DNA of 64,000 bases, from assembly GCF_010078235.1 (NCBI RefSeq), contig NZ_JAABOS010000007.1, positions 1-64,000 of the forward strand. Reading direction: 5' to 3'. The stretch comes from Cognatundibacterium crateris. Its GTDB lineage: Bacteria; Pseudomonadota; Gammaproteobacteria; Burkholderiales; Burkholderiaceae_D. The notes below the pieces were generated by a model. That model searched no databases. It was given only the letters and a program-made list of their open reading frames with translations, and had not been told where the DNA came from. Both the position numbers and the translations under genes were made by a program. Positions 1 to 64,000 of this stretch are shown one piece after another. Each line of letters begins with the position of its first letter. The first letter of the stretch is position 1.

Positions 1-13
1 AAAACTTCCTAAA

Positions 14-430
14 TTACTTTTCCTTGATTTGCTCTTTGGCTAAGCGCTCATCTGCAGCCAATACACGCAACTGACGCTGCAAGGCCTTCGCCTCCTGACT
101 GACACGACGAATTATCGGCAAATAGTCCCTGCGTTGATTCTTGGCCTGCCTGAGGCAATCATTAACAAAAAATCGCTGACGACAATCACGCTCTGCATTC
201 GTATACCAGGCCTGCAATTCCTGCTCCAAACGCTGAGTCTCATCCAACGCGACAACTGCGACATCATTAGTGGTAATTGAGCTAGCCGGGAAGTGCACAT
301 TCAACGCGCTGACTTTTTCAGCAACCGATTTCAATTCATCGCTGACTGCAGCAGCGCAATGAAGCGAAGTCAAACCGGTGATAAGCAATATCGCTAGGGA
401 TGCACGATTAAGATAGACAGAAATGCTCAC
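14..430 (-). CDS. Small exported protein of unknown function
   Basis: The protein has 138 residues. It begins with a signal-peptide-like segment (short basic start, hydrophobic core at about 11-22, Ala-rich cleavage region near 25-28), so it is probably periplasmic. The rest is charged and largely helical by eye, with two cysteines (about 83 and 92) that could form a disulfide. The start is GTG at 430, preceded by a GGGAAG ribosome-binding site. It starts 8 bases after the zapE stop and is probably co-transcribed with zapE. I do not recognise a family and assign no function. The ORF is complete, with a TAA stop at 14-16. Confidence 0.65.
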   Translation of the reverse strand: MSISVYLNRASLAILLITGLTSLHCAAAVSDELKSVAEKVSALNVHFPASSITTNDVAVVALDETQRLEQELQAWYTNAERDCRQRFFVNDCLRQAKNQRRDYLPIIRRVSQEAKALQRQLRVLAADERLAKEQIKEK

Positions 431-438
431 ATTCTTCC

Positions 439-1536
439 CTAAATAATAGAATTAACGACCTGGCGCTGATCCGCATCCATATACTCCTGCGATTGCATTT
501 CTATGATGCGCGATACAGTACGATGGAATTCATTGGATAGCACCCCTTGCGTATACAGCAGCTCAGGTGCTACTTCCGCGGAAATGATCAACTTCACCTT
601 GTTATCATAGAACACATCTATCAGCCAGGTGAAACGCCGCGCTTCAGAGGACATAGCAGCAGACATGCAGGGCACTGAGGATAAAATCACAGTATGAAAA
701 CGACTCGCTATTTCAAGGTAATCATTCTGAGAGCGCGGGCCGCCGCATAAGACCTGGAAATCAAACCAGATAATACTGCCGGCGCGACGCAGACATTTTA
801 AAACACGCCCTTCGACTTCTATTTTTGCATCCTCTTCACTCGCATCCGACAGCCGGGAGAATGCTGCGCGCAAACTGGCATCGGTCTCAGCACCAAGCGG
901 CGTCAGATAAGCCTGCACCTGCTCCAGCGCACGCTTACGGTAATCATTGCCAGAATCGACATTCAGGACATCAAGCTTTTCTTTCAACAGTGCGATGGTC
1001 GGCAACATTCTATCTCTATGCAAACCATCCGGATAAAGGGTGTCCGGTTGATAGTTGGACGTCATGACGAAGGACACACCATTATCAAATAAGGCCTTGA
1101 GCAAGTTGTACAACAACATGGCATCTGCCACATCTGACACATGGAATTCATCAAAGCAAATTAAACGGTATTTTTTGGCGACACGTTTCGCCACCTCATC
1201 CAAGGGATCTGCGACACCTTTCAACTCGTCCAGCTGGCGATGCACGCCGCGCATGAATTCATGAAAGTGCAAGCGGGTTTTGCGAACCACCGGCACCACA
1301 GAAAAAAAACTGTCCATCAAAAAGGATTTACCGCGCCCTACACCGCCCCACATATAAACGCCACGAGGCACTTCGGGTCGCGTCAAGAGTCGGGTGAATT
1401 TATTGGAGCGTTTCGCTTTATAGCCCACCCAGTCATCATATGCGACCTGCAGCCGCGCAACTGCATTGCGCTGAGCATCATCGGATTGAAAGCCACGCTC
1501 ATCCAATGCCTTCTGATAAAACTCTTGTACATTCAT
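439..1536 (-). CDS. zapE: ZapE/AFG1-type cell-division ATPase
   Basis: AFG1-like P-loop ATPase of 365 residues. The Walker A motif is GGVGRGKS (about residues 64-71) and the Walker B-like stretch is LICFDEFHV. The conserved FHEFMRGVH segment follows Walker A. In E. coli, ZapE acts on FtsZ at the constriction site, and family members are linked to membrane-protein quality control. The frame is open upstream to 1617, but that part lies inside the terminator hairpin of the preceding operon, so I place the start at the ATG at 1536 (MNVQEFYQKAL). It lies downstream of lpdA, behind a terminator, and is followed after 8 bases by a small exported protein. Confidence 0.93.
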   Translation of the reverse strand: MNVQEFYQKALDERGFQSDDAQRNAVARLQVAYDDWVGYKAKRSNKFTRLLTRPEVPRGVYMWGGVGRGKSFLMDSFFSVVPVVRKTRLHFHEFMRGVHRQLDELKGVADPLDEVAKRVAKKYRLICFDEFHVSDVADAMLLYNLLKALFDNGVSFVMTSNYQPDTLYPDGLHRDRMLPTIALLKEKLDVLNVDSGNDYRKRALEQVQAYLTPLGAETDASLRAAFSRLSDASEEDAKIEVEGRVLKCLRRAGSIIWFDFQVLCGGPRSQNDYLEIASRFHTVILSSVPCMSAAMSSEARRFTWLIDVFYDNKVKLIISAEVAPELLYTQGVLSNEFHRTVSRIIEMQSQEYMDADQRQVVNSII

Positions 1537-1581
1537 AGTTAACAATTCGAGCAAGCCACCTCTCACGAAGGCAGCGAAAAC

Positions 1582-1624
1582 AAAAAATCCCGCCATACTG
1601 CTCATTTCCACAAGCACAGCGGGA
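1582..1624 (-). terminator. Rho-independent terminator after lpdA
   Basis: Inverted repeat TCCCGC (1588-1593) / GCGGGA (1619-1624) with a 25-base loop. On the minus strand it is followed by six T (1587-1582). It lies between the lpdA stop and the zapE start and would end the odhA-odhB-lpdA transcript. The long loop makes it moderate rather than strong. Confidence 0.6.
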
Positions 1625-1663
1625 TATAGAGATAACAGGCAAACCGCTTAGTTTGCCGAATTA

Positions 1664-3091
1664 TCAGAAGTTCAGGGAACGCTTATCAACTGCCAATGCT
1701 GCTTCCTTCGTTGCCTCAGACAAGGAAGGATGTGCATGGCAAATACGTGCGATATCTTCGGAAGAAGCGCGGAACTCCATCGCCACCACGGCTTCAGAAA
1801 TCAATTCAGATGCCATAGGGCCAACGATATGTACACCCAGGATTTCATCCGTGCTCGCATCGGCCAGGAATTTCACCATACCAGAAGTATCACCCAAGGC
1901 ACGTGCACGACCATTTGCCATGAACGGGAAAGTGCCAGCCTTGTAAGCAACGCCATCTGCTTTCAACTGCTGCTCGGTACGACCAACCCATGCGATCTCA
2001 GGCGAAGTGTAAATAACCCAAGGGATAGTGTTGAAATTGACGTGACCATGCTGACCGGCGATACGCTCAGCCACTGCAACACCCTCTTCTTCTGCTTTAT
2101 GTGCCAGCATAGGACCGCGCACCACGTCACCAACCGCCCAAACGTTAGGCAGATTAGTTTTGCAGTCGCCATCAACAGCAACGAAGCCACGCTCATCCAG
2201 CGCCAATCCGACTGCTTCCGCATTCAGGCCATTGGTATTTGGTGTACGGCCGATGGAAATGATCAGCTTATCGAATACCGCTTTGTGCTCAACACCTTTG
2301 TCATCGGTATAGGCGACCGATACATCCTTGCCGGAATTGGCGATCTCACCAATTTTAACGCCAAGATTAATCGACAGGCCTTGCTTAACGAACAGCTTAT
2401 GCGCTTCTTTAGCGATCTGTTCATCCACAGCACCAAGGAAAGTTGGCAGCGCTTCCAGAACGGTAACGTCTGCACCCAGGCGGCGCCATACACTACCCAT
2501 TTCCAGACCAATCACACCGGCACCGATCACACCCAGCTTTTTAGGCACTTCTGTGATATTCAGTGCACCTTCATTGGACAACACGATCTGTTCGTCAAAT
2601 GGTGTACCTGGCAATGCGCGTGCATTCGAACCGGTTGCGACGATGATGTGCTTACCTGTGATGGTTTCTTCTGTTTTGCCAGCTACCTTGATTTCATAGC
2701 CAGCCGCGTCCGCTTTGACGAAAGAACCCAGGCCGTGGAAGAAGCTGACTTTATTTTTCTTGAACAGATAAATAATACCGTCATTGTTTTGCTTCACGAT
2801 CGTGTTTTTACGACCCAGCATTTTGGCGACGTCAATATTCAACTCACCAACCTGAATACCATGATCAGCAAACGCATGGCCGGCATGCTCAAAATGCTCG
2901 GAGGATTGCAACAAAGCTTTCGATGGGATGCAGCCGACGTTAGTACAGGTACCACCTGGTGCAGGGCCGCCCTTTTCATTGGTCCAGGCATCGATACAAG
3001 CCGTGGAAAAGCCCAGCTGAGCAGCACGGATAGCCGCAATGTAGCCACCAGGGCCACCGCCAATAACGACAACGTCAAATTGTTTACTCAT
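1664..3091 (-). CDS. lpdA: Dihydrolipoamide dehydrogenase (E3 of the 2-oxoglutarate dehydrogenase complex)
   Basis: FAD-dependent E3, 475 residues, which reoxidises the lipoyl groups of E2 with NAD+. The FAD-binding GGGPGGY is near the N-terminus. The redox-active disulfide motif [16 protein letters not shown] is at about residues 46-61. The NAD-binding [10 protein letters not shown] lies mid-protein, and the catalytic His-Glu pair in HAHPSLSEA is near the C-terminus. I choose the ATG at 3091 (MSKQFDVV) over an in-frame codon five residues upstream because the sequence conforms to the family from there. It is the last gene of odhA-odhB-pspC-lpdA, so it most likely serves 2-oxoglutarate dehydrogenase (also called odhL). 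A second E3 for pyruvate dehydrogenase would be expected elsewhere in the genome. Confidence 0.96.
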
Positions 3092-3140
3092 GAAAATTCC
3101 TGACAATACAAAAATTAAATAATACTCAGCACAAGGATCG

Positions 3141-3494
3141 CTACTCTTCCGGAATGAATATCCAGGCTAGCAGATAAGCGAGCAATCCCGCACCGAAATA
3201 GCAAGAAAAAAACACAAAGAGCAAGCGCCAGATCCAGGAATCCAGTCCGGTCATACGAGCCAGCCCGCCACAAATTCCGGCAAACCAGGCATCAGTCTTA
3301 GAACGTCTGAATTGATTCAGCTGCTGCAGCGAAGTATCTGCACCAAGACCAGTTTGCTGCCCCGCAGATTGCGAAAAAGCTTCTGCCTCCGAGGAAGACA
3401 GAAGCTTTGCTTTAGCAAGAGCGAACTCTGCATCAGTCAGTGCGCCCGACTGATGCAGATGATGCAAACGCTGGATTTCTTCAGCGATGCTCAC
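3141..3494 (-). CDS. SHOCT-like plus PspC-domain membrane protein inside the odh operon
   Basis: The protein has 117 residues. The N-terminal 35 residues ([20 protein letters not shown]) resemble the SHOCT oligomerisation motif. A PspC-type domain follows at about 63-117, with [21 protein letters not shown] leading into one or two hydrophobic segments (about 88-112) and the typical C-terminal FIPEE. PspC proteins are inner-membrane sensors or effectors of envelope stress in enterobacteria. No other psp gene is nearby. The gene starts 10 bases after odhB and ends 49 bases before lpdA on the same strand, so it is almost certainly co-transcribed with the dehydrogenase subunits. Its role there is unknown. 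Confidence 0.8.
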
Positions 3495-3504
3495 AGTGCT
3501 TAGC

Positions 3505-4752
3505 TTACAGATCCAACAGCAAACGGGCAGGATCTTCCAGCGCTTCTTTCATCGCTACCAGACCCAGAACCGCTTCACGACCGTCGATGATACGGTGATC
3601 GTAAGACATCGCCAGATAGTTCATTGGACGCACAACGATCTGGCCGTTTTCAACAACAGCACGATCTTTCGTTGCATGCACACCCAGAATCGCAGATTGT
3701 GGCGGGTTAATGATAGGTGTCGACAGCATAGAGCCGAAAGTACCACCGTTAGAGATAGAGAATGTACCGCCAGACAGATCGTCCAGAGTCAGCTTGCCAT
3801 CTTTAGCCTTGGCACCGAATTCACCGATTTTCTTTTCGATTTCAGCAATGCTCATTTGATCCGCGTTACGCAGGATAGGCACCACCAGACCACGTGGAGA
3901 ACCAACCGCGATACCGATATCGAAGTAACCGTGGTAAACGATGTCGTTACCATCTACCGATGCGTTCAGGATAGGGTATTTTTTCAATGCAGCGACTGCA
4001 GCTTTAACAAAGAAAGACATAAAGCCCAGCTTCACGCCGTGTTCTTTTTCAAACTTATCTTTGTACTTATTGCGCAATTCCATGACTGGCGCCATGTTGA
4101 CTTCATTAAATGTCGTCAGAATCGCATTGGTCGATTGAGACTGCACCAGACGCTCAGCGATACGTGCACGCAGACGGCTCATAGGAACGCGTTCTTCAGG
4201 ACGGTCACCCAGGTTGGCAACAGCAGGCGCAGCCACTTGTTGCAGAGCTGGCTTAGCAGCAACCGGCGCGGCCAAAGGAGCAACCACAGGTGCCGCTTTA
4301 CCGGCAACCGCTGCCAGTGCATCACCCTTAGTCACGCGACCATCTTTACCGGAACCATCAACCTGGCCAGCAGACAAGCCGTTTTCTGCCAAAATCTTTG
4401 CTGCCGCAGGCATCGCTACGCCAGCTGCGGATTTGGAGTCAGCAGGCGCTGCAGCTGCAGCAACCACGACCGGAGCAGCAGACACTTCCAATGGGCTGAC
4501 TTTTGCAGATGCATCAGTATCCAGAATCGCGATCACTTCGCCAGCAACAACGGTACTGCCGTCGCCTTTGATGATTTGTGTGATGACACCGGAATCAGGT
4601 GCTGGCAATTCCAGCACAACTTTATCGGTTTCCACATCCACCAGATTTTCATCGCGAGTCACTGCTTCGCCAATTTTTTTATGCCACGTCAGCAAGGTTG
4701 CTTCTGCGACGGACTCAGATAACTGAGGAACTTTTACTTCGATAATTGCCAT
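3505..4752 (-). CDS. sucB: 2-oxoglutarate dehydrogenase E2, dihydrolipoyllysine succinyltransferase
   Basis: E2 core of 2-oxoglutarate dehydrogenase, 415 residues. The order is one N-terminal lipoyl domain (lipoyl Lys in [13 protein letters not shown], about residue 44), an Ala/Pro-rich linker, a peripheral subunit-binding domain ([14 protein letters not shown] to GRVTKGDAL, about 114-146), a second Ala/Pro linker, and the acyltransferase domain. The catalytic HxxxDG motif is in [11 protein letters not shown] near the C-terminus. It transfers succinyl groups to CoA. It lies between odhA (61 bases upstream, with a strong intercistronic hairpin) and a PspC-like gene. In betaproteobacteria it is usually called odhB. 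Confidence 0.97.
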
Positions 4753-4780
4753 TTTTTACTCTCCGTTACGGGTAGCCAAA

Positions 4781-4805
4781 CGCTGCACCAGCTTCTGGTG
4801 CAGCG
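4781..4805 (-). repeat. Perfect 11-bp hairpin between odhA and odhB
   Basis: CGCTGCACCAG (4781-4791), loop CTT, CTGGTGCAGCG (4795-4805). It starts just after the odhA stop on the minus strand and is not followed by a T run, so it is not a classical terminator. It may protect the 3' end of the odhA message or mark a processing site. Confidence 0.6.
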
Positions 4806-4813
4806 CCGCGTCA

Positions 4814-7678
4814 TTATTTAGTCAGGACAAAGCCCTTCAGTTTGGAAAATGCTGTTTCCAGCAATGCTTTTTGTTGTGCGTAGTGCTTGTCGTAGTATCC
4901 AACTGCAGGAGATGCACTGGCTGGGCGACCTGCGTAAGCCAGTTTTTGGCCTTCTTCAAGACTTTCAAAAATATTGTGCTGAATCTGGAACCAAGGGCCC
5001 TGATTCTGCGGCTCATCCTGAGTCCAGACCAATTCTGTCATATTCGGGAACTTCTTCAGCTCAGCAACGAAGCTCTTATGCGGGAACGGATACAGCTGCT
5101 CAACGCGGATAATCGCTGTATCTGTCTGACCACGTTCTTTGCGGGAGTTAACCAGATCGTAGTACACCTTACCGGAGCAAGCGATCACGCGTTTAACTTT
5201 CTTCGCATCGATTTTCTCGTCAACTTCACCGATAACGGTCTGGAAGCTGCCTTTTGCCAGATCATTCAAAGGCGAACCTGCATCTTTGTTACGCAACAAA
5301 GACTTAGGTGTCATGATCACCAGTGGCTTACGGAACTGGCGGATCATCTGACGGCGCAACAGATGGAAAATCTGCGCTGCAGTCGTAGGCTGTACAACTT
5401 GCATATTGTTGTCAGCACACAGTTGCAGGAAACGCTCAGGACGTGCGGAAGAATGCTCAGGACCCTGGCCTTCATAACCATGCGGCAGCATCATGACCAG
5501 ACCGGAAGCACGACCCCACTTCACTTCACCGGCACTGATAAACTGATCGATCACGACCTGCGCACCATTGACGAAGTCACCGAACTGCGCTTCCCAGATA
5601 GTCAGCGTATTTGGCTCTGCGGTCGAGTAACCGTATTCGAAACCCAGAACAGCTTCTTCGGACAACACGGAGTCGATCACAGTAAATGGCGCTTGTTTGT
5701 CAGAGACGTTTTGCAGTGGGATGTAAGTACCGGAATCCCAACGTTCGCGGTTCTGATCATGCAATACCGCGTGACGATGCACGAAAGTACCGCGACCAGC
5801 ATCCTGACCCGTGATACGGATAGGATAGCCAGATGCAACCAGCGATGCGAAAGCCAGATGCTCGCCCATACCCCAGTCCAGATTAACTTCACCACGGCCC
5901 ATCGCAGCACGGTCACCCAGCACTTTTTCAACCAGGCTATGTGGCTTAAATCCTTCTGGCACAACAGTAATACGCTCAGCCAGACGCTTCAGTTCTGTCG
6001 CTGGAATCGCTGTATCAGCTGCATCAGTCCATTTGCGATTCAGGAAAGGAATCCAGTCAACTGCGTATTTATTTTTGAAGTTGGAAATCACCGGATCGTG
6101 CGTATGCTTACCAGCATCCATCGCATCACGGAAGGCTTTCACCATTTGATCGCCACCATCCGCAGGAATCGTACCCTGCGCAGCCAACTTGTCTGCATAC
6201 ATCTTACGAGTACCAGGATGCTGACCGATTTTCTTATACATCAAAGGCTGTGTCAGTGCAGGCGTATCCTGTTCGTTATGACCCAGTTTACGATAGCAGA
6301 TGATGTCAACAACAACGTCTTTCTTGAATTCTGTACGATAGTCCATCGCGATCTGCGTCGCCAAAACAACCGCTTCAGGATCATCCGCATTCACGTGCAA
6401 TACCGGCGCTTCAATCATTTTCACGACGTCGGAGCAGTAAGTAGTGGAGCGCGCATCACGCGGATCGGAAGTAGTAAAGCCGATCTGGTTATTGATCACG
6501 ATATGCACAGTACCACCGGTACCGTAACCACGGGTTTGCGCCAGATTCAGGGTTTCCATCACAACGCCCTGACCTGCAAACGCTGCATCACCGTGCACCA
6601 GGATAGGCAAGACTTGCGCACCGTCTTTGTCGCCACGACGATCCATACGTGCTTTAACCGAACCTTCAACCACAGGATTCACGATTTCCAGATGGGATGG
6701 GTTAAATGCCAGTGACAAATGCACCGGACCGCCTGGAGTCGATACATCAGAAGAGAAGCCTTGATGATATTTCACGTCGCCAGCTGGCAGATCGTCACCA
6801 TGTTTGCCTTCAAATTCAGCAAACAAATCTTGTGGCATCTTGCCCAGGGTATTCACCAGGACATTCAAACGGCCACGGTGCGCCATACCGATAACGATTT
6901 CCTGCACACCACGCTCACCAGCGCGTTGAATAGTTTCGTCCATCGCAGCGATAAAGCTTTCGCCACCTTCGAGCGAGAAGCGTTTCTGACCAACATAGCG
7001 GGTATGCAGGTAGCGCTCCAGACCCTCGGCTGCAGTCAGGCGATCGAGAATATGTTTTTTCTTTTCTGGTGTAAACGATGGCGTGGAACGGATAGATTCC
7101 AGCTTTTGTTGCAACCAGCGTTTTTCAGTTGGATCAGAGATGTACATGAACTCCGCACCAATAGAGCGGCAGTAAGTATCTCTCAGAGAGTTAATCAGAT
7201 CACGCAAGGATGCAGTTTCAGATCCGAAATAGGTATTACTGATATTGAACTGGATATCCATGTCCGCATCAGTGAAACCATAGAAGCTAGGCTCCAGCTC
7301 AGGAATACTTGGGCGCTCCTGACGTTGCAGCGGATCGAGGTTGGCCCAACGGCTACCCAGGAAGCGATATGCAGCGATCAGCTGTTGTGCAGCGACGCGC
7401 TTACGACCCATTTCCGCGTCTGCGGAAGCATTAACGGTACGGATAGGACCTTGTTTTGCACGCTCAGCAAAAGAGGCAACCACAGGTGCGTGGGCCACGT
7501 CAGGCTTGGAGGAACCATCAACCGCTGGTACGTGCTGCATCGCGTCGAAATAGGCGCGCCAGTTTTCAGGAACAGAACCAGGATTATTCAGATAGGCTTC
7601 GTACAGTTCTTCTACATACGGCGCATTACCGCCGAACAAGTACGAGTTAGCGTTATATTGTTGCATCATCTTGCTCAC
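4814..7678 (-). CDS. sucA: 2-oxoglutarate dehydrogenase E1 (thiamine diphosphate-dependent)
   Basis: Decarboxylating E1 of 2-oxoglutarate dehydrogenase, 954 residues, the usual length. The N-terminus (NSYLFGGNAPYVEELYEAYLNNPGS) is the segment that binds E2. Recognisable blocks are MAHRGRLNVLVN, the thiamine-diphosphate region HGDAAFAGQGVV followed by INNQIGFTT, the C-terminal transketolase-type region with EQLYPFP, and TQDEPQNQGPW. It is the first gene of odhA-odhB-pspC-lpdA. A 278-base gap to gltA contains the gltA terminator and must hold the odh promoter. The start could be either of two ATGs three codons apart. Also named odhA. Confidence 0.97.
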   Translation of the reverse strand: MSKMMQQYNANSYLFGGNAPYVEELYEAYLNNPGSVPENWRAYFDAMQHVPAVDGSSKPDVAHAPVVASFAERAKQGPIRTVNASADAEMGRKRVAAQQLIAAYRFLGSRWANLDPLQRQERPSIPELEPSFYGFTDADMDIQFNISNTYFGSETASLRDLINSLRDTYCRSIGAEFMYISDPTEKRWLQQKLESIRSTPSFTPEKKKHILDRLTAAEGLERYLHTRYVGQKRFSLEGGESFIAAMDETIQRAGERGVQEIVIGMAHRGRLNVLVNTLGKMPQDLFAEFEGKHGDDLPAGDVKYHQGFSSDVSTPGGPVHLSLAFNPSHLEIVNPVVEGSVKARMDRRGDKDGAQVLPILVHGDAAFAGQGVVMETLNLAQTRGYGTGGTVHIVINNQIGFTTSDPRDARSTTYCSDVVKMIEAPVLHVNADDPEAVVLATQIAMDYRTEFKKDVVVDIICYRKLGHNEQDTPALTQPLMYKKIGQHPGTRKMYADKLAAQGTIPADGGDQMVKAFRDAMDAGKHTHDPVISNFKNKYAVDWIPFLNRKWTDAADTAIPATELKRLAERITVVPEGFKPHSLVEKVLGDRAAMGRGEVNLDWGMGEHLAFASLVASGYPIRITGQDAGRGTFVHRHAVLHDQNRERWDSGTYIPLQNVSDKQAPFTVIDSVLSEEAVLGFEYGYSTAEPNTLTIWEAQFGDFVNGAQVVIDQFISAGEVKWGRASGLVMMLPHGYEGQGPEHSSARPERFLQLCADNNMQVVQPTTAAQIFHLLRRQMIRQFRKPLVIMTPKSLLRNKDAGSPLNDLAKGSFQTVIGEVDEKIDAKKVKRVIACSGKVYYDLVNSRKERGQTDTAIIRVEQLYPFPHKSFVAELKKFPNMTELVWTQDEPQNQGPWFQIQHNIFESLEEGQKLAYAGRPASASPAVGYYDKHYAQQKALLETAFSKLKGFVLTK

Positions 7679-7898
7679 CTTTCTTCGCGTTTCGCGAGAT
7701 TAGCGGGTTAATCTAACCTTCCGCGACACGGCCTGACCGGTTAGCGGATTGCACATCAAGTTGTGGGGAAGGGCTTGTTTCAAACAGTTCTCGCTACGAA
7801 GTCAAAACACATATTGGGAACAACATACTTTTTGATTTTGAAACGAAAAAACATCTAAAATTTACATTCGAGCCGAAGCATAGCATATTTACCGGAGA

Positions 7899-7935
7899 AA
7901 AAAAAAGCGAGTCATTCAGACTCGCTTTTTTATTT
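7899..7935 (-). terminator. Bidirectional-looking terminator after gltA
   Basis: GCGAGTC (7907-7913), 5-base loop, GACTCGC (7919-7925), flanked by A6 on the left and T6 on the right. On the minus strand it ends the sdhC-to-gltA transcript 32 bases after the gltA stop and insulates the odhA promoter, which must lie between it and 7678. Confidence 0.9.
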
Positions 7936-7956
7936 TCCGGCATGGATAAATAAAGA

Positions 7957-9261
7957 TTAACGTTTATCCATTGCAGGCACGTCGCGGCGCGGGGAGCCCA
8001 CGAACAATTGACGTGGACGACCGATTTTTTGCTCAGGATCAGAGATCATTTCTTTCCACTGAGAGATCCAGCCCACTGTACGCGCCAATGCGAAGATGCC
8101 TGTAAACAGTGCAGTTGGAATACCGAGTGCGCGCTGAACAATACCAGAGTAGAAGTCAACGTTAGGATACAGCTTGCGGGAAACGAAGTACTCGTCTTCC
8201 AGAGCGATACGTTCCAGCTCCATCGCCAGTTTGAACAGCGGATCATCCTGCAGACCCAGCTCATTCAATACTTCGTAGCAGGTTTCACGCATCAGTTTTG
8301 CACGTGGATCATAGTTTTTGTAGACGCGGTGACCGAAGCCCATCAGCTTCACACCAGAGTTTTTGTCTTTCACCTGAGCGATAAATTCAGGGATATTGTC
8401 TACGCTGCCGATTTCTTCCAGCATGCTCAGTGCCGCTTCATTCGCGCCGCCATGAGCAGGACCCCACAAACAGGCGATACCTGCTGCGATACACGCAAAC
8501 GGATTTGCGCCGGAAGAGCCAGCCAGACGAACTGTCGAAGTGGATGCATTTTGCTCGTGATCTGCATGCAAAATCAGGATACGGTCCAAAGCACGTACCA
8601 ATACTTCATTGACTTTGTACTCTTCGCATGGCGTAGAGAACATCATATGCATGAAGTTTGCGCTATAGGACAGGTCGTTACGTGGATATACGAAAGGCTG
8701 ACCGATAGAATATTTATACGCCATCGCAACCAGGGTAGGCATTTTCGCGATCAGACGGATAGCTGATACTTCACGATGACGTTCGTCATTGATGTCCAGA
8801 GAATCGTGATAGAACGAAGCCAGCGCACCAACTGTACCCACCAGCACAGACATAGGATGCGCGTCGCGGCGGAAGCCACGGAAGAAGAATTGCATCTGTT
8901 CGTGCACCATGGTGTGGCGCGTCACTGTAGAAACGAAATTTGCTTTTTCAGCAGCGTTCGGCAACTCACCATTCAACAACAAGTAGCAAGTCTCGAGGAA
9001 GTCACCGCCATTTACTGCGAGTTGTTCAATTGGGTAGCCACGATACAGCAACTCACCTTTGTCGCCATCGATGTAAGTAATCGAAGAATTACATGCAGCA
9101 GTAGACATGAAGCCTGGGTCATAAGTGAACATGCCTGTAGAGCCGTACAACTTACGGATGTCGATTACATCAGGACCGATCGATCCTTTGTAAATCGGCA
9201 TTTCCAGCGATGGGGAACCATCGGAAAATGAGAGGGTTGCTTTTGTTTCGGAATTAGTCAT
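7957..9261 (-). CDS. gltA: Citrate synthase (type II, hexameric type)
   Basis: Condenses oxaloacetate and acetyl-CoA, 434 residues. Catalytic signatures are [11 protein letters not shown] (with the adjacent [10 protein letters not shown]), [14 protein letters not shown], and the catalytic Asp in NVDFYSGIV. The N-terminal beta-rich extension ([21 protein letters not shown] region) marks the larger Gram-negative form, which is normally NADH-regulated. A clear ribosome-binding site (GGAAGAG) precedes the ATG at 9261. It is the last gene of the sdhCDAB-sdhE-gltA operon, 63 bases after sdhE, and is followed by a strong terminator. Confidence 0.97.
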
Positions 9262-9324
9262 GGCTCTTCCTTCAGATAAGAGGTGAGTCGTTAATCAAAA
9301 AAACACAAAAAAAATCATATCCCG

Positions 9325-9606
9325 TCAGGCGCTGCGCAGCCGGGCCAGCAAAGCGTGCACATGCGGCAGATCCACTTCCGCCTCAGGCTCTTTCTTTGCC
9401 ATAATCAAATCCATCAGCACATTGTCGGACAATTCCATGAGGCGACTGAAGGCATCCACCTCTTCATCGCTCAGATTTGTTTCATGCGCATCCAGAAAAC
9501 GCGTCAATATCAAATCATTCTCTAACAAACCCCGGCGCGCGCGCCAACGCAGTCGCGCACGTTTTACCGGATCATCCTGATGGGAACCACCTGCCAGCTC
9601 AGACAT
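9325..9606 (-). CDS. sdhE: SdhE, FAD assembly factor for succinate dehydrogenase
   Basis: Small protein of 93 residues of the SdhE/YgfY (DUF339) family, which helps covalent attachment of FAD to SdhA. The diagnostic RGxxE motif is present in WRARRGLLENDLIL (about residues 21-34). It sits immediately downstream of sdhB in the sdh operon, which fits its role. A 109-base gap containing two consecutive hairpins separates it from sdhB, so its mRNA level may be uncoupled from the structural subunits. Confidence 0.92.
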   Translation of the reverse strand: MSELAGGSHQDDPVKRARLRWRARRGLLENDLILTRFLDAHETNLSDEEVDAFSRLMELSDNVLMDLIMAKKEPEAEVDLPHVHALLARLRSA

Positions 9607-9630
9607 AGTTACTTTCTTTTTTGATGCTTT

Positions 9631-9668
9631 CTATTTCATGCAGCTCTACACAAAGCTGCATGAAATAG
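9631..9668 (-). repeat. Perfect 15-bp hairpin between sdhB and sdhE
   Basis: CTATTTCATGCAGCT (9631-9645), 8-base loop, AGCTGCATGAAATAG (9654-9668). A second hairpin, GCGGG (9671-9675) / CCCGC (9682-9686), abuts it on the sdhB side. Neither is followed by a T run on the minus strand, so they look like mRNA-stabilising or processing structures rather than Rho-independent terminators. Confidence 0.65.
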
Positions 9669-9715
9669 AAGCGGGAAACCACCCGCCTCTATTTACATTA
9701 GCGCTTAATTGAAAC

Positions 9716-10426
9716 TTAGACGGCGCGACGAACCATCAGTTCTTTAATCTTACCGATAGCACGGGTAGGATTCAGACCTTTAGGGCAGACATCCACGCAA
9801 TTCATAATGGTATGGCAGCGGAACAGACGATACGGATCTTCCAGATTATCCAGACGCTCACCAGTTGCCTGATCGCGGGAATCTGCAATGAAACGATATG
9901 CCTGCAACAAGCCGGCAGGACCGACGAACTTGTCCGGATTCCACCAGAATGAAGGACAGGAAGTCGAGCAGCATGCGCACAGAATACATTCATACAAGCC
10001 ATCCAGCTCTTCACGTTCAGCCGGAGTTTGCAGACGCTCTTTTTCCGGAGGAATGGACTCATTGATCAGGTAAGGCTTGATCGAATGGTATTGCTTGAAG
10101 AACTGCGTCATATCAACGATCAGATCACGGATCACCGGCAAGCCCGGCAATGGGCGCAACACGATAGGCTCGGTCAGCTCATTCAGGTTAGTAGTACATG
10201 CCAGGCCGTTTTTGCCATTGATATTCATCGCGTCGGAACCGCAAACACCTTCGCGGCAAGAACGGCGTAAGGCCAGAGAATCATCTACGTCTGCCTTAAT
10301 GCGTTGCAACGCATCAAGCAACATCTTGTCTGTGTCTTGCAGAGTCACAGTCAGATCCTGCATGTAAGGCTTTGCATCCTTATCCGGATCGTAGCGATAG
10401 ATTTTAAATTTCAGTGTACGTGCCAT
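9716..10426 (-). CDS. sdhB: Succinate dehydrogenase iron-sulfur subunit
   Basis: Iron-sulfur subunit of complex II, 236 residues, which carries electrons from FAD to quinone at the inner membrane. The [2Fe-2S] ligands are in [20 protein letters not shown]. The [4Fe-4S] and [3Fe-4S] ligands are in [15 protein letters not shown] and [17 protein letters not shown]. The N-terminus begins [17 protein letters not shown], typical for betaproteobacteria. It starts 12 bases after the sdhA stop in the order sdhC-D-A-B. Confidence 0.97.
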
Positions 10427-10438
10427 ATCAATTTCTCT

Positions 10439-12214
10439 TTAGAAGGTACGAGCTTTTGGCTTGAAGGTCTCAACAGTCAATGGCTTGGTATTGACTGGCT
10501 TGTAGTCGAGGCGATTGCCTTCGGTGTACCACAAGGTATGCTTCATCCAGTTTTCATCATCACGTTTTTCGTAATCACGGTGAGCATGCGCTCCGCGCGA
10601 TTCTTTACGGGCAACCGCAGAAGTGATGGTCGCTTTCGCGGTTTCGATCAGATTATCCAGCTCCAGTGCTTCTACACGTGCTGTGTTGAATACTTTGGAT
10701 TTATCTTTGAAAGAAACGTGCTTGCAGCGCTCGTTAATTTCCATAATTTTCTGATAGCCAGTCTGCAGCAGCTCGTCAGTACGGAACACACCGCAGTACT
10801 GCTGCATGGTGCTGCGAATCGCATTTGCCACGTCCTGCACGCGCTCAGAACCAGTTGAGGATTCCAGCTTAGCCAGACGGGACATTGCCTTATCAGCTGC
10901 ATCGGCCGGCAAAGGTTTAAACTCTTTTGCCTTCAGGCTTTGTGCCACGATGTGGTTACCTGCCGCACGACCAAATACCACCAGATCCAGCAGAGAGTTG
11001 GTACCCAGACGGTTCGCACCATGCACAGAAACGCAGGCACATTCACCGATCGCATACATACCATTAACGATCTGGTTGGAGCCATTACGGAAATCCACCA
11101 CCTGACCGTGAATATTGGTAGGAATACCGCCCATCTGGTAGTGAATGGTTGGCACCACAGGAATCGGCTCTTTAGTCGCATCCACGTTAGCGAACTTGTG
11201 ACCAATTTCCAGAATCGATGGCAGACGTTTCTTGATAGTGTCCGCACCGATGTGACGCAGATCCAGCAATACGTGATCTTTATTTGGACCACAACCGCGA
11301 CCTTCTTTGATTTCCTGATCCATAGAGCGGGAAACGAAATCACGTGGCGCCAGATCTTTCAATGTAGGCGCATAACGCTCCATGAAACGCTCACCCTGAC
11401 TATTGATCAGGATACCGCCCTCACCGCGCACACCTTCGGTAATCAACACACCCGCGCCGGAAACACCGGTTGGGTGGAATTGCCAGAATTCCATATCCTG
11501 CAAAGGCAAGCCTGCACGTGCAGCCATACCCATACCGTCGCCGGTATTGATGAAGGCATTGGTAGAAGCAGCAAAAATACGACCAGCACCACCCGTTGCG
11601 AACAGCGTGGTTTTCGCCTGCAGCATCATGACTTCGCCGGTTTCCATTTCCAGCGCAACCACACCCAGCACATCACCATCCTGATCACGGATGATGTCGA
11701 TCGCCATCCACTCTACGAAGAAATGGGTACGGGCACGTACATTACGCTGATACAGAGTGTGCAACAGAGCATGACCAGTACGGTCAGCTGCCGCGCAAGC
11801 ACGCTGCACAGGCTTCTCACCCATATTGGCAGTATGACCGCCGAATGGACGCTGATAAATGGTGCCATCCGCATTGCGGTCAAAAGGCATACCGAAATGC
11901 TCTAATTCATAGACCACTTTCGGTGCTTCACGACACATGAATTCGATCGCATCCTGGTCACCCAGATAGTCGCCACCTTTGACGGTGTCGAACATGTGCC
12001 AGTACCAGTTATCCTCAGACATATTACCGAGCGAGGCACCGATACCACCCTGCGCTGCCACGGTGTGGGAACGGGTAGGAAATACTTTAGACAGTACCGC
12101 GACATTCAGACCAGCCTCAGCCAATTGCAGCGAGGCACGCATACCTGAACCACCGGCACCGACGATTACCGCATCAAAACGACGGGTAGGAATTGTGGAT
12201 TTAATTGCAGCCAC
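10439..12214 (-). CDS. sdhA: Succinate dehydrogenase flavoprotein subunit
   Basis: Oxidises succinate to fumarate with covalently bound FAD, 592 residues. The dinucleotide fold [20 protein letters not shown] lies near the N-terminus. The FAD-linking His is in [11 protein letters not shown], and the active-site block [19 protein letters not shown] is mid-protein. The frame is open further upstream with an ATG at 12268, but that part would overlap sdhD and has no family resemblance. I therefore place the start at the GTG at 12214 (GTG-GCT-GCA), which follows a GGAGAG ribosome-binding site and lies 2 bases after the sdhD stop. The resulting length matches the family. Confidence 0.96.
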
Positions 12215-12216
12215 GT

Positions 12217-12585
12217 TTATACTCTCCACAAAATCTGTGCTGCATAACCAGCACAAGCAACCAGCCACAAGATGGTGGCAACCTGAAATACCAGACGAAC
12301 GAATACGTTACTGGTTACATAATCCATCCACACATCACGCAGGCCCACCCAGGCGTGATACAGCAGGCAAACGATGACAGCAAAAGTCGCCAGTTTGAAC
12401 CATTGGTGAGCGAAAATACCCGCCCAGCCTTCGTAACTAAAATTACTGCCTGTCAGGAACAGAACCAGCAACAGCACGGTGTACAGCGCCATGACGATTG
12501 CCGTTACACGCTGCGCCAGCCAGTCACGCAGACCGTAATGTGCGCCGACAACGAGGCGTTTAGGGCCAATGTTGTTATTTGCCAT
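12217..12585 (-). CDS. sdhD: Succinate dehydrogenase membrane anchor subunit
   Basis: Second membrane anchor of complex II, 122 residues, with three hydrophobic helices (about 29-50, 64-84 and 96-115). The heme/quinone-region motif [15 protein letters not shown] is in the second to third helix region. N-terminal [18 protein letters not shown] fits the SdhD family. It is flanked by sdhC (2 bases upstream) and sdhA (2 bases downstream), which indicates translational coupling. Confidence 0.93.
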
Positions 12586-12587
12586 TT

Positions 12588-12995
12588 TTAGAATACTCCA
12601 AACAATTTCAAGCCAATCAGCGCAGCCAGAGTCAGGCTGATCGCCAGCACACTTGCCGCAGATTTACGCGCAGTATGCTTATCGAGACCATAGTGTAAGT
12701 CCATGAACAAGTGACGGACGCCAGCGCAGAAATGGTGCAGATAGGCCCAGACCAGCGCCAATATCACCAACTTAACAAACCAACCGGAGGTCAGACTGCG
12801 GATTGCGTAAAACCCATACTCAGACGCCAGACTCTTATCGAGCAGACAGAGAATAAATGGCAGCAGAAAGAACATCAGCATGCCACTGATACGATGCAGA
12901 ATAGAAACGACGCCAGCGAGTGGCAATCGGTACCCTGTCGCATCAACCAGGCGCATCACTCCGTGACGTCGCCCACTTTTCACTACTTCAGACAT
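12588..12995 (-). CDS. sdhC: Succinate dehydrogenase cytochrome b556 subunit
   Basis: First membrane anchor of complex II, 135 residues, with three hydrophobic segments. The conserved SILHRISGMLMF is in the first, and the heme-ligand-bearing HHFCAGVRHLFMDLHYG is in the second. It is the first gene of the sdh operon. The ATG at 12995 (MSEVVKSG) is preceded by GGGGAGAT and is preferred over an in-frame codon five residues upstream. The 167-base gap to gntR holds the promoter and a candidate operator palindrome. Confidence 0.94.
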   Translation of the reverse strand: MSEVVKSGRRHGVMRLVDATGYRLPLAGVVSILHRISGMLMFFLLPFILCLLDKSLASEYGFYAIRSLTSGWFVKLVILALVWAYLHHFCAGVRHLFMDLHYGLDKHTARKSAASVLAISLTLAALIGLKLFGVF

Positions 12996-13049
12996 AAATA
13001 ATCTCCCCATTAACTAGTCTGTTACACAAATCTTCTTATTTTCGCCGAT

Positions 13050-13066
13050 TTGGTGCATTGCACCAA
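13050..13066. promoter_or_regulatory. 17-bp palindrome in the sdhC promoter region
   Basis: TTGGTGCA-T-TGCACCAA, a perfect inverted repeat about 55 bases upstream of the sdhC start. On the minus strand the first arm supplies a possible -35 (TTGGTG), with GAAAAT 17 bases further on as a weak -10. A protein bound here could block or activate sdhC transcription. The binding factor is unknown. A separate small hairpin, CGCCG/CGGCG, lies nearby at 13121-13134. Confidence 0.5.
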
Positions 13067-13162
13067 GAAAAACTTGAGTTGCACGAAAACATCATTATCT
13101 TAAACCTTTTCACGAGATCCCGCCGGAAGCGGCGCAAAACCGGCATAAGCTTATATGCAAAA

Positions 13163-13966
13163 TCAACTTAACTCATTGCGGTAGTGATGATGCTGAGTCA
13201 GATAAAGCCCACGCCTCAGCTCAACCGGCTTATCACCATAGGTATAGGAAACCCGCTCTACATTCAATAAAGGAGCCCCAAGCGGCAACTGCAGCAACTC
13301 AGCCACTGCTGCATCTGCACAAACGGCACGGATCTGTTCCGAGGCGCGTATCATGTGCGTACCAAATTCCGTTTCAAACAAGCCATACATTGGCCCTTTG
13401 TACTCATTCAGGCGCTCCGCAGTCAGTCCCTTGAAAATAGAACCGGGCAACCACAAATCATCCAGAATAGTAGGCACACCGGAAAAGGACTGAACACGAC
13501 GGATAAACACCACCGAGTCACCGGATTTAATTTCCAGCAAACGCGCCACCTCAGCTGGCGCACGCAAGCGCTTCACTTCAATGATTTTATTTTCAGGATA
13601 ATGTGGCACACCCTCATCAGGAGCCAGACGCAAAAACCGGAACTGAGCACGTGCTTCGTGATGGGTCGCCACAAAGGTACCCTTACCCTGTCGCCGCACT
13701 ACCAGGTTCTCCGCCGACAGTTCATCAATCGCCTTACGCACCGTACCCTGACTGACTTTAAAGCGCGCAGCCAACTCAATTTCACTCGGTATCAACTCAC
13801 CCGGCTTCCACTCACCCGACTGCAGGCTTTGCGTAATCAAGGCCTTAATCTGCTGATACAGCGGACTGAAAGTAGGTGAATTACCGGCCATCGACGCAGC
13901 AACGCCCGAGCCTGGGCTCGCTGCATTGGCGGTATAACTATTGGCATTTGGCGTAGTCGAAGTCAT
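13163..13966 (-). CDS. GntR/HutC-family transcriptional regulator
   Basis: The protein has 267 residues. An N-terminal winged helix (LYQQIKALITQSLQSG, then EIELAARFKVSQGTVRKAIDELSAENLVVRRQGKGTF) is followed by a UTRA ligand-binding domain (about 110-265) typical of the HutC subfamily. The first ~33 residues after the chosen start are Ser/Ala/Asn-rich and probably disordered. I choose the ATG at 13966 (MTSTTPNAN) because residues upstream of it in the open frame look non-coding and cover the operator-like palindrome at 14023-14042. It lies between the sdh operon and divergent mdh, so it is probably a regulator of TCA-cycle genes and of itself. The ligand is unknown. Confidence 0.88.
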   Translation of the reverse strand: MTSTTPNANSYTANAASPGSGVAASMAGNSPTFSPLYQQIKALITQSLQSGEWKPGELIPSEIELAARFKVSQGTVRKAIDELSAENLVVRRQGKGTFVATHHEARAQFRFLRLAPDEGVPHYPENKIIEVKRLRAPAEVARLLEIKSGDSVVFIRRVQSFSGVPTILDDLWLPGSIFKGLTAERLNEYKGPMYGLFETEFGTHMIRASEQIRAVCADAAVAELLQLPLGAPLLNVERVSYTYGDKPVELRRGLYLTQHHHYRNELS

Positions 13967-14022
13967 AGTCCGCAATTTCACCACAAAAGCACCCACTTCG
14001 TCCAGAGCAAACTGATAAGTGA

Positions 14023-14042
14023 TATGTCTTATATAAGACATA
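14023..14042. promoter_or_regulatory. 20-bp perfect palindrome, candidate GntR operator
   Basis: TATGTCTTATATAAGACATA is a perfect inverted repeat 57 bases upstream of the gntR start, in the gntR-mdh divergent region. Its position fits autoregulation by the adjacent HutC-type regulator. No second perfect copy was seen elsewhere in the window. Confidence 0.6.
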
Positions 14043-14179
14043 AGATAGTGATTGACACAGCAGACCACAACACCTAAACTCCCGTACGATTAATCAGGCA
14101 GGGGCGCAGGAAGTCTTACCCTACCGAGCAATATAGCGCGAAGACGTGCAATGTAAAGGCTGGAGTCGATGATTCATAT

Positions 14180-14217
14180 CAATTTCGGCTGACTGTTAGC
14201 AATTTCGGCAGTATCAT
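14180..14217 (+). promoter_or_regulatory. Putative mdh promoter with two direct repeats
   Basis: A -35-like CTGACT (14189-14194) and a -10-like TATCAT (14212-14217) are separated by 17 bases. The 10-base sequence CAATTTCGGC occurs at 14180-14189 and again at 14200-14209, exactly 20 bases apart, overlapping the -35 and spacer. The arrangement suggests a protein-binding site controlling mdh. Confidence 0.4.
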
Positions 14218-14291
14218 TGCGCATTTGCACCAGCCGCACGCTAGCAGCGGCAAAGTTGAACATCGTTTTTTTACCACTTCGGAGAAGCATC

Positions 14292-15281
14292 ATGGCGAAA
14301 TCCCCAATGCGCGTAGCGGTTACCGGCGCTGCCGGCCAAATCGGCTATTCCCTTTTGTTCCGTATTGCCAATGGCGATATGCTGGGCAAAGACCAGCCTG
14401 TCATCCTGCAATTGCTTGAAATCCCAGACGAAAAAGCGCAAAAAGCGCTCAAAGGCGTCATGATGGAAATCGACGATTGCGCATTCCCACTGCTGGCTGG
14501 CATGACTGCACACAGCGACCCGATGACAGCATTCAAAGATGCTGACGTCGCTTTGCTGGTTGGTGCTCGCCCACGTGGCCCAGGCATGGAACGTAAAGAC
14601 CTGCTGGAAGCCAATGCACAGATCTTCACTGTACAAGGTAAAGCACTCGATGCAGTCGCATCGCGCAATGTAAAAGTACTGGTAGTCGGCAATCCTGCGA
14701 ACACCAATGCTTACATCGCAATGAAATCCGCTCCTAGCCTGCCAGCGAAAAACTTCACTGCAATGCTGCGCCTGGATCATAACCGCGCACTGTCTCAGAT
14801 CGCTGCAAAAACAGGTAAAGCTGTTGCTGACATCGAAAAACTGTGCGTTTGGGGCAATCACTCTCCAACGATGTATGCAGACTACCGTTTCGCAACTATC
14901 GGTGGCGAATCTGTCAAAGACATGATCAACGACCACGAATGGAATAAAGACGTATTCCTGCCTACAGTTGGCAAACGTGGCGCAGCCATCATCGAAGCAC
15001 GCGGCTTGTCTTCCGCAGCTTCCGCAGCAAACGCAGCGATCGATCACGTACGTGACTGGGTTCTGGGCACAAACGGCAAATGGACCACCATGGGCATCCC
15101 TTCTGATGGCTCTTACGGCATCCCTGAAGGCACAATGTTTGGCTTCCCAGTGACTACCGTCAATGGTGAATACACCATCGTTCAAGGTCTGGAAATCGAC
15201 GAATTCTCCCGCGAGCGCATCAACGTCACTCTCAAAGAATTGCAAGAAGAGCGTGACGGTGTAAAACACCTCGTAGGTTAA
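14292..15281 (+). CDS. mdh: Malate dehydrogenase (NAD-dependent)
   Basis: Oxidises malate to oxaloacetate, 329 residues. The NAD-binding motif is [19 protein letters not shown], the active-site region [12 protein letters not shown] contains substrate-binding residues, and the catalytic His is in [12 protein letters not shown]. The length and sequence fit the group of MDHs resembling cytosolic eukaryotic enzymes, common in betaproteobacteria. The frame extends upstream to 14217, but the ATG at 14292 ([12 protein letters not shown]) has a GGAGAAG ribosome-binding site and gives the normal length. It is divergent from gntR and followed by a CitE-like gene. Confidence 0.97.
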
Positions 15282-15343
15282 TCGTAATCAGGGCGACTTC
15301 AGCAATCGGGAAGTCGCCCAACTCCTTCTGCCCTCACCGACTG

Positions 15344-16333
15344 ATGCATCCATCTCAAGTATTATTTCAAGACCAGCTGACTCCGGTTATGTTACCGGTA
15401 TGCGATCATTATGCTGGCTCTGAAAAACTGATGCGCAAGTCGATGCAGCTACAGTCAGAACTGGGCCCCTGTTTTGATATTACGTTTGATTGCGAAGATG
15501 GTGCTGCCGCCGGCAATGAAGCTGCACACGCCAGTCTGGTCGCACAACTGATCAACAGCGAAAACAACCGGTTTCAGCGTATCGGCGTCCGTGTTCATGA
15601 TATAGATCATGCTGCCTTCAGCCAGGACTTGCAACTGATCCTGCCAGCAGCCGCGAAAAAACTCGCTTATTTGGTCTTACCAAAAGTCAGCTCAGCACGT
15701 CAGCTTGCAGTTGCAATCGCTGAAATCAATGATTATGCCGCACAGTCCGGTCGTACTGAATTACTCCCTGTCCATGTATTAATCGAAACCCATGACGCAC
15801 TGGCGGATGTGATGGCGATTGCCGCCCTGCCGCAAGTGGAGTGTCTGTCTTTCGGCATCATGGATTTTGTATCGTCGCACTACGGTGCAATACCGGGTGA
15901 TGCCATGCGCAGCCCGCTGCAGTTCAGCCACCCGCTGATTCTGCGCGCCAAGCTGGAAATTGCCGCTGCCTGCCACCGTTACGGCAAAGTCGCTTCCCAC
16001 AACGTCTGCACCTCCATTTCTGACCCAACAAGCGCTGCTCAAGATGCTGCACAAGCATACTGCCAGCTGGGCTATACCAGAATGTGGAGCATCCACCCAA
16101 GCCAGATTCCGCATATTGTCAATGCGATGTCCCCAACGGACACGGAAACAGAACTGGCTTGCGCCATACTGCTGCAAGCCCGCATCGCATCCTGGGGGCC
16201 AATACAATATGCAGGCCGCTTACATGACCGCGCCAGTTATCGTTACTACTGGACGGTATTAAAACGGGCACAACTGAGTGCCAAAGAATTGCCTGCTCAG
16301 GCACACGTATTACTTGAAGGAGACTCTCAATGA
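15344..16333 (+). CDS. HpcH/HpaI aldolase / CitE-like CoA-ester lyase
   Basis: A TIM-barrel lyase of the CitE/malyl-CoA lyase superfamily, 329 residues. The metal/substrate region TFDCEDGAAAGNE (about 46-58), LIETHDALADV with the metal-ligand Glu, and GIMDFVSSHYGAIPGDAMRSP can be recognised. The C-terminal IHPSQIPHI block is typical. No citrate lyase alpha or gamma gene is adjacent, so this is not a complete citrate lyase. Malyl-CoA, citramalyl-CoA or a related ester is a plausible substrate. It lies 62 bases after mdh and overlaps the next gene by 4 bases. Ribosome-binding sequence before the ATG is weak. Confidence 0.8.
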   Translation: MHPSQVLFQDQLTPVMLPVCDHYAGSEKLMRKSMQLQSELGPCFDITFDCEDGAAAGNEAAHASLVAQLINSENNRFQRIGVRVHDIDHAAFSQDLQLILPAAAKKLAYLVLPKVSSARQLAVAIAEINDYAAQSGRTELLPVHVLIETHDALADVMAIAALPQVECLSFGIMDFVSSHYGAIPGDAMRSPLQFSHPLILRAKLEIAAACHRYGKVASHNVCTSISDPTSAAQDAAQAYCQLGYTRMWSIHPSQIPHIVNAMSPTDTETELACAILLQARIASWGPIQYAGRLHDRASYRYYWTVLKRAQLSAKELPAQAHVLLEGDSQ

Positions 16334-16833
16334 AAGACTTAATGATTCGCGTAGCAGGATTGATGCTCGCAAGCGGACTTGCATGTGCGCCAATCGCTCA
16401 CGCGACGACAGCTCCTGCAAAAAGCAAAGCGGCAACAAAACCTGCAAAAGCCGCCAAAGAACCCGTTGCACCGGAAGTTAAAGATGAAGACGATATCGTG
16501 CCCGATATTACTACTCATCGCAGCCTGGAATATAAGTGCGAACTGGGTAATAGCCTGACCATGTACACCAACGCTGAAGATCCGGATCACGTTGCCCTGC
16601 GTTGGAAAAAACAACTGTACCGCATGAAGCGCATAGAAACTTCTACCGGCGCCAATCGTTTTGAAAACCGTAAAGCCGGCTTTGTCTTTATCGGCATTCC
16701 ATCCAAAGGCTTGTTACTGGATTCACGCAAGGGCCAGCAACTCGCCAATGAATGCAAAACGACCGACCCGGAACTGGCAGAAACCGCCGCCGCAACACCG
16801 GCAGCTGGTGAAGTGCAATCCCAGGTGAAATAA
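16330..16833 (+). CDS. Exported protein with MliC/PliC-like domain
   Basis: The protein has 167 residues, with a signal peptide (about 1-25, cleavage after AHA) and a Lys/Ala/Pro-rich linker (26-52). A C-terminal domain (about 66-140) runs from YKCELGNSLTMY through ALRWKKQLYRM and a GANRFENRKAGFVF stretch to LANEC. The pattern of an initial F/Y-x-C, a central ALxW, an S-x-G-A-x-x-F/Y segment and a terminal Cys resembles the MliC/PliC lysozyme-inhibitor fold. This is a resemblance by eye, not a confirmed assignment. A ribosome-binding site (GAAGGAG) lies within the end of the CitE-like gene, whose stop overlaps its ATG. Confidence 0.72.
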   Translation: MKDLMIRVAGLMLASGLACAPIAHATTAPAKSKAATKPAKAAKEPVAPEVKDEDDIVPDITTHRSLEYKCELGNSLTMYTNAEDPDHVALRWKKQLYRMKRIETSTGANRFENRKAGFVFIGIPSKGLLLDSRKGQQLANECKTTDPELAETAAATPAAGEVQSQVK

Positions 16834-16951
16834 GCAGCACCAATTTTGTTTTAAGCCCTGATCAATGGAAACTTCAACATCAGCATGATTCAGGGCCTTT
16901 CTGTAGTTAGCATGTTTTGATCGTTGATATTTGTAAAAATAAGGAACAGCC

Positions 16952-19687
16952 ATGAGCCAAAATGCGTACCAAGATGCATTCAAAACCCTGAAAGATTTTA
17001 AGATTTCAGACACGAAGAAAGGCAAGTTCTTCTCTTTGCCTGCACTGGAAAAATCCCTGGGCGTTAAAATCTCCCGTTTGCCAGTTTCTATCCGCGTGGT
17101 TCTGGAATCTGTTCTGCGTAACTGCGACGGCAAGAAAGTCACTGAAGAACACGTCAAGCAATTAGCCAACTGGGGTGCGACTGCAGCCCGCGTTGATGAA
17201 ATTCCTTTCGTTGTTTCACGCGTTGTTCTGCAAGATTTCACCGGTGTTCCTCTGCTGGCAGATCTGGCAGCGATGCGTAATGTCGCAGCAAAGCAAGGTA
17301 AAAATCCAAAAAACATCGAACCACTGGTTCCAGTTGATCTGGTCGTTGACCACTCTGTACAGATCGATCATTTCCGCGAAAAGAAAGCGCTGGATCTGAA
17401 CATGAAACTGGAATTCTCCCGTAACAATGAACGCTATCAGTTCATGAAATGGGGTATGCAGGCATTCGACACTTTCGGCGTGGTTCCTCCAGGCTTCGGT
17501 ATCGTTCACCAGGTTAACCTGGAATACCTGGCACGCGGCGTACACAAAGTCAAAGACGCGAAGAAAAACGACGTTTACTATCCTGACACACTGGTCGGTA
17601 CTGACTCCCATACCACCATGATCAATGGTATCGGCGTAGTCGGCTGGGGCGTTGGTGGTATCGAAGCGGAAGCCGGTATGCTGGGTCAGCCAGTCTACTT
17701 CCTGACACCAGACGTGGTTGGTGTCAACCTGACCGGCGCACTGCGTGAAGGCGTAACTGCAACCGATCTGGTACTGACTATCACTGAATTGCTGCGTAAA
17801 GCAAAAGTCGTTGGTAAGTTTGTTGAATTCTTCGGCGAAGGCACACGCTCCCTGTCCCTGACAGACCGCGCAACCATCGCTAACATGGCACCGGAATACG
17901 GCGCGACCATGGGCTTCTTCCCAGTTGACGAAGCAACTATCGATTACTTCAAAGGTACAGGCCGCACTAAGGCTGAAATCGACGCATTCGAAGGCTATTT
18001 CAAAGCCCAGAAAATGTTCGGCATCCCGAAAAAAGGCGACATCGACTACACCACAGAACTGTCTCTGGATCTGGCCACAGTTGCACCTTCCCTGGCAGGC
18101 CCGAAACGTCCTCAGGACCGTATCGAAATCGGCAATGTGAAATCCACGTTTGCTGATCTGTTCTCTAAACCAGTTGCAGAAAACGGCTTCAACAAAAACG
18201 CTGACGATCTGGCCAAAGAATACACCAACGCAGACGGCATCAAAGTTAAAAACGGCGACGTACTGATCGCTGCCATCACTTCCTGCACCAACACGTCCAA
18301 TCCTAGCGTCTTGCTGGCAGCGGGTCTGGTCGCGAAGAAGGCCGTTGAAGCTGGCTTGAAAGTACCTACTCATATCAAAACATCGCTGGCTCCTGGCTCG
18401 CGCGTGGTAACCAAGTACCTGGAAGCAGCTGGCCTGTTGCCATACCTGGAAAAACTGGGCTTCGGCGTAACAGCTTACGGTTGCACCACCTGTATCGGTA
18501 ACGCGGGTGATCTGACTCCTGCGATGAACGAAGCAATCGTTGCTAACGATATCGTGGCAGCTGCAGTATTGTCCGGCAACCGTAACTTTGAAGCGCGTAT
18601 TCATCCGAATATCCGTTCCAACTTCCTGGCATCGCCACCACTGGTTGTTGCTTACGCGATCGCCGGCAATGTCACCAAAGATCTGATGACAGAGCCAGTT
18701 GGCCGTGTCAAAGGCAAAGATATCTTCCTGGGCGACATCTGGCCAAGCAGCGAAGAAATCAACAAGCTGATGAAATTCGCGATGAACTCCAAAACGTTCA
18801 AAGAGAACTATGCGGATGTCAAAGGTGCACCAGGCAAGCTGTGGGAAAACATCAAAGGCGTGGCAGAAGGCGAAGTCTACAACTGGCCAACGTCCACTTA
18901 CATTGCTGAGCCTCCGTTCTTTGCTGACTTCACAATGGAGCCAAAAGCGGCAGCAAATGGCATTTCCGGCGCGCGCGCTTTGGGCGTATTCGGCGACTCC
19001 ATCACCACTGACCATATCTCCCCAGCTGGTTCGATCAAAGAATCCAGCCCTGCAGGTAAATGGCTCAAAGAAAATGGCGTCCTGAAAGCGGACTTCAACT
19101 CCTACGGTTCCCGTCGTGGTAACCATGAGATCATGATGCGCGGCACCTTCGCTAACGTACGTATCAAAAACCTCATGATACCTGCACGTGAAGATGGCTC
19201 CCGTGTCGAAGGCGGCGAAACACTGTTCCAGCCAACTGGCGAACAGATGTCGATCTACGACGCAGCGATGAAATACATCGCTGAAGACACACCAACCATG
19301 ATCTTCGGTGGCGAAGAATATGGTACTGGCTCTTCCCGTGACTGGGCGGCTAAAGGTACGCAATTGCTGGGCGTGAAAGCAGTTATCGCCAAGTCGTTTG
19401 AACGTATCCATCGCTCCAACCTGGTTGGTATGGGTGTATTGCCTCTGCAATTCCTGGGCAGCGACAGCGTTGACTCCCTGGGCATCACTGGCAATGAAAC
19501 TTTCGATCTGAAAGGCATAGAAAGCGACATCAAACCACAACAGGAAGTCACACTGGTGATCACCCGTGCAAACGGCGACACGCAAGAAGTGAAAGTCCTG
19601 CTGCGCATCGATACACCGATCGAAGTGGACTACTACAAACATGGCGGTATCCTGCCATTCGTCCTGCGTCAATTGCTGTCTGCCTGA
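16952..19687 (+). CDS. acnA: Aconitate hydratase A
   Basis: Interconverts citrate and isocitrate with a [4Fe-4S] cluster, 911 residues, IRP1/AcnA type. The cluster ligands are the Cys of SCTNTSNPS and the two of [11 protein letters not shown]. Other blocks are [24 protein letters not shown], and the C-terminal swivelling domain with [33 protein letters not shown] and [16 protein letters not shown]. The gene has an AAGGA ribosome-binding site. A 118-base gap separates it from the MliC-like gene, and it is followed by a strong terminator. Confidence 0.97.
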
Positions 19688-19710
19688 TCGGTCTCATCCG
19701 TCAGTTAAAA

Positions 19711-19738
19711 AACCTCCGCGCTGCGGAGGTTTTTTTTC
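19711..19738 (+). terminator. Terminator after acnA
   Basis: AACCTCCGC (19711-19719), loop GCT, GCGGAGGTT (19723-19731), followed by a run of T to 19737. A strong Rho-independent terminator 24 bases after the acnA stop. Confidence 0.93.
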
Positions 19739-20008
19739 GCCGCTACCATCAATGCAGCACAAGGCTCTGACTAAGGTGCAACTTAAGTCAGCAATCTAAA
19801 GATAAAAACACGCCCATCAACATACTTGCGGACACTAGAATTCAGGGCAACTACGCTGAATCAGGCAAGCAGGTGATCTCCGGTAAACACGCTTTTTCAA
19901 GTTGCAAGGAAGCTGTAAGGAACTCAGGATAGTCTGGACTCATGCGCTTGCAACACTAGTCGTTGCAAGATAGAGCAATTAACAAACATCCTGATACCGG
20001 AGACTATT
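19739..20008 (+). other. Intergenic region with one hairpin
   Basis: No gene seen. A hairpin, CTTGCAAC (19947-19954) / GTTGCAAG (19962-19969) with loop ACTAGTC, lies 40 bases before the start of the small membrane protein. It is not followed by a T run and may be a leader structure or operator. Confidence 0.4.
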
Positions 20009-20218
20009 ATGTGGAAAATTCTTGTTGGTTTTATCGTTTTTGCAGCTGCTGCTTTGTTTATGATTTTCAAAGCTGGCGATAAAGTGGATATGCAAGGCGA
20101 AGCAGGAGCCCACAATCCGACCGAAGTCCATTCAGCCTCAGCCAGCGCCAGTGCTGAAACACCTGTCGTAACAGCACCAGCTGCCGCTGCATCCGATGCA
20201 ACAGCAGCCAGCAAATAA
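20009..20218 (+). CDS. Small single-span membrane protein
   Basis: The protein has 69 residues. An N-terminal hydrophobic segment (WKILVGFIVFAAAALFMIF, about 2-20) is followed by an Ala/Ser/Thr-rich tail with no recognised motif. A ribosome-binding site (CGGAGAC) precedes the ATG. The stop lies 4 bases from the end of the convergent metC gene. I do not recognise a family. The protein could be an anchored small protein or have an uncleaved signal anchor. Confidence 0.62.
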   Translation: MWKILVGFIVFAAAALFMIFKAGDKVDMQGEAGAHNPTEVHSASASASAETPVVTAPAAAASDATAASK

Positions 20219-20222
20219 TCGC

Positions 20223-21395
20223 TTACAACTGCGCCAGGGCCTGTTCCACATCAGCGATCAGGTCCTGAGTATCTTCCAGCCCGACATAAAAGCGGACTAA
20301 ATTCCCCTTCTCTTTCCAACGATCCCGCATCTGTTCTATGCGATATGGAATACACAGGCTATGCGCTCCACCCCAGCTAAAGCCAATACCAAACAGCTTC
20401 AGGCTATTGACGAAACGGTCGGTCTGCTCTTCACTGTAACGCGTATCGAACAGCACTGAAAACAAACCTGCCGCCCCCTGGAAATCACGTTTCCATATTT
20501 CATGCCCGGGACAGGACGGCAAAGCCGGATGTAATACTTTGCGAATTTCCGGTCGTGCTTGCAAGCAGCTGGCTAACTCACGCGCACTGCGATCATGCGC
20601 ATCGAAACGTAATTTCATACTGGGTAAATTGCGTAACACCAAATAGACATCATCCATACCGACACCAAAACCCAGCCGCATATGTGTCGTCTGCAGTCTT
20701 TGGTACAAAGCATCATCGCGCGTCAACACCGCACCCATCAATACATCGGAGCCACCACTCTGGAATTTGGTCAGGGCCTGCATCACGATGTCGACACCAA
20801 GTTCAAACGCAGGAAAAACCAGACCAGCCGACCAGGTATTATCCAGTGCAACCAGCACGCCACGTGCATGCGCAGCAGCGCAAATTGCCGGCACATCAGG
20901 CACTTCCATAGACACAGAACCTGGTGCCTCGACCCAGATCAGGCGCGTGTTATCACGTATTAAATCCGAGATTCCGGCACCAATTAGTGGATCGTAGAAC
21001 CTGGCCATCACGCCGTATTGCTTGTGCATCCAGATTCCAAGGTCGCGATTCGGCCCATACACGTTGCCTGGCATCAGCACATCATCGCCCTGCTTCAAAA
21101 AACTGAAATTGACCAGACTGATCGCGGCCAAACCGCTGGGTACCAGGATGCAATGCTTGGCATTTTCAATTTCGGCGAGCTTCGCCTCCAGTGTAAAACT
21201 GGTCGGCGTACCATGCAGGCCATAGGTATACGAAGTCTTTTCCTGCCAACTGCGGGCCCGCATCGCTGCTACGTCTTTAAACAACACCGTGGACGCATGG
21301 TGTATCCCGCAGGAAAATGCAGAAAATCCCTGTGGTGCCTGGTATTCGCTATGCACCAACCGGGTATGGATTCCCAGATGATCTTGATCACGCAT
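20223..21395 (-). CDS. metC: Cystathionine beta-lyase / Cys-Met metabolism PLP enzyme
   Basis: PLP-dependent enzyme of the cystathionine gamma-synthase superfamily, 390 residues. The PLP Lys is in MQALTKFQSGGSDVLMG, with upstream VALDNTWSAGLVF carrying the conserved Asp. N-terminal IHTRLVHSEYQAPQGF and C-terminal SLKLFGIGFSWGGAHSL fit the MetC group rather than MetB. It would cleave cystathionine to homocysteine, pyruvate and ammonia. The start is the ATG at 21395, preceded by GGAGG. The longer frame to 21485 is rejected. Confidence 0.88.
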   Translation of the reverse strand: MRDQDHLGIHTRLVHSEYQAPQGFSAFSCGIHHASTVLFKDVAAMRARSWQEKTSYTYGLHGTPTSFTLEAKLAEIENAKHCILVPSGLAAISLVNFSFLKQGDDVLMPGNVYGPNRDLGIWMHKQYGVMARFYDPLIGAGISDLIRDNTRLIWVEAPGSVSMEVPDVPAICAAAHARGVLVALDNTWSAGLVFPAFELGVDIVMQALTKFQSGGSDVLMGAVLTRDDALYQRLQTTHMRLGFGVGMDDVYLVLRNLPSMKLRFDAHDRSARELASCLQARPEIRKVLHPALPSCPGHEIWKRDFQGAAGLFSVLFDTRYSEEQTDRFVNSLKLFGIGFSWGGAHSLCIPYRIEQMRDRWKEKGNLVRFYVGLEDTQDLIADVEQALAQL

Positions 21396-21681
21396 ATTAA
21401 GCCTCCTGTTTTCATAATTTGCTAGCCGGAGAAATCCGGGCATTACGGATCTGCGCCAGAAAACTGACTGGCAAACTGCCTTCATCAGGCAAATACATTT
21501 CTAATTGTTAAATGGCTGTTCTTTTTTAAACCTAGTGTAGGTGATTTCCGCTTAAAATGATCAATTCTTTGGTTCATATCCTGGGGCAATTGCCAACCAA
21601 CTTTTGAGAAAGATGATATTGACATCCAACATCCTTAAGCCTTTCCCTCATTGCCAGCACATTTCACTCTAGCCTTCGTGT

Positions 21682-22569
21682 ATGTATCATTTTTTTCTGC
21701 GAACCTATACCGCTATCCTGCTTGGCCTCTGGTTCGCCACCTACACAGGGAGTGCTTCAGCCATCACGAAAGTGATCTACCCTGCCGGCGAAACACCGAA
21801 TGACCCGCGCTATAACGATGTGATCGAAGTTTTAATCACTGCGCTGGAAAAAACCCGCTACCGTTTTGGTGACTACGTATGTCAACCCAGTGCCATTGCT
21901 ATGCCAAAAAAGCGATATCTGATGGAGCTGGCACAAAAAGAACGAAGAGTTAACATCGTATGGAGTCCCAGCACTGAGGCACTGGAGCAAGAATTTACGC
22001 CTATCCGCATTCCATTACGTAAGGGCCTGCTCGGCTATCGCGTACTCATGATACGCAAAGATCAGCAGGCAAAATTTGATCGCGTACAAAATTTGGCGGA
22101 CCTCACAGGCCTGAAGTTTGGTCAGGGAGTGGGCTGGGTGGATAATCAGATTTATGATTTCCATCATATACCAGTAGTCCAGGCGCAATATGGACAACTA
22201 TTTAAAATGCTGGAAGCACAGCGCTTTGACGCATTTCCCAGGGGGATAGGTGAAATTCTTGGGGAGATGGAGCTTAATCGCCATGATCATCCCGAACTGA
22301 CGATAGAAAAGAATCTGCTGCTGTATTATCCATTTCCTTATTATTTCTTCTTTAATCACCAGGATAAAGAACTCAGAGAGCGAATTACTACAGGTTTAAA
22401 TATCATGCAAAAAGATGGCAGTCTGGACGCCATCTTCCTCAAATATCATAAAACGGCAATTGATAGTCTGAACCTGAAGAACCGGCGTCTGATCCGATTG
22501 GAAAATCCCACGTTGCCGAAAAACGTACCTCTGAACGACCCTATGCTTTGGTACGTACCTGGCAAATAA
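21682..22569 (+). CDS. Periplasmic solute-binding-like protein
   Basis: The protein has 295 residues, with a signal peptide (about 1-28, ending GSASA). The mature part resembles family 3 amino-acid-binding folds: PRYNDVIEVLITALEKT near the start, a central VQNLADLTGLKFGQGVGWVDNQIY block typical of the second lobe, and LNIMQKDGSLDAIFLKYH near the end. No permease or ATPase is adjacent, so it may act as a sensor-type or orphan binding protein. It is divergent from metC with a 286-base gap. Ligand unknown. Confidence 0.75.
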   Translation: MYHFFLRTYTAILLGLWFATYTGSASAITKVIYPAGETPNDPRYNDVIEVLITALEKTRYRFGDYVCQPSAIAMPKKRYLMELAQKERRVNIVWSPSTEALEQEFTPIRIPLRKGLLGYRVLMIRKDQQAKFDRVQNLADLTGLKFGQGVGWVDNQIYDFHHIPVVQAQYGQLFKMLEAQRFDAFPRGIGEILGEMELNRHDHPELTIEKNLLLYYPFPYYFFFNHQDKELRERITTGLNIMQKDGSLDAIFLKYHKTAIDSLNLKNRRLIRLENPTLPKNVPLNDPMLWYVPGK

Positions 22570-22648
22570 GCTAGTCAGTCCCGGTGCAGTATTGGCCAGG
22601 GCTCAGCGATGCCACGCGGTGCCTCAAGCACTGCGGACCAACCCGACA

Positions 22649-23656
22649 TCAAACCAGCAAATCGATATGCTGCATACTACCAACCTGACCATGCTCTCCC
22701 AGCCACAGACCAGTGGCGCCTAACTTGCCCGCCAGCTTTTGGTCCGGCGTCGTCAGCAGTTTTTCAGTTGCGACCTGACCGAGATATAAAGCCCCTACTC
22801 CCGCCTCCCGCAAACTCGTAAATTGCGACTTTCCTTGCGGACCGGAAGACAGTAAGCCCAACTCAGCAAACACAGGATCAGCAGCATCTATCCACTGATT
22901 ATGATCCGCATCAAGCTTAGCCAGTTCCGCGAAACCATCGCCAGTCGCCGGGCCAAATAACTGCGAACCCTGCCTGATCTCGTCCTCAGGATACTGACGA
23001 CGTGCCAAATATGCGCCGTTATTCAGCATAGGTATCGCTCTTTGCTGACCATCATTGAATAAATCCAGATTTAATTTTTGGCCATTCAGGCTGACCGAAT
23101 TTCCTGAAAAATTCAGCACCAGCGGATCTCGCATACCAGCTTCAGCACGTGTCCGGACTGTCCTGACCAACTCGGTTTCAGTCTGCAATGCAAAAGAAAA
23201 CTGGAATTGTATCGTCTGGTGATCTGCGGTCTGCACCTGACCGCTGGCTTCAAATTGCAAACTCGTCGTCTCCCGGATGGCAACCGTTTCTATCCGCTGA
23301 CGAACACCAGGGGAAGCCTGCGAGCCTTGACTGGAGCCGGAGTGTTGTGCTCCTACCGCCTGCATGGGCTGGAGCAAATTCACTTCCTGCCCAAACATTT
23401 CACGCAACAACGCAATCATGGTCTGCAAATGCGGGTCCAGCGCAGAACTGCTCAACGCTGCCGCGCCTGCTCCGCCTGCCTCAGCTTGCGCAAGTTGTTG
23501 AGCTGATTCGGAAATCTGAACCGTGGATGCGGCAAACGTCTGTTGACTTTGCGTAGCCTGCGCACTGAAGCTGGCACCGTTGCGCCCTACCACTACTTCT
23601 GTGCGACTGGAAGACTGGGTGGTGGCGAGCGCCACCTGGGAGGTGAGAATGTGCAT
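22649..23656 (-). CDS. Conserved-looking protein with an EF-hand-like loop
   Basis: The protein has 335 residues. The N-terminal part is Ser/Gln/Ala-rich, the middle is beta-rich, and near residues 270-285 there is a calcium-loop-like stretch, LDADHNQWIDAADPVF (Asp-x-Asp-x-Asn pattern). The C-terminus ends GLWLGEHGQVGSMQHIDLLV. No signal peptide is evident. I choose the second ATG of a tandem pair (23656), 6 bases after GGAG. The frame is open to a TTG at 23668. Function unknown. It converges with the solute-binding-like gene. Confidence 0.7.
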   Translation of the reverse strand: MHILTSQVALATTQSSSRTEVVVGRNGASFSAQATQSQQTFAASTVQISESAQQLAQAEAGGAGAAALSSSALDPHLQTMIALLREMFGQEVNLLQPMQAVGAQHSGSSQGSQASPGVRQRIETVAIRETTSLQFEASGQVQTADHQTIQFQFSFALQTETELVRTVRTRAEAGMRDPLVLNFSGNSVSLNGQKLNLDLFNDGQQRAIPMLNNGAYLARRQYPEDEIRQGSQLFGPATGDGFAELAKLDADHNQWIDAADPVFAELGLLSSGPQGKSQFTSLREAGVGALYLGQVATEKLLTTPDQKLAGKLGATGLWLGEHGQVGSMQHIDLLV

Positions 23657-23782
23657 CATAAGCTCCAAATGACCACCATGATCTGGAGTTACGGCAATAT
23701 TGGCGAAAACTATAAGGAAAACGAGGATATTTTAAAGAAACAGGATTATTGCAAAAAAATCAGCAATAAAATCAAGCTAAAA

Positions 23783-24274
23783 CTATTTAGCTATAGCTTG
23801 CCGAAGCATCCGCGGACTGCGTAACTTGAGTGTGAACTCCATACTGGTATTGCCATCGGCGGACAGCCAGCTTCCTGTCAATTGCCCTGCTTTGAGCTCA
23901 GCATCCCATTGCCCCGACACTTCCGTGCCGTCTTGCGATTCTTCCAGGCTGATGCGATCACCAGCGAGCTCACCAGCCAGCAGTATGCGTTTGGGCGGTG
24001 TCTTGCCGCTGGTAGTCAGGGTGTAATATCCTTCCAGCCCATCAATTTCATCCTTCTTGGGACGCAGAAAGACATGCACGGCTTGCTTGCCCAGCATGCC
24101 GCTAAATTCCACGGCATGCTTGAGTACAGGATGCTGTACGGTAGCGCTGGCCGGAGCAGATTCAGTCACCGCAGCCTGTGCTTGCAGCGCGTATGCGCTG
24201 AGACTGAGGCCAATGCCCAGACTCAGGCGTACGCAAAAACGACGCACAAATTTGACTGATACGCCCCGCATCAT
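23783..24274 (-). CDS. Exported protein of unknown function, coupled to rimO
   Basis: The protein has 163 residues. An N-terminal signal peptide (about 1-35, basic RRFCVRLS then a hydrophobic core and AQA) is followed by a soluble domain with alternating beta-type segments (VEFSGMLGKQAVHVFLRPK, LEGYYTLTTSGK, SGQWDAELKAGQLTGSW). These look like a repeated small barrel fold that may bind lipids or polymers. This is inference. Its ATG overlaps the rimO stop as TGATG, so translation is probably coupled. A second ATG one codon on is also possible. Confidence 0.72.
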   Translation of the reverse strand: MMRGVSVKFVRRFCVRLSLGIGLSLSAYALQAQAAVTESAPASATVQHPVLKHAVEFSGMLGKQAVHVFLRPKKDEIDGLEGYYTLTTSGKTPPKRILLAGELAGDRISLEESQDGTEVSGQWDAELKAGQLTGSWLSADGNTSMEFTLKLRSPRMLRQAIAK

Positions 24275-25656
24275 CAAACCGCTTCACCCCATAAATCATG
24301 CGCATCTGCGGCAGTAATGCGTACATCCACAAATTCGCCGACTTTCAATTTACGATGCGGTTCAAATGGTGGCTTCACATAGACCACGCCATCAATTTCC
24401 GGCGCATCGGCTGCGCTACGGCCGATACCACCGCTACGATCCAGCGCATCGATCAAAACCCGCACCGTCTTACCAACTTTCGCTTGCAAGCGTTGTTTGG
24501 AGATTTCTTCCTGCAATTCCATCACGCGACGGCGACGGTCTTCACGCACTTCATCCGGCAACTGATCCGCGATTTCATTCGCAGTCGCACCTTCCACTGG
24601 CGAATAAGCAAAACAGCCGAGGCGGTCGATTTGCGCTTCTTTCAGGAAATCCAGCAAATATTCAAACTCTTCTTCAGTTTCACCTGGGAAACCGGCGATG
24701 AAGGTCGAGCGTATGGTGATTTCAGGGCACATCTCACGCCAGGCTTTGATGCGTTCAATATTTTTTTCACCACTGGCCGGACGCTTCATGCGCTTGAGCA
24801 CATCGGGATGGGCATGTTGTAAAGGCACGTCCAGGTAAGGCAAAACATGACCATTATTCATGAATGGAATGATCTGATCCACATGTGGGTAAGGATACAC
24901 ATAATGCAGGCGTACCCAGGCATCATATTGTTTAGCCAATTCACCCAATGCCTCTACCAACTGGGTCATGTGGGTTTTAACCGGTTTGCCATTCCAGAAG
25001 CCAGTACGGAATTTCACATCCACGCCATACGCGCTGGTGTCTTGAGAAATCACCAGCAATTCTTTCACGCCCGCCTTGAACAGGTTTTCCGCCTCCAGCA
25101 TCACGTCAGCAATAGGTCGCGAGACCAGATCGCCGCGCATAGAAGGGATAATACAGAAACTACAACGGTGGTTACAGCCTTCAGAAATCTTCAGATATGC
25201 AAAATGCTTAGGTGTGAGCTTTACGCCCTGAGCAGGCACTAAATCGATAAAAGGCTCATGGGGTTTAGGCAAATGCTTGTGGACAGCAGCCATCACTTCG
25301 CCCACAGCGTGTGGGCCAGTAACTTCCAATACCTTAGGATGGATAGACTGAATCATATCCTTGCCATCTGCGTCCTTTTTGGCGCCCAGACAACCGGTAA
25401 CGATGACTTTGCCATTCTCAGCCAGTGCCTCACCGATCGCATCCAGGGACTCCTGAACTGCAGCATCGATAAAGCCACAGGTATTTACGATCACGAGATC
25501 GGCACCGTCATAGGACTTCGCGGTATCGTAGCCCTCAGCACGCAATTGAGTAAGTATCTGTTCAGAATCGACCAAAGCTTTTGGGCAACCCAGACTAACA
25601 AAGCCCACTTTAGGGCTGGACGCGGCGTCCTGACGACGGATTTCAGTGATAGACAT
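24274..25656 (-). CDS. rimO: Ribosomal protein S12 methylthiotransferase RimO
   Basis: Radical-SAM methylthiotransferase that modifies Asp of ribosomal protein S12, 460 residues. The N-terminal UPF0004 cluster Cys are in [22 protein letters not shown] and VTGCLGAKK. The radical-SAM CxxxCxxC is in [16 protein letters not shown], and the C-terminal TRAM domain includes [13 protein letters not shown]. RimO rather than MiaB is indicated by [15 protein letters not shown] and [11 protein letters not shown]. The start codon lies only 9 bases after the T tract of a terminator hairpin. Confidence 0.96.
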
Positions 25657-25665
25657 AAATGCTTT

Positions 25666-25705
25666 AAAAACAAAAAAGGTACAAGAGCGAATCCGCTATT
25701 GTACC
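25666..25705 (-). terminator. Terminator hairpin immediately upstream of rimO, overlapping a -10-like box
   Basis: GGTACAA (25678-25684) / TTGTACC (25699-25705) with an inner AGCG/CGCT stem and loop AATC. On the minus strand the T6-G-T5 tract (25677-25666) ends 9 bases before the rimO ATG. The promoter-proximal arm contains TACAAT (25698-25703 on minus), a good -10 box. Transcription starting there would begin inside the hairpin. Confidence 0.7.
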
Positions 25706-25747
25706 TGTTACCGCATTCATTTACCCGTTCAGACGCTGTTTTTCCTG

Positions 25748-25771
25748 AAAAATCAGCAGCTTAACAGCTGA
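25748..25771 (-). terminator. Weak terminator after phaR
   Basis: Minus-strand stem TCAGC / GCTGA (25771-25767 and 25757-25753) with a 9-base loop, followed by five T. It lies 11 bases after the phaR stop and is separate from the stronger hairpin next to rimO. Confidence 0.5.
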
Positions 25772-25781
25772 CTCAGGCGCA

Positions 25782-26339
25782 TTATTTTTTATTCTGATCT
25801 TCAGGATTGAACGGAAATGCATTAAACATATTCTTAGCCTGGCTCTGCATCTGCTCCTGCATCTGGATGAACAGGTGTTTGCTTTGCTCAATATAGTTGC
25901 CCATCATTCCTTGCATCATCGGGCCCTGCACATTCATGAACTGGGTCCACATTTCCGGGCTGAAAGGCTTACCTTCGTATATACCTTTGGAATTTTCAGC
26001 CAGCTTATTCTGAATATCGATAAAAGCCTGTACGTTCTTTTCCAGATACGATCCCATCATGCCCTGCATAGCATGACCGTAATAACGGATAATCTGCGAC
26101 AGCACGGCACTGGAGAACATAGGCTGACCACCGGCCTCCTCTTCCAAAATAATCTGCAAGAGTATGCTGCGGGTTAAATCCTCACCGGTTTTTGCATCAA
26201 CAACTGCAAAATCATCGTTTTCCAATACAAACTGTTTTACATCCACCAAGGTAATGTAGCTACTGGTTTGCGTGTCATACAAACGACGGTTAGGGTATTT
26301 CTTGATCAGGTGCTGCGTGGTTTTTTTTGCGCTGTTCAT
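25782..26339 (-). CDS. phaR: PHB-synthesis regulator PhaR
   Basis: DNA-binding and granule-binding repressor that controls phasin genes and PHB synthesis, 185 residues. The N-terminal PHB/PHA accumulation-regulator DNA-binding domain begins LIKKYPNRRLYDTQTSSYITL (about 10-30). A PHB-associated repeat region (YGHAMQGMMGSYLEKN, MQGMMGNYIEQSKHLF) follows. The C-terminus is Met/Gln-rich. I choose the ATG at 26339 (MNSAKKTTQ), because residues upstream in the open frame to 26420 are unlike the family. It lies downstream of phaB, with a 298-base gap. Confidence 0.93.
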   Translation of the reverse strand: MNSAKKTTQHLIKKYPNRRLYDTQTSSYITLVDVKQFVLENDDFAVVDAKTGEDLTRSILLQIILEEEAGGQPMFSSAVLSQIIRYYGHAMQGMMGSYLEKNVQAFIDIQNKLAENSKGIYEGKPFSPEMWTQFMNVQGPMMQGMMGNYIEQSKHLFIQMQEQMQSQAKNMFNAFPFNPEDQNKK

Positions 26340-26486
26340 TGAAATCTCAAGTAATAAAACGACTTCCGGGCATCTGTTACGAGACCGGATTTGACTCAGC
26401 AAGCAGAGTAGTCGCCACATCGCAGCCCACTCTGTTTGTCCCCTAAAATTATGATTCTTGTAAAAATATAATATTACTGTTCAGAA

Positions 26487-26512
26487 CAAACCGGTGTTAA
26501 AACACCAGTTTG
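26487..26512. repeat. Inverted repeat upstream of phaR
   Basis: CAAAC-C-GGTGTT and AACACC-A-GTTTG, nearly perfect, within the 298-base phaB-phaR gap. A second inverted repeat, GCGGTGTC (26595-26602) / GACACCGC (26623-26630) with a 20-base loop, follows the phaB stop and is a possible terminator without a T run. The phaR promoter must lie in this gap. A PhaR operator is possible but not shown. Confidence 0.45.
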
Positions 26513-26637
26513 CTCTACAACCGACGGTGCAAAGTCAGCACGACTTATTTTACCGCATTGCAACAATTCACTTGCAGAAATATGTGCAAATACTGCGGTG
26601 TCACCACAACAACTTCAATGGAGACACCGCAAACTGC

Positions 26638-27378
26638 TTAGCCCATATGCAAGCCACCATTGATGGAGAAGTCTGAACCAGTCGCATAACCACCTTCGTC
26701 AGACGCAATCCAGGCCACGATAGAAGCAATTTCTTCTGGTTCAGCCAGACGTTTAACCGGAATACCGTTAACGATTTTTTCCAGTACGTCCGGACGAATT
26801 GCGCGCACCATATCGGTACCAACATAACCCGGCGATACCGTATTGACTGTCACCCCTTTGGTCGCCACTTCCTGCGCCAGCGCCATCGAGAAGCCATGAA
26901 TACCTGCTTTTGCTGTCGAGTAATTGGTTTGACCAAACTGCCCTTTTTGGCCATTGACCGAAGAAATATTGATGATACGGCCCCAACCGCGATCGACCAT
27001 GCCCTCGATCACTTGTTTTGTGACATTGAACAGAGAGTTCAGGTTGGTGTCCATCACGGCATCCCAATCTGCTTTACTCATCTTACGGAACTGACCATCG
27101 CGGGTGATACCGGCGTTATTGACCAAAACATCAATCTCACCGATTTCTGCTTTCACCAAATCAAACGCTGCCTTGGTGGAGTCCCAGTCAGACACATTAC
27201 CTTCTGATGCATGAATATCAAGGCCTTCAGCTCGCATATCAGCCAGCCATTTTTCACGGCGCTGAGAATTTGGTCCGCATCCTGCTACCACAGTAAAACC
27301 TTCGCGGCACAGACGACGGCAAATTGAGGTACCGATTCCACCCATACCACCAGTTACATACGCAACACGTTTTGTCAT
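26638..27378 (-). CDS. phaB: Acetoacetyl-CoA reductase (NADPH)
   Basis: Short-chain dehydrogenase that reduces acetoacetyl-CoA to (R)-3-hydroxybutyryl-CoA, 246 residues. The nucleotide motif is VTGGMGGIGTSICRRL, the catalytic Ser is in INISSVNGQKGQFGQ, and the YxxxK pair is in NYSTAKAGIHGF. The C-terminus ends INGGLHMG, characteristic of PhaB. A ribosome-binding site (CAGGAGA) precedes the ATG. It follows phaC by 43 bases. phaA (thiolase) is not in this window. Confidence 0.95.
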   Translation of the reverse strand: MTKRVAYVTGGMGGIGTSICRRLCREGFTVVAGCGPNSQRREKWLADMRAEGLDIHASEGNVSDWDSTKAAFDLVKAEIGEIDVLVNNAGITRDGQFRKMSKADWDAVMDTNLNSLFNVTKQVIEGMVDRGWGRIINISSVNGQKGQFGQTNYSTAKAGIHGFSMALAQEVATKGVTVNTVSPGYVGTDMVRAIRPDVLEKIVNGIPVKRLAEPEEIASIVAWIASDEGGYATGSDFSINGGLHMG

Positions 27379-27421
27379 TTTTGTTCTCCTGAATAAATGT
27401 AATTCTCAAACAAGCACTTAA

Positions 27422-29143
27422 CTAAGCTGCCCTGACTTTGACATAACGTCCCGGCGCTGCCTCAACTGCTTTAAATTGCGTATTGCCGGGCTGAGCCGGT
27501 GCTTTGACCATCTTGCCGCCATGTTCAGACAGGAACTCAGACCAGACTGGCCACCAACTTCCGGCATGTTCCGACGCCCCGGCCAACCAAGCATCTGAGG
27601 CTGTTTGCTGACGATCATCATTCAACCAATAACTGCGTTTCTTTTTAGCAGGAGGATTCACCACACCTGCGATATGACCCGAGGCGCCCAGCACAAATAG
27701 GTTGCGCTCGCGGTGTGCCGGATTGAGTAAGGCCAAAGAGGCGAAGGCTGCCTGCCATGGCACGATATGATCATCCCTCGAACCATAAATAAAGCAAGGT
27801 GCATCGATCAGACCCAAATCCACCTGCTCGCCAGCAACTTTCAATGCATTTGGCACTTTCAATTTGTTTTCAAGGTAGGTATTGCGCAAATACCAGCAAA
27901 ACATTGGGCCTGGCAAGTTGGTACTGTCGGAATTCCAGTACAACAAATCAAATGGCGGCGGTGCCTCACCTTTAAGGTAATTCGACTGCACATAATTCCA
28001 GACCAGATCATTTGCACGCAGGCTGGAGAAAGTGCTGGCGAGGTCACGTCCAGGCAACAGTCCTTTCTTGCCTATAGTCTGCTCACGCATCGCGACCTGC
28101 ATTTCGTCAACGAACACATCCAGCACGCCTGTATCTGAAAAGTCCAGCAAGGTCGTCAGTAATGTCAGACTGCTGGCCGGATGCTCCCCACGTGCTGCCA
28201 GTACTGCAAGCGCAGTCGAGACTATCGTTCCGCCAACGCAAAAACCGAAAGCATTAACCTGAGGCTGCTTACTGATCGCACACGCGACTTCCAAGGCCTT
28301 GATAGCACCCTCTTCGATATAGTCATCCCAAGTGACCTGATCCAGATGTTCATCCGGATTCGCCCAGGACACCAGGAACACGGTATGCCCTTGCTCGACG
28401 GCGTAACGCACCACGGAGTTCTCAGGCTGAAGATCAAGTATGTAAAATTTATTGATGCATGGCGGCACCATCAACAAAGGACGCTGATGAACCGTCTTAG
28501 TCAGCGGCGTGTACTGTATCAACTGAAACAGGCGATTTTCAAAGACGACTGTTCCTTCCGTAGTCGCAACATTTTTACCCACTTCAAATGCTGACTCATC
28601 AGTCTGTGAGATGCGCCCTTTCTGCATATCAGCCAACATCTGGCTGATTCCTTTAGCCAGACTCTCGCCTTTGCTTTCTATCAGTTTGGTTTGCGCTTCC
28701 GGATTCGTCACCAGGAAATTGGCAGGTGACATGGCATCAATCATTTGCTGCACAGCAAAATTGATTTTCTGTTTAGTCTTAGGATTGGCATCTACTGCTT
28801 CGGATAAGGCCAGCAGAAAGCGTGCATTGAGTAAGTAACTGGCGGCACTGTACGCATGCATTGCGTGGTTTTGCCAGCCCGCAGCTGAGAAACGCCGGTC
28901 GTTTAATGTAGGAAGCTTAGACAGCGTAAAATCTTGCCACAACTGTCCGAATTCTTGCATATACTGGGTTTGCAACTTGGTGAATAACGCAGGATCTATC
29001 TTTGCGCCGGCTTCTTTCAGAACATCCATGACAGGCAGATCTGTCAATGAATTCGCAGGCTTCACCCACTCCTGCCAAGGTTTTTGGTTCGCTAGCTGTG
29101 ACATCCATTCGGAGTACATAGCTTGAGGATCAAAGGTCTTCAT
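27422..29143 (-). CDS. phaC: Class I poly(3-hydroxyalkanoate) synthase
   Basis: Polymerises 3-hydroxybutyryl-CoA at the granule surface, 573 residues, the usual class I length. The catalytic Cys is in the lipase-like box FGFCVGGTIV, the catalytic Asp is in SRDDHIVPW, and the His is in LGASGHIAGVVNPP. The N-terminal domain contains conserved DPAL-type segments. CAGGAGT precedes the ATG at 29143. It forms an operon with phaB. The PHB regulator phaR is downstream in the same orientation. Confidence 0.96.
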   Translation of the reverse strand: MKTFDPQAMYSEWMSQLANQKPWQEWVKPANSLTDLPVMDVLKEAGAKIDPALFTKLQTQYMQEFGQLWQDFTLSKLPTLNDRRFSAAGWQNHAMHAYSAASYLLNARFLLALSEAVDANPKTKQKINFAVQQMIDAMSPANFLVTNPEAQTKLIESKGESLAKGISQMLADMQKGRISQTDESAFEVGKNVATTEGTVVFENRLFQLIQYTPLTKTVHQRPLLMVPPCINKFYILDLQPENSVVRYAVEQGHTVFLVSWANPDEHLDQVTWDDYIEEGAIKALEVACAISKQPQVNAFGFCVGGTIVSTALAVLAARGEHPASSLTLLTTLLDFSDTGVLDVFVDEMQVAMREQTIGKKGLLPGRDLASTFSSLRANDLVWNYVQSNYLKGEAPPPFDLLYWNSDSTNLPGPMFCWYLRNTYLENKLKVPNALKVAGEQVDLGLIDAPCFIYGSRDDHIVPWQAAFASLALLNPAHRERNLFVLGASGHIAGVVNPPAKKKRSYWLNDDRQQTASDAWLAGASEHAGSWWPVWSEFLSEHGGKMVKAPAQPGNTQFKAVEAAPGRYVKVRAA

Positions 29144-29206
29144 GCGTGACTCCTGATTTTCGGGTAATGTTCGACAAAAAAATTTTTAGCTTCCGGATAC
29201 AACACA

Positions 29207-29443
29207 GTGCTCAACATCATTTCTATTGCCTGGATTTACGTCGTTCTTCTGATGGCGATGACGGAGACTTCTATCGTCGCTGGCATCATGACCTTCATCA
29301 TGTACTGCGTTGTCCCCCTTTCTATCCTTTTATACCTGATGCGCTCATCACAACGCAAGCACACTAAGGCGCAAAGAATAGCTGCAATGCAGCAAAGAAT
29401 TTCTGCAGAGCACAAAAAAGATACCGAATTCCATTCTGAGTAA
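29207..29443 (+). CDS. Possible small membrane protein
   Basis: The protein has 78 residues if it starts at the GTG at 29207. Two hydrophobic segments (about 3-17 and 23-46) are followed by a charged C-terminal tail (SSQRKHTKAQRIAAMQQR). The start is uncertain because there is no clear ribosome-binding site for GTG. It is divergent from phaC and convergent with pgeF. I do not recognise a family. The ORF may be real because its hydrophobic, non-random composition is followed by a basic tail. Confidence 0.45.
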   Translation: MLNIISIAWIYVVLLMAMTETSIVAGIMTFIMYCVVPLSILLYLMRSSQRKHTKAQRIAAMQQRISAEHKKDTEFHSE

Positions 29444-29461
29444 CAACACCCCCTTGAGCAC

Positions 29462-30235
29462 TTAAACGATAGAAATAAAACTCCCCATACGCCCGGTCAC
29501 ACCATCGCGCCGGTAAGAATAAAAATTATCAGCGTCTTCAACCGTGCACCACTGCCCACCAGCAACCTGACTGACTCCACACCGTTCTAACTCCAGACGA
29601 GCAAGTGCATAGATATCTGCCAGATACTTGCGTTCAGCAGCGCTGGAAGAAATTTCATTGAAGCAATGTATAGCATGATCATTTTTAAAAGTAAATGTGT
29701 CAACCACCTCTTGACCCACCTCAAATGCACGGGGACCAATTGCAGGCCCCAGCCAGGCTGAAATATCGCCAGCACCTTTCTGCCGCATCGCAACAACGGT
29801 TTTTTCCAATATGCCACTTGCCAAGCCACGCCATCCCGCATGAGCCGCAGCAACGACCGTACCAGCCTTGTCGCAAAACAAGACTGGCAGACAATCCGCG
29901 GTCATAACAGCACAAACCTGACCCTTTGTCGTTGCAATGACCGCATCGGCCTGCATACCTGGCCGCAACAATTCCGCCTCAGCAACAATAATGCCATGAA
30001 CTTGTGATAGAAATATGACATCAGATGAAAAATGACCAGAAATACGTTTTCTGTTCTCAATCACATCGTGGAGCTGGTCACCAACATGGTCGCCCAGATT
30101 CAACCCGCCGCGGCCAACAGAGTCACCATAAACACCCTGACTGACACCACCATGCCGTGTCGTACTGAATGCCTTGATGTGAGCAGGCAATCCTGCCCAG
30201 TCAGGAATAATCTGATGATTGCGCAGGATATCCAT
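29462..30235 (-). CDS. pgeF: YfiH/PgeF-family protein (laccase-domain, purine nucleoside phosphorylase-like)
   Basis: The protein has 257 residues. The conserved metal-site Cys and His are in TADCLPVLF and AAHAGWRGLASGILEKTV, with SQVHG upstream, all signatures of the YfiH/YlmD family. The E. coli member edits cytosolic peptidoglycan precursors, and homologues act on purine nucleosides. The C-terminus ends YRRDGVTGRMGSFISIV. It starts 6 bases after the rluD stop, an arrangement common in proteobacteria. Confidence 0.9.
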   Translation of the reverse strand: MDILRNHQIIPDWAGLPAHIKAFSTTRHGGVSQGVYGDSVGRGGLNLGDHVGDQLHDVIENRKRISGHFSSDVIFLSQVHGIIVAEAELLRPGMQADAVIATTKGQVCAVMTADCLPVLFCDKAGTVVAAAHAGWRGLASGILEKTVVAMRQKGAGDISAWLGPAIGPRAFEVGQEVVDTFTFKNDHAIHCFNEISSSAAERKYLADIYALARLELERCGVSQVAGGQWCTVEDADNFYSYRRDGVTGRMGSFISIV

Positions 30236-30241
30236 ACTTTT

Positions 30242-31294
30242 TTACTCCGGCGCTGAGACACCAGCCTGCGTCAGTAACGCAGAGAAATCTTCAGCAATTT
30301 TGACTTGCCATTCACAGTTTTCTCCAGTGACAGGATGAATCAGACCCAGGCGACGAGCCTGCAATGCCTGCCTGGAAAAGAATCTGGCCAGATGCTGTTT
30401 GCCATACAAAGGATCACCAACCAGCGCAAAGCCCAGAGACTGCATATGAACCCGAATCTGATGCGTGCGTCCGGTCTCGAGCTGACATGCAACCAGACTG
30501 ACTGGAAACTTCTCCAGCATGCCAACGCCAATCCGCTGATAATGGGTAATGGCTGGTTTGGCGACGATGCTTTTTGAAACCGCCATCTTGATACGGTCAC
30601 GCGGGTGCCTCGCCATCGCGGCATCGACTGTGCCTGACAGATTCGGCGTACCCCATACCAGCGCATAGTATTCGCGCTTCACCGTGCGCTCTTGCAATTG
30701 ACGCACCAGATCAGTATGCGCGATGAGTGTTTTTGCGACTACCATCAAGCCTGAGGTATCTTTATCAAGTCGATGCACGATACCAGCGCGTGGCACACCT
30801 GCGAGTTGCGGCCAGCGATATAGCAAGGCATTGAGCAAAGTACCTGACCAATTCCCGGCGGCAGGATGTACCACCATTCCCGCCGGCTTGTTAATCACGA
30901 TCAGGGCATCGTCTTCGTACACCACATCCAGATCAATCGCTTCAGGTGAGTATGCGTGCTCGTCAGGAGCGGCTTGTGGATGAATGAGGATTTTTTCGTC
31001 GCCCAACATGGTCATCTTTGTTTTGCCTGGCTTTCCATCGACACTGACAAAACCCGACTCTATCCACTGCTGGATGCGACTTCTGGAATATTCAGGAACC
31101 AGTTTGGAGATGGTCTTGTCCAAGCGTTCGCCGCATGCATCTGAAGTCAGCTTGAGTTCTATCGTTTCAGCGACCGCATCCGGCTCAGCAGACAGTTCAT
31201 CATCATTTTCGAGCTCAATCGCCTCAATAAAAGAGGAATTAAGCGAAGAATCTGTCAAAATGACTGTCGTAGTTTGTTTCACATTTTTTGCCAT
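30242..31294 (-). CDS. rluD: 23S rRNA pseudouridine synthase RluD
   Basis: Makes the helix-69 pseudouridines (1911, 1915, 1917), 350 residues. An S4 domain (CGERLDKTISKLVPEYSRSRIQQWIESG) follows an acidic N-terminal extension of about 45 residues. The catalytic Asp is in HRLDKDTSGLMVVAKT. Neighbours bamD (divergent) and pgeF (downstream) match the usual rluD-pgeF/bamD arrangement. The start at 31294 is ATG-GCA-AAA-AAT. The acidic extension is longer than in E. coli RluD. Confidence 0.93.
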   Translation of the reverse strand: MAKNVKQTTTVILTDSSLNSSFIEAIELENDDELSAEPDAVAETIELKLTSDACGERLDKTISKLVPEYSRSRIQQWIESGFVSVDGKPGKTKMTMLGDEKILIHPQAAPDEHAYSPEAIDLDVVYEDDALIVINKPAGMVVHPAAGNWSGTLLNALLYRWPQLAGVPRAGIVHRLDKDTSGLMVVAKTLIAHTDLVRQLQERTVKREYYALVWGTPNLSGTVDAAMARHPRDRIKMAVSKSIVAKPAITHYQRIGVGMLEKFPVSLVACQLETGRTHQIRVHMQSLGFALVGDPLYGKQHLARFFSRQALQARRLGLIHPVTGENCEWQVKIAEDFSALLTQAGVSAPE

Positions 31295-31304
31295 CGGCTA
31301 TAAT
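31277..31304 (+). promoter_or_regulatory. Putative bamD promoter
   Basis: TATAAT (31299-31304) lies 21 bases before the bamD ATG, with a moderate -35-like TTTCAC (31277-31282) 16 bases upstream, inside the start of rluD. Extended -10 features are not evident. Confidence 0.45.
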
Positions 31305-31325
31305 CCGTAAATTGTTTTCCTGCTC

Positions 31326-32141
31326 ATGCACAAATTTATGCACATAAAATCTTTGAAAATGCTGGTTCTGGCGCTCGCCACATCGTTGGCTGTCAGTGGA
31401 TGCGGTACCTTGGGTGATAAGAGTGACGAGACCAAAACCTGGTCAGCAGCAAAATTATACGCTGAAGCCAAAGATGAAATGGCAAGTGGCTCGTATGAAA
31501 AAGCAATTCAGTACTTTGAAAAGCTGGAATCCCGCTTCCCTTTCGGTACTTACGCGCAGCAGGCACAGATGGATACTGCCTACGCCTATTACAAACAAGG
31601 CGATCAGGCTCAGGCATTAGCTGCGGTAGAGCGCTTTATCAAGCTGCACCCGAATCACGCCAATCTCGACTACATGTACTACCTGCGTGGCTTGATTACC
31701 TTCAACGATCAGTTAGGCTTACTGAATTTCCTGGCAAATCAGGACATCACAGAACGCGACCCTAAAGCTTCGCGCGACTCGTTTGATGCATTCAAACAGT
31801 TAGTCACGCAATTCCCGGACAGCAAATACACACCGGACGCCTTGTCGCGCATGAAGTATCTGGTCAATGCCCTCGCGCAGTATGACGTGCACGTTGCGCG
31901 CTACTACAACCGCCGTGGCGCCTATCTGGCTGCAGCAAACCGCGCTCAATCAGCTATTACTGAGTATCCGGACGCGCCTGCCATCGAGGAAGCGATGTTT
32001 ATTCTGGTGAAATCCTACGATTCTTTAGGCATGACGGACCTGCGTGACGATGCCAATCGTGTCTTCCTGAAGAACTTCCCACAAAGTGCCTACCTGACCG
32101 GTAATGCAAAAAACCGTGCGGCATGGTGGAAATTCTGGTAA
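31326..32141 (+). CDS. bamD: Outer-membrane assembly lipoprotein BamD
   Basis: TPR lipoprotein of the BAM complex that assembles beta-barrel proteins, 271 residues. The signal ends in lipobox AVSGC, with the lipidated Cys about residue 26. TPR units cover the rest, with SYEKAIQYFEKLESRFPFGTYA typical of BamD and LLNFLANQDITERDPKASRDSFDAFKQLV in the middle. Three in-frame ATGs (31326, 31338, 31359) are possible starts. It is divergent from rluD. Confidence 0.95.
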   Translation: MHKFMHIKSLKMLVLALATSLAVSGCGTLGDKSDETKTWSAAKLYAEAKDEMASGSYEKAIQYFEKLESRFPFGTYAQQAQMDTAYAYYKQGDQAQALAAVERFIKLHPNHANLDYMYYLRGLITFNDQLGLLNFLANQDITERDPKASRDSFDAFKQLVTQFPDSKYTPDALSRMKYLVNALAQYDVHVARYYNRRGAYLAAANRAQSAITEYPDAPAIEEAMFILVKSYDSLGMTDLRDDANRVFLKNFPQSAYLTGNAKNRAAWWKFW

Positions 32142-32162
32142 TTCAGCACCAGGTAAGCAAAT

Positions 32163-32194
32163 AAAAACGGCCAGCGACACAGCTGGCCGTTTTT
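32163..32194. terminator. Bidirectional terminator between bamD and yaaA
   Basis: ACGGCCAGC (32167-32175), 6-base loop, GCTGGCCGT (32182-32190), with A and T runs on either side. It serves convergent bamD and yaaA. Confidence 0.92.
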
Positions 32195-32234
32195 ATTTCA
32201 GTACCGGACCAGGTGACTTGACCGTCCTGACAGC

Positions 32235-33011
32235 TTACTCATCGCGCTTACGCCGGAACAGCAGGCGCGATGGCGTAGACTCTTCCTCAATAAAACGATA
32301 GCCGTCCAGATCAAAGCCGCGTAAAGCGATAGCATCCTGAATGCCATGTTCAATGCAATAGCGCGCCATCAAACCACGAGCACGCTTGGCGAAAAAAGAA
32401 ATCACTTTATACTGCCCCGACTTCCAGTCCTGAAACACTGGCGTCAGCACCTCTGCCTGTAAAGCCTTATTTTTTATCACTTTAAAATACTCTTCAGACG
32501 CGAGATTAAGCACCGTCTTTAGCTTGAGTTGCGACAGCTGAAGATTGATCTGCTGACTGACACGATCACCCCAGAACGCATACAGATTCCGGCCACGCAG
32601 ATTCTGCAGAGCAGTCCCCATTTCCAAGCGATATGGCTGCAATGCATCGAAAGGCCTTAACACGCCATACAAGCCGGATAAGATTCGAACATGCGACTGC
32701 AGATAATCCATGCTCTTTAAAGGCAAGGTGGAGGCAGATAAACCATCATACACATCGCCATTAAATGCAAACGCAGCCTGCTTGATACGCTCCCGATCTG
32801 GCTGCGCCTGCCAGTCACGGAAGCGTTGCACATTCAACTCTGCCAGCGCCGGGGAAATCGCCATCAACTGCTGCAACTCCAAAGCCGACACTTCACGCAT
32901 ACGATCAATCAACATTCCGGCCTGATCCAGTAATACCGGCTCAGTCATCGTTACGACAGGTGCTTTTTTTTCGAAGTCCAGACTCTTTGCAGGCGATAAT
33001 ACGATCAACAT
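32235..33011 (-). CDS. yaaA: YaaA-family peroxide-stress protein
   Basis: UPF0246/DUF328 protein, 258 residues. In E. coli, YaaA limits unincorporated iron and DNA damage during peroxide stress. Family landmarks are LSPAKSLDFEK at the start, AAFAFNGDVYDGL, the central HVRILSGLYGVLRPFD, and KRARGLMARYCIEHG. The start is the ATG at 33011 (MLIVLSPAKS). The open frame to 33119 has no family resemblance and would cover the divergent PIN gene. Confidence 0.9.
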   Translation of the reverse strand: MLIVLSPAKSLDFEKKAPVVTMTEPVLLDQAGMLIDRMREVSALELQQLMAISPALAELNVQRFRDWQAQPDRERIKQAAFAFNGDVYDGLSASTLPLKSMDYLQSHVRILSGLYGVLRPFDALQPYRLEMGTALQNLRGRNLYAFWGDRVSQQINLQLSQLKLKTVLNLASEEYFKVIKNKALQAEVLTPVFQDWKSGQYKVISFFAKRARGLMARYCIEHGIQDAIALRGFDLDGYRFIEEESTPSRLLFRRKRDE

Positions 33012-33032
33012 AAATTTTATTGAATTAAGAAA

Positions 33033-33488
33033 ATGAGCGACATAATACCTAAGCGCATCGTAATTGACACCAACGTCTGTCTGGACCTGTTTGTATTTCG
33101 CGATCCACGCTGGCAACATTTGCTGGATGATTTGGCGTCACACAGGGTACAGGCGATTGCAAAGCAAGAATGCAAGGACGAATGGCTGGCGGTATTGCGC
33201 TACCCCCATTTACCGATCACCGATGAAACGCGCGCATCCGTCCATGCAGCATTTGACCACCACATCCACATCATTGAAGCAGATAGTGCACCACTGATCA
33301 CACTGCCGGTCTGCAAGGATAAAGATGACCAGAAATTTCTCGAATCGGCGCGCGACGGCGCTGCAGGAATTCTGATCACCAAAGACAAAGCATTACTTAA
33401 ATTAGCCAAACGCATACGCAAAATGGGGCTGTTTTCTATCGAAACTCCCGAGCAATATCTGCAAAGTCGGTTGGAAAATCTCAACTGA
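33033..33488 (+). CDS. PIN-domain protein (COG1569-like putative nuclease)
   Basis: The protein has 151 residues. PIN-fold acidic residues are in RIVIDTNVCLDLF (Asp12), the central CKDKDDQKFLESA block, and LITKDKALLKL. These are the expected catalytic positions of PIN ribonucleases, which often act as toxins. No antitoxin-like small gene lies upstream or downstream, so it appears to be an orphan. It starts 21 bases from the divergent yaaA start, so regulatory elements must overlap coding sequence. Confidence 0.8.
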   Translation: MSDIIPKRIVIDTNVCLDLFVFRDPRWQHLLDDLASHRVQAIAKQECKDEWLAVLRYPHLPITDETRASVHAAFDHHIHIIEADSAPLITLPVCKDKDDQKFLESARDGAAGILITKDKALLKLAKRIRKMGLFSIETPEQYLQSRLENLN

Positions 33489-33745
33489 ACTGTATTTATT
33501 CAACAAAAGCACGATAATTTTTGTTGCTGTAGGTTACTCTGTCATAAACTCCTGCTACTATGATGTGGAGATTATTTTGCTTGAACGCCATGCTTATTGA
33601 ATTCGATAAGGACTAATAATGACTCCAACCCAATACAAGATCATGGCGACCTCAGTTTGCTTTCCTTTTGCCAGAAATTAATACCAGCCCATGATATTTG
33701 TGGAAAAATTGCACAAAAGTCACAGCGATTATGGAGAATAAATAA

Positions 33746-34513
33746 ATGACCGACTCAGCAGACGATCTGGAAGCCCTATTTGAAGAAATGGCGAACCAGC
33801 GCCAGGACAGCGACGCCGCTCCGGCTGCATCAGTTGCCCCGCAGGAAGAAGAATCCGCCGCACCAGCCACACTGCAAGTCAGCGAACAGCCTGCCAAGTT
33901 AAATTTGCGCAGTTCTGAAGAGGATGCCAGCCGCCCTATGTTTGACCGGCTGGGCAATGTGGTCAGAATGCTACATGACTCCATGCGACAACTGGGTTAC
34001 GACCGCTCATTATCTGACGTAGCCATCCAGGTAGCTGATGCCCAGGATCGCCTTGAATATGTGGCGACACTGACCGAGCAGGCAGCAAACAAAGTGCTCA
34101 ATGCAACTGACCTTGGCATGCCGGAACAGGATGAGCTGGCTAAGAAGGCCAAATCCATGGATAAGCGCTGGACTGATCTGTTCGAAGGAAAAATGAGTGT
34201 AGAAGAGTTCAAGAGTCTGGCATCCGATTCTAAAGAATTCGCCAACACCGTCCTTGCTTCAACTGATGCAGAAAAAGCGCGCCTGCTCGATATCATGATG
34301 GCGCAGGACTTCCAGGATCTGACTGGTCAGCTGATCAAAAAAGTGGTTGCCATTAACAAAGCGGTCGAACGTGAACTGGCGCAGATTCTGCTCGACAACG
34401 CACCTTCTGACCTGAAAGAGAAAGCCGTTGAATTGATGGAGGGACCATCTGTTCCTAACGCAGCACTGGAACAGGATGACGTCGACAATCTTCTTGATAG
34501 CCTGGGATTCTAA
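33746..34513 (+). CDS. cheZ: CheY-P phosphatase CheZ
   Basis: The protein has 255 residues. The catalytic D-x-x-x-Q is in MMAQDFQDLTGQLIKK (Asp191, Gln195), equivalent to E. coli D143/Q147. The C-terminal CheY-binding helix ends DDVDNLLDSLGF. The first ~60 residues are an Ala/Glu/Pro-rich extension not seen in E. coli. The stop overlaps the start of the downstream cheA-like gene (TAATG), so the two are coupled. It lies about 16 kb from the main chemotaxis operon, which has no classical cheZ. Confidence 0.92.
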   Translation: MTDSADDLEALFEEMANQRQDSDAAPAASVAPQEEESAAPATLQVSEQPAKLNLRSSEEDASRPMFDRLGNVVRMLHDSMRQLGYDRSLSDVAIQVADAQDRLEYVATLTEQAANKVLNATDLGMPEQDELAKKAKSMDKRWTDLFEGKMSVEEFKSLASDSKEFANTVLASTDAEKARLLDIMMAQDFQDLTGQLIKKVVAINKAVERELAQILLDNAPSDLKEKAVELMEGPSVPNAALEQDDVDNLLDSLGF

Positions 34514-36372
34514 TGGATGACATGCTCAAAGAATTTGTTGTTGAGGCGCTCGACCTCGCAACAAATGTAGAAGAACATCTGCTTTCACTCGAGCGTAATC
34601 CCGGCGACATGAACACACTGAATGCAGTGTTCCGTTCATTCCACACCATCAAAGGTGGCGCTGGATTCATGAACCTGACCGCGATGGTATCCGCCTGCCA
34701 TCTGACTGAAAATCTGTTTGACGCTCTGCGTACCGGGCAGGCAGCAGTTACGCCAGAAGCGATTGAAGCTGCGCTGGAAGCCAGCGGCTTCGTGGCAGAT
34801 CAGCTCACAGCACTGAATAATGGCACCCCGCCGGAACAGCTTTCAACCATGCCCAAGGCTTTGGAAAAAATGCTGACCGATGCCATAGAAGGTGGTGCGA
34901 ACAGCAAAAAGGCCGAGCCTGCCAAGCCAGCAGCAGTACCAGTTGCGGCAGCCGCCCCGGCAGCAGTGGCATCAGCGCCAGCAAGCTCTTCAGCGGCTGC
35001 CAGTGCGAATGGTGAACCAGACTGGGATTCTTACTACCGTGCTGTGACACCGCCTGGCACCCTGCCGGAAGCCGCCGCCGTGCCAGTTGCTGCAAGCGAG
35101 ACAGCTGCACCACCCGCTTCCATTAAAGAAGAAGCCGAGGCGATCAAAACTTCGCTGTCGGCAGCAGACATCAAGCAAAACGCACCGGCAAAAGAAGAAA
35201 GCATCCGTATTGATGCGGTCAAGCTGAACGTCTTGCTTGAAGTCGCCGGTGAATCAGTACAGGCTGCGAATCAGGCTGCCGTATTGTTGGAAAAATTAGC
35301 GCAGTTTAAATTTGATGGTCAGGCAGCACCGATCATGTCGGCGCTGACCGAGACGCTGACACGCGCTTCGCGCTACTCAACCGAGTTACAACGCGCAACG
35401 CTGGCCACGCGCATGCAGCCAGTTGGACGTCTGTTCCAGAAGTTCCCACGCCTGGTGCGTGAACTGGCGCGTGACTTGGGTAAAGATGTAGACCTGAACA
35501 TCACGGGTGCCGAAACCGAAGTTGATCGTGTCGTGGTCGACAGCTTGTATGATCCGCTGGTGCATATGCTGCGTAATGCGTTGGATCACGGTATCGAGAC
35601 CTCAGAAGAACGTCTGCGCGCCAACAAATCGCCACGCGCTACGATCTCCCTGAAAGCCTGGCAAGAAGCCAGCAGCGTCATGATAGAAGTATCTGACGAT
35701 GGCAAAGGGATGGATGCGCAGCGCTTGCGTGAAAAGGCGATCTCCAAAGGTCTCATCAATTCTCACGATGCGCGCACTGACGATGAAGCCTTTCAGCTGG
35801 TCTTCCTGCCAGGTTTCTCCACCAAGGAAGTCGCTTCCAGCGTTTCCGGGCGCGGCGTGGGCATGGACGTGGTCAAGACTGCAGTTGAACGGCATCGTGG
35901 TGCAATCCGGATTTCTTCCGAGCTGGGTAAAGGCACCACCTTCCTGATCCGCCTGCCAATTGAATTGTCTATCGTTCCTACCATGCTGGTCAGAACAGAT
36001 GGCGCATCGCTGGCCTTGCCGATGGCAACGGTACAGCGTGTGGTCGAGCTGCCTGAGACCTTTGAGAGCGTAGGCGGACAACCGGTATTGCGCGATCTGG
36101 GACGTCCATTGCCAGTCAAATCGCTGGGACGGATACTGGGTTACACCCCATCGTCAGAACGGGTTGGTATCGTCATCGCCGCACCAAATCCTTACATCCT
36201 GAGTGTGGATGCGGTGGATGGCACAGCGGATCTGGTGATTAAACCTTTGACCTGTATTTCCACACCAGGCATTACCGGAACTGCACGCTCGGCCGAAGGC
36301 GAACTGGTACTCGTGATCAGCCTGTCCTTCCTGATCGATGGTTGCAAAGTACGCGAAATGATGACTGCCTGA
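34513..36372 (+). CDS. CheA-like histidine kinase lacking a P2 domain
   Basis: The protein has 619 residues. The order is an N-terminal HPt domain with phospho-His44 in RSFHTIKGGAGF, a long Ala/Pro-rich linker (about 128-230) without a CheY-binding P2 domain, a dimerisation region, a HATPase (N box HMLRNALDHGIE, G1 SDDGKGMD, F box FLPGFST, G2 GRGVGMDVV), and a C-terminal CheW-like P5 domain. It starts by overlapping the cheZ stop. It should be soluble and may serve an accessory signalling array. No cheW or receptor is adjacent here. Confidence 0.9.
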   Translation: MDDMLKEFVVEALDLATNVEEHLLSLERNPGDMNTLNAVFRSFHTIKGGAGFMNLTAMVSACHLTENLFDALRTGQAAVTPEAIEAALEASGFVADQLTALNNGTPPEQLSTMPKALEKMLTDAIEGGANSKKAEPAKPAAVPVAAAAPAAVASAPASSSAAASANGEPDWDSYYRAVTPPGTLPEAAAVPVAASETAAPPASIKEEAEAIKTSLSAADIKQNAPAKEESIRIDAVKLNVLLEVAGESVQAANQAAVLLEKLAQFKFDGQAAPIMSALTETLTRASRYSTELQRATLATRMQPVGRLFQKFPRLVRELARDLGKDVDLNITGAETEVDRVVVDSLYDPLVHMLRNALDHGIETSEERLRANKSPRATISLKAWQEASSVMIEVSDDGKGMDAQRLREKAISKGLINSHDARTDDEAFQLVFLPGFSTKEVASSVSGRGVGMDVVKTAVERHRGAIRISSELGKGTTFLIRLPIELSIVPTMLVRTDGASLALPMATVQRVVELPETFESVGGQPVLRDLGRPLPVKSLGRILGYTPSSERVGIVIAAPNPYILSVDAVDGTADLVIKPLTCISTPGITGTARSAEGELVLVISLSFLIDGCKVREMMTA

Positions 36373-36402
36373 TTTATCTGTCAGCGACATCAGCCTGCTC
36401 CA

Positions 36403-36428
36403 GCCCCCTGCTCAGCCAGGGGGCTTTT
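36403..36428 (+). terminator. Terminator after the cheZ-cheA pair
   Basis: GCCCCCTG (36403-36410), loop CTCAGC, CAGGGGGC (36417-36424), followed by TTTT. Confidence 0.85.
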
Positions 36429-36500
36429 CATTTCAGGTGAACGCCAGCCAGTTTTTTCTGAGTCTGTCACAATACGCGCTTCACTTCTGCACCAGCCACT

Positions 36501-37994
36501 ATGAGCGCACTCCACCCAAATCAAATGACCCCACTCAGCGAACAATTACAAGACAGTCAGTTCTCGCAACTGGGCGATGCTTTTTTCACGCGGCTACAGG
36601 CAACGCCACTATCCCGCCCCTACTACATCGCGCATAGCAGCCGACTGGCGCAGGAATTGGGTATCACAGAAGAGCTGATGCGAGCTGAAGAAAGCATCAC
36701 CCTGCTCTCCGGTAATCAGACACCGGTACAGGTGCAGCCACTGGCCGCCGTGTATTCCGGGCATCAGTTCGGGGTCTGGGCCGGACAACTAGGCGATGGC
36801 CGCGCCATCCTGCTGGGAGCCTTACCTGACGGCGCAGGACAAGAAACAGAAATTCAGCTGAAAGGGGCTGGACTAACACCCTACTCGCGCTCAGGCGATG
36901 GACGCGCCGTGTTACGTTCTTCAATACGTGAATTTTTATGTTCAGAAGCGATGGCAGCATTAGGCATCCCGACTTCACGCGCACTCTGCCTCACAGGTTC
37001 AGCACAAATGGTCTATCGCGAAACGCCAGAAACCAGTGCTGTCGTCACGCGCACCGCAAGCAGCTTTATACGGTTTGGCTCATTTGAACATTTTTATTAC
37101 CAACGCAGATTTGAAGAGCTGCGACAACTGGCCGACTTCGTCATTCAGCGCTATTTCCCTGCCTGCCTGCAGCATGAGAACCCGTATCAGGCATTGTTAA
37201 CACAAGTATGCGAGCGCACTGCTGAAATGATCGCCCACTGGCAGGCAGTCGGCTTTATGCATGGCGTGATGAATACCGACAATATGTCGATACTGGGTCT
37301 GACGCTCGATTACGGGCCCTTCGGATTCATGGAAGCCTTTGATGAAAACCATATTTGCAACCATACCGACCAACAGGGCCGCTATTCCTATCGCAATCAG
37401 CCCAGCATAGGCAATTGGAATGTGTACGCGTTGGGTCAGGCTTTACTGCCGCTGATAGGCTCGGTTGAGCAGACCGAGCAAGCCCTCAGCAGCTACCGCT
37501 CAAGCTTTGAGCAACACTGGGCCAGACTGAGCAACGCCAAGTTCGGACTGGCATCCAGCCAACCCGAGGACAAAGTCCTGATTGACGACTTCTTCCAGTT
37601 ATTGCAGGCTAATCATGCCGATATGACCAATAGCTTCAGGGCACTGAGCTACCTGAATCAGCAAGCCAGCGAAGCCGATCACAGCTTGAGTGATCTGTTC
37701 ATAGACCGCGCCGGACTGGCACTTTGGCTGCAACGCTATCGCCAGCGCCTGGCTGCGGAAACACGGCCAGACACTGCAAGGAAAACTGCTATGCTCGCGA
37801 CTAACCCAAAGTATGTGCTACGTAATTACCTGGCACAACAAGCGATAGAACGGGCGCAACAAGGGGATTTCTCAGAAATCCAACGCCTGATGCAGGTATT
37901 GCAAACGCCATTTGAAGAGCAGCCTGAGCATGAACACTATGCCGCCCTGCCGCCGGACTGGGCGGCAGACCTGGAAGTCAGTTGCTCATCCTGA
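36501..37994 (+). CDS. selO: Protein adenylyltransferase SelO
   Basis: Pseudokinase-fold AMPylase (YdiU/UPF0061), 497 residues, a Cys-terminal homologue (ends EVSCSS). The glycine-rich block QLKGAGLTPYSRSGDGRAVLRSSIREFL and the catalytic HGVMNTDNMSILG plus DYGPFGFMEAFD are intact. In E. coli and mitochondria, SelO transfers AMP to redox proteins during oxidative stress. The downstream msrB gene is 36 bases away, consistent with a redox-repair role. Confidence 0.93.
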   Translation: MSALHPNQMTPLSEQLQDSQFSQLGDAFFTRLQATPLSRPYYIAHSSRLAQELGITEELMRAEESITLLSGNQTPVQVQPLAAVYSGHQFGVWAGQLGDGRAILLGALPDGAGQETEIQLKGAGLTPYSRSGDGRAVLRSSIREFLCSEAMAALGIPTSRALCLTGSAQMVYRETPETSAVVTRTASSFIRFGSFEHFYYQRRFEELRQLADFVIQRYFPACLQHENPYQALLTQVCERTAEMIAHWQAVGFMHGVMNTDNMSILGLTLDYGPFGFMEAFDENHICNHTDQQGRYSYRNQPSIGNWNVYALGQALLPLIGSVEQTEQALSSYRSSFEQHWARLSNAKFGLASSQPEDKVLIDDFFQLLQANHADMTNSFRALSYLNQQASEADHSLSDLFIDRAGLALWLQRYRQRLAAETRPDTARKTAMLATNPKYVLRNYLAQQAIERAQQGDFSEIQRLMQVLQTPFEEQPEHEHYAALPPDWAADLEVSCSS

Positions 37995-38030
37995 ATCGAA
38001 TGCCTGAACCAAATAACAAGGAGGACTACG

Positions 38031-38423
38031 ATGAAAATCAAAAAAACTGAAGCCGAATGGAAGGCCTTACTCGACCCCATGCAATTTGAGGTCACCCGTC
38101 ACGCAGCGACGGAACGTGCGTTTACCGGCAAATACTGGGATCACCATGAAGCTGGCATCTATACCTGCGTTTGCTGCCAGACGCCCTTATTCGCATCAGA
38201 CGCTAAATTTGATTCGGGATGCGGCTGGCCCAGCTATTTCCGCGCGCTGAACCCTGCCAATGTGAGAGAAGAGAAAGACCACTCTTTTGGCATGACGCGC
38301 ACTGAGATTTTGTGTAACATCTGCGACGCCCATCTGGGTCATGTTTTTCCGGATGGTCCGCCACCGACAGGTTTGCGCTATTGCATTAACTCTGCTTCTT
38401 TAACTTTTGATCCGTTACCCTGA
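38031..38423 (+). CDS. msrB: Peptide methionine-(R)-S-oxide reductase MsrB
   Basis: Repairs Met-R-sulfoxide, 130 residues. Zn-binding Cys pairs are in CVCCQTPLF and [15 protein letters not shown], and the catalytic Cys is in [10 protein letters not shown] clear AAGGAGG ribosome-binding site precedes the ATG. It is downstream of selO and upstream of yciB, in one probable transcript. Confidence 0.96.
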
Positions 38424-38430
38424 GCATTGC

Positions 38431-39054
38431 ATGAAATTTCTTTTTGACGTATTTCCGGTTCTACTTTTTTTTATCGCGTTTAAATGGGGCGAAAGCAACC
38501 CGGCCATGGCGCAGGAATGGGTACAGCATTTCCTGTCTGGCTTTATCGCTGGTGGCAAGGCACCAGCAGAAGTGGCGGCCGTCATCTTTGCCACGGCAAT
38601 TACCTTGCTGGCATCCGTTTTGCAAATCAGTTACCTGCTGCTGAAACGCGTGAAAGTCGATGCGATGTTGTGGGTATCATTCATCACTATCATGGTGTTT
38701 GGCGGTGCGACTATCTACTTCCACAGCGAAACCTTCATCAAGCTCAAACCCACCGTGCTGTACTGGTGCTATGGCGGCGCATTACTGCTGTCCCAGCTCA
38801 TTTTCAAAAAGAATCTGATTAAAGCGGCGATGTCTGCGCAGGTGCAATTGCCTGAAACCGTATGGAGCAGACTGGGTCTGGTCTGGATCGCGTATTTCAC
38901 ACTGATGGGCTTAGCCAACCTGTTTGTCGCCCAACAATTCAGCACCTCTGCCTGGGCCACATTTAAACTGGTTTCACTGGTCGGCATCATGCCCGCCTTT
39001 ATCATAGGCCAAAGCCTGTTTTTGTCTAAATACATCGAGGATACCGAGGCATGA
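38431..39054 (+). CDS. yciB: Inner-membrane septation/intracellular-size protein YciB
   Basis: The protein has 207 residues with five or six hydrophobic segments (for example VLLFFIAFKW, AEVAAVIFATAITLLASVLQ, AWATFKLVSLVGIMPAFIIGQSLFL). The N-terminal KFLFDVFPVLLFFIAFKWG is diagnostic for YciB/IspZ. E. coli YciB affects septation and envelope integrity. I choose the ATG at 38431 over one eight codons upstream that overlaps msrB. The stop overlaps the next ATG. Confidence 0.92.
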   Translation: MKFLFDVFPVLLFFIAFKWGESNPAMAQEWVQHFLSGFIAGGKAPAEVAAVIFATAITLLASVLQISYLLLKRVKVDAMLWVSFITIMVFGGATIYFHSETFIKLKPTVLYWCYGGALLLSQLIFKKNLIKAAMSAQVQLPETVWSRLGLVWIAYFTLMGLANLFVAQQFSTSAWATFKLVSLVGIMPAFIIGQSLFLSKYIEDTEA

Positions 39055-39323
39055 CACGTTTTGAAAAACTCCGTTTCAAACTGAGCGAAACTTTGCAGCC
39101 GCTCGAATGTCACTTGCAGGATGACTCTGCTGCCCACGCTGGCCATGCCGGCGCCGCCAGTGGTGGAAGTCATTACAGTGTCAAAATAATTTGTCAGCAA
39201 TTTGAGGGCTTAAACCGCGTATCCCGTCATCGTCTGGTGTATGATGCCGTTGGCGATATGATGCATACGGAAGTTCACGCGCTGGCGATAGTCGCGCTTG
39301 CTCCGTCAGAGATACCGACCTAA
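39051..39323 (+). CDS. BolA-family protein
   Basis: The protein has 90 residues. The BolA landmarks HAGHAG (glutaredoxin/iron-sulfur partner region), VSRHRLVYDAVGDMM and VHALAIVAL are present. BolA proteins bind monothiol glutaredoxin and affect iron-sulfur maturation and morphology. The start overlaps the yciB stop by 4 bases. It may be a BolA paralogue rather than BolA itself. Confidence 0.9.
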   Translation: MTRFEKLRFKLSETLQPLECHLQDDSAAHAGHAGAASGGSHYSVKIICQQFEGLNRVSRHRLVYDAVGDMMHTEVHALAIVALAPSEIPT

Positions 39324-39373
39324 GCAGTTCATTTATCAATCCAATTCAATATTTGTTATTTTAGGAACAGACA

Positions 39374-40147
39374 ATGACTTTTAAACCTGCTCATTTGCTG
39401 GTAGTACTTCTCGCAACAGCTGTGCCAGCAATGGCTCAAACCCTCGCCACCGTCAATGGCAAAGCAATCCCGGCAGCACGCATCGAAGCAGTTGTCAAGC
39501 AACTCACAGCACAAGGTCAACAGGATTCGCCACAATTGCGCGCAGCCGTCAAAGAACAATTGATCGCACGTGAAGTGTTCCTGCAAGAAGCTGATAAGTC
39601 TGGCATCACCAAAAATGCTGATGTCATCGCTCAGTTGGAAATGTCCCGCCAGGATCTGATCATCCGCGCCCTGATGATAGAGCAACTGAAAAAAAGCCCT
39701 ATCTCTGATGCTGACATCCAAGCTGAATACGACAAAGCAAAAACCCAGGCTGGTGACAAGGAATACCATGTCTACCATATTCTGACGGAAAAAGAAGACG
39801 ACGCGAAAGCACTCATCTCTAAACTGAAAGCTGGCGCTAAATTTGAAGAACTGGCAAAACAGTCTAAGGATACTGGCTCTGCATCGCGCGGTGGCGATCT
39901 GGATTGGGCAGTACCAGCTGGCTTCCCACCTGCTTTCGCACAGGCTCTGAGCGCCATGCAAAAAGGTCAGTTCACAGAAGCACCGGTTAAGACAGATGCT
40001 GGCTTCCACATCATCAAAGTTGACGACGTACGCCCAATCAAATTCCCATCCCTGGAAGAATTGAAACAGCAAATCGTCAGTGGTATGCAACAACAAAAAG
40101 TACAGGCTTACCAGCAATCCCTGCTGAAAAAAGCAGTTGTGAAGTGA
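39374..40147 (+). CDS. Periplasmic parvulin-type peptidyl-prolyl isomerase
   Basis: The protein has 257 residues. A signal peptide (about 1-20, cleavage MAQ) is followed by a SurA-like chaperone N-domain (about 21-125). A parvulin domain (about 130-225) starts KEYHVYHILTEKEDDAKALISKL, with SASRGGDLDWAVPAGFPPAFA and TEAPVKTDAGFHIIKVDDVR following. It probably assists folding of outer-membrane proteins. It ends at a strong terminator. It is not SurA itself, which would be longer. Confidence 0.93.
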   Translation: MTFKPAHLLVVLLATAVPAMAQTLATVNGKAIPAARIEAVVKQLTAQGQQDSPQLRAAVKEQLIAREVFLQEADKSGITKNADVIAQLEMSRQDLIIRALMIEQLKKSPISDADIQAEYDKAKTQAGDKEYHVYHILTEKEDDAKALISKLKAGAKFEELAKQSKDTGSASRGGDLDWAVPAGFPPAFAQALSAMQKGQFTEAPVKTDAGFHIIKVDDVRPIKFPSLEELKQQIVSGMQQQKVQAYQQSLLKKAVVK

Positions 40148-40167
40148 TCTCAGCTTACTCAGCAACA

Positions 40168-40198
40168 AAAAAAGAGGCAGTGATGCCTCTTTTTTTTT
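40168..40198. terminator. Terminator after the prolyl isomerase
   Basis: AAAGAGGCA (40171-40179), loop GTGA, TGCCTCTTT (40184-40192), with a T run to 40198 and A run upstream. Confidence 0.93.
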
Positions 40199-40382
40199 GC
40201 TTTCAAAATTGCTTGATCAACGATCAGGGCAAGCAAGCATTCAACGCTACCGCCAATGAACAATGGGCTTAGGTGCAATCCGCTGCTAGGGTAGATCTCG
40301 ACAAACTCTGTTCATGTGATTTACCGCCTTGTATCTCCCTATCATTTCTGCTTTTTTGTTGGGTACCCAAACACCTATTTCT

Positions 40383-41642
40383 TCAACAAAATCCACCCGA
40401 TCCAACATGGCTGGCAGCAAGCTCAACGCCTGACGCCAATTGCGTTTGATCGACATTCAAGACCCAACCATAGTCAGCGCGACGGAGTCGGTACATTGCC
40501 ATCAAGCTCAATTCTTCTGAGCCAGGCAGACGACGCTCGCCCGGCTGCAAACTGGTGACCATGAAATCTCCATCATCGCCGCTGTGCTCTATTCCTAAAG
40601 CATCCCCATATTCATGCAAGAGCGCAGAGAGCATATCCATCTTGCCATCGGCGGCGGAGCCTGCTTTGGCGATCCAGACATCCGGGTTCGAGGTTGGCAA
40701 GAACTCGTCGTTTTGATCTGGCGTGCTGTCGATGAACCAGCCGTGGCCTGCGGCGTTGGTGTCGAGGGTGATTTGGGCGGTGTTGCCAGTGCCTGTGGTT
40801 TGGCCTACTGCTGTACCTGCCAGGTCGCTGAAGTTAGTCAGTGACCCGCTGGCGTTGGCTAGCATGGCGTTTAGATTGGCTGTGGTTTGCCAGTTGGTGA
40901 AGTCATCTGTGCCCGTTGGCAGGTTCGAGGAGATTTTCCACCGCTCTTTTGGACAACGGTGGGCATCAACAACTTTTTCACCTTTTTCGTTCAAATGTTG
41001 ATATGGTTGTCCTACATCCACTGACATAGTGTAATAAATTCTGACCGTAATTCCGTCAGCGCTTACATCAATTATAAACTGATCGTTTCCTACAAAATCT
41101 TCTTTTAAGTCCGGGATGTAGTTATAGTCATATTTTATAAACCGATTCTCATTTGGAAATGGTTGCCCCAATCTACCATGCTTTGGTTGTTTAATAACAC
41201 GCACAGTTGTGTCTTTCCGCAAGCTCCCATCAGGATTATTACTAAAATCCATGCTCTTTCCAAGATACCGGCTCACATAGTCTCCCGCATTCAATATCGG
41301 ATATACGTCTGTCGATTCAGACGACACTATTTGGCAGACACCAAACTTAAATTTAGGAGAGCTAGTATTTGTCAACAATTTGTTAGCAGCTAAATACATA
41401 ACAGGTAGATCCACTGTTGATATTGGGGTATCCGGAAACCACATTTGAATATCTCCTTCGTTAAGCTGTAATTTTTCTTTCGCGTGTGCGATTGAAATAG
41501 TCATCTTCTGGGTATAAGCCTTTTCAGAAATTGGCGGGCTGGCTAACATCAACTTAGGTGTGCCAACCACTCCCCCGATGGCAACCGAATCTCTTTTAAG
41601 GCTGTAACCCGCACAAGTGGTACGCATCGCGATGCGCCGCAT
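40383..41642 (-). CDS. Cadherin-like/metzincin-like protein with a degenerate zinc motif
   Basis: The protein has 419 residues if it begins at 41642 (other starts possible, for example codon 47). The middle (about 145-220) resembles a cadherin-like repeat: VRVIKQPKHGRLG, then DFVGNDQFIIDVSADGITVRI. The C-terminal 150 residues resemble a domain of giant RTX-type proteins (GHGWFIDSTPDQNDEF), with a metzincin-like LLHEYGDALGIEHS. The expected HExxHxxGxxH has Asp347 in place of the second His. The AT content of 41000-41500 is visibly higher than the neighbours. It looks like a remnant or rearranged fragment of a larger surface protein. It has no signal peptide and no partner genes. Confidence 0.6.
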   Translation of the reverse strand: MRRIAMRTTCAGYSLKRDSVAIGGVVGTPKLMLASPPISEKAYTQKMTISIAHAKEKLQLNEGDIQMWFPDTPISTVDLPVMYLAANKLLTNTSSPKFKFGVCQIVSSESTDVYPILNAGDYVSRYLGKSMDFSNNPDGSLRKDTTVRVIKQPKHGRLGQPFPNENRFIKYDYNYIPDLKEDFVGNDQFIIDVSADGITVRIYYTMSVDVGQPYQHLNEKGEKVVDAHRCPKERWKISSNLPTGTDDFTNWQTTANLNAMLANASGSLTNFSDLAGTAVGQTTGTGNTAQITLDTNAAGHGWFIDSTPDQNDEFLPTSNPDVWIAKAGSAADGKMDMLSALLHEYGDALGIEHSGDDGDFMVTSLQPGERRLPGSEELSLMAMYRLRRADYGWVLNVDQTQLASGVELAASHVGSGGFC

Positions 41643-42055
41643 GGAACGTCGTTCAGCTGAATATGCCGAGTTATCGACTAGCCTGCATCTGGGTGCTACC
41701 TATGTTTTGTGATCAATTAGCTTGAGCCAACGCGTAATCATTTACAGATCAGATACATCACAGAATTTCGCATATCGGCTCACGTGGTAAAAGAGCGCCA
41801 TCAGTTCACCATTCATGCTTGGGTAGTATTACCGCCCCCCTCCATTATGAGATCAAATTACTTCAAGAGGACTGCAATTTTGCGACAACGGTGCGCTTGA
41901 TCAAAAGTAGAGTTTCAAAAAGTATCCCTTTAACAGAAACGCTGTCTGCAGTCCGCTTACACCATTATCGGGAACATCTGATACGCGATAAGCATGGTTT
42001 TGCGGCACATCTCGATGCGTCCTACTTTTGAGGGTTACGGCCTTGCATCAACAAA
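41643..42055. other. Intergenic patch without a convincing gene
   Basis: No supported CDS. A plus-strand frame at 41819-42031 (70 codons) has no ribosome-binding site or family resemblance. Together with the adjacent degenerate protein this may be an old accessory insertion between the prolyl isomerase and purL. Confidence 0.4.
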
Positions 42056-42087
42056 CAAAAAAAACCGGGTGCTGACCCGGTTTTTTT
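42056..42087. terminator. Terminator after purL
   Basis: AAACCGGGT (42061-42069), loop GCTG, ACCCGGTTT (42074-42082), followed by T on the plus strand and by a T run on the minus strand. It ends purL, which stops at 42126. Confidence 0.9.
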
Positions 42088-42125
42088 ATTGCTGATTCGA
42101 CGCGAACATCGAAGTGAACAACAGA

Positions 42126-45100
42126 TCAGCCCACCCACTTACGCGCATTGCGGAACATGCGCATCCATGGTGTGTCCTCGCCCCAGGACTCTGGTGCCCA
42201 GGATTGAACCACTGAGCGGAATACGCGCTCAGGATGCGGCATCATCACTGTGAAGCGCCCGTCCAGATTGGTCACCGCAGTAATACCGTCTGGCGAGCCA
42301 TTTGGATTGTAAGGATAAGCCTCAGTGGCCTGACCTGCATTATTCACAAAACGCAGAGCGGCGCTTGCCTCGCTCTGATTGCCTGTCTGTGAAAAGTCAG
42401 CAAAGCCCTCACCATGCGCGACTGCGATTGGCGTCTGTGTACCGGCCATACCGGCAAACAGAATCGATTGCGACTCCAGCACTTCCACCATCGCAAAACG
42501 GGCTTCAAACTGCTCCGATTTATTACGCGTGAATTTAGGCCATGCCTGCGCACCAGGGATGATGGATTTCAGATTACTCATCATCTGACAGCCATTACAA
42601 ATACCCAGACCAAAGGTGTCATCGCGATGGAAGAAGCCGGAGAACTGCTCAGCCATCATTTGGTTAAACAGGATGGTTTTCGCCCAGCCCTCACCCGCAC
42701 CCAATACGTCACCGTAGGAGAAACCACCAACAGCGATCAGGCCCTTAAAGTCTTGCAAATTAGCGCGACCAGCGATCAGATCACTCATGTGAACGTCGAC
42801 TGCTTCAAATCCAGCCTTGTGCATCACATAGGCCGTTTCGATGTGCGAATTCACGCCTTGCTCACGCAGGATAGCTACCTTAGGACGGACACCGGTTGCG
42901 ATAAACGGAGCAGCAATATCTTCCTGCATATCAAAGCTGATACGTGGCTGCATCCCCGGATCATTGACATCCAGAATGCGCGCATATTCAGCGTCAGCAC
43001 AAGCCGGATTGTCACGCAAACGGGCGATCTGCCAGCTGGTTTTGCTCCAGATTTGATGCAGGCTGCTGCGCTTCGCAGCGTAGATCTGCTTCACATCACG
43101 GGTAAACTCTATGCTGTCTCCGGCATTCACTTTGCCGATGATATGGCTGCAGGCACCCAGTTGATGCGCACGCAGCACATCCATTACTTCTGAACGCTGC
43201 TCAGTACGAACTTGTATCACTGCCCCCAGCTCTTCATTGAACAAAGCGCGCAGGGTCAGTTCATTTCTGCGTTCAGGAATCTGGCCGGCCCAGTTTTTCG
43301 CATCACCCTGGTCAGCCGCATGGCCGCCGTCCATCGCCAGAATATCCAGATTCACCGACAAACCAGCGCGACCCGCGAATGCCATTTCGCACAAGGTGGC
43401 ATACAAACCACCGTCAGAGCGGTCATGGTAGGCCAGTAATTTATCTTCACGATTCAGAGTCTGAATCGCAGCAAAGAAAGCTTTCAGATCTTCCGGCTGG
43501 TCCAGATCTGGCACTTCATCACCGATGCGTTGCATGACTTGCGCAAAGGCAGACGCGCCCAGACGATTTTTACCACGGCCCAAATCAATCAGAATCAGGC
43601 TGGTATCGCCCTTATCGAGCTGCAATTGTGGAGTCAGTGAACGACGTACATCGTAGACAGGAGCAAAGGCAGAAATAATCAGCGACACTGGCGAGGTGAC
43701 TGACTTGGCCGCACCGTCATCACTCCAGGTGGTGCGCATAGACAGGGAATCTTTACCGACCGGGATACTGATGCCCAGTGCAGGACAAACATCCATGCCT
43801 ACCGCTTTCACCGTATCAAACAGCGCAGCATCCTGACCCGGTTGACCGCAGGCGGCCATCCAGTTAGCCGACAATTTAATATCCGAGATAGCCTGAATCG
43901 GTGCAGCAGCGATATTAGTAATCGCCTCGCCCACCGCCATACGGCCTGATGCCGGGGCATTGATGACGGCCAGCGGGGTACGCTCACCCATAGACATCGC
44001 TTCGCCCAGATAACCTTCGAAACTCATGGTGGTCACTGCACAGTCAGCCACCGGCACCTGCCAAGGACCGACCATCTGGTCACGCACCGTGGTCGCACCG
44101 ACGGTACGGTCACCAATGGTAATCAGGAAGGATTTATCGGCCACAGTAGGCAGGCTCAGCACGCGTTCTGCAGCAGTAGCCAATTCGATACCGGTCAGGT
44201 CTATCGCTTGCAAGGTCTGAGTCTGACGTTCTACCTGACGATGCATCTTGGGCGGTTTGCCAAGCAATACGTTCATCGGCATGTCGACCGGTGCATTGCC
44301 ATGCAGAGGATCAATTACCTTTAACTGACGCTCTTCGGTCGCCGTACCAACTACCGCAAACGGGCAGCGCTCACGTTCACAGAAAGCCTGGAACACAGCC
44401 AGCGATTCAGGTGAAATCGCGAGTACATAGCGTTCCTGAGATTCATTACTCCAGATTTCCTTTGGAGCCAGGCCACTCTCTTCCAACGGCACTTTACGCA
44501 AATCAAACAATGCACCGCGCTTGGCATCGTTGGTGATTTCCGGGAAGGCGTTAGACAAACCACCGGCACCGACGTCATGGATAGACAGGATAGGATTCTC
44601 ATCACCGAGTTGCCAGCAAGAGTTAATCACTTCCTGAGCACGACGCTCCATTTCCGGATTGCCACGCTGCACCGAATCAAAATCCAGGTCAGCGGTATTG
44701 GTACCGGTTGCCATCGAGGACGCAGCACTGCCACCCATGCCGATACGCATACCTGGGCCACCCAGTTGTATCAATAAGCTACCGACTGGTAAATCATTTT
44801 TGTGCGTGTGTTTGGCAGAGATATTGCCGATACCGCCCGCAATCATGATGGGCTTATGGTAGCCATACACAGTACCAGCAACATTCTGCTCGTAGGTGCG
44901 GAAATAGCCGCCCAGATTCGGACGTCCGAATTCATTATTGAATGCCGCACCACCGATAGGTCCATCTATCATGATCTGCAAAGGTGAAGCAATGCGATCT
45001 GGCTTGCCATAGAACTCAGCGCTTGCTGTACCGGTATTGCAATCACCTGCGTTTTCCCATGGCTGTACCGAACCGGGGATCACAAGATTGGATACCGTAA

Positions 45101-46115
45101 AGCCACACAAACCTGCTTTAGGCTTAGCGCCACGCCCAGTCGCACCTTCATCACGGATTTCGCCACCGGCACCGGTAGAGGCACCCGGGAAAGGAGAAAT
45201 GGCGGTCGGGTGATTGTGGGTTTCCACCTTCATCAGGATATGCGTGAGTTCTTCACTGGCCTGATAGGTATTATTCTTAGGATAGAAACGGGTGACAGAT
45301 GCACCCTCGATGATAGAGGAGTTATCGCTGTACGCAACAACGGTGCCTTGCGGGTGTAATTCGTGGGTATTTTTGATCATCTGGAACAAAGACTTGTCTT
45401 GCTTTTCGCCGTCTATGGTCCAGTCTGCATTGAAGATTTTGTGGCGGCAATGTTCGCTATTGGCTTGCGCAAACATCATTAATTCGACATCGGTGGGATT
45501 ACGTTTGGCAGATGTAAATGCATCAACCAGATAATCAATTTCATCGTCCGATAATGCCAGACCTAGCTCGGCATTTGCATTGATTAACGCTTGCTTACCA
45601 CCACCGAGTACATCAATCGATTCCAACAGTTTTGCATCCAACTCACCGAACAGCATATTCACTTGCTGCAAATCACCGAGTACTGTCTCCGTCATTCTGT
45701 CATGTAAGGCTAAGGCAACCGCTACACGGGCCTGGGCATCGAGTGACTTCGCTTTTCCGAGCAAACTGTGCTTCATATGCACAAAGTAACTGATCCCTCT
45801 TTCGATTCGCCGTATTTGCTGCATGCCGCAGTTTCTGGCGATATCAGTTGCTTTACTGGCCCAAGGAGAAATCGTACCTACCCGGGGAATCACAACAAAT
45901 ATTTCACCGGTTTCTGGTCCGGCATAAGGATCACCGTAGGTCAGCAAGGCTTGCAAACGCTCCGTATCGGCAGCGCTGAGCGCAGCACTGGCATCGACAA
46001 AATGCTGGTAGCGCGCGGTGACACCGGCGATATCCGGCGCTATGCTTTGCAAACGGGAAAGAAGATTGGCGGTACGGAAACTAGACAGGGCATTAGAGCC
46101 TGGCAAAATCAACAT
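42126..46115 (-). CDS. purL: Phosphoribosylformylglycinamidine synthase (large type)
   Basis: De novo purine synthesis, ATP- and glutamine-dependent, 1329 residues, the usual size of the single-chain enzyme. N-terminal linker and synthetase domains include [21 protein letters not shown]-type sequence (here [19 protein letters not shown]) and ATP-grasp-like repeats. The C-terminal glutaminase has catalytic Cys in [14 protein letters not shown] and His in VAHGEGFAD. It stands alone, with the ArnT-like gene upstream on the same strand but separated by 138 bases. Confidence 0.97.
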
Positions 46116-46253
46116 GGCTGAGAGATAGTTGAGGCAATAGCTCGAGACAGTTCTCTCTCACTATCGCTGGTTGGATGAGAAAACCGAGATTATACTCCTT
46201 TGCTCCCCACCCACTCCAGACTACATGTATTTTTATCCGTGGAAATACCTGAC

Positions 46254-47930
46254 TTAATTCGAGAATACCAGGGTATCCCCTGATTCCTTGGTCTTTGTTA
46301 GCTTTTTGGCATAGGGTTTATTTTGAAAATCAGCCAGATCTTCTTTCAACACCAACAATGCAACTTTGCGCTCAGCCAGCAAATCAGCAAAACTCAAATC
46401 ATCGATCGCCACTGAATTTTTATGGAGTTTATTTCCCCAGTAAAGGTCATTACTGCGGATATCAACGATTCTGACGACACGCTGCAAATAAAATGGCAAT
46501 GAAGATTGCTGCTCAAAAACACGGTACAACACGGCTTCATGCTGCGGCAGCGCTTGTTGCGTCCACTGTACCAACGCCCGCGTAGACACTTTCTCATCCA
46601 TACCGGCTGCGACATTCAACAGCAGCGGCAGGCACAGCACAGGAATCAGCACAAATGTACTCACACCGGCTTTTGGCCATATCAATGCAATCAGCATCAC
46701 GAGGAAACTGGCGCATAAAAAAATGAGCCCGACCCAACCAATGAATTCATTTCTCCCCATACCAAAGGCGAAGACTTCCGCACTGGCTGATGCAGCCTGC
46801 CCCCATCCCCAATACGCGACAGCGGCAAACAAGGCCATCAGCAAGGCCGAAGGAAACACGATAGCTGCCTTGCCGCCATAGCCCTTCTCTTCCAGCCAGA
46901 AAGCAATTTGCATGGCCATCAACGGCATCACTGTCACCAGGTAATAATTAGCTTTCGCACTGGATACCGAGAAAAACAACAAGGGCATCAGCCACCCAGC
47001 CAACAGGAAGAGATGCAAACGCTTATCGGCCGGAATGAGACGCCGGACAAACAGCAATACCGGCAACAGGAAAGACCAGGGAAAAAGGAAAATCACTACC
47101 CGTGGCAAGTAATACCACCACGCGCCGGCATAGTAATCATGCGGCTCGCGCTTACCCAGGAAGCGCAAAACATGTTCGTTAATAAAGTAAAACCAGGCGA
47201 AAATCGGTTCCGTCGCCGCTGCAACAATATGCCAGGGCGCAGCCACCAGCAAAAACACTGCAATTGCGCGCCAGTCCAGCCACAGGCCAATACCTTCCAG
47301 AATGTCACGGAAGGATGTTGCCCTCAAGACCAGATAGACGCCCAGCACGGCCGAAAACAGGATCAGTGCCACAAAGCCTTTTGCCAGCAAAGCCAGCCCC
47401 AATGCGACCGCTGCAAGGTATAGATGCTTACGTTTGCGTTTTTCCGTGTACAGATAAGCTGCCATCACTGCAGTCATCAGAAAAACCGTCAACAGCATGT
47501 CAAACATCAAGACCCTGGCCATGGCAGTCACACCCAGACCACTGACAAAGATCAGTGCGGCCATACGCCCTGACTGCGGTCGAGCCACAGACTTGGCAAA
47601 CCATAAAATCAGCCCAACACAGCCCAGCCCCGACAAGGCAGGCACCAGCCGTATTACCCATTCTGATTGCCCGAAGATCCCCATAAACAGTGCCGTAAGC
47701 CAATACAGCAAGGGGGGTTTTTCCATATAGGCCAGACCATTCAGGTGTGGAATGATCCAATGTCGCCAATCGCCCGAAGCCAGCATTTCACGCGGGATTT
47801 CGGCATACAAGCCTTCATTATTATTCAGTACCGGATACGCCCCTAGCCAGAATCCGAAAAAATAAACAGCAAAGCCCCACACCAGCCACAAGGGCAGCAC
47901 GGGGACTGATAATGAAGTACTTTTATTCAT
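46254..47930 (-). CDS. ArnT-like GT-C glycosyltransferase
   Basis: Integral-membrane glycosyltransferase, 558 residues, with about 11 hydrophobic segments. The family signature NEGLYAEIPREMLASGDW and HLNGLAYMEKPPLLYWL is near the N-terminus. Members transfer 4-amino-arabinose or other sugars from undecaprenyl phosphate onto lipid A or other acceptors. The C-terminal soluble domain has no recognised motif. No arn genes lie nearby, so the substrate is unknown. The HDOD gene upstream on the same strand is separated by a terminator, so this gene needs its own promoter. Confidence 0.85.
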   Translation of the reverse strand: MNKSTSLSVPVLPLWLVWGFAVYFFGFWLGAYPVLNNNEGLYAEIPREMLASGDWRHWIIPHLNGLAYMEKPPLLYWLTALFMGIFGQSEWVIRLVPALSGLGCVGLILWFAKSVARPQSGRMAALIFVSGLGVTAMARVLMFDMLLTVFLMTAVMAAYLYTEKRKRKHLYLAAVALGLALLAKGFVALILFSAVLGVYLVLRATSFRDILEGIGLWLDWRAIAVFLLVAAPWHIVAAATEPIFAWFYFINEHVLRFLGKREPHDYYAGAWWYYLPRVVIFLFPWSFLLPVLLFVRRLIPADKRLHLFLLAGWLMPLLFFSVSSAKANYYLVTVMPLMAMQIAFWLEEKGYGGKAAIVFPSALLMALFAAVAYWGWGQAASASAEVFAFGMGRNEFIGWVGLIFLCASFLVMLIALIWPKAGVSTFVLIPVLCLPLLLNVAAGMDEKVSTRALVQWTQQALPQHEAVLYRVFEQQSSLPFYLQRVVRIVDIRSNDLYWGNKLHKNSVAIDDLSFADLLAERKVALLVLKEDLADFQNKPYAKKLTKTKESGDTLVFSN

Positions 47931-47952
47931 CCTGACACAATCTGTAATTCAG

Positions 47953-47983
47953 CAAAAAAAACGGCAAGCCAGATGCTTGCCGT
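47953..47983 (-). terminator. Terminator after the EAL/HDOD gene
   Basis: ACGGCAAGC (47961-47969), loop CAGAT, GCTTGCCGT (47975-47983). On the minus strand it is followed by a run of T (47960-47954). Confidence 0.92.
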
Positions 47984-48002
47984 TGCCTGGAGGTAAAATA
48001 AT

Positions 48003-49220
48003 TTAAGCGGCTGCAGCTACATTTTTTGCCCAAACTAAGGCGGACAAGTGGGCTGCATTTACATCTTCAGCAGAAATCTTGAGCGATTCAGCCAGAGATC
48101 CCACCAACATGCTATTGAGTTCACATGCCTCTGCCAGTGCCAGATACGGGCCATACAAACCACCACGCGAGATCAATGCTTCCGTCACGACCTCAGGCAA
48201 TTGTATCGAAGCCATAATCTGATCCATAGGCAAGCCCAGCAATCTATCAAGCAGAGAAAACATACCGGCAACGAATAAGTTTTCAGCTTCTGCCTTAGGC
48301 ATTTTCATTTGGCCTAATAATTCAGCGAAACGACCACGTACGATCGCCGTCTCAAGCAATACGGGCGAATACCCACTGGTACTTGCTGTCGCTAATAACA
48401 CCGTCAACCAGCGGTAGAGTGGACTATAACCCAACATCTGCACCGCGTGCTTCAATGATTGTACTTCAGTGCGCAAACCAAAACCGGCAGAATTGATATA
48501 GCGCAGCAGTTTATAGGCAAGTGTCGCATCGCGCTTCACGACCAACTCCAACTGTTGGATGTCAGCATTTTTTCTGACCATTTCCATCAATTGCAAAATT
48601 GTGGTCTGGGAAGGATTGAGCGCTTTGACTGCAGCATTTGGCTTTGGTGTCAAATGCAATTTACCGACAAAACTATCAAGCGAAAGTGCCGAGCAAGCAT
48701 CAAAATCCTGCCAGCTTGCCACATTCCGCGCCACCATTTTGACCGAAGACTGCTTCAAAGACGCATAGACCTTGGCCTGAGAGGCGAAATTCGCTGCATT
48801 CAGTTTCACTTCGATATGCGTAACAAAGGCAAAAAAACCGCGCTCCAGAGTCGTAATCTCTGCGCCACGGAGGCAAATACCATAGCCCAGGTCACGCAAA
48901 ATTTTGACTGCTGCCACATTAGCGCTATCTGCGAAGTGCTTTTTATGCAGGATCAGAACGGTGTTCTTAGGCGGGAAAAGTTTGAGTCCCTCGACTTGCA
49001 ATAACTGGGGCGCTGCTTCAAGAAAGATCAGGCTGTCATCTAATAAAAAGCCTTTATCATCATCATTGAGATGACCTGCAACGAACGCCAGCAACGCATC
49101 GAGACTATCGACATCCGATTCCACAGCTGGATTATTGTTTTGCCAGGAAAACTGAAACCCTATTACTTTTTGTTTAGGATCCAGCAAAGGCTCGCGCACG
49201 ATGAAGTGAGTTTCGACCAT
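48003..49220 (-). CDS. EAL-like/HDOD signalling protein (YuxH type)
   Basis: The protein has 405 residues. The N-terminal ~190 residues have an EAL-type fold (FIVREPLLDPKQKVIGFQF start, SLIFLEA, VLILHKKHF), but the EAL catalytic motif and metal residues are not evident, so cyclic-di-GMP hydrolysis is unlikely. A C-terminal HDOD domain (about 195-400) has QLMEMVRKNADIQQLELVVKRDATLAYKLLRYINSAGF and RGRFAELLGQMKMPKAEAENLFVAGMFSLLDRLLG. I use the ATG at 49220. A TTG five codons upstream has the better-spaced GGAAC ribosome-binding site and could be the start. Confidence 0.84.
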   Translation of the reverse strand: MVETHFIVREPLLDPKQKVIGFQFSWQNNNPAVESDVDSLDALLAFVAGHLNDDDKGFLLDDSLIFLEAAPQLLQVEGLKLFPPKNTVLILHKKHFADSANVAAVKILRDLGYGICLRGAEITTLERGFFAFVTHIEVKLNAANFASQAKVYASLKQSSVKMVARNVASWQDFDACSALSLDSFVGKLHLTPKPNAAVKALNPSQTTILQLMEMVRKNADIQQLELVVKRDATLAYKLLRYINSAGFGLRTEVQSLKHAVQMLGYSPLYRWLTVLLATASTSGYSPVLLETAIVRGRFAELLGQMKMPKAEAENLFVAGMFSLLDRLLGLPMDQIMASIQLPEVVTEALISRGGLYGPYLALAEACELNSMLVGSLAESLKISAEDVNAAHLSALVWAKNVAAAA

Positions 49221-49472
49221 ATATACAATTTTCAAAGAAGTTCCGGATTAACAGCTGAGTGCCTCGCTCACCAAATCCAGACACAGTGTTCAAGGCTGTT
49301 AAGCCTGCCGCTGCGCGGGACAGGTATCAGGCAGTCTGTCAGACTTCATAAAATTACCGCAAATTATCTTACGGCTGGTTACAACAAATGATGCATTAAA
49401 GCAACACCCATCAAGCTGACAAGTACATTGTGTAGGCCATTTGGCTATTTTTTGCAAAAAACCTCAGCACCA
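49221..49472. other. Intergenic region between the HDOD gene and the chemotaxis terminator
   Basis: It must hold the HDOD-gene promoter. I see no strong -10/-35 pair and no gene. Short self-complementary GTCTGTCAGAC is present near 49338. Confidence 0.4.
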
Positions 49473-49516
49473 AAAAAACGGGCTTTGTTGTCTGCACGTA
49501 TACGGACAACAAAGCC
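49473..49516 (-). terminator. Terminator ending the flhDC-mot-che operon
   Basis: GGCTTTGTTGTC (49481-49492), 12-base loop, GACAACAAAGCC (49505-49516). On the minus strand it is followed by CG and seven T. The 12-bp stem is perfect. Confidence 0.93.
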
Positions 49517-49578
49517 TTGTGTCAGGTTGATATCTGATTCAAGCGTGCACGCAGATTCAGCAATGCACATAGTTTGAA

Positions 49579-49974
49579 TCAGGCTGGTTTTCCGAGTTTT
49601 TCAAAAATCTTAGTTAACTTTTCATCCAGGGTCGCAGCAGTAAAAGGTTTCACTACATAACCATTTGCACCAGCCTGCGCTGCTGCAATAATATTTTCCT
49701 TCTTCGCCTCGGCAGTCACCATCAAGACGGGCAATTTGGATAAAGCCGGATCAGCACGAATATGCTGCAACATGGTCAAACCATCCATGTTAGGCATGTT
49801 CCAGTCAGAAATGACGAAGTCGAAATCGCCATTCTTTAATTTAGCCAGACCCATTGCGCCGTCTTCAGCCTCATCCACGTTGGAATAACCCAATTCTTTG
49901 AGCAAATTCCTGACGATACGTCGCATGGTAGAAAAGTCGTCGACAACTAAAAATTTGAGATTTTGGTCAGCCAT
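49579..49974 (-). CDS. cheY: Chemotaxis response regulator CheY
   Basis: The protein has 131 residues of E. coli CheY type. The acidic pocket is DD near 12-13 ([16 protein letters not shown]), the phosphoacceptor Asp is in [14 protein letters not shown], the conserved Thr/Ala is in [27 protein letters not shown] with Lys in VKPF. It controls flagellar rotation through FliM. It is the last gene of the operon, with a 103-base gap from cheB and a strong terminator after it. Confidence 0.96.
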
Positions 49975-50077
49975 GAATTACTCCAATATTTCTTTAAAGA
50001 TAGTTGTTAGTATTATCGGTCAAATTACAATTTCTGGGTGCCGAAATTGCAGAAAAGCATAAAAAACGTAGTGAGAA

Positions 50078-51151
50078 CTACACCCTTAATGCCCGACTGC
50101 CATGCGTTGCCAAGTATTGCAGAACTTTAGCAGGCAATTCATTCAGTGGTGCAACTTCATGTGTACCTCCGGCAGCGATTGCTTCTTTCGGCATACCAAA
50201 TACAACACAGCTCGCTTCATCCTGAGCAAAATTATAGGCACCTGCATTTTTCATTTCCAGCATGCCCGCTGCACCATCTTTGCCCATGCCGGTCAAAATA
50301 ACCCCGACCGCATTCTTACCAGCACAAGTCGCTGCTGAACGGAACAGCACATCAACCGAGGGACGGTGCCGATTGACAGGCTCGCCCGTATCGAGCTGAG
50401 TCACATAGTTTGCACCACTCCGTCCCAGCAACAGATGAGAATGACCAGGTGCAATATACGCATGGCCTGGTAATACACGTTCGCCACCACTGGCCTCAGC
50501 CACTGAGATCTTACACAAGCCATCAAGCCGTTTTGCAAAAGAACGGGTAAATCCCTCAGGCATATGCTGGGTAATTAGAATACCAGGGCAATCCGAAGGC
50601 ATCTGCACCAGGAAATTTTTAATTGCCTCAGTTCCGCCCGTCGATGCACCGATGATAATCAGCTTTTCACTGCTCGTCAGCGGATTACGCACTAACGGCA
50701 GACTTTCTTGTGCAACTTTAGCATGATCACTCGCTGCTGCTGCACGACGAATTCTGGCTTTCGACGCTATCCTGATTTTTTCAGTAATCAAATCAGCGTA
50801 TTCCCGCATACCACTCTGTATGGACAGCTTAGGCTTGGTCACAAAATCCACCGCACCCAACTCTAAGGCACGCATCGTTATTTCAGAACCACGCTCAGTC
50901 AGCGAAGACACCATAATGACAGGCATGGGACGCAAGCGCATCAGCCGTTCCAGAAAGTCCAGACCATCCATCTTGGGCATTTCCACATCCAGCGTCAGGA
51001 CATCAGGATTGGTCTGCTTAATGAGCTCCCTTGCAACCAGCGGATCAGGTGCCACGCCAACCACTTCCATGTCTGGCTGGCTACCGATAATTTCACTCAT
51101 TACGCTGCGAATCAGAGCGGAGTCGTCAACTATCAATACTTTTATTTTCAT
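50078..51151 (-). CDS. cheB: Chemotaxis methylesterase/glutamine deamidase CheB
   Basis: The protein has 357 residues. A receiver domain (phosphoacceptor Asp in [16 protein letters not shown]) is joined through a short linker to the methylesterase domain. The catalytic Ser is in [12 protein letters not shown], His in [18 protein letters not shown], and Asp in [15 protein letters not shown]. It lies downstream of cheD by 41 bases and demethylates receptors to give adaptation. Confidence 0.96.
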
Positions 51152-51192
51152 TCTTCAAACTCCACAACCACACATTTATCACTGCCATCATT

Positions 51193-51798
51193 TCAGAACA
51201 AATCAACCTCTCCACCAACTGAGGTGGTCTTGAGACGGCTGGCGTAATCCTGTTCACGTTTTCTCAATGTATCGTTATGCTCGACTTTCAGCTTTTTCAC
51301 AAGTACTTTGCCGGTACGTGGAAAAAAATATACTTTCCTAGGATAAATATCATTAAGATCTTCAGCAATCACCCGCATTCTCTCTGCGCGCAGGTAATCC
51401 AAAACGAATTTAGCATTCCGCTCACCAACATTGATTGCTGTAAAGCCGCGCAAAACATTACCACCGCCAAAGACCTTTGCCTCCATGTTTTCTCTTTTAG
51501 CACCGGCTTTCAGAAGCTCATTAATCAGCACTTCCATCGCATAGGTACCATAGCGCATAGAGGCCGACACCGGATTGTCGGCATCCCCCCCCGTATCAGG
51601 CAACATAAAGTGATTCATCCCACCCACGCCCGACACCCGGTCACGGATACACGCTGAGACACAGGAGCCCAACACAGTGACGATCAGCATATCCTTATTG
51701 GTGAAATAAAATTCACCCGGCAATATCTTGGCAGCATCACAATCAAATGTGCGGTCATAGTAGACATTGGTTGCAAAATGCTCTTCGCTCAAGCTCAT
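51193..51798 (-). CDS. cheD: Receptor deamidase CheD
   Basis: The protein has 201 residues. Catalytic Cys is in TVLGSCVSACIRDR and His in GVGGMNHFMLP, with KVFGGGNVL and NVGERNAKFVLDYL typical of CheD. It deamidates receptor Gln residues. It overlaps cheR by 4 bases. The C-terminus ends GGEVDLF, an acidic-hydrophobic tail also seen in the CheZ-like protein of this operon. Confidence 0.93.
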   Translation of the reverse strand: MSLSEEHFATNVYYDRTFDCDAAKILPGEFYFTNKDMLIVTVLGSCVSACIRDRVSGVGGMNHFMLPDTGGDADNPVSASMRYGTYAMEVLINELLKAGAKRENMEAKVFGGGNVLRGFTAINVGERNAKFVLDYLRAERMRVIAEDLNDIYPRKVYFFPRTGKVLVKKLKVEHNDTLRKREQDYASRLKTTSVGGEVDLF

Positions 51799-52682
51799 AA
51801 ACTACCTTTATGCAGGTGACTTACCGATGGCCGGCTGGCAGCCCTGGAATTTGCCAGCTCGTAAACTGTCTTTCCCTTCAACTTCAGCTCATCAGTAACG
51901 TATAAAAAGTTTTCTGAATGCCCTGCAAACAGCAAGGCATCCGACTTCATCAGCGGAGCAAATTTTTTAAGGATTTTCCCCTGAGTAGGCTTATCAAAGT
52001 AAATCATGACATTGCGACAGAAAATCGCGTCAAACTCACCGCTGACCGGCCAGCTATCTGCCAACAAGTTCAATTGCTTAAACGTGATGAGATCACGCAG
52101 TTCCTGCCTGACGCGAACCAGCCCCTCTTGCGCCCCTTTTCCCTTCAGAAAAAATTTCCTGACTCTTTCCTGCGACATTTTTTCAATCCGGTCAGCGTTA
52201 TAAACGCCTCTTGCTGCAGTATTGAGAACATTCGTATCAATATCAGTCGCGATAATTTGCGCTGGCGGACGCATAGTCCCAAATGCCTCACACAAAGTCA
52301 TTGCAATGGAATATGGCTCTTCACCGGTAGAACTGGCTGAACACCAGATACTGACTGGTGTCGCACACTTCTTAACGTGCTCAGCAAGTATAGGGAAATG
52401 ATGTTCCTCTCTGAAAAAAGAAGTCAAGTTAGTGGTCAATGCATTGGTAAACGCCTCCCACTCCTGACTATCGTGATCGCCCTCAAGCTTATTCAGATAT
52501 TCCGTGAATGAAGTCAGGCCTGTCGCCCGCAAGCGCCTTGCCAACCGGCTATACACCATCTCCTGCTTACTATCTGCCAGTGAAATACCAGCACGCTTAT
52601 AGATCAATTCACGTACCCGATCAAAATCCCGCGAATTGAAGTTAAACTCTTTCGAGGACTCTGATTTCACTCTGTCTGTCAT
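51795..52682 (-). CDS. cheR: Chemotaxis receptor methyltransferase CheR
   Basis: SAM-dependent methyltransferase, 295 residues. An N-terminal helical domain is followed by SIWCSASSTGEEPYSIAMTLCE (SAM motif), IIATDIDTNVLNTAARGVY and FDAIFCRNVMIYFDKPTQ. The beta-subdomain that binds receptor tails lies between. The neighbouring receptor carries a xWExF tail that can bind this subdomain. It overlaps cheD by 4 bases. Confidence 0.96.
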   Translation of the reverse strand: MTDRVKSESSKEFNFNSRDFDRVRELIYKRAGISLADSKQEMVYSRLARRLRATGLTSFTEYLNKLEGDHDSQEWEAFTNALTTNLTSFFREEHHFPILAEHVKKCATPVSIWCSASSTGEEPYSIAMTLCEAFGTMRPPAQIIATDIDTNVLNTAARGVYNADRIEKMSQERVRKFFLKGKGAQEGLVRVRQELRDLITFKQLNLLADSWPVSGEFDAIFCRNVMIYFDKPTQGKILKKFAPLMKSDALLFAGHSENFLYVTDELKLKGKTVYELANSRAASRPSVSHLHKGSL

Positions 52683-52716
52683 AGTTGCGCACCCAGGTAA
52701 TTAGTCAGGAGCAAAC

Positions 52717-54417
52717 TCAGAACTCCTCCCAGGAGTCATCGTCGGCACTATTTTTTGTTAGTTTTTTGGGTGAATTACTTTCTGCACTCACCTGAGGTAT
52801 CGCTTTTTTCGCCGGCGCCTGCACTTTTACTTCACGCACGGCAGGTCTGGCCGAAGCGCTCATGACATTGCCTGTATTTAACTTAAATACACTGACAGCC
52901 TGTGCGAGCGAAACCGACTGCTCTTCCATACTCTCAGCTGCGGCGGCAGCCTGCTCGACCAGAGCAGCATTTTGCTGGGTCATTTCATCCATCTGAGTAA
53001 TAGCAAGATTGACCTGCTCAATGCCGGAACTTTGTTCCTGGCTGGCAGCGGTAATTTCACTCATGATGTCAGCAACATGCTGAACGCTGGTCACAATCTC
53101 GTCCATCGTTTTTCCAGCTTCGTCGACCAGCTTACTACCCTGATCTACTTTATCGACCGAATCACCGATCAAAGACTTGATTTCCTTTGCAGCGCTGGCA
53201 CTGCGTTGCGCGAGATTTCTAACCTCAGCTGCAACAACCGCAAAACCACGCCCTTGTTCACCTGCACGTGCTGCTTCAACCGCAGCATTCAGTGCCAGAA
53301 TATTGGTCTGAAAAGCGATGCCGTCGATCACACCAATAATATCAACGATCTTACGTGAGCTATCCTTAATCGATCCCATGGTTTCGACCACCTGACCGAC
53401 TACTGCACCGCCTTTTACAGCAACATTCGTCGCAGACACAACCAGTTGATTAGCCTGGCGCGCATTGTCTGCATTCTGTTTCACCGTGCTGGTCAATTCC
53501 TCCATAGAAGAAGCAGTTTCTTCCAGTGAGCTAGCCTGGGATTCTGTACGCTGGGACAGATCGGCATTTCCTGAGGCAATTTCTTGTGCGGCCACAGTAA
53601 TCGTTTCGGTACCAGTCCTGACCTGTCCGACTGTGGCGGCCAGATTGTCATTCATATTTTTGAGTGCAATCAATAACTGCGCAACTTCGTCACTACCCTC
53701 AACTTCTATCGTACTCCGCAAATCTCCACTTGCGACAGTTTCAGCAAGCTGCAGCGACTCACTCAATGGCTTGGTAATACTTGCAGTTAGCATCCACGCA
53801 ACCAAAGCACCGAAAGCAACCGAAGCAATGAGTACGACAAACAGTAAGTACGAGAGTCTGGTTCCCGTGCGGGCTGCATTTTCAAATGCAGTTTGGGCAG
53901 CTACTGTCTGCAGATCAACCAGTTTATTTATCTCCTGTATCGATTTGCTACTGAGTGGCTCAAGTACCGAAGTGATGACCTTGACCGCGCCTTCACCATT
54001 GAAGGCCAGAGCCTGTCCGACCGCGTCTTTGAATGGTTGTTCGATTTCCTTATCTATTCTCGCTACCTCAGCCAGAATTTTCTTTTCATCCTCAGACAAG
54101 CCCAGGCTGACCAGCTTTACTTTTGATTCTTCATACAGTTTTCTTTGCGCCTTGACCTTGCCTTCTTCTTTCTGCATTTCGCCGACATCCGATTGAATGC
54201 CAATGTTTCGCATGGCGATCCCACCCTCATATACCGAGGTTTTCATCGCATTCGCCAATAATTGCTTTTGGTTTGCAACGCTCAAACTATCGGCCATCTC
54301 TTTACGACTTGATGCATTCATCGCATTAACGATCAGCATTACCACTGTGACAGCACCGAGAATCAGAGCGAAACCCGCTCCCAAACGTGTGCCAATTTTT
54401 AGATTACGCAAATTCAT
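52717..54417 (-). CDS. Methyl-accepting chemotaxis protein with four-helix-bundle sensor
   Basis: The protein has 566 residues. TM1 is about 10-31, the periplasmic 4HB_MCP domain about 32-190, TM2 about 191-212, and HAMP and the signalling domain follow. The conserved hairpin tip is [37 protein letters not shown], and methylation regions contain [20 protein letters not shown]. The C-terminal ~55 residues form a linker ending DDSWEEF, a CheR/CheB tether pentapeptide of the xWExF type. It is located between cheW and cheR, so it is likely the operon's own Tar/Tsr-like receptor. Ligand unknown. Confidence 0.94.
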
Positions 54418-54465
54418 CGCAGTCTCCTCGCCATGTAGTATTTTCTAATTTGGACAAGTAATAAT

Positions 54466-54984
54466 TTAACTGGCGTGATCGACCAAGCCCATTTCAGGAC
54501 TGGACATCAGCTTATCGATCTCAACCAGGATCAGCATACGGTCTTCCAACGTTCCGAGGCCTATCAAAAAGTCAGTACTGAATGTGGTTCCCATTTCTGG
54601 TGCTGGCCTGACCTGCCCTGGCATCAGCGTTGTTACATCCGACACGCTGTCGACTACCATACCAACAATTTTTCCTTCGATATTCAGGATGATCACTACA
54701 GTAAACTGGTCATAGGATGGCGTACCAAGATTAAATTTGATACGCATATCCACCACAGGAACAATGTTGCCTCGCAAATTGATCACGCCTTTCAAAAAAT
54801 CCGGCGCATTGGCGATCCTGGTCACGGCCTCATAGCCCCGAATTTCCTGCACCTTCAGGATATCTATCCCATACTCCTCATTTCCCAAAGTAAAAGCCAA
54901 AAACTCATGTCCGGCGACATCGACAGCACCGCCTTCTTCAGAAGTATTTGCATCGTTTTGAAATTGAGTTGCTTGAGTCATCAT
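54466..54984 (-). CDS. cheW: Chemotaxis coupling protein CheW
   Basis: The protein has 172 residues, a single CheW domain. [56 protein letters not shown] is typical, followed by [23 protein letters not shown] and the late [13 protein letters not shown]. It couples receptors to CheA. The N-terminal ~20 residues are a short extension. It is 34 bases downstream of cheA. Confidence 0.97.
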
Positions 54985-55018
54985 ATGTCCTTCAAAAAAT
55001 CTTTGTAGTCAGTTGTAA

Positions 55019-57067
55019 TTATTTACCAGAGCGGAGTAACGCAGGCACATCCAGAATCAAGGCAACGCCACCATCTCCAAGAATGGTGGCGCCAGAAATG
55101 CCTGGCACTTTCTTATAGTTCGATTCGATATTTTTTACGACGACCTGTTGCTGCCCTACGAGATCATCGACAAATAAGGCTGCTTTTTTACCATCAACCT
55201 CAACAATCACGACTATGCCGTCAGAGGGCTCTAAAAATTTTGGTTCAAGCGCAAACATCTTATGCAGTGCAACCAATTGCAGGTATTCATCCCTGACCTT
55301 AATCACTTTCCCCTTACCATTGACTTCTTTCACATCGTCCGGTGCAGGCTGCAGAGACTCGACCACATAACCAAGTGGAAGTATGTAAATTTCTTCACCC
55401 AACTTGATCGACATGCCGTCGAGAATCGCGAGTGTGAGAGGCAAGGAAATCGTTATCGTGGTTCCAAACCCGCGCGCAGAGCGTATATCCACCACCCCAC
55501 CCATCGCAGCGATATTACGTTTGACCACATCCATTCCGACGCCGCGACCCGAAACGTCAGTTACTACATCAGCAGTAGAAAAGCCCGGCGCAAAAATCAA
55601 TTGCCATACTTCAGCATCAGTCATACTGTCGCTGACAGACAATCCATTTTGCTTTGCCTTCGCGAGAATTTTCTCTCTGTGTAAACCGCCGCCATCATCA
55701 CTGACCTCAATGACGATGTTGCCGCCTTGATGCACCGCTGATAAAGACAAGCGGCCGGTTTCGGTTTTACCGGCACTGACACGGGCTGCCGGCATTTCAA
55801 TGCCATGATCGATACTGTTTCTGACCAGGTGAGTAAGCGGATCAACAATACGCTCGATTAAGCCTTTATCCAGCTCTGTCGAAGCCCCATAGGTAACAAA
55901 TTCAACTTTCTTACCCAGCTTATTGGCCAGGTCACGCACCATGCGCGGGAAGCGCGAGAACACATAATCCATCGGCATCATGCGGATAGACATAACAGCT
56001 TCTTGCAAGTCACGTGTGTTACGCGTCAGGTGGGCAACACTGCTGAGCAGCCGTTCGTTCTCAATCGGATCCAGAAGCTGGGTGCGCTGTTCCAGCATCG
56101 CCTGGGTAATCACCAGCTCGCCGATCAGATTGATCAGTTGATCAACCTTTTCTATCCCAACCCTGATCGTGGTGGATTCCTGGCTGGCAGTTGGTTTTTC
56201 AATTTCTTTTTTGACGGCAGCTTTCTTCTCTGCACCCGAACTGGTCACCGCAGGTAGGGCCGGCGCCACCGGTGCTGCGACACTTGCGGCTGCCGCTGCT
56301 TCACCTTCCAGCGGCGGGAACATTGCGTCCAATGGTTCAAAAAAACCGTAGCCCAGTTCGTCTTCACTGAGCTGCACCTCAGCCGCAGGTCCTTCGACCG
56401 CCTCTTCAGATATTTTCAGACAATCCGGATTTAAGATGAAAGAGCAGATAGAGATAATATCGTCTTTACCTTCATTGGTTTGCAAATGCAAGACCATGCC
56501 ATCCCGGACTTCAGACTCACGACTGATTTTTCCCAATAAACCCAACTCGGACATCAGCGCATTCGCATCAGCGTCACTGACGGCAGGTAACTCTATCCTG
56601 AATGCGGAATGGAAAGTGGTATATTGATGTTCGTCTTCTACTAAGCTAAGTGCTGGTTTAGGTGGTGGTGCTGCAGCATCGTCCTGCGACAAAGACTGCA
56701 ACAGCATACGGACATCGGCTACCGCGTCCTGATCAACCGGAGAGCCCAAACGATGCCCATCAAGCTGCATCTTGAGCACATCTTTTGCCGACAAAAAGGC
56801 ATCCACATGCTCGGCTGTTAAGGCCATTTCGCCTTTGCGGATTTTATCTAACAGGGACTCAAGGACATGAGTCACTTCGGTCATGTCGTTCAAACCAAAG
56901 GTGGATGCCCCACCCTTAATGGAATGCGCAGCCCGGAAAATGGCATTGAGATCTTCCGGATCTGGCGAAGCTACATCGACCGCAAGCAGCAATTTTTCCT
57001 TCTCGGCCAAAAGCTCTTCTGCTTCATCAAAGAAGACCTGGAAAAACTGACTCATGTCAATCGTCAT
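55019..57067 (-). CDS. cheA: Chemotaxis histidine kinase CheA
   Basis: The protein has 682 residues. HPt with phospho-His48 in FRAAHSIKGGASTFGL, P2 CheY-binding domain at about 165-250 (FRIELPAVSDADANALMSELG), a Pro/Ala linker (about 280-300), dimerisation, HATPase (N box HLVRNSIDHGIE, G1 SDDGGGLH, F box FAPGFST, G2 GRGVGMDVV) and a C-terminal CheW-like domain. All kinase motifs are intact. This is the main kinase, unlike the P2-lacking cheA paired with cheZ elsewhere in the window. Confidence 0.97.
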   Translation of the reverse strand: MTIDMSQFFQVFFDEAEELLAEKEKLLLAVDVASPDPEDLNAIFRAAHSIKGGASTFGLNDMTEVTHVLESLLDKIRKGEMALTAEHVDAFLSAKDVLKMQLDGHRLGSPVDQDAVADVRMLLQSLSQDDAAAPPPKPALSLVEDEHQYTTFHSAFRIELPAVSDADANALMSELGLLGKISRESEVRDGMVLHLQTNEGKDDIISICSFILNPDCLKISEEAVEGPAAEVQLSEDELGYGFFEPLDAMFPPLEGEAAAAASVAAPVAPALPAVTSSGAEKKAAVKKEIEKPTASQESTTIRVGIEKVDQLINLIGELVITQAMLEQRTQLLDPIENERLLSSVAHLTRNTRDLQEAVMSIRMMPMDYVFSRFPRMVRDLANKLGKKVEFVTYGASTELDKGLIERIVDPLTHLVRNSIDHGIEMPAARVSAGKTETGRLSLSAVHQGGNIVIEVSDDGGGLHREKILAKAKQNGLSVSDSMTDAEVWQLIFAPGFSTADVVTDVSGRGVGMDVVKRNIAAMGGVVDIRSARGFGTTITISLPLTLAILDGMSIKLGEEIYILPLGYVVESLQPAPDDVKEVNGKGKVIKVRDEYLQLVALHKMFALEPKFLEPSDGIVVIVEVDGKKAALFVDDLVGQQQVVVKNIESNYKKVPGISGATILGDGGVALILDVPALLRSGK

Positions 57068-57114
57068 TATTACACTCCGAGATTTACATTAATGCGAAAC
57101 AAGCCATGGCTTAC

Positions 57115-57480
57115 TTAGCCAATCACTTTTTTCACAACTTCTGTTAGCTTCTGCGGGTCGAAAGGCTTGACCAGCCAGCCATTCGCACCGGCGGCCCGAC
57201 CCTTTGCTTTCATATCATCACTCGACTCGGTTGTGAGCATCAGAATAGGCACTCTTTGATATGTAGCAAGTCCACGTAAGGATTTAATCAAAGTCAGACC
57301 GTCCATGCGCGGCATATTCTGATCAGTCAGCACCAGATCAACGACTTGATTTCTGGCTTTTTCCAGCCCGTCCTGTCCATCTACAGCTTCAATCACCTGA
57401 TAGCCAGCAGCCTTGAGGCTGAATGCAACCATTTGTCTTAACGATCCTGAATCGTCAACAGCTAAAATTGTCTTGGCCAT
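57115..57480 (-). CDS. CheY-type response regulator upstream of cheA
   Basis: Single receiver domain of 121 residues. Acidic pair is in LAVDDSGSLRQMV, phosphoacceptor Asp in LVLTDQNMPRMDGL, Thr in MLTTESSDDMKAKGRAAGANGWLVKPF, with Lys in VKPF. It starts at the ATG at 57480 (MAKTILAVDD), ten residues inside the open frame. The operon therefore has two CheY proteins, one at each end of the che block. This one is adjacent to the CheZ-like gene and to cheA, which suggests a dedicated role or phosphate sink. Confidence 0.9.
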   Translation of the reverse strand: MAKTILAVDDSGSLRQMVAFSLKAAGYQVIEAVDGQDGLEKARNQVVDLVLTDQNMPRMDGLTLIKSLRGLATYQRVPILMLTTESSDDMKAKGRAAGANGWLVKPFDPQKLTEVVKKVIG

Positions 57481-57531
57481 AATTACTCCATCTACGAATG
57501 AAAGGCCCAATAGCTTGGGTTTCGCACAAAA

Positions 57532-58089
57532 TTAAAATAATTCAATATCACCGCTATCCAGATGCTTCTGGTGAACTGCCTTCCTTAACAAACTCTGCAA
57601 ATCTGCGCTCTGCTTATCAAGTCTTTGCGTTGTTTCCTTGAGCAGAGATTCCAGATCTTCATTCTCAGACTCAGTGGAAATATCATCACCAACCACACCC
57701 AGGGTCACCAATACTTCACGCAATCCCTCACAGCGCTGCATCGTTCTGGAAATAAGCTGACTGGTCAGGTCCTGAAACTGCAGGCAGGTCACAGCGGAAT
57801 TAATATGTGAGGCAATTTCACTCTGTATAAGCTTGAGACGGTCAACACTTTCATTGGTCACCGCACCTGAGTTAATGATCAGATTGATTTCATCCTGCTC
57901 TTTGATTACGGCAGAATGCAGAGACATGAAACTGATACCCAGTTTCTCTATTGCCTCACCCAGTAACAAAGCCGTCTGAGCGAGGTCCGTTTCCACCTCG
58001 GATAAATGCGCACTGCTGTGATCAGAGACACCTGACAGCAGTTGTTTTACCTGGGGACCGAGCATTTTCTCTTTGGACATCTTGAGCAT
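57532..58089 (-). CDS. CheZ-like protein in the motility operon
   Basis: The protein has 185 residues and is predicted helical throughout. The segment LQFQDLTSQLISRTMQRCEGL (about 103-123) keeps the CheZ catalytic D-x-x-x-Q (Asp107, Gln111) within the F-Q-D-L-T-x-Q context. The C-terminus ends DSGDIELF, like the acidic-hydrophobic CheY-binding tail of CheZ. Overall it is shorter than CheZ and lacks obvious similarity elsewhere. It lies between motB and a cheY. It is probably a second phosphatase for CheY-type proteins, but catalysis is inferred. Start could be 58089 or 58080. Confidence 0.78.
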   Translation of the reverse strand: MLKMSKEKMLGPQVKQLLSGVSDHSSAHLSEVETDLAQTALLLGEAIEKLGISFMSLHSAVIKEQDEINLIINSGAVTNESVDRLKLIQSEIASHINSAVTCLQFQDLTSQLISRTMQRCEGLREVLVTLGVVGDDISTESENEDLESLLKETTQRLDKQSADLQSLLRKAVHQKHLDSGDIELF

Positions 58090-58129
58090 CCCGTATGCGT
58101 AAAATAAACAAGCGATGCAAACTTAAAGG

Positions 58130-59059
58130 TTACTTTGTACCTTTTACTGTCACTTCTGCTTTTGAATCTGATTGACTGGTTACTTCGACCGAGCCGCCAT
58201 CCTGAGAAGCCGACTCTTCTGCTTTTTTATTCATCACGATGATGCTGATTCTTCGATTAACCGGATTGTAGGCATCCTGCTTATCAAACAACACCGATGA
58301 GGACAGCCCAACTACGCGCAGTACCTTAGACTCGTCCATACCACCGTAAATCAGTTCGCGGCGCGATGCATTAGCACGATCCGCTGACAATTCCCAGTTG
58401 CTATACCCCTTCTCACCTAAGCCATAGGGAGTTGCGTCGGTATGACCGGATAAGCTGATGCGATTTGGCACCTCATTCAGCGCCTTACCAATCTCATGCA
58501 AAATTTCACGTGTATAGGGTTGCAGATCTGCCCTGGCTAACGCAAACATGGGTCGGTTCTGCTCGTCCACCATTTGAATGCGCAAACCTTCGGTCGTAAT
58601 GTCCAACAGCAGTTGTTTTTTATACTGCTTCAAGGTTGGATTCGATTCAATCACTGCCTCAATTTTTCCTTTGAGATTCTTCAGCCGCTCCGCCTCTTCT
58701 TTTGCGAGCGCGGCTTCCGCTGCCTGCAGGTTATATGTTTTTTTAGATGATTCAATATCACCCTTGCGGTTCTGGCCCTCTCTCAAGCTGAGATCCTTAC
58801 CGCCACCTTTAATCACGCTGGAGCTATCACCGCTTCCATCTCCGCCAGCCATCGCGACCTTCAATGGGGTCTGAAAATATTCAGCAATACCCTGCAGGTT
58901 TCCCTTTGCCGTTGAACCCAGCAACCACATCAACAGAAAAAAAGCCATCATTGCCGTTACAAAATCGGCGTAGGCGATTTTCCATGCACCGCCATGATGA
59001 CCACCGCCAGCTTTTTTAATACGCTTGACGATAATTGGCCTGAGTTCCTCATTTGCCAT
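58130..59059 (-). CDS. motB: Flagellar stator protein MotB
   Basis: The protein has 309 residues. The single TM and plug region begins KIAYADFVTAMMAFFLLMWLLGST, with the proton-channel Asp in YADFVTAMM. A C-terminal OmpA-like peptidoglycan-binding domain has RISLSGHTDATPYGLGEKGYSNWELSADRANASRRELI. It partners with MotA (24 bases upstream) as the proton-driven stator. The C-terminal tail after the OmpA domain is Ser/Glu-rich. Confidence 0.97.
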   Translation of the reverse strand: MANEELRPIIVKRIKKAGGGHHGGAWKIAYADFVTAMMAFFLLMWLLGSTAKGNLQGIAEYFQTPLKVAMAGGDGSGDSSSVIKGGGKDLSLREGQNRKGDIESSKKTYNLQAAEAALAKEEAERLKNLKGKIEAVIESNPTLKQYKKQLLLDITTEGLRIQMVDEQNRPMFALARADLQPYTREILHEIGKALNEVPNRISLSGHTDATPYGLGEKGYSNWELSADRANASRRELIYGGMDESKVLRVVGLSSSVLFDKQDAYNPVNRRISIIVMNKKAEESASQDGGSVEVTSQSDSKAEVTVKGTK

Positions 59060-59083
59060 CGCACTACCCCAGAAGACTTTTTA

Positions 59084-59944
59084 TTATTTTGATTTAGACT
59101 GCTTAATATGTTCTTCCAGCTCACTAAAGGTTGGTCTTTCGGTTGAATACAGCACTTTACGACCAAATTCGACAGCCAAAGCTGGCGCATACCCATTCAG
59201 ACTGGCAAGTAAAGTGACCTTAATGCACTGAAAAGTTTTCGAGGCCTCATCATTTTGCTGCTCGATCAAACTAGCCAGTGGGCCAACGAAACCATACGCA
59301 AGCAAAATACCTAGAAATGTACCAACCAAAGCTTTAGCAATCAGAATCCCCAATTCAGCCGGAGGAATGCCAACCGACTCCATTGTATGCACCACCCCCA
59401 TGACCGCAGCCACAATACCGAATGCCGGCAAGCCATCACCTAACTTCGCGATAAAGTGGGCCGGCACAGCAGCTTCATGATGATGCGTTTCGAGTTCGTT
59501 ATCCATCAGATTCTCGATCTGAAATGCATCCATATTTCCGGATACCATCAAGCGCAGATAATCACAGATAAACTCCATCAGATGATGATCATGAACGATC
59601 AAACCATACTTGCTGAACAAAGGACTGTCGTCAGGCTTCTCAATATCACCTTCGATTGACATCAAGCCTTCTTTTCTCACCTTAGTCAGCACGTCAAACA
59701 TCATGGTCATCAATTCCATGTAAAGTGCCTTGGTGTATTTTGAGCCTTTGAATACGGTGGGAATGGCTTTCAATGACGCCTTCAAACTCTTGGCATTATT
59801 CCCAACCAGCGCTGCACCAACCGCAGCCCCACCAATCATCAACAATTCAAGCGGCTGAAACAATACGGCCACATGGCCGCCTGACATAACGAAGCCACCA
59901 AACACCGACCCCATAACAACTAAATAGCCAACGATGACTAACAC
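59084..59944 (-). CDS. motA: Flagellar stator protein MotA
   Basis: The protein has 286 residues with four TM helices: two near the N-terminus (VIVGYLVVMGSVFGGFVMSGG and the following segment) and two near 175-215 (GDGLPAFGIVAAVMGVVHTMESVG and GILIAKALVGTFLGILLAYGFVGP). A large cytoplasmic loop that contacts FliG lies between. It is followed by motB. The upstream methyltransferase gene separates it from flhC. Confidence 0.97.
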   Translation of the reverse strand: MLVIVGYLVVMGSVFGGFVMSGGHVAVLFQPLELLMIGGAAVGAALVGNNAKSLKASLKAIPTVFKGSKYTKALYMELMTMMFDVLTKVRKEGLMSIEGDIEKPDDSPLFSKYGLIVHDHHLMEFICDYLRLMVSGNMDAFQIENLMDNELETHHHEAAVPAHFIAKLGDGLPAFGIVAAVMGVVHTMESVGIPPAELGILIAKALVGTFLGILLAYGFVGPLASLIEQQNDEASKTFQCIKVTLLASLNGYAPALAVEFGRKVLYSTERPTFSELEEHIKQSKSK

Positions 59945-60089
59945 GGAACATTACTCCCTGAAGGAAAATCAAAGCATAAATCACTTACGTTTATCATATC
60001 AGTCCAACCCAGAGGAAGCATGAAAAAACGCGGGAATTTCTTGCGAAAAACTAAAAAATTTCCAGAAACCAACAGCAAGAAACCAAAAT

Positions 60090-60899
60090 TCACATTTTCC
60101 AGCCGTATAAATAAATTTCCTCGTATCCACACTGTATTGCAAAATCCGGCTTTCTTCCATGAACAACAAACTCATAACTGATAAATATTGTTCCAGGCAA
60201 CATTTCCTGCTGCACTTTTTCCCACAAACCCGACATCACCACCGGCGACAAATAGGCATACACCACATCAAATGCAGCCAAGTCGATTTCTTCATAATTG
60301 CCAAAGTGGATGCGAACATTTGCCTCGTGCCGCAACTTCGCCCTACACCAGCTGACAATAAAGGGAAACAAAGCCAGCTCAATTCCGGCATATCTATATC
60401 GCGGAAATTTTTCAGCCAAACCCAAAAGCACCCCACCAAAACCAGACCCAACGTCCAGCACGGACAGTGATTTTTCAGGACTCAATTGTTGCGCCAGCAT
60501 TTCTACTGCGCGATGAGGTGAAGGATAGTAAGGCACGCGACTAAACAAAGTCGCGCCGCAGATGGCAAACAAAAGCAAAAAGAGAATAAGATAGAGCTGA
60601 GGATTCAGCTGTAAAGAGGTAGCCAACCAAACGAGCCAGGGAAACAACGCCTCAATGACGCACCACCACCAGTCCAAGCGCAGAATATAGGCAGCCAGCG
60701 CCGCTGCGCAAGAAAGCGCAATAACAAAATAAAGAGGATAAATCGGGACATTCAGCGTGCGATGTATCAGGCTCACTGAAATCAGCACAAGAAAGAAACA
60801 AATTAATTGAACGAACAGTGCAGCCAGCGCCACCGGAATCAGGGGCTGACGATCCGGGGTGAGCTTGAACAAGTCAGATAAAAAACGGAACTTAAGCAA
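60090..60899 (-). CDS. Membrane-anchored class I SAM-dependent methyltransferase
   Basis: The protein has 269 residues. The N-terminal half has about four hydrophobic segments (about 20-42, 50-70, 74-95 and 100-112). A class I methyltransferase domain follows at about 125-265: motif I LSVLDVGSGFGGVLLGLAE, the ribose-binding YAGIELALFPFIV, and FDVVYAYLSPVVM. Membrane tethering is unusual for this fold. The substrate is unknown. It sits 18 bases after flhC and 145 bases before motA in the flagellar operon. Candidate targets are a flagellar or chemotaxis membrane protein, a lipid, or a quinone-like molecule. Confidence 0.85.
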   Translation of the reverse strand: MLKFRFLSDLFKLTPDRQPLIPVALAALFVQLICFFLVLISVSLIHRTLNVPIYPLYFVIALSCAAALAAYILRLDWWWCVIEALFPWLVWLATSLQLNPQLYLILFLLLFAICGATLFSRVPYYPSPHRAVEMLAQQLSPEKSLSVLDVGSGFGGVLLGLAEKFPRYRYAGIELALFPFIVSWCRAKLRHEANVRIHFGNYEEIDLAAFDVVYAYLSPVVMSGLWEKVQQEMLPGTIFISYEFVVHGRKPDFAIQCGYEEIYLYGWKM

Positions 60900-60917
60900 T
60901 CCACCCCCAAATTAGAC

Positions 60918-61466
60918 TCAGGCAACCATTGCCATCTCCGCATCTTTCGCTTTTTTCGTTTTGCCAGCGCGGGATGGGACATGACACAGGCCACAGCGAT
61001 ACTGATCATGTAAATCAAGTGAGTGTGCAACGAAATGACCACCACATTCACTGCAGCGGGCAAATGTTAACATTTTTCCCTCAAAAAATCGAACCAAAGT
61101 CCAGGCGCGCGTCAGCGATAACAAAGCATCATCAGGATTCAGGCAGCCGACCTGCTCCAAGTAAAGCTTGTAGGACTTAACAACAGCCTCGATGCCGGTG
61201 ATTTCAGCGTGTTCATTGAGGTACTTATAGATATTCATGAACAGCGATGAATGAATATTCGGCTGCCAGGTCACGAACCAGTCGGTCGAAAAAGGCAGCA
61301 TTCCCTTTGGAGGAGAAACGCCCTTCAACTCCTTGTAGATTTTCAATAAGCGTTCGCGAGACAGAGAAGTTTCCGACTCAAGCAATTGTAAGCGCGCACC
61401 CAACTTAACCAGTTCTATTGCCAACTGAATCTCATTAGCTTCATTTACAACACTTTTGATCGCCAT
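60918..61466 (-). CDS. flhC: Flagellar master regulator subunit FlhC
   Basis: The protein has 182 residues. Zn-binding Cys pairs are in CSECGGHFVAHSLDLHDQYRCGLC, with the N-terminal IQLAIELVKLGARLQLLESETSLSRERLLKIYKELKG typical of FlhC. With FlhD it activates class II flagellar genes. The start is the ATG at 61466 (MAIKSVVNEAN), preferred over one eight codons upstream. It starts 32 bases after flhD. Confidence 0.96.
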   Translation of the reverse strand: MAIKSVVNEANEIQLAIELVKLGARLQLLESETSLSRERLLKIYKELKGVSPPKGMLPFSTDWFVTWQPNIHSSLFMNIYKYLNEHAEITGIEAVVKSYKLYLEQVGCLNPDDALLSLTRAWTLVRFFEGKMLTFARCSECGGHFVAHSLDLHDQYRCGLCHVPSRAGKTKKAKDAEMAMVA

Positions 61467-61498
61467 GTTCGCCTCACTCTTTATATTCAAAAAAGAAA

Positions 61499-61816
61499 TT
61501 AATGAATTTCTTCAACTGGCTGACCAGCCATCAGGATGGCTGCATGGGAGTGTGCCAAAGCACGTTCTTTGTTGTAATTGGTCAACATGCAGAGAATCGC
61601 GCTATCTTCGAAACGGAAGCGGGCAAGCATCATATTGGAGCCTGCCAACTTCAGTATCTGAGAGTTATTCAAACCCTCAATCAGATCTGCAATTTCTTTA
61701 CCTATTCCCAGACGGAAAATTGCAGTCGCTTTATCAGCACGTATCATTTGCTGAGCAAGCATCAAGTAGCTTAAGTTTGCATCGCGAATTTCCGCCATCA
61801 TATCGTTCTGTGTCAT
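61499..61816 (-). CDS. flhD: Flagellar master regulator subunit FlhD
   Basis: The protein has 105 residues, with DANLSYLMLAQQMIRADKATAIFRLGIGKEIADLIEGL typical of FlhD. The start is the ATG at 61816 (MTQNDMMAEIRDA) with a GGAGGG ribosome-binding site. The frame is open 52 codons upstream to 61972, but that part has no family resemblance. First gene of the operon. Two sigma-28-type promoters lie 270-380 bases upstream. Confidence 0.95.
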   Translation of the reverse strand: MTQNDMMAEIRDANLSYLMLAQQMIRADKATAIFRLGIGKEIADLIEGLNNSQILKLAGSNMMLARFRFEDSAILCMLTNYNKERALAHSHAAILMAGQPVEEIH

Positions 61817-61971
61817 TTCCACACCCTCCAGTCCATTTTTCAAGACAAGTTCATTGCCGTTGAGACACATTGTGCTTGGACGAAAAAAACCGAGGTATAG
61901 GCAAAAGTAGATATTTACGGACGGAATACAACGAAAGCGCGCATAGGAGATTAACCTACACACGTAAGACA

Positions 61972-61997
61972 TTCTCTATTTTGTTTAAAACAGAGAA
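61972..61997 (-). promoter_or_regulatory. Hairpin in the flhD mRNA leader
   Basis: Plus-strand arms TTCTCTATTTT (61972-61982) and AAAACAGAGAA (61987-61997), loop GTTT. In minus-strand RNA the one mismatch becomes a G-U pair, so all 11 positions can pair. It lies about 155 bases before the flhD start, inside the leader predicted from the sigma-28-type promoters. Confidence 0.45.
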
Positions 61998-62098
61998 AAA
62001 TTGAATTTTTTAACCAACAGCAAGAAAACAAAAAATAATCTTAATAAAACAAAGACTTATCTTAAATAAGGCAGCTTTTTAGTTTTCTCTCATTACTA

Positions 62099-62125
62099 TT
62101 AACGGCACTAAAAACGAGAACTTTA
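62099..62125 (-). promoter_or_regulatory. Sigma-28 (FliA)-type promoter P1 for flhDC
   Basis: Minus-strand -35 TAAAGTTC (62125-62118), 11-base spacer, -10 GCCGTTAA (62106-62099). The FliA consensus is TAAAGTTT-N11-GCCGATAA. Fourteen of 16 positions match. The predicted transcript begins near 62092 and leaves a leader of about 275 bases. Confidence 0.75.
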
Positions 62126-62168
62126 GGGTTAATCGCAAAAATTTTTAAATATTTTTTCCTACAGTTTG

Positions 62169-62195
62169 ATAACGGCAGGGAATAAAAAAACTTTA
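62169..62195 (-). promoter_or_regulatory. Sigma-28 (FliA)-type promoter P2 for flhDC
   Basis: Minus-strand -35 TAAAGTTT (62195-62188), 11-base spacer, -10 GCCGTTAT (62176-62169). It is exactly 70 bp from P1 and also matches the FliA consensus at 14 of 16 positions. The surrounding 30 bp (CCCTAAAGTT ... TGCCGTTA) are the same in both copies. Confidence 0.75.
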
Positions 62196-62250
62196 GGGCA
62201 ACTGTCGTTTTTTTGATGGGAATTTTGCGAAAGTGATGGAATTTGGTTCA

Positions 62251-62295
62251 AAAATAAAAAAATCGCAACTGAACTTAGCTCAGTTGCAATTTTTA
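62251..62295. terminator. Terminator after dnaQ
   Basis: GCAACTGA (62265-62272), loop ACTTAGC, TCAGTTGC (62280-62287). On the minus strand it is followed by GATTTTTTTATTTT. It separates the dnaQ transcript from the flhDC promoters. Confidence 0.9.
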
Positions 62296-62414
62296 AATAT
62301 GGCCATTTGAAGCTTTTTTCCTGAGGCACTTAAAAGGTCTTGGGATACTTCCATATCACTTACGGCGACATTATCCCGTCCATAAAGGCGAAAAGCTAAT
62401 GGTACAGACGGCCT

Positions 62415-63128
62415 TTATTGCAAACGCCACAAACAATCCTGCTTACCTTGCTTATCTAAACCTGCCAACAGTTTTTCATGCTCATCCAATTCAGTCGCGT
62501 CAGCTGCAATGCAAACCATGTCGTCAATCGCAAGTGCTTCGACTGGCAAATCAACAACAACTTGCACAACCTCTTCTTCTATGTCGATCGCAAAGCTATT
62601 CTGCCCGCGCGACATTGCCAAAAAAACATCGGCCAGCAACTCCGCATCCAGCAAAGCGCCGTGCAGTTTTCGATGTGAGTTCGAAATTTCATAACGGTCG
62701 CACAAAGCATCGAGGGAGTTTCGCTTTCCTGGATGTAACTCCTTGGCCTGAACCAGGGTATCGGTGACATGGCTGACATGATCGGCAAAATTTCCCAGAC
62801 CGATTCTGGCAAACTCTGCATTCAGAAATGCTACGTCAAACGGCGCATTATGAATAACGACTTCTGCACCACGAATGTATTCACAAAACTCTTGCGAAAT
62901 CTCTGCAAATTTGGGCTTATCCGATAAAAACTCAGTCGTGAGTCCATGCACTGCGAGCGCACCCTCTTCTGAATCGCGCTCAGGATTAATGTACTGGTGG
63001 AAATTATTACCGGTAAGTTTGCGATTAATTAATTCAACGCAACCAATCTCAATGATACGGTTGCCATCACGCGGACTAAGGCCGGTGGTTTCCGTATCAA
63101 GGACAATTTGCCTTAATTGTTGTTCCAT
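62415..63128 (-). CDS. dnaQ: DNA polymerase III epsilon subunit (proofreading exonuclease)
   Basis: The protein has 237 residues. The DEDDh exonuclease motifs are IVLDTETTGLSPRDGNRIIEIG (ExoI), VIHNAPFDVAFLNAEFARIG (ExoII) and LHGALLDAELLADVFLAM (ExoIII). A C-terminal tail of about 50 residues, which in the family contacts the polymerase alpha subunit, is present. The start at 63128 (MEQQLRQIVLDTETTG) overlaps the 3' end of tilS by 16 bases, so the two are probably co-transcribed and coupled. Confidence 0.96.
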   Translation of the reverse strand: MEQQLRQIVLDTETTGLSPRDGNRIIEIGCVELINRKLTGNNFHQYINPERDSEEGALAVHGLTTEFLSDKPKFAEISQEFCEYIRGAEVVIHNAPFDVAFLNAEFARIGLGNFADHVSHVTDTLVQAKELHPGKRNSLDALCDRYEISNSHRKLHGALLDAELLADVFLAMSRGQNSFAIDIEEEVVQVVVDLPVEALAIDDMVCIAADATELDEHEKLLAGLDKQGKQDCLWRLQ

Positions 63129-64000
63129 ACGTTTTTCCCTGATTCATCAAAAACCCAATGCAGACTTATCTTTGCAGTTGAATCCTGATCAAAAAACTTT
63201 GCATTCATACCCACTCGGGCTGCATATATTAAGTCAGCTCCCACTGATACGAATGGTAATTCACTCCTGACCCAAAAAGGTATATTCAAAGACTGGAAAT
63301 GACTTTTCATATCACGGGTAGGCCTGTCGATTGCCAGCTTCATGCGCTCACCACCTCGGCGCAAATGTAAAACCAAGGAGCACTGAGACAGCCATTCGGG
63401 CGCCAGTCCCTGTTCGGCAGTCTTAAAATACAACACGCCACCGTAGGCCGGAAATGCCAGACTGGACTCACCTTTCCAAGTAAAGCTGACCTCATCCAAA
63501 CCAGACAAGCTACCCTCGACTTGCTGGAGGTAGACCGCGGCCCGATAGCGGTGCAGCACATGCTCGCCGCAATGAATTTCTATACGCGCATCCGTTTTTG
63601 CATAAAAAAGCTGCTTAAACATTTCCTGCAGTCTTGCAGTTGATGGCAGACGCACGCCTTGCTGACTTAACCAATACCTGAAAACATGGGCTGCCCGGCT
63701 TTCACCAAGCGCCACCAGCCTGGGAACCAGCAACTGGCTATCCTCTGTACACTGAATCAGATCTGAGGCTGCCATTTCCTCAATCAAATCCCGTGCTGCA
63801 CTGACATGTCTGGCACCACGCGACATGCGCGCAGCAAAGCCAGGGTAAATTTCCTCAAGCACAGGCATCACTCTGTGTCTTAACGCATTTCTGCGGTAAC
63901 GCACATCCGCATTTGACTCATCTTCCACGAAGGCTAGCGCATGCAAGCACTGGAATTGCTCCAACTCCTCACGACTGGCTTCCAGCAAAGGGCGGACGAT
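63113..64000 (-). CDS. tilS: tRNA(Ile)-lysidine synthase, C-terminal part (5' end beyond the window)
   Basis: Only the C-terminal ~296 residues are present, and the frame is open through the right edge of the window. The visible part starts within the IVRPLLEASREEL segment that follows the ATP-pyrophosphatase core, then has the tRNA-binding DADVRYRRNALRHRVMP-type motif (here NADVRYRRNALRHRVMPVLEEI) and the C-terminal TilS substrate domains. The enzyme converts the wobble C34 of tRNA-Ile (CAU) to lysidine. The PP-loop SGGxDS motif must lie outside the window. It ends 16 bases inside dnaQ. Confidence 0.93.
   Translation of the reverse strand: MVRPLLEASREELEQFQCLHALAFVEDESNADVRYRRNALRHRVMPVLEEIYPGFAARMSRGARHVSAARDLIEEMAASDLIQCTEDSQLLVPRLVALGESRAAHVFRYWLSQQGVRLPSTARLQEMFKQLFYAKTDARIEIHCGEHVLHRYRAAVYLQQVEGSLSGLDEVSFTWKGESSLAFPAYGGVLYFKTAEQGLAPEWLSQCSLVLHLRRGGERMKLAIDRPTRDMKSHFQSLNIPFWVRSELPFVSVGADLIYAARVGMNAKFFDQDSTAKISLHWVFDESGKNVWNNN

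Follow-up and report, generated by a model that had tools for sequence, protein, structure and literature searches.

The question raised by this locus was whether the flagellar master operon, flhDC, can itself be a target of the late flagellar sigma factor, sigma-28 (FliA). In E. coli and Salmonella, the textbook flagellar cascade runs one way, with FlhDC at the top and FliA below it. The window, a 64,000-nucleotide stretch of the Cognatundibacterium crateris genome (contig NZ_JAABOS010000007.1, positions 1 to 64,000), contains two FliA-type sequences upstream of flhD, and a sequence-only reading had proposed that the master operon may be FliA-driven.

Sites were scored over 14 bases (TAAAGTT plus GCCGWTA, where W allows either A or T in the -10 element). 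The distal candidate promoter (62195..62169, minus strand) reads TAAAGTTT-ttttattccct-GCCGTTAT and the proximal candidate (62125..62099, minus strand) reads TAAAGTTC-tcgtttttagt-GCCGTTAA. Both scored 14/14, with a TAAAGTT -35, a GCCGATAA-like -10 and an 11-base spacer (in 8+8 notation; in the 7+7 scoring the pattern is TAAAGTT-N12-GCCGWTA). Their start-to-start distance is 70 bp and both point into flhD. The sequence-only reading was thus confirmed as to the two sites, their spacer length, strand and orientation, and the flanking bases it described as common to both include the CCC directly before each TAAAGTT. Scanning the window with up to three mismatches gave 5 matches against 3.75 expected, so that loose matches in the window are meaningless; the only matches with 0 mismatches were the two flhD sites. 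Between 62,400 and 44,001, the coding strand had no further site of at least 11/14 with the same spacer. In the whole genome (4.3 Mb), three sites matched with 0 mismatches, the two before flhD and one at flgM. At up to two mismatches there was no enrichment, with 52 matches against 124 for the mirrored pattern, and weak genome matches are therefore uninformative. When CCC was added (CCCTAAAGTT-N12-GHCGWWA), perfect matches in the genome were confined to the two flhD sites, while up to two mismatches gave 6 places (13 for the mirrored pattern), one of them before fliC. A FliA-like sequence with two mismatches to this extended pattern lies at 23689-23717 of the window (minus strand), 21 bp before a 339-aa ORF (22649-23668) without a Pfam match.

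The genes downstream of the sites, all on the minus strand, are flhD (61499..61816; PF05247, 147.9 bits), flhC (60918..61466; PF05280, 296 bits), a methyltransferase-like gene (60090..60899; PF13649 at 26.2 bits, with a cut-off of 27), motA (59084..59944; PF20560 and PF01618), motB (58130..59059; PF13677 and PF00691), a 185-aa gene without a Pfam match (57532-58089), a cheY-like gene (57115-57510), cheA (55019..57067; Pfam search), cheW (54466-54984) and, at 49579..54417, an MCP gene (PF00015) with cheR, cheD, cheB and cheY, whose names were assigned by reading translations. Pfam matches and translations thereby bore out the description of an flhDC operon that includes motAB and che genes. Upstream of the promoters lies a dnaQ-like gene (62415-63128; PF00929), and terminator scoring placed a hairpin between it and the promoters (62258..62294, minus strand). 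ORFs of about 265 aa occupy the flhC-motA interval in several family loci, as the methyltransferase-like gene does in the window, and ORFs with similar starts occur at the position of the 185-aa gene in other genera.

The genome encodes one protein above the FliA family cut-off. It aligned over nearly its full length with the solved structure 6pmi (247 bits), which we take to be E. coli FliA, and its region 4.2, the DNA-reading helix, is nearly identical to that of the solved protein. FlgM (PF04316) is also encoded. The third perfect site (C40:259948), reading TAAAGTTT-N11-GCCGATAA, lies before flgM and a flgN-like gene, and flgMN is a textbook FliA target. Across the family, 29/30 flgM loci had a site of at least 12/14 when 150-300 bp upstream of the domain were searched on both strands. 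At Undibacterium fliC (loci L146 and L255-L282), the FliA-like matches were weaker (10-12/14, without a shuffle control), and their distances from the ATG were nearly fixed: about -117 in 29/29 loci, about -200 in 27/29 and about -53 in 13/29. With two or three weak sites at fliC as well, a tandem arrangement may be a general tendency of Undibacterium. None of 27 MCP loci in the own genome, searched 1,500 bp either side of the domain, which may miss some gene starts, exceeded 11/14. The search of late-gene promoters suggested by the sequence-only reading therefore yielded a canonical site at flgM, weak ones at fliC and at most 11/14 at MCP genes, and by this consensus the strongest FliA matches in the genome are those before flhD and flgM.

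For comparison across genomes, flhD loci were collected from the same genus, from the family and from other families of the order. The genus was treated as Undibacterium, since the FlhD sequences of the window and of U. rugosum are identical and the next matches were from Undibacterium. All 30 same-genus loci had two or three matches of at least 11/14, with a distal site that was weaker or had a 12-base spacer in some of them. At a threshold of 12/14, at least one site was found in 56/57 of loci L009-L065 and at least two in 48/57; for loci L066-L118 (Sapientia, Massilia, Duganella, Rugamonas, Pseudoduganella, Janthinobacterium, others and some Undibacterium MAGs) the corresponding counts were 52/53 and 48/53. 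The named and unnamed locus sets have genomes in common, and loci of one genus are not independent. Counts were also made by genus. At the same threshold before flhD, 21/32 family genera had at least two sites, 5/32 had one and 6/32 had none, a genus being counted as having two if at least one of its loci reached this number. These 32 genera were sampled from 37 with flhD (g33, g35, g45, g54 and g67 were left out); in one of the six site-less genera only 189 bp upstream could be searched (L183), and L190, L191 and L193, which have no sites, were taken as second flhD copies and omitted from the tally. The comparison across Oxalobacteraceae that the sequence-only reading had proposed thus found the arrangement recurring in 21 of the sampled genera. 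In other families of the order, eight of nine loci lacked the pair and one had it.

Control counts were made at 13/14 or better. Over all sets, 241 sites in 162 flhD loci compared with 1 on the opposite strand, 2 for the mirrored pattern and about 0.1 in shuffled sequence. The same-genus loci contributed 55 sites in 30 loci (0 opposite, 0 mirrored, 0.0 per shuffle set), the named loci 137 sites in 80 loci (0, 0 and 0.05, in the same order), and the further genera and families 49 sites in 52 loci (1, 2 and 0.05). Eight of 60 loci had no located flhD start; these are absent from the control counts and were scanned by coordinate for the genus tally. Chance is excluded because sites of at least 13/14 are conserved and the controls are nearly empty. 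A coincidental resemblance in AT-rich intergenic DNA, which would agree with the lack of genome excess over the mirror image at two mismatches, has a negligible probability against a position, strand and consensus kept in 26/32 sampled genera (at least one site) with such controls.

In 103 loci, the pair closest to flhD was spaced by 63 to 132 bp, with 70 bp in 8 of these, and both the spacer sequences and the DNA between the sites varied among loci. The 70-bp distance in the window is thus as had been described, and no significance attaches to its exact value. The further suggestion of an integer number of helical turns failed, as a distance of 70 bp corresponds to 6.67 turns of 10.5 bp each, and other loci have other distances. 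Helical phasing was rejected for the whole set (37 distinct spacing values; resultant lengths of 0.22 and 0.17 for periods of 10.5 and 10.0 bp, respectively). Within groups of related loci the resultants were 0.58, 0.51 and 0.23, values that may be explained by shared descent.

Sequences above the -35 element were compared in 199 dereplicated flhD sites and 29 flgM sites. The three C residues before TAAAGTT were present at 81, 90 and 95% of flhD sites, and an AT block (AAAAA..TT.AAAWWWWTTT) lay 12-31 bp above; at flgM sites, the sole trend was towards C in the final position (66%). The distal subsite of UP elements has an AAAWWTWTTTT-like consensus about 20 bp above the -35. In its best register (-21), the mean score for this subsite was 9.92/11 at the nearest flhD sites versus 4.45 at the 29 flgM sites. 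In the window, CCC and an AT-rich block in UP-element register lie above the proximal promoter (62126..62156, minus strand; 10/11 to the distal-subsite consensus), and there is no full block above the distal site. AT-rich upstream sequence raises the activity of the hag, fliD and motA promoters of B. subtilis, but in the transcriptome these three genes were not reduced when the alpha-CTD was lost (PMC4495994, in excerpt). The flhD sites resemble these promoters in having AT-rich DNA upstream of a flagellar-sigma-type promoter; the difference is that here the block, a putative activating element, belongs to a proteobacterial master operon (B. subtilis side as excerpted from PMC4495994).

The flhD leader, about 280-293 nt long, contains a second set of conserved elements. 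An alignment of 30 leaders showed the palindrome TGTAGGA-N5-TCCTACR, followed some 60 bp further down by NGCCTAT, and also CACAATGTRTCTCACTGGCAAC. In the window (minus strand), the palindrome corresponds to a hairpin at 61938..61964 (core TGTAGG-N7-CCTATG at 61942-61960) with a terminator-like score, and the leader alignment further marked GCCTATACC at 61894..61902, a candidate class I -10, and a CACAATGTGTCTCAACGGCAA block before flhD at 61854..61874. Most of the family loci printed have a palindrome-like element and AAATAC..GCCTAT about as far from flhD as here, and the palindrome also occurs outside the family, in some loci of the order that lack FliA sites. No consensus sigma-70 site was found on the minus strand of 61780-62420. 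The conserved proximal block may be an older class I control region, and because it recurs in loci without FliA sites, FliA may add to the class I promoter, not replace it. The proposal of a FliA-driven master operon accordingly stands as to the FliA-type sites and their orientation, and is incomplete as to FliA taking the place of class I control, since there is this separate conserved block.

Part of the leader may act as RNA. The leader folded slightly better than shuffled sequences (z -2.06), and the region contained 3 terminator-like hairpins against 0.5 in shuffles. Searching 61,400-62,500 against Rfam gave 8 matches at E of 1 or less, none near the gathering score, and RNAalifold returned no consensus structure for 45 non-Undibacterium leaders. 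When the hairpin was placed by hand, one pair covaried strongly (60/69 paired; shuffled mean 33.7, highest 45). This pair was seen in Duganella-type loci, and the other pairs gave little or nothing above shuffles. The conserved palindrome may be an RNA hairpin instead of a promoter element, and its terminator-like score in the window argues that transcripts from the FliA sites would not pass it freely. The palindrome was also tried as the mark of a regulon and rejected, with 2 genome places at up to one mismatch, below control and neither at flhD.

Loci were also scanned downstream of flhC (105 of 110 loci). In genus g51, all 10 genomes lacked an flhD site of at least 12/14, and all 10 had an 11-12/14 site about 1.9-2.05 kb below the flhD start, downstream of flhC; in the one genome with ORFs read, this site lies 140 bp before the motA ORF. 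Among loci with flhD sites, 6/87 also had a site of at least 12/14 in that stretch. Genus g51, a single lineage, fits the view that the operon would need a FliA promoter somewhere before motA. Genus g29 had no flhD site, and the two stretches searched for a site in another place gave no FliA match of 11/14. General relocation of the promoter between families was considered and rejected: six other-family stretches without flhD sites had no site of at least 12/14 before or after flhD, so that a history of a moved promoter is limited to the g51 case.

Considered together, the sites are probably sigma-28 (FliA) promoters that would transcribe the whole flhDC-(methyltransferase-like)-motAB-che operon and close a feedback loop. 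In Undibacterium and many of its relatives, late-sigma promoters at the head of the master operon thus point to a cascade that, unlike the usual one-way order, would return to its own start. In the mechanism proposed, the first task of the FliA sites would be late (class III) expression of the motor and chemotaxis genes, with the proximal promoter made strong by its UP-type AT block, and the conserved block nearer flhD would be the class I promoter that starts the cascade. From this class I start, FlhDC would be made and would activate the class II genes, presumably including fliA; after completion of the hook, FlgM would be exported, and the FliA set free would transcribe flhDC-motAB-che. The last step at this locus would join late mot/che timing to the feeding of FlhDC, a hook-gated positive feedback, provided that transcripts read through the leader hairpin and that flhD is translated from them. 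In favour of this reading count the perfect consensus and rarity of the sites, the single FliA with its conserved region 4.2, the canonical sites at flgM, the conservation against near-empty controls, the CCC and UP-like block, the lack of another site of at least 11/14 along the operon, and genus g51. Against it count the terminator-like leader hairpin and the slightly stable leader fold, the six genera without a site before flhD, g29 among them, the eight other-family loci without the pair, the fact that g51 is one lineage, the weak matches at fliC, where a strong target would be expected, and the MCP loci. The early steps of this scheme are taken from E. coli and Salmonella (PMC9387321 and PMC4173784, both in excerpt). 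A more far-reaching version is put forward tentatively, as somewhat less than an even bet: FliA, in place of some upstream regulator, would be the main positive input to the master operon in much of the family, the class I promoter would only ignite it, and two or three UP-boosted sigma-28 promoters, the strongest FliA matches in the genome, would hold FlhDC, motor and chemotaxis expression on after the hook, as a committed, possibly bistable switch gated by assembly.

Real FliA promoters could instead serve motAB-che only, with the leader hairpin blocking translation of flhD or a change in its level, so that only the tail of the operon would be class III, with no real feedback on FlhDC. This is unlikely, though it is the alternative that deserves most weight: it agrees with the long leader and its conserved palindrome or hairpin, with the FliA-like site that g51 has before motA and not before flhD, and with the statement, in an excerpt of PMC4173784, that Salmonella FliA is inefficiently translated from its own class 3 transcript. 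A motA-proximal site would suffice for this purpose, however, and sites are kept before flhD in most sampled genera, where flhD is the first gene. It is improbable that the sites mainly make a short leader RNA ending at the 61938-61964 hairpin (a small RNA or attenuated transcript), with flhDC read conditionally. The terminator-like score of that hairpin, the excess of such hairpins over shuffles and the FliA-dependent UTR-derived small RNAs known in E. coli (PMC10578931, in excerpt) would suit such an RNA; the T-run in the window is weak (CTTTCGTTGT) and absent from the Duganella-type loci printed, and the leaders gave neither a consensus fold nor an Rfam match at gathering score.

Binding by a factor other than FliA, for example a regulator reading CCCTAAAGTT, with the FliA likeness secondary, is more doubtful still. 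Such a factor would explain why the conserved CCC and AT block are absent from the flgM FliA sites, but both halves and the 11-base spacer length are kept exactly while the spacer sequence varies, and flgM has the same two halves. Transcription of the whole operon from FliA promoters remains the preferred reading.

In enterohaemorrhagic E. coli, FliA reportedly controls flhDC (Clarke and Sperandio, 2005, is said to describe this). The likeness, as far as the title goes, is a reported action of FliA on the transcription of flhDC; here, by comparison, the sites are tandem, conserved in the family and head a fused flhDC-mot-che operon. The motAB-cheAW genes of E. coli are driven by a FliA promoter that lies within flhC (PMC4183435, in excerpt). 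According to the same excerpt, the resemblance is a FliA promoter near flhDC that gives class III expression of motAB and che genes, but the E. coli promoter lies downstream of flhD, which it cannot transcribe, whereas here two sites lie before flhD. Salmonella has a positive feedback of FliA and FliZ, acting through FliZ and YdiV on FlhDC (PMC4173784, in excerpt). It resembles the loop proposed here in being FliA-dependent, in raising FlhDC activity and in being tied to hook completion, and differs in its route through FliZ and YdiV, while here the loop would act directly on flhDC transcription (Salmonella side as given in that excerpt).

FliA promoters, UP elements and an influence of FliA on flhDC (the last from a title) are thus known singly. 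Among the matches listed, which cover open-licence literature and leave most subscription papers outside, none described FliA-type promoters upstream of flhDC for Oxalobacteraceae, which is weak evidence of novelty. Relative to those matches, what appears new is the tandem, family-wide placement of class III promoters with a UP-like block before a fused flhDC-mot-che operon. If the preferred reading is true, flagellar tiers can be folded into each other, the top operon being a late FliA target; a hook-gated commitment to motility is predicted; and a mot-che operon joined to flhDC would gain late control from the promoters at its front. A MotB-like gene lies beside fliA (L154:937-1698, minus strand), and the genome may therefore contain a second stator pair.
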